From NCBI GenBank assembly GCA_002385265.1, contig DGDD01000020.1, positions 1 through 21,775 of the forward strand: DNA of 21,775 nt. The letters run 5' to 3'. Origin of the DNA: Chitinophagaceae bacterium UBA3961. GTDB taxonomy: Bacteria > Bacteroidota > Bacteroidia > Chitinophagales > Chitinophagaceae. This document shows positions 1-21,775 of this stretch, one piece after another. Within the stretch, counting starts at the first letter, position 1, and each line of letters opens with the position of its first letter. Both the position numbers and the translations under genes were made by a program. Under the pieces are notes generated by a model. That model made no database searches, was not told the DNA's origin, and saw nothing but the letters and a program-made list of their open reading frames with translations.

Positions 1-2
1 AG

Positions 3-230
3 CCTGCCGACTGTAACGATGAAAATGATAAAGTAAACTTTTTTACAAAGCCAACCTTAACCGGCGGCATCTTTATCACAATGAAGCAAGTTGATACGTT
101 TTGGGATAGTGTGAAAGACAAAGCAACTATCAAAGCCCCCCTTGCCGACAGAGAATATTTGATGCGTGACTTTTCAATACTTGATAATAATGGATACGAA
201 TTGGTCTTTGCTCAAGACATAAGCAAATAA
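3..230 (+). CDS. VOC (glyoxalase/bleomycin-resistance fold) protein, 3' end only
   Basis: This is the last 75 codons of a gene cut by the left edge, with stop TAA at 228-230. The readable part contains GGIFITMKQVDTFWDSVKDK and then a C-terminal stretch ending in NNGYELVFAQDISK. A strand, a helix carrying the DxFWD pattern, then the 'R-D-x-D-N-G-Y-E-L-x-F' ending is the usual last half-module of VOC-superfamily proteins, where the Glu in NGYEL normally sits at the metal or substrate position. The family includes glyoxalases, dioxygenases and antibiotic-binding proteins, and the substrate cannot be told from this fragment. The start lies outside the window. Confidence 0.7.
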   Translation, partial: PADCNDENDKVNFFTKPTLTGGIFITMKQVDTFWDSVKDKATIKAPLADREYLMRDFSILDNNGYELVFAQDISK

Positions 231-554
231 CGCATAAAAAATAGGATTCACACAATATAGGATCTACTGCCATGTTGGTTTAAACCCAATATTTAAATGC
301 CGATTCTCTATCAACTGCAGATTTACCAAACGGTCTCCTGTTTCCGTCCTGAAAAAACCCTAAACATTTGGTCTATTGTTTTACAACATTTCAATACTTT
401 TAGCCTATGTCAATACTTCAAAATTTTAAAAATACTTATCACTCAGTTGAGAAAAGGCGCACAAACCGACCTTATGACGCAATTTGACCCCGTATTTGAC
501 GTAATTGGCCATTTCAGTCTATTACCCTATTTATAGTTTTGTAGAAAAATTAAA
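231..554. other. Intergenic stretch, AT-rich, no convincing gene
   Basis: The stretch lies between the VOC gene and the GyrI-like gene. An open frame at 297-536 exists, but its translation is low in charged residues, resembles no family and has no clear ribosome site, so I do not call it. The right end holds a likely promoter for the next gene. A perfect 10-bp palindrome GGTTTAAACC lies at 277-286 with no evident role. Confidence 0.5.
512..541 (+). promoter_or_regulatory. Putative Bacteroidota promoter for the GyrI-like gene
   Basis: TAGTTTTG at 534-541 matches the Bacteroidota -7 consensus TAnnTTTG exactly. The best -33 candidate is TTTC at 512-515 with an 18-base spacer, an imperfect match to TTTG. 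Transcription would start around 548, giving a very short leader before the ATG at 555. Confidence 0.4.
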
Positions 555-956
555 ATGGAACACTATTCTCTACCTACCGACCTTAATTTAATCGGCTTTG
601 AAGTAAAAACATTTCCTAATGGAATTGGAGATAGTTTCGATATTCTGTACAATACATTTGGTCAGGAGCGGTCTTACTATGGTATTAGTTGGTTTGATGA
701 AAACGAAACGATCAAATACTATGCAATGACAACTGAGCTTCCCGCCGATAATCAGTTAGCTGAAAACTACCAAAAACTGGAAATACAAAAAGGCAACTAC
801 CGCACCATTACTGTGTTCAACTGGCTAAGCAAAACGAATTCGATAAAAGATGTTTTTCATGAACTATTGAAAGATGCTAGACCAAACCAAAACAGTCCTT
901 GCATAGAATGGTATAAGTCGGATACAGAAATGGTTTGCATGGTTAAAGTAGATTAA
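555..956 (+). CDS. GyrI-like / effector-binding-domain protein, stand-alone
   Basis: A 133-residue soluble protein with no signal peptide. The order of motifs fits the GyrI-like small-molecule-binding fold found at the C-terminus of many AraC- and MerR-type regulators: an early FPNGIGDSFD segment, then SYYGISWFDENETIKYYA, a KGNYRTITVFNW strand, and a C-terminal CIEWYKSDTEMVCMVKVD strand pair. There is no DNA-binding domain, so this is the free-standing form. Free-standing members are thought to bind or hydrolyse small hydrophobic or cationic compounds, but the ligand here is unknown. The start at 555 is supported by the promoter-like box just upstream. It is isolated from its neighbours by long gaps on both sides. 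Confidence 0.7.
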   Translation: MEHYSLPTDLNLIGFEVKTFPNGIGDSFDILYNTFGQERSYYGISWFDENETIKYYAMTTELPADNQLAENYQKLEIQKGNYRTITVFNWLSKTNSIKDVFHELLKDARPNQNSPCIEWYKSDTEMVCMVKVD

Positions 957-1235
957 TAAATAAGAGAACTTTCGATTTTCGAAAAAACCTGGGTATGGCT
1001 TGCTAAAGGAAGAACTATAAATAAATGTGACACTAGTAACTTATATCGGGGCTAACCGAATTCAATATGGCTTTTAGTTCTTACCTTCAATACCAGTATA
1101 TAATCACGAAACCATGACCGTAAGAGGTCGGCTTCAGTTCCTGAGCACACAAATCAATAATTTCAGCTCTCAGGCACGCTTACTCATTAGGCGCAATACT
1201 TGGTCGAAACTTTCATACTTTAAACTAGTAACATC

Positions 1236-2027
1236 ATGACTTCCAACTTAACAAAACTCTTATTCGTCCTGATATTGCTACCAATTATTTCGTCATTCAA
1301 TTTGCGTAAAGACAAAGCTCAAAAAACGGTTTTGGTTGTTTTTGCTCATCCCGACGATGAAATGTCTATTAGTGAAGTGCTTTTCCAGTTTGGTAGAAAA
1401 GGATACAAAGTTGTTCTTATCAGTGCTACTGATGGAAAATATTACACAAGAGATCCGAAATTATCGGAGGGCGACTCTTTGGCCGGCATTCGGAGAGAAG
1501 AATCCAGATGCAGTAGCGATAAGTTGGGTATTGATCATCCGATCTTTTTTGGAATAGACAGACTGGACACTAAAAACGGTGTTAGAAACTATTTCAACAA
1601 TCACAAACAATTGAGAGATTCATTAACACAACGAATCCCATCCATAAATCCAGACTTTATCATAACCTTCGGACCAGACGGAGATACCCATCATGCCGAG
1701 CATCTCGTAGTGGGTGGTGCCGTTACTGAAGTTCTATTGCAGCATGACTGGGTTCAAAAATATCCGCTTTATTACATTGCATGGACAAAAGATAATGCTC
1801 CCGAAGAAGCAGGACTAGGAATCATGGACCCTAAATACATCAATGTTGAAATAAGATATTCGCAAGAAGAAGAATTAGCAGGACTGGAAGCCAATAAGTG
1901 CTTTAAGAGCCAATTCACAAAAGAAGACTTTGAAGAAGATCGCAAGGTTAAGTTAAGCGATACAACAAACAGAGCCTATTTCCGGAGGTTTGCAGTAACC
2001 TTAGGCAAAAAAACAAGTTTTGACTAA
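1236..2027 (+). CDS. PIG-L (LmbE-like) deacetylase, secreted
   Basis: A 263-residue protein of the PIG-L/LmbE family of zinc-dependent N-deacetylases, which remove acetyl groups from N-acetylglucosamine-type sugars or related small molecules. The hallmark AHPDDE sits at residues 37-42 and supplies the His-Asp zinc ligands and catalytic Asp. The third-ligand region is GPDGDTHHAEH near residues 146-156. A hydrophobic N-terminal segment (about residues 5-21) looks like a signal peptide, so it is probably exported to the periplasm. Length fits the family. The substrate is not indicated: no thiol-biosynthesis, GPI or glycan genes lie next to it. The start is the first ATG of the frame and precedes the signal sequence directly. 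Confidence 0.85.
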   Translation: MTSNLTKLLFVLILLPIISSFNLRKDKAQKTVLVVFAHPDDEMSISEVLFQFGRKGYKVVLISATDGKYYTRDPKLSEGDSLAGIRREESRCSSDKLGIDHPIFFGIDRLDTKNGVRNYFNNHKQLRDSLTQRIPSINPDFIITFGPDGDTHHAEHLVVGGAVTEVLLQHDWVQKYPLYYIAWTKDNAPEEAGLGIMDPKYINVEIRYSQEEELAGLEANKCFKSQFTKEDFEEDRKVKLSDTTNRAYFRRFAVTLGKKTSFD

Positions 2028-2613
2028 TTGCTGAATTTACGAAAATGCAACTCATTGTTTGGTTGCCAAAGTCAAACAGTTGAGATGAGTATCACAGAAT
2101 ATCAAGGGTAAATTAAAGAGCTAACGTGTTGTGCTATTGAAATAAAGGGTCTCAAACATTACATGACATTCTAGTTAATGTGTGTTGACGCGATATGAAA
2201 GTTTAATTTTCTCACCAAGCGATTCCTCCAACCGATATTTTGAGTGGGCCCCCCAGGGTCCACGAAAAATATCGAGCATTATATAATCAATTGCTATGTC
2301 ATTCCGAACGAGCGAAACTGCGAAGCAGATGAGCGAGAGAGGAACCTCAAAACGGGTTGTCAGAGAAGAGTCACTTTTGATGCAGTTTTTGAGTGATTTA
2401 GTTTTTGAGTTTGTGGCCATACACAGCGCTTCGGCTTAAAATACGAGATATGCTAATGGCGTAATGGTAGGCGAGAAAATCTTCTCAATGCAATAACTTA
2501 AAAACTAAATAACCTAAAACTTATAACTCAGATTTTATTCTAGCGCAGCTTCGCTTCTTTACAATTGGATACTCGCTTTAAAGCTCGCTCCCAGAGTTTC
2601 CTCTCTGCACTTT
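2028..2613. other. Gene-poor region with hairpin and repeat-like sequence
   Basis: Nearly 600 bases without a credible gene. It contains a 42-nt imperfect hairpin (listed separately). It also has a stretch around 2295-2350, read on the minus strand as GAGGTTCCTCTCTCGCTCAT followed by CTGCTTCGCAGTTTCGCTCG, which resembles dispersed intergenic repeats common in this phylum. A related-looking segment lies at 2541-2560 (AGCGCAGCTTCGCTTC). Open frames over it on both strands are compositional artefacts of these repeats. It may be the debris of an old insertion next to the toxin-antitoxin module. Confidence 0.4.
2233..2274. repeat. 42-nt imperfect inverted repeat (19-nt arms, 4-nt loop)
   Basis: The left arm at 2233-2251 and the right arm at 2256-2274 are complementary apart from two adjacent mismatches and one G-T pair, around a CCCA loop. 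The tip is GC-rich (GTGGGCCC/GGGTCCAC) and the base is AT-rich (CGATATTTT/AAAAATATCG). It lacks a following T-run, so it does not read as a simple terminator. A REP-type or MITE-type element is possible. Confidence 0.6.
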
Positions 2614-2642
2614 TTTGCTTTTCAAAAAAATGCTTACTTTTG
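2614..2642 (+). promoter_or_regulatory. higBA promoter
   Basis: TTTG at 2614-2617 (-33 box) and TACTTTTG at 2635-2642 (exact TAnnTTTG -7 box) are separated by 17 bases. Transcription would begin near 2648, so the toxin must start at the ATG at 2667 rather than further upstream in the open frame. Confidence 0.6.
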
Positions 2643-2643
2643 A

Positions 2644-2664
2644 CGTTACTAACGCAATACGTTA
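2644..2664. promoter_or_regulatory. Putative HigA operator: three CGTTA half-sites
   Basis: The bases read CGTTA-C-TAACG-CAATA-CGTTA, giving inverted repeats with 1-base and 5-base spacers. They overlap the predicted transcription start and stop just before the toxin ATG. HigA-type antitoxins commonly repress their own promoter through such palindromes. The binding itself is inferred. Confidence 0.5.
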
Positions 2665-2666
2665 TT

Positions 2667-2948
2667 ATGATAGTTTCATTTGGAAATACCGATACAGAGA
2701 AGATTTGGCAAGGTGTTAGGGTAAAAAAGATTCCGAATGACATACAACAAACAGGAAGAAGGAAGTTGAGAATGATCAATAACTCCATCAACTTGAACGA
2801 TTTGCGCATACCACCAGCGAACAGGCTGGAGAAGTTATCCGGTAAATTCAAGGCTTTTTACAGTATCCGGATTAATGATCAATGGAGGATTATTTTCAAG
2901 TGGAACTCGGGTAATGCGTTTGAAGTAGAAATTCTTGATTATCATTAA
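2667..2948 (+). CDS. higB: HigB-family toxin (RelE superfamily mRNA interferase)
   Basis: A 93-residue protein of the HigB/'plasmid maintenance system killer' family, ribosome-dependent mRNA endonucleases of the RelE fold. The core pattern is present: a basic KLRMIN segment, an RIPPANRLEKLSG stretch, then the signature INDQWRIIFKW and a C-terminal VEILDYH, whose final Asp-Tyr-His is typical. The frame is open further upstream to 2565, but the promoter and operator place the real start at ATG 2667, and the extra 34 residues look non-coding. The antitoxin follows after 11 bases, the toxin-first order typical of higBA. Confidence 0.88.
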   Translation: MIVSFGNTDTEKIWQGVRVKKIPNDIQQTGRRKLRMINNSINLNDLRIPPANRLEKLSGKFKAFYSIRINDQWRIIFKWNSGNAFEVEILDYH

Positions 2949-2959
2949 ATAAATTGATT

Positions 2960-3259
2960 ATGGCACAGCTGCAAAATATACATCCTGGTGAAATACTTCT
3001 TGAGGAGTTTCTCCAACCCTTGGGCATTTCTGCTTATCGGCTTTCCAAAGACCTTGACATTCCTCAAACCCGCATTTCGGAGATTTTGAAGGGTAATCGT
3101 CGTATTACTGCAGATACCGCGCTACGCTTATCTAAATATTTCGGTAATTCCGCAAAATTCTGGCTCGGCCTGCAAGACGACTATGACCTGGAGGAGGAAC
3201 GTAAAGAGAAGGGGGCTAGCTTGGATGCCATAAGAACGTATGATTTTAAAGCCGCATAA
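2960..3259 (+). CDS. higA: HigA-family antitoxin (XRE-type HTH)
   Basis: A 99-residue antitoxin with the HigA/VapI pattern: the N-terminal motif IHPGEILLEEFLQPLGIS, a helix-turn-helix at about residues 23-45 (YRLSKDLDIP then TRISEILKG), and the characteristic FGNSAKFWLGLQDDYDL segment that packs against the toxin. It neutralises HigB and, with it, probably represses the operon. I start it at ATG 2960. A TTG two codons upstream is in frame but unnecessary. It shares the promoter ahead of higB and lies 11 bases after the toxin stop. Confidence 0.9.
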   Translation: MAQLQNIHPGEILLEEFLQPLGISAYRLSKDLDIPQTRISEILKGNRRITADTALRLSKYFGNSAKFWLGLQDDYDLEEERKEKGASLDAIRTYDFKAA

Positions 3260-3599
3260 GCAATCGAAATAATCAAAGCAAGTTTAAAAACGATTGAAAA
3301 CGGAAAATGCCAACCCCCTCAGCAACCGCTTTGCGCTCTCCCCGTCCTTCGCGGTGAACCAAAAGTCTTCACCACCAAGCAGTTACACCAGTACAGGTTT
3401 GCCTCAAAATTGAGCCCATTCTTTCCCTAAATCTTCAACAAAAAAAATCGACCAATCATATAAACATTATTATACATGTTTTGATTTTTTCTACAAAATC
3501 CACTGCCATCGCATTGTTGCAAATTTCCCATCTATTTTTCAACACCCCGTGAATAACAACTTCCCCTCCAAATCCATTCTGTTCCTACTTTTACCGTGA
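3260..3599. other. Intergenic stretch before the riboswitch leader
   Basis: No gene is visible. A segment near 3320-3365 (CTTTGCGCTCTCCCCGTCCT followed by TCGCGGTGAACC) resembles degenerate dispersed intergenic repeats. The right part is AT-rich and should hold the riboswitch promoter. TATTTTTC at 3533-3540 with TTG at 3514-3516, and TACTTTTA at 3586-3593, are each one base off the -7 consensus, and I cannot choose between them. Confidence 0.4.
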
Positions 3600-3602
3600 T
3601 AT

Positions 3603-3759
3603 GGTTTCCGCATTTGCGGGATTAAAAGGGAACCTGGTGTAAATCCCGGACTATCCCCGTAGCTGTATTCTCCCCAAACCTTGTTTTTCTTCAGCCACTG
3701 TGTAAAAACGGGAAGGCGTAAAACAACGGAGTGAGTCAGAAGACCTGCCGTATCAAACC
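3603..3759 (+). promoter_or_regulatory. Cobalamin (B12) riboswitch aptamer
   Basis: The conserved cobalamin-aptamer blocks occur in order: AAAAGGGAA (3624-3632), GGTGTAAATCCC (3636-3647), CCCCGTAGCTGTA (3655-3667), GCCACTG (3694-3700), GGGAAGGC (3710-3717) and the B12 box AGTCAGAAGACCTGCC (3734-3749), which differs from the usual AGCCAGGAGACCTGCC at two positions, one of them an allowed pyrimidine. A closing stem P1 can form between GGTTT 3603-3607 and AAACC 3755-3759. The element binds adenosyl- or methylcobalamin and, in known cases, lowers expression of the downstream genes. Here these are dut-nrdB-nrdA, starting about 150 bases downstream. Identification is by motif reading only. Confidence 0.93.
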
Positions 3760-3911
3760 TTTGTGTAGCAATGCTTTCGGAGGAAAAGTGTGGTACTGAT
3801 AGTCGCGGAAACCCCATCTGTGCAACTTTTCAGCCCCCTAACAATCCCTGAACCAATCCAAAACCCTAAGAAAAAATCATTTATCAGTAGTAGTAAAACT
3901 GACGGAACATC
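3760..3911 (+). promoter_or_regulatory. Riboswitch expression platform / dut leader
   Basis: GCGGAAACC at 3805-3813 is perfectly complementary to GGTTTCCGC at 3603-3611, which includes the 5' strand of aptamer stem P1, so the two pairings exclude each other. A second 7-bp stem, GAAAAGT 3783-3789 with ACTTTTC 3825-3831, encloses that segment. No hairpin followed by a T-run is visible, so control of translation start or a Rho-type mechanism fits better than an intrinsic terminator. The dut ribosome site is not clearly sequestered in what I can fold by eye. Confidence 0.45.
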
Positions 3912-4355
3912 ATGCAAACAATTAAAATAGCAACGATAAATCGCTCCGAGAACCCACTTCCGGAATACGCCACTACCGGCTCTTCAGGAATGGACCTTCG
4001 CGCGAACCTAACAGAACCGGTGAGCATCAAGCCGCTAGAGCGAATCTTGATTCCAACCGGACTCTTCCTCGAAATCCCACAAGGTTTCGAAGCACAGATC
4101 CGACCCAGAAGCGGTTTCGCCTTCAAACAAGGCATTACCGTGCTGAATTCACCAGGCACGATCGACGCCGATTACAGAGGCGAATTGAAAGTGCTCTTGG
4201 TAAACTTGTCGAACGAGGCTGTTACCGTAAACAACGGTGATCGCATCGCTCAAATGGTATTTCAAAAAGTAGAATCCGTACAATTGATTGTTGCAGAAGC
4301 ACTCACCGACACCGATAGAGGCGCCGGCGGCTTCGGTCACACAGGAAAACAATAA
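3912..4355 (+). CDS. dut: dUTP diphosphatase (trimeric dUTPase)
   Basis: A 147-residue dUTPase that hydrolyses dUTP to dUMP and pyrophosphate, keeping uracil out of DNA and feeding thymidylate synthesis. All five family motifs are visible: motif 1 [10 protein letters not shown] (23-31), motif 2 PRSGFA (65-70), motif 3 [13 protein letters not shown] (82-94, with catalytic Asp85 and the ribose-excluding Tyr88), motif 4 GDRIAQMVF (109-117) and the flexible C-terminal motif 5 [12 protein letters not shown] (134-145). Length is normal for the homotrimeric form. It is the first gene behind the B12 riboswitch and lies 26 bases ahead of nrdB, so it should be co-regulated with the reductase. The pairing is sensible because both enzymes set the deoxynucleotide pool. 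Confidence 0.95.
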
Positions 4356-4381
4356 GCACTAACCACTCAACTATACATCGC

Positions 4382-5356
4382 ATGGGATTATTTGACAAAC
4401 GAATCAACTATAAGCCTTTTGAGTATCCTGAAGTACTCAAATTCACAGAGGCTATCAACAAATCTTTCTGGGTACACTCAGAAGTAGATTTCACTGCAGA
4501 TACACAAGACTTTCATTCGCACCTCAACCACGCAGAAAAAACAGCGATCAAAAACAGCTTGCTTACCATCGCGCAAATTGAAGTGTCGGTAAAAAGTTTC
4601 TGGGGTAATTTGTACCACCACTTTCCAAAACCTGAATTGAACGGCCTCGGAACCACATTCGCTGAATGTGAATTCCGCCACTCAGAAGCTTACTCAAGAT
4701 TGTTGGAAGTATTGGGGTATAACGACGAGTTCGAAAAACTCATCGAAGTGCCTGTAGTAAAAGAGCGCTTGAAATTCTTATCAAAAGCCCTGAGCAAAGT
4801 AAACTCTTCGAACGAAAAAGAATACGTTACTTCTTTGATCCTCTTCACGATCCTCATCGAAAACGTATCGTTGTTCAGTCAATTCGCAGTGGTACTTTCT
4901 TTCACTCGCTTCAAAGGTTTGATGAAGAACGTGAGCAATATCATTGCTTGGACTTCAGTTGACGAACAATTGCACGCTAACGCCGGTATCTACCTCATCA
5001 ATAAATTGAGAGAAGAATATCCTGATCTGATCGATCAAAACCTCATCAATGAAACGGTACAACTTGTAACCGACTTCATTGAAATTGAAGGCATGATTAT
5101 TGATTGGATCTTCCAAGAAGGAGAAATCAATTCTATCAACAAAGCTGATTTGTTGAACTTCATCAAATTCAGAGTAGACGAGAGTTTGGTGAAAATCGGT
5201 TTCCCTGAACAATTCTTCATCAGCGGCAGTCAGTATGCGCCAATGAAATGGTTTGAAGAAGAAGTGTTCGCCAACAGCTTGGATGATTTCTTCGCAAAAC
5301 GTCCGGTTGATTATACCAAACACGACAAGAGCATCACCGCTAACGACCTATTTTAA
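4382..5356 (+). CDS. nrdB: Ribonucleoside-diphosphate reductase class I, beta (radical) subunit
   Basis: A 324-residue R2 subunit that houses the dimetal cofactor and radical for reduction of ribonucleotides. The ligand set is intact by comparison with E. coli R2: Glu67 (QIEVSVKSFW), Glu97 and His100 (ECEFRHSEAY), Glu160 (LIENVSLF), and Glu195 and His198 (VDEQLH). Tyr104 sits where the radical tyrosine belongs, so this is not a Tyr-less or ligand-less variant. The protein begins directly with the R2 fold and has no N-terminal ATP-cone, unlike some Bacteroidota NrdB proteins. It precedes the alpha subunit by 30 bases, the reverse of the common nrdA-nrdB order. It is controlled with dut and nrdA by the upstream riboswitch. 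Confidence 0.95.
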   Translation: MGLFDKRINYKPFEYPEVLKFTEAINKSFWVHSEVDFTADTQDFHSHLNHAEKTAIKNSLLTIAQIEVSVKSFWGNLYHHFPKPELNGLGTTFAECEFRHSEAYSRLLEVLGYNDEFEKLIEVPVVKERLKFLSKALSKVNSSNEKEYVTSLILFTILIENVSLFSQFAVVLSFTRFKGLMKNVSNIIAWTSVDEQLHANAGIYLINKLREEYPDLIDQNLINETVQLVTDFIEIEGMIIDWIFQEGEINSINKADLLNFIKFRVDESLVKIGFPEQFFISGSQYAPMKWFEEEVFANSLDDFFAKRPVDYTKHDKSITANDLF

Positions 5357-5386
5357 TTAGTACACCCATTCAATTCAAGCATAGAC

Positions 5387-7078
5387 ATGGTAGATATTGC
5401 AACGCCGCCACTTATCCAAGAAGCACCTCGTGCTGAAAAACTCTGGTGGAAAAACGAAGAAAGTGAGCAAATGCTCAACCGCGGGTACCTGCTGAAAGGT
5501 GAAACCCTCGATGGTGCCATTGAAAGAATTTGTAAAGCAGCAGCACAACGCTTGTACAAACCTGAACTAACCGATGCCTTCCGCGAAATGATTGAACGCG
5601 GTTGGATGAGTTTGAGCTCTCCTATTTGGGCCAATATGGGTACCGAAAGAGGATTGCCCATTTCATGTTTTAACGTAGACATGCCCGATAATATCGAAGG
5701 CATTACACATAAACTGGGCGAAGTGATCATGCAAACCAAAATTGGCGGAGGTACTTCCGGTTATTTTGGTGGATTGAGAGGTCGCGGTAGCGCCGTTACC
5801 GACAACGGTAAAAGCAGTGGAGCCGTTAGCTTCATGCGTTTGTTCGACACCGCTATGGATACCATCTCTCAAGGTGGCGTGCGTCGCGGAGCATTCGCTG
5901 CTTACTTAGACATCGACCATCCGGATATCGAAGAATTCTTGAAGATCAAGAGCATTGGTCACCCCATTCAAAACCTTTTCTACGCTGTTTGTATCCCCGA
6001 CTATTGGATGCAAGACATGATTGATGGTGATGCAGCAAAAAGAGAGATCTGGGCGAAAGTATTGGAAAGCCGTCAACAGAAAGGCTTGCCTTACTTGTTC
6101 TTCACCGACAACGTTAACAAAGAAAAACCGCAAGTATACAAAGACCTCAACTACACCATCAACGCAAGTAATTTATGTAGTGAGATCATGCTTCCATCTA
6201 ATTTCGATGAAAGCTTTATTTGCTGCTTATCGTCTATGAACTTGGAATTATACGACGAGTGGAAAGATACCGATGCTGTTCGCTTGGCCATCTTCTTCCT
6301 CGACGCTGTTCTTCAAGAGTTCATTGCAAAAACAGAAGGAAATCATTACTTAGCCGCTGCCAATCGTTTCGCGAAAAGACACCGCGCCTTAGGCTTGGGT
6401 GTGTTGGGTTGGCATTCCTATCTTCAAAAGAACATGATTCCGTTTGAAGGTTTGAGAGCTAAACAATTGACCTCACTTATTTTCCGTGATATCCGCGACA
6501 AGGCCGACAAAGCAACGGTTGACCTCGCTCGTATTTACGGTGAACCTGAAGTGTTGAAAGGATACGGTCGTCGCAATACCACCACCATGGCCATTGCTCC
6601 TACTACATCTTCATCTGCTATTTTAGGTCAGACATCTCCCGGTATTGAGCCTTTCAGCAGCAACTACTACAAAGCAGGTTTGGCTAAAGGAAATTTCATG
6701 AGACAAAACAAATACCTCAAGAAATTATTGGAAGAAAAAGGATTGGATACGGAAGACGTATGGAGAGGCATTATGTTGAATCACGGAAGTGTTCAACACA
6801 TGACTGAATTGACTAAAGAAGAGAAAGACGTATTCAAGACTTTCAAAGAGATCAGTCAATTGGAGATCATCCAACAAGCTGCGATCCGTCAGAAATTTGT
6901 AGATCAAGGCCAGAGCTTGAATTTGAACATCCCGCCAAACTTACCGGTAAGAGATGTAAACAAGTTGATCATTGAAGCTTGGCAATTGGGCATCAAATCG
7001 CTCTACTACCAAAGAAGTCAAAGTGTTTCAAAAGAGCTTGTGACGAATTTGGTGACCTGTGTGAGCTGCGAAGCGTAA
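5387..7078 (+). CDS. nrdA: Ribonucleoside-diphosphate reductase class I, alpha (catalytic) subunit, no ATP-cone
   Basis: A 563-residue catalytic subunit. The active-site set is complete: Cys94 (PISCFNV) and Cys279 (ICCLSS) form the reducing pair, Asn262-Cys264-Glu266 lie in NLCSE with Cys264 as the radical cysteine, Tyr540-Tyr541 (SLYYQRSQS) form the radical-transfer pair, and the C-terminal tail carries Cys558-x2-Cys561 for re-reduction by thioredoxin or glutaredoxin. The phosphate-binding APTTSSS loop is present. The protein starts at the R1 N-terminal domain (EESEQMLNRGYLLKGE), so the roughly 90-residue ATP-cone that lets dATP shut down overall activity in E. coli NrdA is absent, which explains much of the short length. 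It is the last gene of the operon and ends just before a strong terminator. Confidence 0.95.
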   Translation: MVDIATPPLIQEAPRAEKLWWKNEESEQMLNRGYLLKGETLDGAIERICKAAAQRLYKPELTDAFREMIERGWMSLSSPIWANMGTERGLPISCFNVDMPDNIEGITHKLGEVIMQTKIGGGTSGYFGGLRGRGSAVTDNGKSSGAVSFMRLFDTAMDTISQGGVRRGAFAAYLDIDHPDIEEFLKIKSIGHPIQNLFYAVCIPDYWMQDMIDGDAAKREIWAKVLESRQQKGLPYLFFTDNVNKEKPQVYKDLNYTINASNLCSEIMLPSNFDESFICCLSSMNLELYDEWKDTDAVRLAIFFLDAVLQEFIAKTEGNHYLAAANRFAKRHRALGLGVLGWHSYLQKNMIPFEGLRAKQLTSLIFRDIRDKADKATVDLARIYGEPEVLKGYGRRNTTTMAIAPTTSSSAILGQTSPGIEPFSSNYYKAGLAKGNFMRQNKYLKKLLEEKGLDTEDVWRGIMLNHGSVQHMTELTKEEKDVFKTFKEISQLEIIQQAAIRQKFVDQGQSLNLNIPPNLPVRDVNKLIIEAWQLGIKSLYYQRSQSVSKELVTNLVTCVSCEA

Positions 7079-7099
7079 AAGAGAAACCAATTAGAATAC

Positions 7100-7133
7100 A
7101 AAAGGGCAACAATTTTCTTGTTGCCCTTTTTTT
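7100..7133 (+). terminator. Intrinsic terminator of dut-nrdBA
   Basis: AAAGGGCAAC 7101-7110 pairs perfectly with GTTGCCCTTT 7120-7129 around a 9-base loop, followed by a T-run to 7133. It lies 22 bases after the nrdA stop. Confidence 0.92.
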
Positions 7134-7174
7134 ATGATAGAAAATTTGAGATAGAGACTTTCATTCTAACCTAC

Positions 7175-7912
7175 TTAATCAGCCATGCGAAATACAATCG
7201 GCAATACGAAGTACATTTTCACAATGTTTCCATCCATAATAGCTGGAGTCCATTTCGGCATTTTTTTCACGAGTTCAATGGCTGCTTTCGCAAGAATAGG
7301 ATCTATATTATTGATTACAGTTGGTTCTTCAATAGCGCCCTCCTTATTAACTATGAATTGAACTCTCGCGGTTCCTTGCAAGCCCAGGCGTCTCGCTTCA
7401 ACGGGGTAGTCAAACTTTCGAACAATGAACTTCCTCAAACTATCTACACCACCCGGAAAACTGGCTGCCTTTTCATATTCAAACCAAGCAGTATCGGCAC
7501 CCGTAGAACTGAAACATTGCCCGTTCACCATCTTGCCCTTTTCATAAACATCTTTGCGCTTAACTACTCCAGACTCCCAAAATGTAGAGAGTAGGCCATT
7601 CAATTGACCGTCACTATAATTTTTCTCTTCTATTAATCTACCATCTATATATCGTTTGGCGGTTCCGTTCAACACTTTCTTAGGGGTGTAGGGATAATAG
7701 TTGTATTCGCCTGTAACTGATCCCTTCATATCGTGGTACACCGATTTTACCCGTTGGGTATCTTGGGGGTCTTTGTAATTAATAATAAAGCTAAACGCAG
7801 AATCTTTAACGGAAACAACCGTTCCTGTTTTATTGACCCAAATAGTGTCTTGTGCGTTGGCAATAAAACAGCTTGCTAACAATAAAGTGCTAATAAAAAG
7901 AAATGATTTCAT
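7175..7912 (-). CDS. MORN-repeat protein with C-terminal TonB domain
   Basis: A 245-residue exported protein. A signal peptide covers about residues 1-20 (MKSFLFISTLLLASCFIANA). The middle (about 70-130) carries repeats of the MORN/YwqK type, such as GTAKRYIDGRLIEEKNYSDG and LNGLLSTFWESGVVKRKDVY. The C-terminal 85 residues match the TonB C-terminal fold: FDYPVEARRLGLQGTARVQF, then VNKEGAIEEP and a closing KMPKWTPA...VKMYFVLPIVF. Bacteroidota have many such proteins lacking the TonB membrane anchor. They are annotated as energy transducers, but without a transmembrane helix that role is doubtful. The nearest TonB-dependent receptor in the window is 11 kb away. Confidence 0.8.
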   Translation of the reverse strand: MKSFLFISTLLLASCFIANAQDTIWVNKTGTVVSVKDSAFSFIINYKDPQDTQRVKSVYHDMKGSVTGEYNYYPYTPKKVLNGTAKRYIDGRLIEEKNYSDGQLNGLLSTFWESGVVKRKDVYEKGKMVNGQCFSSTGADTAWFEYEKAASFPGGVDSLRKFIVRKFDYPVEARRLGLQGTARVQFIVNKEGAIEEPTVINNIDPILAKAAIELVKKMPKWTPAIMDGNIVKMYFVLPIVFRMAD

Positions 7913-7920
7913 GGTAAGAA

Positions 7921-7952
7921 CAAATATCAGAATGAAAAAGCAAGATCACAAA
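7921..7952 (-). promoter_or_regulatory. Possible promoter of the MORN/TonB protein
   Basis: On the minus strand TTTG (7949-7952) is followed after 20 bases by GATATTTG (7921-7928), one base from TAnnTTTG. The transcript would begin only a few bases before the ATG at 7912, nearly leaderless, which makes the call uncertain. Confidence 0.35.
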
Positions 7953-7973
7953 CCGTAGGTGGAATTTTTTAAA

Positions 7974-9053
7974 TCAATTGGACTCTTTCATTTTCCGCAT
8001 CAGCATCCGAACACCCTCTAAAGTAGCTTCATTGTAGGCATTAGCAAAAACGATGTATGCAAGACCTTTTCTGCGATCAATTTGAGCAATGGAATAATAA
8101 GTAAAATCACCGGTACCTGAATGCGATGAGAAAATGTTATCGCCCTCCACTATATTAAACCATCCTAATGCGTAAGCCGGTCGGCAATTATGTATGAAGA
8201 AATAGGTGGAGGCTTTAAGGTAGGCGTCGGACCCGGAAAGCCCTTTGAGATTGAGTTGAATAAACCGAACATAATCGGGCATTGTCATATTAATATCTCC
8301 TGCCGGCTCTGTATAGTCGAGGTGGTACATTTGATGAGAACCTAAAGGCTTCATGATGCCATCATTGGTGCGATGACCCCATGTATCCTTCGTAGTTTGA
8401 TTATCGGGCCAAGAAAAACCAACGTTAAGATTCAGGTCTTGATTGAATACCCTTTTAATTAATGTTTCCCAAGACATCTGGGTCACTTTCTCTACCATTA
8501 GAGCCGCTAAAGTGTACCCTGCATTGGAGTAAACGAACGGATGCTGCGCAGATGGCTTCTCAGGCGCTTGCTTCAATACAAATTTTGCAAACAAGTAACG
8601 TTTGTGGGCATTGTCGCCTTGAAAATTTGGAATTACAGGATCTTGATCACCTTGAAATGGAGGAATACCGGCGCGATGTGTTAATAAATCTAGTAAGGTA
8701 ATGTTTCGATAATAGCGTTCACTTTGAAATTTCCATTCCGGAAAAAGATCAAAAAACTTGGTTGTCCACTTGAGCTTTCCTTCTTCCACATATTTAGCAA
8801 TTACAAAAGCCGTCATGGCCTTGGTATTTGATCCCAGATGAAAGCGGTCGTTTAAGGTAGCGGTATCCGGAAGTAAGATCGAATGTCTTCCAAGTGCAGC
8901 CATTTCGAATACACTGTCTGCTCGAACAACCGCATAACTCAATTCCGGAATATCATAGTGCCTTCGAATAGAATCGGCTGCTTTTAATAAAGATTGCGGA
9001 TAGGCGTCATTTAAAAAACCAAGAAGCAGTAGAATGATCAAACGAGTTTTCAT
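7974..9053 (-). CDS. Serine hydrolase, beta-lactamase/PBP-like, secreted
   Basis: A 359-residue class C beta-lactamase-like serine hydrolase (penicillin-recognising fold). The nucleophile motif SNTK is at residues 75-78 (HLGSNTKAM), the second motif is YSN in FVYSNAGYT, and the third is HSG in SSHSGTGDF. I start it at 9053, where a good signal peptide begins (MKTRLIILLLLGF), rather than at an in-frame ATG 14 codons earlier. Members act as D-Ala-D-Ala peptidases, esterases or aminopeptidases, and true beta-lactam resistance cannot be inferred. It follows a Crp/Fnr regulator gene on the same strand, with a CRP-like palindrome about 75 bases upstream. Confidence 0.87.
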   Translation of the reverse strand: MKTRLIILLLLGFLNDAYPQSLLKAADSIRRHYDIPELSYAVVRADSVFEMAALGRHSILLPDTATLNDRFHLGSNTKAMTAFVIAKYVEEGKLKWTTKFFDLFPEWKFQSERYYRNITLLDLLTHRAGIPPFQGDQDPVIPNFQGDNAHKRYLFAKFVLKQAPEKPSAQHPFVYSNAGYTLAALMVEKVTQMSWETLIKRVFNQDLNLNVGFSWPDNQTTKDTWGHRTNDGIMKPLGSHQMYHLDYTEPAGDINMTMPDYVRFIQLNLKGLSGSDAYLKASTYFFIHNCRPAYALGWFNIVEGDNIFSSHSGTGDFTYYSIAQIDRRKGLAYIVFANAYNEATLEGVRMLMRKMKESN

Positions 9054-9125
9054 ATCAATTTGCAACCGAGTAAACGATGGTCGGTTTCCTTTCAATGCAA
9101 ATTATGGAGCAGGCAAACACATGAA

Positions 9126-9141
9126 TGTGACCTAGGTCAAA
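9126..9141. promoter_or_regulatory. CRP/FNR-like operator TGTGA-N6-TCAAA
   Basis: The core TGACCTAGGTCA (9128-9139) is a perfect 12-bp palindrome. With flanks it reads TGTGACCTAGGTCAAA, one core base off the E. coli CRP pattern TGTGA-N6-TCACA and with similar spacer sequence. It overlaps the stop of the Crp/Fnr gene and lies in the promoter region of the serine hydrolase. Binding is inferred. Confidence 0.45.
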
Positions 9142-9713
9142 TCTTTGTATTTACTTCGAATTCTGCTCAAACGTTCTCTGGTAATACCCAGATACGAAGC
9201 TATATGTGCCAACGAAATTTCTTGAAGTAAACCTGGACGCAGTTGTATCAACTGCAGGTATCTTTCTTCTGCCGTAAGAGACATCACTTCAATCAACCGA
9301 TTTTCTAAGATTGAAATGTAATTTGCCATGATATTATTTGTGATGAGCGTGTATTTATCAGGGGTACAAGCTTTCTTAAAATCCTTCAAATCACAAATAA
9401 GCACAGTACTTTCTTGTACCGCTTCAATAGTGAAATTATTTGCAAATCCTTTTAAAAGGGAAGTTGGGCAACAATCGACATCGTCGGTAAAAGTGAATCC
9501 GAGTACATAGCTCTTATTGTTCTTTACGATGGAGGTTTTAAATGTGCCTTCTACAATATAAAAGAAGAAAGTAGGATGAGACTGATTTCGAATAATGGAA
9601 CTACCTTTCTTCACCACTCGCTCTTTTCCAATTTTATGAATAATGGAAAGAAAATACTTCGATTGCTTTTCAGGGATAAACCCATACATGAATTCAGGAG
9701 ATATCATACGCAA
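9132..9713 (-). CDS. Crp/Fnr-family transcriptional regulator
   Basis: A 193-residue regulator. Residues about 25-115 form the cyclic-nucleotide-binding jelly roll (for example GSSIIRNQSHPTFFFYIVEG), followed by the long connecting helix (ANYISILENRLIEVMSLTAEER) and a C-terminal winged helix with recognition helix TRERLSRIRSKY. The Arg-Glu-x3-Arg pattern there corresponds to the residues CRP uses to read TGTGA. No FNR-type iron-sulfur cysteine cluster is evident: the cysteines at DVDCCPTS and in CDLKDFKKAC are internal. The effector is unknown, since this Bacteroidota subgroup often lacks the cAMP-contact residues. It probably acts on its own neighbourhood, given the palindrome at its 3' end. 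Confidence 0.85.
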   Translation of the reverse strand: MRMISPEFMYGFIPEKQSKYFLSIIHKIGKERVVKKGSSIIRNQSHPTFFFYIVEGTFKTSIVKNNKSYVLGFTFTDDVDCCPTSLLKGFANNFTIEAVQESTVLICDLKDFKKACTPDKYTLITNNIMANYISILENRLIEVMSLTAEERYLQLIQLRPGLLQEISLAHIASYLGITRERLSRIRSKYKDLT

Positions 9714-9777
9714 GCATTGAAATCAAGTTCTAAAGATAGTCCATTCGTCATTTTATCTTTATCATTCGAAAAAGAAT

Positions 9778-10869
9778 TCAATCCAACTTCTTTTCTATCA
9801 ACCATTTTTCCATCAAGTTTGCAATTTCCACATTATTCAAATCAGAAAAAGGGAAATGGGTATTGCCCTTGATGCCTATTTCTGGCAAGTGAACAATGGT
9901 TACATCACCACCGTATTTGTTTACCAGTGCTTGCCATTTGCGCGCCATTTGAAGTCGAGCTCTCCAACCATCGAGACCCGGATTGGGTGACTGTACCGTT
10001 GGAATATTGTCTCCATAATAAATGATAATGGGAATTTTTGTGAGCTTCAGAAAATCACTCATTGACACGGCGGAAGCTGGCAAACTGCCTCCAGTAAATA
10101 CGATGGGTTCAGGCACTTCACCTTCCGGAAATAAAAATCCACTGCCGGGCTCATAGGAAACGATTGCCTTTACTTGAGCATTCTTAGCTGCCGTTAACCA
10201 CCCCATGCCACCGGAATGAGAATGCGTCACCAAAATAGCAGGGCCAATTTTCGTTACCAGAGCAGACGCCGCATCGGTAGTAACAGTGATATCGATTAGA
10301 CCAACATTCGGTGTCATTGATCGGAAGTATTGATCAAGTGTATTGGTGTCTTTGGCAAATTGAACTCCATCAAAATAATTGGGCCATACTCCAATTCGAA
10401 AGGTGCTAAACCATTGTTGTTCATCCGGCGTTGGTGCTATTGAACCCGCTACCATGCTTCTACCCGCATTGCCTCTTCTTGGTTGTGTGAAAAGGTAGAC
10501 AGCATACTGTTTGCGTAGGAAAATATTCTGATAGCCTTCTCGTCCATCAGGTGTGGTCTCCCAAGTTTTTGAAAACTGTCCGAACCCATGCCACATGATC
10601 AAGGGGTATTTTCGAGCATGTGCAGGTATTTGATAAAACACATATCCGTGATCCCCTCTATAGCTCTGTCCGTCCGGTTTCGGATTGTTTGGATCAAATA
10701 CGCCGGGCGCTGTTACTACAGTACCTCCAATGCTAAAACTGCCTTGGTCAACCACGTATAAACCGGATTTTTCGGATTGCATTTTTTTAGCCGAGCAGGC
10801 AGTCATGCACAATGAAACAGCATAAAATGCTAATACAGAAAATCGATTCAGAACAATACTTGAATTCAT
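9778..10869 (-). CDS. Alpha/beta hydrolase, probable lipoprotein
   Basis: A 363-residue exported hydrolase. The start at 10869 gives a signal peptide ending ...SLCMTAC-SAKK, a weak lipobox, so it may be lipid-anchored. The alpha/beta hydrolase features are an oxyanion strand PLIMWHGFGQFSKTW near residue 90, a nucleophile elbow THSHSGGMGW, an acidic YEPGSGF strand end, and a late HFPFSD histidine. It resembles large secreted esterase-type hydrolases that start with a YxxxGSFxxGG segment (here VVDQGSFSIGG). The substrate is unknown. It follows the NTF2-like gene by 39 bases on the same strand, and a direct repeat AATGTACT sits in that gap. Confidence 0.8.
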   Translation of the reverse strand: MNSSIVLNRFSVLAFYAVSLCMTACSAKKMQSEKSGLYVVDQGSFSIGGTVVTAPGVFDPNNPKPDGQSYRGDHGYVFYQIPAHARKYPLIMWHGFGQFSKTWETTPDGREGYQNIFLRKQYAVYLFTQPRRGNAGRSMVAGSIAPTPDEQQWFSTFRIGVWPNYFDGVQFAKDTNTLDQYFRSMTPNVGLIDITVTTDAASALVTKIGPAILVTHSHSGGMGWLTAAKNAQVKAIVSYEPGSGFLFPEGEVPEPIVFTGGSLPASAVSMSDFLKLTKIPIIIYYGDNIPTVQSPNPGLDGWRARLQMARKWQALVNKYGGDVTIVHLPEIGIKGNTHFPFSDLNNVEIANLMEKWLIEKKLD

Positions 10870-10908
10870 GCGACAATTTTGCATTGGTGTAGAATGTACT
10901 GCAATGTA

Positions 10909-11397
10909 CTATTTCGTCATCTTAACTGGGCGCATCAACCTAGAAAAAGTAAGAGAAGCCATTTTCCATTGACCTTTCTCTTTTACATACACTTCTGTAA
11001 CCATGAAAGGATTGGTAACAGTATTAGATCCAACTACTGCTTCCAAATCAATATCATTCAACAAAACGGCTGTATTGCCGAACATATTCACAACCACATT
11101 ATAAACTTCTGCCTTCTTATACCAAATACCTCCGGTTTTAATGGTATTCAGTTCTACTTCCTTGCCCCACGTGCCTCCCATGTGGATGAACATCGATTTC
11201 TCAGCAAACAATACAGCCAAAGAATCTACGTTTTTTTCGCTCATCCAATCCCACTTCTTTTTGGACAAATTTATTAACTCCTTTTGCTCAGGACTATGCT
11301 CTGCAGCCGTTTTAATTGTTTCTGTTGGTGGCTGTTGGGCAATAGCTTCACCTACAAAAGCAAAAAACAAGAACAATACAAATAATGTAGATTTCAT
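10909..11397 (-). CDS. Secreted NTF2-like (DUF4440/SnoaL-type) protein
   Basis: A 162-residue protein. A signal peptide spans about residues 1-21 (MKSTLFVLFLFFAFVGEAIA, then Q). The mature part has the cone-shaped NTF2-like pattern: helix KELINLSKKKWDWMSEKNVD, then SLAVLFAEKSMFIHMGGTWG, a strand pair YNVVVNMFGNTAVLLNDIDL, and final strands FMVTEVYVKEKGQWKMASLTFSRL. The fold holds small hydrophobic ligands or acts as a small enzyme, and function cannot be assigned here. I start it at 11397 rather than 14 codons upstream because the signal peptide begins there. It is head-to-head with the AraC regulator and followed by the alpha/beta hydrolase, so the three may be one regulated unit. Confidence 0.8.
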   Translation of the reverse strand: MKSTLFVLFLFFAFVGEAIAQQPPTETIKTAAEHSPEQKELINLSKKKWDWMSEKNVDSLAVLFAEKSMFIHMGGTWGKEVELNTIKTGGIWYKKAEVYNVVVNMFGNTAVLLNDIDLEAVVGSNTVTNPFMVTEVYVKEKGQWKMASLTFSRLMRPVKMTK

Positions 11398-11574
11398 TTT
11401 ATTAGTTTTAAAGTATAAAGCAATCTCCGGAATGTGCACTCAAATCTGTTATCTTTTCGGATTACTAAATTGAGGCTACCCGTACTTTACAAATCTCGCT
11501 TACATGGCTTTCTAAAACTGTATACATTTTCCTGATTCTTGTACCAATATTCCTGAAATCAGTAGTTCAACAGC

Positions 11575-11602
11575 TTGCATTTAAAAGAATAAGGTACTTT
11601 TA
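11575..11602 (+). promoter_or_regulatory. Possible promoter of the AraC gene
   Basis: TTG at 11575-11577 and TACTTTTA at 11595-11602 (one base from TAnnTTTG) are 17 bases apart. The box abuts the first in-frame ATG at 11603, which would then fall before or at the transcript start and favours translation from ATG 11621. Confidence 0.4.
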
Positions 11603-11620
11603 ATGAGAAAACAATCCATT

Positions 11621-12520
11621 ATGGACCCCATTAAGCGATTCGAAACCATACATGAATACAATGTGTTTAACAATAACGAAACCTTGCATCCACTGGTCAG
11701 TATTGTTGATCTCTCAAAAGCAACACCTCGTAGTGGCTCGAAAATGTATTTTGGTTTCTATACAATCTTTGTAAAAGAAGTAAAATGCGGAGATATTGTT
11801 TACGGACGTCAAACCTATGATTACCAAGAAGGCACATTGGTATTTCTGGCACCGGGACAAACGGCCGGAGTAAACAGCAAGGGAGAAATCTATCAACCGA
11901 AAGGGTATGCACTGGTGTTCCACCCGGACCTCATTATTGGCACACCTGTAGCGAAAAGAATCAAAGAATATGCTTTCTTCAGCTATCAATCGAACGAATC
12001 TCTTCACCTATCAAAAAAAGAAAGAGAAATCATTTTCGATTGCTTTTCAAAAATTAAGTACGAACTCGAACAAACCATCGATAAACATAGTAAGAAATTA
12101 ATTGCTGCTAATATAGAATTGCTATTAGACTACTGCCTTCGTTTTTACGACCGTCAGTTTCTAACGAGAGAATATGTTCACAAAGGAGTAATGTCTAAAC
12201 TCGATGAAGTAATTGCTAACTATTTCATCTCGGAAAAACTATCATCAATCGGTTTTCCTACCGTAGCTTATTGTGCTCAGGAACTACACCTTTCTGCTAG
12301 TTACTTCGGAGATCTGGTCAAAAAAGAAACCGGTAAATCAGCTCAGGAATACCTACAGCATGCAATTGTTCAATTAGCGAAAGAAAAAATAGTAGACTAC
12401 AATAAAAGCATCAGCGAAATTGCATACGAGCTAGGGTTTAAATACCCACAGCATTTCAGCCGGTTCTTTAAAAATGCCGTAGGCGCCACACCTCAAGAAT
12501 ACCGCCAGCAACAGAACTAA
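11621..12520 (+). CDS. AraC-family transcriptional regulator
   Basis: A 299-residue AraC/XylS-type regulator. The N-terminal two thirds form a cupin-like sensing domain (for example YQEGTLVFLAPGQ, QPKGYALVFHPDLI). The C-terminal 100 residues hold the double helix-turn-helix: first HTH around TVAYCAQELHLSASYFGDLVKKETG, second around SISEIAYELGFKYPQHFSRFFKN, ending with the family signature GATPQEYRQ. I prefer ATG 11621 (MDPIKRFETIHEY), matching the usual start of Bacteroidota relatives. ATG 11603 is in frame. It is divergent from the NTF2-like and hydrolase genes and likely controls them. A perfect terminator follows. Confidence 0.88.
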   Translation: MDPIKRFETIHEYNVFNNNETLHPLVSIVDLSKATPRSGSKMYFGFYTIFVKEVKCGDIVYGRQTYDYQEGTLVFLAPGQTAGVNSKGEIYQPKGYALVFHPDLIIGTPVAKRIKEYAFFSYQSNESLHLSKKEREIIFDCFSKIKYELEQTIDKHSKKLIAANIELLLDYCLRFYDRQFLTREYVHKGVMSKLDEVIANYFISEKLSSIGFPTVAYCAQELHLSASYFGDLVKKETGKSAQEYLQHAIVQLAKEKIVDYNKSISEIAYELGFKYPQHFSRFFKNAVGATPQEYRQQQN

Positions 12521-12543
12521 TATACATGCTCGAACAACGTATT

Positions 12544-12587
12544 AAAGAACAGGCCTGTTAAAATAACAGGCCTGTTCTTTTTATTTC
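12544..12587. terminator. Bidirectional terminator with self-palindromic arms
   Basis: A perfect 17-bp stem (12544-12560 with 12564-12580) with a 3-base AAA loop, then TTTTTATTT on the plus strand. It ends the AraC gene and sits at the 3' end of the convergent serine hydrolase, whose stop codon is at 12581-12583. Each arm contains AACAGGCCTGTT, itself a perfect palindrome. Confidence 0.9.
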
Positions 12588-13714
12588 ACCAACTCACTCA
12601 AAAACTCCTTATCACTTCCGTTTCCATTGTTCTTGTACAAAACTATGATAGCATTCTTATCTGGATAAAACAGGGTATTGGCTTCTACCCCTAACAAACT
12701 TCCATTGTGACCACAAGCAATTCCTGCACCGGTTCTCCAAATCTCTATACCCAAACCGTATTCACATTCTGTACTATTACAAGAGCTTAGCTGCTTTCTC
12801 TTCATTTCATTCACGAGTAAAGGAGATACCAGTTGACCGTTAAACAAACCTTTCATAAAAAGAAATAGATCTTCAGCTGTAGTGATCAATCCACCATCTG
12901 CTTCAGCATCGCCTTCAGCTTTATCAAACAGGGTTACATCCATTACCTGACCATTTTGAAAAATATCAGCATAACTACGCGATACATTCTTATCATCACG
13001 GATTTCCAAATACGTATTCTTTAAACCCAAAGGCGTATAAATACGTTCATTGAAAAGTGCATTCAAGGTTTTTCCACCAAGTTCTTCCGCAATAGCACCA
13101 AGCAATAAGAAATTCGTGTTGCTATAAGAATACTCGCTTCCCGGACTGAATTTTAATGGCTTCCCACTCAAGTACTTTTTGATCTTTGCCTCAACACTCA
13201 ATTTAGCCATCTCTTCCGGATGGTTTAATATATCTGTTTGATATTCGATACTTTCATTCACCGGATCAGGTATCCCACTCAAGTTTGCCAATAGATGACG
13301 GATCGTAATGGCACTGCTATTGTCGATATACTTTGAAAGATTCGGAACAAATGAACTCAACTTCGCATCAAGCGATAATTTGCCTTCTTGAACGAATTGC
13401 ATAATAACCACTGAGGTGAACATTTTCGTAATACTAGCAGCACGAAACTGATGGTTTTTTCGCATAACTGTATTGTATTCTAAATTGGAAAATCCATCGG
13501 ATCCAATCCACAAACGCTCATTTTCACGACTTACCAAAAGAATGCTTCCCGGTGAGGAAGTTTGAACTTTGTAGGTGTGGAGTGCCGCCTGATACTGCGT
13601 TTGCTTCGGATGATCATTATAGTCTACATCAGCTATTGGATCAGGTTTTATACTATTCTCCTTTTTACAAGAAATTGCTAGTAAAGCAATCAATACAATT
13701 TTATATAATTTCAT
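12581..13714 (-). CDS. Serine hydrolase lipoprotein, beta-lactamase/PBP-like
   Basis: A 377-residue serine hydrolase with a lipoprotein signal (LLAISC, lipidated Cys16, followed by KKEN), so likely anchored in the inner or outer membrane. Catalytic motifs: Ser94-x-x-Lys97 (AASITKMFT), YSN in YSYSNTNFLL, and HNG in GHNGSLLG. The ADGGLITTAEDLFLFMKGL segment is typical of class C-like hydrolases. Its 3' end abuts a bidirectional terminator and its 5' end follows the barrel-like gene by only 15 bases, so the two are probably one transcript with this gene second. The substrate is not deducible. It is not a close copy of the other two serine hydrolases nearby, sharing motifs rather than overall sequence. 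Confidence 0.88.
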   Translation of the reverse strand: MKLYKIVLIALLAISCKKENSIKPDPIADVDYNDHPKQTQYQAALHTYKVQTSSPGSILLVSRENERLWIGSDGFSNLEYNTVMRKNHQFRAASITKMFTSVVIMQFVQEGKLSLDAKLSSFVPNLSKYIDNSSAITIRHLLANLSGIPDPVNESIEYQTDILNHPEEMAKLSVEAKIKKYLSGKPLKFSPGSEYSYSNTNFLLLGAIAEELGGKTLNALFNERIYTPLGLKNTYLEIRDDKNVSRSYADIFQNGQVMDVTLFDKAEGDAEADGGLITTAEDLFLFMKGLFNGQLVSPLLVNEMKRKQLSSCNSTECEYGLGIEIWRTGAGIACGHNGSLLGVEANTLFYPDKNAIIVLYKNNGNGSDKEFLSELVK

Positions 13715-13729
13715 TTTAAATGTTTTTTA

Positions 13730-14317
13730 TTAGAATCGAAACTGAGTACCTAGATTAAAACTTTGATGCGGGAGCACGGGAATTCCTTTGTAACGAAACG
13801 GCATTTCTCCCATCAACTCATAACGTGCAAATACAGCCGATTTATTGAAATGGTACCCCGTACCCAAACCAATCACCGGCATAAATCGTATAAGTCTACC
13901 GGAGGTTTTATCGTACCCTTCTCCCGATGGCCTGTAAGTTGGAAGATCAGTATTGGAGAATTGAACTCCACCACCTAGTGTTGCATCGGCAAACACACGA
14001 CCGAAAAAATGGCGGTACCCTACTTCACTAGACAAGAAAAAAGCGGAAGCATAATTCTTGTGTCGGTATACCCCAACATTAAGTGTTTGAAAAAATTGCT
14101 GACGACTTCCATTAGAGTAATAGAACTCCGTGCCGGCCTTTATTCCAACGCCACTCTTTTTAAAGAATCGACTTAAATTGGTAAGACCAATTGTTTCCGC
14201 GAAAATGGTCACTTTAAAAGGCATTTGCCTTGAATGAGCAAAAGGATTCTGGGCCTTAAGATTCATATTCGAAAACAATACGAAGAAAAGGCAACACAGA
14301 TAAATACGTTTTTTCAT
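13730..14317 (-). CDS. Small outer-membrane beta-barrel-like protein
   Basis: A 195-residue protein with a signal peptide (residues about 1-22, ending LKA-Q). The rest alternates short aromatic-rich strands with glycine turns, such as SGVGIKAGTEFYYSNGS, ASAFFLSSEVGYRHFFG, DATLGGGVQF and MPVIGLGTGYHF, and ends SFNLGTQFRF. The final Phe preceded by alternating residues is the outer-membrane barrel sorting pattern. It probably forms an eight-stranded barrel. No family function is recognisable. It is the first gene of a likely two-gene unit with the serine hydrolase lipoprotein 15 bases downstream, so the two may work at the same membrane surface. Confidence 0.7.
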   Translation of the reverse strand: MKKRIYLCCLFFVLFSNMNLKAQNPFAHSRQMPFKVTIFAETIGLTNLSRFFKKSGVGIKAGTEFYYSNGSRQQFFQTLNVGVYRHKNYASAFFLSSEVGYRHFFGRVFADATLGGGVQFSNTDLPTYRPSGEGYDKTSGRLIRFMPVIGLGTGYHFNKSAVFARYELMGEMPFRYKGIPVLPHQSFNLGTQFRF

Positions 14318-14400
14318 GTATAGTAATCTTTGTTTTAGAATGAACAGAAATCAGATTCCATCGACAGATGAGTCTGACATAGATTTTTGGATGCTTTGTT

Positions 14401-14946
14401 TTAATTCACCAATTTGAAACTGCTTGAATAATCGTTTACCGGTGCATTGGGCTGAATCCGAAGCCATTGTCCATCTAAGCGGTAGTAATAGCGCGCGGTT
14501 AAATTGTTTTCGAGTTCAGTTGCAGTAGCATCTCTATCTACCACAATACTTCCCCAGCCTTTATAGTGGGCATTACATGGAGAAAAAATAAATGATCCTT
14601 CGGTGGCTGTAGATCCAGCTTCGAAGAAGATAGAACCGGTGGCCTTTGTGGCCGTTTGTGCATACTGTGATTGTGCAGAATAATAAAACTCCGCTCCCTT
14701 TCCATTGTTGGTGATTTTGAAAAACTTTCCACTCACCCAAGCGTTCCCAACATATTTACCATTATAAACGTCTACCAGTTGAGTCATGGAGGCGTATCCA
14801 CTTGCCCAATTTCCGACCAATCCGGCGGGTGCTGCAGAAGCGGGTTTTCCGCAATCACTTACTGCGTTCGTTTCTTCTTTTTCGCAAGATGCCATCACAA
14901 AAAAACTGAGAATAGCTATTGCAATCGTGCTAATTTTTTGTTTCAT
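14401..14946 (-). CDS. Small secreted lipoprotein, unknown function
   Basis: A 181-residue lipoprotein. The signal peptide ends FFVMASC, followed by EKEE. The mature protein has short aromatic strands (LVGNWASGYASMTQLVDVYN, GKGAEFYYSAQSQYAQ) and two mature cysteines, which suggests a lipocalin-like or small beta-sandwich fold, but I recognise no family. The start at 14946 is fixed by the signal peptide and by a TAnnTTTG box at 14967-14974. An upstream in-frame ATG would lie before that promoter. It lies downstream of the gene-fragment scar and is separated by 83 bases from the barrel-like gene, which is transcribed in the same direction. Confidence 0.7.
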   Translation of the reverse strand: MKQKISTIAIAILSFFVMASCEKEETNAVSDCGKPASAAPAGLVGNWASGYASMTQLVDVYNGKYVGNAWVSGKFFKITNNGKGAEFYYSAQSQYAQTATKATGSIFFEAGSTATEGSFIFSPCNAHYKGWGSIVVDRDATATELENNLTARYYYRLDGQWLRIQPNAPVNDYSSSFKLVN

Positions 14947-14966
14947 GTCTATTGTTTTACTAGGAG

Positions 14967-14974
14967 CAAACATA
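14967..14974 (-). promoter_or_regulatory. -7 box of the small lipoprotein gene
   Basis: TATGTTTG on the minus strand matches TAnnTTTG exactly. TTTTC about 19-23 bases upstream is a poor -33 box. Transcription would start near 14960, 14 bases before the ATG at 14946. Confidence 0.5.
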
Positions 14975-15061
14975 GACAGCCTTAGCAGCACAGAAAATGC
15001 GATTCGAAATGAACTGAGTTAAAAGGTAGATGAATTGTATTTACCGTGAGTGCACAGCCCT

Positions 15062-15250
15062 TTATATGTCATGGGCCAATCGCTCTATTTCACTTCCACC
15101 CTCTAACCCTAATTTCTTCTTGAGTCGGAAGCGAATGCCTCGAATGGTCTTAGTGCTCACGCCAAGCATGGCAGTCATTTCTTTGGGAGTAATATTCAAA
15201 ACGCGCAAATAACAGATGTTACAGGAAGAATCATTCAGAACTTGAAGTTA
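15062..15250 (-). pseudogene. 3' fragment of a LuxR-type HTH regulator
   Basis: On the minus strand a frame ending at TAA 15062-15064 encodes a LuxR-type helix-turn-helix: ICYLRVLNITPKEMTAMLG, then VSTKTIRGIRFRLKKKLGLE and a short tail. This is the C-terminal end typical of Bacteroidota TPR-containing LuxR regulators (TPKEM...STKTI...RFRLKKKL). The frame has no start codon and hits a stop at 15248-15250, so several hundred upstream codons are missing. The homology runs out around 15217, where a plus-strand coding fragment of an unrelated protein takes over. It is a truncated remnant. Confidence 0.75.
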
Positions 15251-15349
15251 ACAGCAGGAAGCAACTATGTGAATACAGGCTCATGGAATTCCGGCATCTA
15301 CTTCTTAAAAACAGCAGATGGACAAATAACGAAACTAAACAAGGATTAA
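15194..15349 (+). pseudogene. 3' fragment of a type IX-secreted protein (sorting domain)
   Basis: The plus frame ending at TAA 15347-15349 reads IQNAQITDVTGRIIQNL, then NTGSWNSGIYFLKTADGQIT and a final KLNKD. This is the C-terminal sorting domain (Por/T9SS type A) of a secreted Bacteroidota protein: the D-x-x-G-R-x-I turn and the S-W-N-S-G-I-Y-F-L-K core are diagnostic. The passenger domain and start are missing. Its normal terminator survives downstream at 15384-15415. The fragment abuts an oppositely oriented LuxR remnant, and the two signatures overlap by about 20 bases. Confidence 0.8.
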
Positions 15350-15383
15350 CACTAGATACAAACGGTTCATTAGTGCTCATTCC

Positions 15384-15415
15384 AAAGCCGTCTCCTTGTG
15401 AGGCGGCTTTTCCTT
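15384..15415. terminator. Terminator shared by the T9SS remnant and the response regulator
   Basis: AAAGCCGTCT 15384-15393 pairs with AGGCGGCTTT 15401-15410 (one G-T pair) around CCTTGTG, followed by TTCCTTT on the plus strand. On the minus strand it follows the response-regulator stop by about 20 bases. Confidence 0.75.
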
Positions 15416-15435
15416 TACGAAATCATATTATCTAA

Positions 15436-16095
15436 TCAAAGCAAACCCTTCGTATACGCTATCTTCAAAGCCTGCGCCTTGCTGTTGACATGCAGCTTTT
15501 GATAAATACTGATCGTATGCTTTTTTACTGTGTTTGGACTAATAAAAAGTTTCGCTGCAATTTCTTTGTAGTCGAATCCTTCGCTTTGAAGTTTTAGAAT
15601 TTCCTTTTCACGATCACTTAAATGGAATTGATCTGCTTGGGTAGTAGGTCTAGGGATATCGGGCTTCTGTAGCAACTGCAATATTTTATAGGCCACCGAT
15701 GGCGACAAGGGCCCTGCGCCGGTTTCCCAAAGTGTAGTAATCATTTCTTGAAGTCGCTCGGCTGTTTCTTCTTTCAATATATAACCGCAGGCACCGGCTT
15801 TCACGGCTTGAAAAACACGCTCGTCATCATCAAAAATGGTCAACACAACATATTTGGTTTGCGGATATAATACTGATGCTGTGGCAATGGCGGTAACACC
15901 ATCTACCAAGGGCATTTCTAAATCCATCAACACAATATGTGGACGTTTGCTTTCCTCCATCGATTTCATCTTTTGGAGAAAGTCTTCACCATTCACCGCT
16001 TCCAACACCAATTCGAAAGCTTGATTTCTTTCGAGCTTGTTTCGAATAACAGCGCGGTTATTAGCCTTGTCATCTGTAATCCCAATTCTGATCAT
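15436..16095 (-). CDS. NarL/LuxR-type response regulator
   Basis: A 219-residue response regulator. Receiver domain, residues 1-120: acidic pair Asp8-Asp9, phosphoacceptor Asp58 in VLMDLEMP, a conserved Thr in VVLTIFDDD, and Lys in YILKEE. The C-terminal LuxR HTH runs about 155-219: LSDREKEILKLQSEGFDYKE, then IAAKLFISPNTVKKHTISIYQKL. It starts 12 bases after the stop of the histidine kinase on the same strand and is surely its partner. Phosphotransfer from the kinase would activate DNA binding. Targets are unknown. The serine hydrolase gene divergent from the kinase is the nearest candidate. Confidence 0.93.
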   Translation of the reverse strand: MIRIGITDDKANNRAVIRNKLERNQAFELVLEAVNGEDFLQKMKSMEESKRPHIVLMDLEMPLVDGVTAIATASVLYPQTKYVVLTIFDDDERVFQAVKAGACGYILKEETAERLQEMITTLWETGAGPLSPSVAYKILQLLQKPDIPRPTTQADQFHLSDREKEILKLQSEGFDYKEIAAKLFISPNTVKKHTISIYQKLHVNSKAQALKIAYTKGLL

Positions 16096-16107
16096 TTGTT
16101 CTGACTA

Positions 16108-18033
16108 CTATATTTTTAGTGTTATGGTTGTTCCTACACCTTGAATACTCTTGATGATCACTTCAAATCCACCGGCTGCAGCTCTATCCTTCATGTTTTG
16201 AATACCATTGCCTTCAATATTTAGTTGTTCTGAATGCAAATCGAAGCCTTTTCCATCATCAGCAACTGTAATGATCCAATCCTTATCGAAGCTACTGTTT
16301 ACAGTAATCGTACCAGCCTTTGCATGCTTGATGGCATTGGTCACAGCTTCTTTCACTATCATGATCAAATGCAAGGCTTTTACCGAAGTAAGCAATTGCG
16401 TTTCAGGTGCAGCACCTGTAATTTGAAAACCAATACCGGAGAAATTCCGTTTGTTTTGTTGCATGAATGTAACCAATCTCAACCATGTTTCTGTGGCAGT
16501 TACTTCTGTAGCTTTCAAAGCCCAAACTGTTTCACGTAAACTTCCCAACATTTCTCGCGCTGTTTCTTGTAAATTTTGAATAAGTGGGCCGTTTTCTGAT
16601 GATGCCTGTTCAAGTAAAGATGAATTGTGTAGAATGGCATTGGCGTGTACTCCCATATTATCATGCAATTCAGCAGCAATGCGTTTGCGCTCCTTGTTCT
16701 CTGCTTCTTCAACTGCAGCTTGGTTTCGAGCAAACTGCTTTCGTTTGTATTCTTTAAAGTAGAAATAGAAAATAGTAAGAGTGAGAGCCAGCACCAATAA
16801 GCTGGCAATAATGTATAAATTACGATTGGCCAATTCAGCTTTTTGATTAGCGATAAGAGTCTCCTTCTTTTGAAGATCGTACCGGGTCATCAATTCAGAT
16901 ATCTTCTCATTATCATTCAAGCGAATAGCAGTATCTGCATCCAAAATAAATTGCTCTAAAGCAGCGCTGTACAATTTGTAGTCGCCTTTTTGTTTATACA
17001 AATAAGATAGCGGACCATATACTCTGATAATTGCTTCTTTCAAATGAGCCCTTTTAATCAATTGTATGGTTTGCAACAATACGTTAATGGCACTGTCGTA
17101 TTGCTTTTGTGATTTGTAGAATCCTGCCAAACGGAACATATCATTAACAGTATAGAGCGGATCTCCAATCTTTTGCCGAATGGCAAGCGCTTCTTTAAAG
17201 TCTGCTTCGCCGGCTTTGAGATCTCCAATAAGACCAAAATAATCGCCTCGATAGCTGAGCGCCGTTGGCAATAACCAGTAAAAATGATATTGCTTACTGT
17301 TTGCAATAACGGCATTATTGAACATAAGAAAACTATCTGTTTTCTGGGCATTGAGCGTACTGTCTATTTGTTGAAAATAAAACAATGCAAGATTGGAGGT
17401 AATCGTGGTTTCAATCTCCTTTATTTTTAGATCAGAACTGCCGGCCACCATTGCCAGCGCCTCCAACCACATGGTGTGGGCTTCATAGATCCTTCCGCTG
17501 TTCAAATAACTAGCTCCAATATAGTTTCGGAGATAACTTTGCGCTAGTACATTCTTATCTTTCTCAGCCTCTGCCAACAAGCTCAACTGCATTTCAATGG
17601 CTTTGACTCTCTCATTGGTACGGTTAAGCACATTCGCTTTTAGCAATTGTAGTTTATAATACAGTTCTTGATCGTCATTTTTAGAGAAGCGAAATATGGG
17701 GTTGGCTTCCAATTTCGGAATCACGCTGTCGGTATTTCCTTTTGTTAATTCCCCTGCCAACAAGTAATACTCAACCCAACGCAATCTTCGCGTGTCATTC
17801 AGTCGAACAGCAATATCTCTTCCCAAGGTAAAATACCGCTTTGCGGTATCGGCATTAAGTGAATTTCGAAAGCTACCCAATTCAATGATGGCTGAGAGTT
17901 GATCTTTTTCTGTAGCAGCATGATAAAATCGATCGCGAATGAGGTCAATAGCAGGAAACTGGGTCCGAGAACTCAGTCCGATACAGAGCAGTAGAATAAG
18001 GTATAGTGATCTGATAGCGATCATTTTCAACAT
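16108..18033 (-). CDS. TPR-containing sensor histidine kinase (HisKA_3 / NarX-type)
   Basis: A 641-residue kinase. A signal or anchor segment covers about residues 5-25. The next 370 residues are helical repeats of tetratricopeptide type (for example DFKEALAIRQKIGDPLY, SQKQYDSAINVLLQTIQL) and would lie in the periplasm. One transmembrane helix follows (YIIASLLVLALTLTIFYFYF), then a short coiled linker and the HisKA_3 dimerisation helix with phospho-His457 in AAELHDNMGVHANAIL. The ATPase domain shows the N-box KEAVTNAIKHAKAG, the G1 box VADDGKGFD and the G2 box GNGIQNMKDR. The partner response regulator follows 12 bases later. The sensed signal is unknown, but the periplasmic TPR region suggests protein or peptide binding. 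Confidence 0.93.
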   Translation of the reverse strand: MLKMIAIRSLYLILLLCIGLSSRTQFPAIDLIRDRFYHAATEKDQLSAIIELGSFRNSLNADTAKRYFTLGRDIAVRLNDTRRLRWVEYYLLAGELTKGNTDSVIPKLEANPIFRFSKNDDQELYYKLQLLKANVLNRTNERVKAIEMQLSLLAEAEKDKNVLAQSYLRNYIGASYLNSGRIYEAHTMWLEALAMVAGSSDLKIKEIETTITSNLALFYFQQIDSTLNAQKTDSFLMFNNAVIANSKQYHFYWLLPTALSYRGDYFGLIGDLKAGEADFKEALAIRQKIGDPLYTVNDMFRLAGFYKSQKQYDSAINVLLQTIQLIKRAHLKEAIIRVYGPLSYLYKQKGDYKLYSAALEQFILDADTAIRLNDNEKISELMTRYDLQKKETLIANQKAELANRNLYIIASLLVLALTLTIFYFYFKEYKRKQFARNQAAVEEAENKERKRIAAELHDNMGVHANAILHNSSLLEQASSENGPLIQNLQETAREMLGSLRETVWALKATEVTATETWLRLVTFMQQNKRNFSGIGFQITGAAPETQLLTSVKALHLIMIVKEAVTNAIKHAKAGTITVNSSFDKDWIITVADDGKGFDLHSEQLNIEGNGIQNMKDRAAAGGFEVIIKSIQGVGTTITLKI

Positions 18034-18136
18034 TACTACGTAAATATAGAGGTACGGTTCGGATAAAAAAACTATCCAAATGGACCATAGGTCAGATTTG
18101 GGAAATAAGAGAGGTTTGAAGCCTAAATGTCAAACT

Positions 18137-19315
18137 ATGCGCCTTACTACACTGCTTTCAGTATTTCTCATCACTTTTTTGAGTTGCAAAAAGGGTGACA
18201 GCACCCCTACTCCTACTCCCGATCCAGGGCCCGTTAAGCAAACTGATATCACTGCAGTAGATAGCAAAGTGCAAACGTTTATGAGCTCCTACAATATCCC
18301 AGGAGCCTCCCTTGCCATTACAAAGAATGGGAAATTGGTATACGTTAAAGGCTATGGGAAGGCTAATACCGCCACCGGCGAAGATGTAACCCCTGCACAC
18401 CGTTTCCGATTGGCTAGTGTTTCAAAAACCTTTACAGGCGTGGCCATTATGAAGTTGGTTCAAGATGGCAAACTAAACCTTGATGCCTTAGTATTTGGAG
18501 CAGGTGGTGTATTGGGTACCGACTACGGCACTGCTCCTTATAATGCGAATCTCTTAAAAATAACCGTTCGCCATTTACTCCAAAATGTTAGCGGCTCTTG
18601 GGGCGCCAGTACTGGTGGCGATGTAATTGACCAAAATCCGTCTTATACCTACAAACAATTCTTCGACTGGTTGCTTGCAACCCGCCCCAATCCCAAAGCA
18701 CCGGGTACAGTGTACGATTATTCCAATGTAAACTTTGTACTCGCCGGGCGAATCATTGAAAAAATTTCAGGTAAAACGTATATCAATTACATAAAGGAAG
18801 ACATCATGGCACCTATTGGTGGCACCCAAACAGAGATGAGTGGAAAAACAGAGGCAGAGCAGAAAACAAAGGAGGTAAAGTATTATGGTCAAGGCAACGA
18901 TTTGAACTTTGTTTATAGTATTGCCTTCCCTCGCAGAGATGCCGATGGTGGACTCATGACTACAGCAACCGATCTTATCCGTTTAGTAACGGCAATAGAC
19001 GGATCCACTACGCGCCCTGATATCTTGAACAGCACCAATTTAACAGCACTCACCACCCCTTCATCGGTATTTAGCGGTTATGCATGTGGTATTGGAATAT
19101 GGACTGCTGAAAATGTGTGGTTCAACTACGGAAGTTTGCCCGGTACACGCACTGCCTTCATGCGCAATGCCAATGGCATGTGTGTGGCGCTGTTGCTAAA
19201 TTCTCGAGTAGACCCAACAACCAACGAAACACCGTTTGTATATGCGATGCAAGACATGATTTTAGATTTCACCAAAAACAGTTCGTATAGTTGGCAGAAT
19301 ATTGATCAGTTTTAA
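18137..19315 (+). CDS. Serine hydrolase lipoprotein, beta-lactamase/PBP-like
   Basis: A 392-residue serine hydrolase. The start at 18137 yields a lipoprotein signal (LITFLSC, Cys17, then KKGD) and a TPTPTPDPGP spacer, so the enzyme is tethered away from a membrane. An earlier in-frame ATG at 18080 would bury the signal and is rejected. Catalytic motifs: Ser94-x-x-Lys97 (LASVSKTFTG), YSN in YDYSNVNFVLAG, and a third-motif region NYGSLPGTR in which Tyr replaces the usual His or Lys before Gly. The DADGGLMTTATDLIRLV segment is typical. It is divergent from the two-component operon, and its 3' end overlaps the TonB-dependent receptor gene by 4 bases, tail to tail. Confidence 0.88.
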   Translation: MRLTTLLSVFLITFLSCKKGDSTPTPTPDPGPVKQTDITAVDSKVQTFMSSYNIPGASLAITKNGKLVYVKGYGKANTATGEDVTPAHRFRLASVSKTFTGVAIMKLVQDGKLNLDALVFGAGGVLGTDYGTAPYNANLLKITVRHLLQNVSGSWGASTGGDVIDQNPSYTYKQFFDWLLATRPNPKAPGTVYDYSNVNFVLAGRIIEKISGKTYINYIKEDIMAPIGGTQTEMSGKTEAEQKTKEVKYYGQGNDLNFVYSIAFPRRDADGGLMTTATDLIRLVTAIDGSTTRPDILNSTNLTALTTPSSVFSGYACGIGIWTAENVWFNYGSLPGTRTAFMRNANGMCVALLLNSRVDPTTNETPFVYAMQDMILDFTKNSSYSWQNIDQF

Positions 19316-21504
19316 AACTTCCATCGAATCGATAAGTTCAAAACCCGTCCATCAATGGGAGCCCAAAGCGATTTAAATGTAGGATTGGTAACCGTACCCG
19401 TATAAAGGGATTCCACTTTGCTTTGGCGGTAATCGAGTAAATTCTCTCCATTCAATACCAAACTAATATGGGAACCGAATTTCTTTTCCACCATAGCGGC
19501 CATAAAGAAATAACCCGGTGTTTTCGTATAATCTTCACGGTATTGAAATCCATTATACGAACCCTCTAAACCAAAACGAAATCCTTCTTCCTCAAAATCT
19601 CTCACAATGGTAAATGCAAAACGATGTTTGGGAGTAAGCGGTATGAATTGATTTTGAGTTAAATACTTTCGCTCTGCAACGGTAAAAGTATAGCCTACAT
19701 AGAGCTCCCACTCATGTACCAATGCTTTTACATAGGTATCGGAGCCTCTGGTTAAAATTGGTTTCGATTGATTTTGAAAACTCACATCTCCATTAGAAGC
19801 AGCCGTTGCTACTACAGGATCTGTTAACTGAGTCAGAAAAAAAGCCTGATTGATAAAGAGCTCATTCCCTACACCCCATTCTACTTTGTAATTGATCTCA
19901 GCATTGTACCCTACTGACTTTTCAGCTTTTATTGTAGAAGGCAAGCTCGTGATCTTTTGTATTTCAAAATCAGTATTCTGTGCGGCCAATGCATTCGGAG
20001 CTTTGTACCCAAAGCCAATACCGGCACGAGTAGCCCAATGTTCGTTTATTCGATGAAAAATAGCAAGACGTGGTAGTATAAAGTTTCCGTAGGTAAAATG
20101 ATAATCGTTGCGCAGTCCAATTTCAATATTGGTATGCTCTTGCAGGTTGATTGATTCCTGAGCAAAAACCCCAACCGTATTGTTATGAAAATTATTCAGA
20201 GGAATTGTATTGGTGAGTTTCGTAAACTGATCACCCGTAGCATTCACACCCACCACCAAATTGTTTGCATTGTGTGGTAAGAAAGCAGAAAGCTCGGTGT
20301 AGTAGTTAGTTTGTCGGCCTGTAAAATCAACTTGATTGTTAAGTATTCTTCTCTTAAAGGAACTCAAACTACTCTTGAACTCTAGTTTGCGATTGTTCGC
20401 CAAATTACGCTGCGCCGTCAGTTCCCAACTATTTCGATTGATGGTATTGTTCTCGAAGTATTGATGTGTAGCGTCTGCCTTACCTGCCAATACTTGCATA
20501 TCACCTCCATTTCGTTTCTCAAAAGTTCCTGTATACCCAACAACAACCGTGGTTTTGTGATCGGGATAGAAAAAGAAACGCGGGTGCAGCACCAAGCCTT
20601 TTAAATCGGACAGATCTGAAAATCCGTCTTTATTTACATCCACCGCTTTCTGATAATTATACCCACCGAAAAAAGTATAGCCCACTTTTTTATCCTTGCG
20701 AGAAAGAAATGTATTGTAATTGGTTTCTTTAAGAGTGGTTTGATTGATACTGAAAACCGCTTCCTGCTTCGCTGTTGGTTTACGAGAAATGATATTGATC
20801 AACCCTCCAATGGCGCCTCCTCCATATAAAGTGGAGGCCGAGCCTTTGATCAATTCTGCTTGCTTCAAATCTAAGGGAGGAATACTCAAAATACCAAAGC
20901 CGCCACTAAAGCCATCGTACAAAGGCATCCCGTCTTTGAGGATTTGGGTATATCTACCGTCAAGACCTTGAATTCTTACATTGGAATTTCCATTGATGGC
21001 ACTGCTCTGTTGAATTTGAACACCACTCACGTCTCCCAAAATGCTCGCAATACCGGCGGGTTTAATAGTACTCTCCTCCTCCATCTCTTCTCTTCCTAGT
21101 ACTTCTACCTTTAACGGCGAATTTTCAATGCGTTGGTTGTTGCGGGTAGAAGACACAACGGTAACTTCTTCCAATTCCTTTTGTGCACTGATCATTTGAA
21201 TGAGCAAGGTATCAGGAAAGGGGGCCACAAGCGTTGTATCCTGTGTTTTGAACCCTACGGCAGAAAACGACAATTTTGATTTTTCATTTGCCAATTGCAA
21301 AACGGCCAATCCATTCGCATCGGTTGATTTGATCGATTTCCCATTCAAGGCGATGCTTACACCCTGAACTACATCACCTGTTCCTGAACTTACTGTTTTA
21401 ACAACAACTTTAGTCTGCGAAAGCGCAGCTACTGTAGTAATAAACAATCCAAAAAACAAAACCAATCTTTTCACTTCGTTTCTCTTTTTAGTTATAGAAA
21501 TCAT
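19312..21504 (-). CDS. TonB-dependent outer-membrane receptor
   Basis: A 730-residue receptor of normal length for a siderophore or vitamin-type transporter and shorter than SusC-type ones. A signal peptide lies within residues 1-29. A carboxypeptidase-like regulatory domain follows (about 31-107: VVKTVSSGTGDVVQGVSIAL and LSFSAVGFKTQDTTL), then the plug (about 120-240: VEVLGREEMEEES, GLDGRYTQILKDGMPLYDG, and LIKGSASTLYGGGAIGGLIN) and the beta-barrel to the last residue (LNLSIRWKF, terminal Phe). It imports a scarce ligand using TonB energy. The ligand is not evident: no metal or vitamin enzymes adjoin it. Its promoter and a leader palindrome are listed separately. Confidence 0.93.
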   Translation of the reverse strand: MISITKKRNEVKRLVLFFGLFITTVAALSQTKVVVKTVSSGTGDVVQGVSIALNGKSIKSTDANGLAVLQLANEKSKLSFSAVGFKTQDTTLVAPFPDTLLIQMISAQKELEEVTVVSSTRNNQRIENSPLKVEVLGREEMEEESTIKPAGIASILGDVSGVQIQQSSAINGNSNVRIQGLDGRYTQILKDGMPLYDGFSGGFGILSIPPLDLKQAELIKGSASTLYGGGAIGGLINIISRKPTAKQEAVFSINQTTLKETNYNTFLSRKDKKVGYTFFGGYNYQKAVDVNKDGFSDLSDLKGLVLHPRFFFYPDHKTTVVVGYTGTFEKRNGGDMQVLAGKADATHQYFENNTINRNSWELTAQRNLANNRKLEFKSSLSSFKRRILNNQVDFTGRQTNYYTELSAFLPHNANNLVVGVNATGDQFTKLTNTIPLNNFHNNTVGVFAQESINLQEHTNIEIGLRNDYHFTYGNFILPRLAIFHRINEHWATRAGIGFGYKAPNALAAQNTDFEIQKITSLPSTIKAEKSVGYNAEINYKVEWGVGNELFINQAFFLTQLTDPVVATAASNGDVSFQNQSKPILTRGSDTYVKALVHEWELYVGYTFTVAERKYLTQNQFIPLTPKHRFAFTIVRDFEEEGFRFGLEGSYNGFQYREDYTKTPGYFFMAAMVEKKFGSHISLVLNGENLLDYRQSKVESLYTGTVTNPTFKSLWAPIDGRVLNLSIRWKF

Positions 21505-21522
21505 TCATGTACCGATAAATTG

Positions 21523-21557
21523 TTGAGAGTTTTATATTGATAAGAATTAACTCTCAA
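21523..21557 (-). promoter_or_regulatory. Perfect 9-bp inverted repeat in the receptor leader
   Basis: TTGAGAGTT 21523-21531 and AACTCTCAA 21549-21557 are perfect complements with 17 bases between. The element starts at or next to the predicted transcription start of the receptor gene, so it could be an operator or a 5' hairpin of the mRNA. Confidence 0.5.
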
Positions 21558-21565
21558 ATAGAAAG

Positions 21566-21573
21566 CAAAGTTA
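21566..21573 (-). promoter_or_regulatory. -7 box of the TonB-dependent receptor gene
   Basis: TAACTTTG on the minus strand matches TAnnTTTG exactly. No good -33 TTTG is visible at the expected distance. Transcription would start near 21558, giving a leader of about 50 bases. Confidence 0.5.
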
Positions 21574-21676
21574 TCATTGATTCTCTGAAACATTCTTTAT
21601 CACGAACTTAAGGAGCGCTTTGAATAAAAGAAATGGGCCTCATTAACAAATAGAAAACAAATTCTAGTAAAACAGG

Positions 21677-21725
21677 CGTTAGGAATTAGGTATTAGGCGT
21701 TAGGCCTTAGGTTTTAGGCTTTAGG
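21677..21725. repeat. Heptanucleotide tandem array NNTTAGG x7
   Basis: Seven contiguous 7-base units, each TTAGG preceded by two variable bases: CG, AA, TA, CG, CC, TT, CT. The constant part is exact in all seven. It lies in the non-coding region upstream of the receptor gene, near the window's right edge. Confidence 0.9.
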
Positions 21726-21775
21726 TGAATACAGTGCAACGTATAAATTTTACATTGTTAAAAAACTAGTAGCCT

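Follow-up and report, generated by a model that had tools for sequence, protein, structure and literature searches.

A cobalamin riboswitch ahead of dut, nrdB and nrdA

The window, a 21,775-base stretch of DNA from Chitinophagaceae bacterium UBA3961, encodes dUTPase and both subunits of a ribonucleotide reductase behind a cobalamin riboswitch. The features of the locus, by window position, are as follows.

3536..3556, + strand: 21-bp inverted repeat TTTTCAACA-CCC-CGTGAATAA, candidate operator in common with nrdJ (14 of 18 informative positions)
3585..3766, + strand: cobalamin riboswitch aptamer (RF00174), full length (102.8 bits, E 4.4e-25)
3772..3790, + strand: short hairpin-like element TGCTTTCGGAGGAAAAGTG shortly 3' of the aptamer, probably belonging to the expression platform (CTT(N)CGG pattern)
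3912..4355, + strand: dut, trimeric dUTPase, 147 aa (NF001862, 201.5 bits, cut-off 103; motifs)
4382..5356, + strand: nrdB, radical subunit of a predicted class Id ribonucleotide reductase, 324 aa (PDB 6cwo, 536.6 bits over residues 1-324; E67, K71, W74, Y104, T191)
5387..7078, + strand: nrdA, predicted class Id catalytic subunit, 563 aa, with a C-terminal CVSC pair (PDB 6dqw, 1091.6 bits; TIGR02510, NF006577)
7100..7130, + strand: terminator-like hairpin followed by T (13 pairs, loop of 5)

The original prediction had placed a cobalamin aptamer ahead of dut-nrdB-nrdA, and the Rfam search bears this out: the match covers model positions 1-189 of 189, far exceeds the gathering score of 31.5 bits, and is the sole match above that score in the whole window. 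The first gene after the aptamer is dut, its start codon 146 bases from the aptamer end, and motif patterns I, III and V are found in it. Because the gaps between genes are short (26 bases for dut-nrdB, 30 bases for nrdB-nrdA), the three genes are compatible with a single transcript, and profile matches uphold the proposed gene order. The terminator proposed for the end of the operon stands less firmly. A scan for terminator-type hairpins found five sites against 4.4 expected from shuffles, so that the hairpin at 7100-7130 is suggestive by its length alone.

The reductase

Class Id ribonucleotide reductases are marked by a Mn2(III/IV) cofactor that is activated by superoxide. NrdB of the window matches PF00268 at 226.7 bits (cut-off 33.6), and NrdA scores above cut-off for both NF006577 (757.6 bits) and TIGR02510 (708.6 bits). 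Among solved structures, NrdB scores 536.6 bits with 6cwo and 310.7 bits with 5olk, with the next group (9dws) at 104.5 bits, while the best structure match of NrdA is 6dqw. The class Id signature of NrdB, given in PMC8463856 and PMC6754362 as a Glu/Tyr pair, a Lys that lies close to the metals and three residues ahead of a Trp, and a Thr partner of the Tyr, is complete in the window protein. The nearest structures, 6cwo and 6dqw, are those of the Flavobacterium johnsoniae class Id reductase, and the window reductase has the signature residues in common with it (PMC8463856). By nearest solved structures and signature residues, the window reductase is classified as class Id, a dimanganese enzyme; the B12-independent class I reductase originally proposed is thereby retained, refined from a generic class I enzyme to the manganese type. 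Spot reading of 12 loci from Flavobacterium and its kin, with an insensitive home-made pattern, gave no riboswitch motif.

NrdJ and cobalamin genes elsewhere in the genome

The B12-dependent NrdJ predicted to lie elsewhere in the genome was found there, as a full-length class II protein of 1122 aa (TIGR02504, 593.6 bits, cut-off 399.95). The genome search for B12 uptake or synthesis genes likewise returned uptake and salvage genes, behind a second cobalamin riboswitch: a TonB receptor that matches the B12 receptor model best (266 bits, short of the 599.7 cut-off), a CobC-like phosphatase also short of its cut-off (148 bits against 162.9), and CobT and CobS, both above theirs. NrdJ carries a P-N-S-P motif, which has been tied to diphosphate-reducing NrdJ (PMC8365446). 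Both reductases are predicted diphosphate reducers, and because both should yield dUDP, the reason first offered for the presence of dut in the regulon, a reset of dUTP clearance along with the choice of reductase, finds no support.

Co-occurrence of the riboswitch and NrdJ

Riboswitch counts were taken from Rfam scans only, because the home-made pattern misses many true aptamers and came up empty at several Rfam-positive loci. The genome-wide riboswitch scan admitted up to 19 candidates per genome under strict filters, so that each of its counts means "at least"; for the 36 riboswitches of class "other", targets were checked for part of the set. Among 41 family genomes with an NrdA of about 800 aa and readable upstream DNA, a riboswitch precedes nrdBA in 28 of the 33 with nrdJ and in 1 of the 8 without it (Fisher p 2.5e-4, an optimistic value because related genomes are not independent). 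These loci are labelled class Ia on the length of NrdA and on a test of NrdB at 1 of 43 loci. G095, whose contig starts inside nrdA, is left out of the class Ia table, and G067 is kept though no nrdB adjoins its nrdA; p is 7e-4 without G067 and 1.4e-4 without both G067 and G033. Upstream regions of the 12 loci lacking the riboswitch stayed empty for RF00174 even with the E threshold relaxed to 1. The exceptions are five nrdJ genomes without the riboswitch, and G033 (about 90% complete, in 790 contigs), which has the riboswitch and no NrdJ match above cut-off.

The link is a weak one in class Id, since in the 117-genome survey the riboswitch precedes nrdBA in just 3 of 11 such genomes with nrdJ (0 of 3 without nrdJ). 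Two of the eight other class Id genomes with nrdJ, G003 and G114, have the riboswitch ahead of a class Ia operon instead. In a set of class Id loci, 7 of the 12 scanned carried the riboswitch, and all seven genomes encode a full-length NrdJ. The survey amounts to a comparative test of the backup idea within one family: genomes without nrdJ almost always lack a riboswitch on nrdBA as well. Because the riboswitch tracks nrdJ across the family, this co-occurrence argues for the backup logic originally proposed, in which the class I enzyme would be turned on when B12 is absent.

Rarity and origin of the dut arrangement

The order riboswitch-dut-nrdBA does recur behind cobalamin elements, as the original prediction proposed to survey, but it is rare: beyond the window it was found in only 2 of 80 related loci, those of Sediminibacterium goheungense and Flavisolibacter longurius, with an identical dut-nrdB gap of 26 bases. 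These two genomes have two dut copies each, and the other eight of the ten genomes compared have one. The window's genome has a single match to the PF00692-type dUTPase. In a genome of the same genus (G001) the order is ispF-dut-lolB; the IspF and LolB genes of the window's genome adjoin, with 116 bases between them and no dut. The usual dut site is emptied in this genome, and its one trimeric dUTPase sits behind the riboswitch; at 95.7% completeness a second dut in the missing part is possible, though the usual site is present and empty. By tblastn, no dut remnant was found in the emptied site or in the long leaders of loci L153, L154, L085 and L220 (lowest E 0.39, and no hit where the remnant would be expected). 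The dimeric dUTPase model PF08761 had no match in the genome, a weak negative, the control having matched in 1 of 14 genomes and below cut-off.

In the dut tree, one branch (support 83/86, from a bootstrap not yet settled) has all three operon duts on the same side. Presence of dut in the nrdBA operon is rare and derived. Most likely, the riboswitch-nrdBA cassette existed first, dut then joined it, and in this lineage the operon copy took the place of the housekeeping dut. The genomes form a natural three-step series, with dut at its usual site only, then both copies, then the operon copy only, which suggests a route by which a vitamin switch gained control of what is probably a housekeeping gene.

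Regulatory elements around the aptamer

The 21-bp repeat at 3536-3556 is the sole window site scoring 13 or more. It recurs ahead of nrd operons and of the nrdJ gene of the window's genome; 3 of 10 nrdJ upstream regions score at least 13. The count among reductase leaders is partly circular, because the consensus was drawn up after seeing those leaders, and nrdB upstream regions without a riboswitch, together with nrdJ, are the fairer test. The half-sites resemble the DnaA box (TTATNCACA-type 9-mers), although position 6 is A in 18 and C in 19 of the 37 sites scoring at least 11. The common repeat points to a single regulator of both reductases that acts at the DNA level, and a separate operator, for which the repeat is the candidate, probably adjusts the two together.

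Of 40 cobalamin aptamers examined, 21 have the CTT(N)CGG pattern of the element at 3772-3790 on their 3' side (at a different place in one of the 21), and the element is conserved in 7 of 7 aligned leaders. The hairpin scan reported no terminator-like site between the aptamer and dut, a pattern search of 3767-3911 did not find TAnnTTTG, the Bacteroidota promoter consensus, and the predicted fold of the leader at 3590-3935 is no better than that of its shuffles (z 0.49). With terminator, internal promoter and better-than-shuffle fold all not found, we infer by exclusion that the switch acts through translation or RNA stability, not through a terminator. Inspection by eye gave no demonstration of an L5-L13 kissing-loop pairing. 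Near the aptamer start, strict TAnnTTTG occurs in 11 of 39 reductase riboswitches against 0.9 expected from the upstream background; it is left out of the features above because the window's riboswitch lacks the strict motif.

Proposed mechanism and alternatives

We consider it probable that dut-nrdB-nrdA serves as a backup source of deoxynucleotides that B12 represses. When B12 is present, a ligand of the adenosylcobalamin type would bind the nascent leader at 3585-3766 and lower expression of the operon, and deoxynucleotides would come from the B12-requiring NrdJ. Under B12 shortage, the leader would be free and the operon expressed, providing dUTPase and a class Id reductase expected to require manganese and an oxygen species and no B12. 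The switch, then, is presumed to be OFF with B12. Because the one trimeric dUTPase of the genome lies directly behind this OFF-switch, B12 might also set dUTP clearance: cells rich in B12 would have less Dut, a higher dUTP/dTTP ratio and DNA with more uracil, and cells starved of B12 would show the opposite. This further step seems to us unlikely; if true, the uracil content of DNA would be regulated by a vitamin, and the system allows a clear experiment, whether B12 changes dUTP pools.

Since dUTPase is essential in many bacteria and this genome has one trimeric dut, shutting dut down tightly in response to B12 should harm the cell. It is quite conceivable that the riboswitch governs the reductase and affects dut only loosely, as a passenger whose expression persists through leakiness, a stable basal level or a promoter that escaped notice, and that dUTP clearance is independent of B12; two predicted diphosphate reducers (PMC8365446) would give no reason for more dUTPase with either. 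The position of dut as first gene, 146 bases behind the aptamer and with no TAnnTTTG in between, speaks against a passenger, as does its retention there in three species. Repression of dut might alternatively be tolerated, a possible but somewhat doubtful reading, if a dCTP deaminase-like protein of 178 aa at C166 (L295:1498-2034; TIGR02274, 116.6 bits, above cut-off) were bifunctional, deaminase and dUTPase, and cleared dUTP. That protein scores higher with PDB 2qxx (88.4 bits; a mycobacterial enzyme with both activities) and with 1ogh (76.5 bits), whose entry names it bifunctional, than with E. coli 1xs1 (54.0 bits), although bit scores to distant structures do not decide activity.

Origin as a mobile or phage-derived cassette, whose riboswitch merely came along and has no role in the host, would fit the related NrdA proteins of Chryseobacterium phages (best identities 66.7%, 62.5% and 60.6%), the higBA toxin-antitoxin pair just upstream of the operon, and an operon dut unlike the duts of the host's own group. 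It is nevertheless very improbable, given that NrdBA clusters with chromosomal Chitinophagaceae copies (98/98 for a clade of six, in a tree without phage copies), that NrdA is 91% identical to that of Sediminibacterium and 90% to that of Flavisolibacter, and that the riboswitch tracks nrdJ.

Relation to known systems

Control of class I reductases by B12 riboswitches is already known. The nrdABS operon of Streptomyces coelicolor has one (Borovok et al. 2006, as cited in PMC4342826 and PMC5962746) and resembles the window in that a cobalamin riboswitch precedes a class I reductase independent of B12, with B12-dependent NrdJ in the same genome; it differs in being class Ia with the gene order nrdABS, whereas the window operon is class Id with dut first. 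Bacillus methanolicus MGA3, of another phylum, has a putative cobalamin riboswitch, AdoCbl-nrdAB, before nrdAB (PMC4342826), and that transcript, unlike the window operon, has no dut listed. A dUTPase behind a B12 riboswitch appears to be new, and the present locus extends such control to a manganese class Id reductase and to dUTPase. Closest to it are the riboswitch-nrdBA operons of the same family with an NrdA of about 800 aa, which share the aptamer family, the upstream 21-bp repeat and the tie to nrdJ, but have eukaryote-like class Ia subunits (one NrdB tested) and no dut.

A class Id reductase operon behind a cobalamin riboswitch

The window is contig C163 of a 4.12-Mb draft genome (304 contigs, 95.7% complete). 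The cobalamin aptamer that the original prediction placed ahead of dut-nrdB-nrdA was recovered by the Rfam Cobalamin riboswitch model, RF00174, and the operon is arranged as follows.

3585-3766, + strand, full cobalamin aptamer (102.8 bits, E 4.4e-25)
3912-4355, + strand, dut, first gene behind the aptamer
4382-5356, + strand, nrdB, 26 bases after dut
5387-7078, + strand, nrdA, 30 bases after nrdB
7100-7130, terminator-like hairpin of 13 pairs

The closest named relatives of NrdA are from Chitinophagaceae, Sediminibacterium goheungense (91%) and Flavisolibacter longurius (90%). Characterised class Id reductases use two manganese ions and superoxide. The best solved relative of NrdB is 6cwo (536.6 bits over the whole length) and that of NrdA is 6dqw (1091.6 bits). 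PMC8463856 and PMC6754362 assign the structures 6CWO and 6CWQ to class Id and describe the class signature as a Glu/Tyr pair, a Lys three residues before a conserved Trp, and a Thr partner of the Tyr; NrdB carries E67, K71, W74, Y104 and T191. The closest solved structures and these signature residues together identify the enzyme, by sequence, as class Id. Chryseobacterium phage MA9V-3 (PV245944.1, H1) encodes a class Id-like NrdA, 66.7% identical, that its record labels as a vitamin B12-dependent reductase; this looks like a misannotation.

A B12 riboswitch ahead of a class I reductase is already in print: PMC4342826 describes a putative one before Bacillus methanolicus nrdAB, citing Streptomyces nrdABS as precedent. 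Two further papers report a B12 riboswitch before Chlorobium nrdD (PMC8620254) and demonstrated repression by cobamide riboswitches in Bacteroides (PMC8941943). For a riboswitch with dUTPase and reductase, or with a class Id enzyme, we found no published report in a search that covered the subscription literature in part.

Co-occurrence of the riboswitch with nrdJ

The B12-dependent nrdJ expected elsewhere in the genome is present on contig C168, encoding 1122 residues that score 593.6 bits, above cut-off, to the NrdJ model TIGR02504. The genome-wide search with RF00174 returned two aptamers, that of the window and C91:8956-9158 on another contig, and none near nrdJ. Behind the second lies a TonB receptor closest to a B12-receptor model (266 bits, under cut-off); CobT and CobS, both above cut-off, lie further 3', as does a CobC-like protein with 148 bits against a cut-off of 162.9. 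This group of genes reads as an uptake and salvage set.

One set of 117 family genomes was searched with four models, giving matches to RF00174 in at least 109, to the NrdA model TIGR02510 (above cut-off) in 14, to TIGR02504 (above cut-off) in 104, and to the trimeric dUTPase model PF00692 in 114. An NrdA of about 800 residues, probably class Ia, occurs in 42 genomes (43 loci); G095, with no upstream DNA, was left out, and Rfam scans of neighbourhoods in the other 41 found an aptamer before nrdBA in 29. The aptamer is present in 28 of 33 genomes with nrdJ vs. one of eight without (Fisher p 2.5e-4, or 7.4e-4 once G067 is taken out, both uncorrected for kinship). Re-searching the 12 aptamer-negative upstream regions at E up to 1 gave no RF00174 match. 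The lone riboswitch genome without nrdJ, G033, is an assembly of 790 contigs with about 90% completeness. Because repression by B12 would be harmful with no B12-dependent enzyme as fallback, this association is what a backup system predicts.

At three loci, a second gene with a cobalamin riboswitch appears to adjoin the reductase. On the minus strand of L113 (genome G055), two cobalamin aptamers occur in series, one (4647-4776) ahead of nrdBA, the next (368-553) directly after nrdA and ahead of a gene that, over its first 77 residues, looks like MetE, the B12-independent methionine synthase. Cobalamin riboswitches directly 3' of nrdA in L118 (G062, 6264-6456) and in the class Id locus L079 (G003, 7194-7387) so appear to place the reductase and another B12-controlled gene back to back.

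The class Id survey set comprises the 14 genomes above the TIGR02510 cut-off, with 15 loci. An aptamer precedes nrdBA at three, those of the window, G008 and G031 (41.7 bits), and none was found before nrdBA at the other 12, even at E up to 1; by genome, the count is 3/11 with nrdJ and 0/3 without. In G003 and G114, the riboswitch lies ahead of the class Ia operon, not class Id. From 460 relatives in a wider collection, 80 related loci were kept; seven of the 12 scanned with Rfam have the aptamer (L151-L154, L176, L214, L220), and all seven of their genomes encode full-length NrdJ. A tree of 43 loci joins the window to five aptamer-positive related loci in one clade (98/98). Because L214, L176 and L078 fall outside it, class Id operons probably acquired B12 riboswitches more than once.

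Proposed recruitment of dut

None of the other 14 class Id survey loci has a detected dut nearby. Among the 80 related loci, whose flanks reach at most 5 kb and sometimes end at a contig edge, dut occurs nearby only at L151 and L152, the loci of S. goheungense and F. longurius, where the order riboswitch-dut-nrdB-nrdA and a dut-nrdB gap of exactly 26 bases are the same as in the window. All 114 dut-positive survey genomes have a single PF00692 match. In a ten-genome search, S. goheungense and F. longurius have two duts each, the operon copy and another; the other eight have one.

At ordinary dut loci, the next gene belongs to one lipoprotein family in nine of 12 fetched; its member in the window's genome is LolB1. 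The genes run ispF-dut-lolB in G001, a genome from the same genus as the window. Inside contig C148 of the window's genome, IspF (TIGR00151) adjoins LolB1 with 116 bases between, no dut, and no dut remnant found at the site. A branch (83/86, bootstrap unsettled) separates the three operon duts from the G001 dut. The simplest history would be that dut joined a riboswitch-nrdBA cassette, that the operon and old copies coexisted, and that the old copy was then lost in the window's genome, where the missing 4% could hold a second dut. A search of this genome with a weak control found no dimeric dUTPase; its dCTP deaminase-like protein, which resembles bifunctional enzymes more than it does E. coli Dcd, may be a further dUTP-clearing enzyme.

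Class I reductases are diphosphate reducers. NrdJ carries P-N-S-P at residue 133, a diphosphate-reducer motif according to PMC8365446. Since both point to diphosphate reduction, the proposal that reductase choice alters the need for dUTPase gets no help from sequence.

An inverted repeat upstream of reductase genes

About 50 to 68 bases 5' of the aptamer is a 21-bp inverted repeat, TTWTCMACA-NNN-KGTGNATAA, whose half-sites resemble the DnaA box. Against a consensus that has 18 informative positions, sites scoring at least 13 occur within 150 bases in 33 of 39 reductase-riboswitch upstreams, after seeing which the consensus was drawn, vs. two of 36 other cobalamin riboswitches. For that reason, the 24 nrd upstreams that lack a riboswitch make a fairer comparison: within 400 bases, 16 score at least 13 and nine at least 14, against a background of 2.2% and 1.3% for 229 other gene upstreams. 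Three of ten nrdJ upstreams reach 13. Within 82.9 kb examined of the window's genome, only two sites score at least 14, the first at window 3536-3556 and the other 111 bases ahead of nrdJ. The repeat, which occurs at window 3536-3556, at L010:2546-2566 and ahead of nrd operons in the family, is common to reductase genes of class Ia and class Id and to some of class II, and is a candidate site for a regulator of deoxynucleotide supply.

Other genes of the window

Genes for serine hydrolases that belong to the class C beta-lactamase/DD-peptidase type occur at 12581-13714 (minus strand) and 18080-19315 (plus strand), and 7974-9095 (minus strand) reads like them; the two such genes scanned fell far under the cut-offs of named beta-lactamase models. 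Directly 5' of the operon, at 2565-3259, are a HigB-like toxin (PF05015, 78.5 bits) and a HigA antitoxin (TIGR02607, 112.4 bits).
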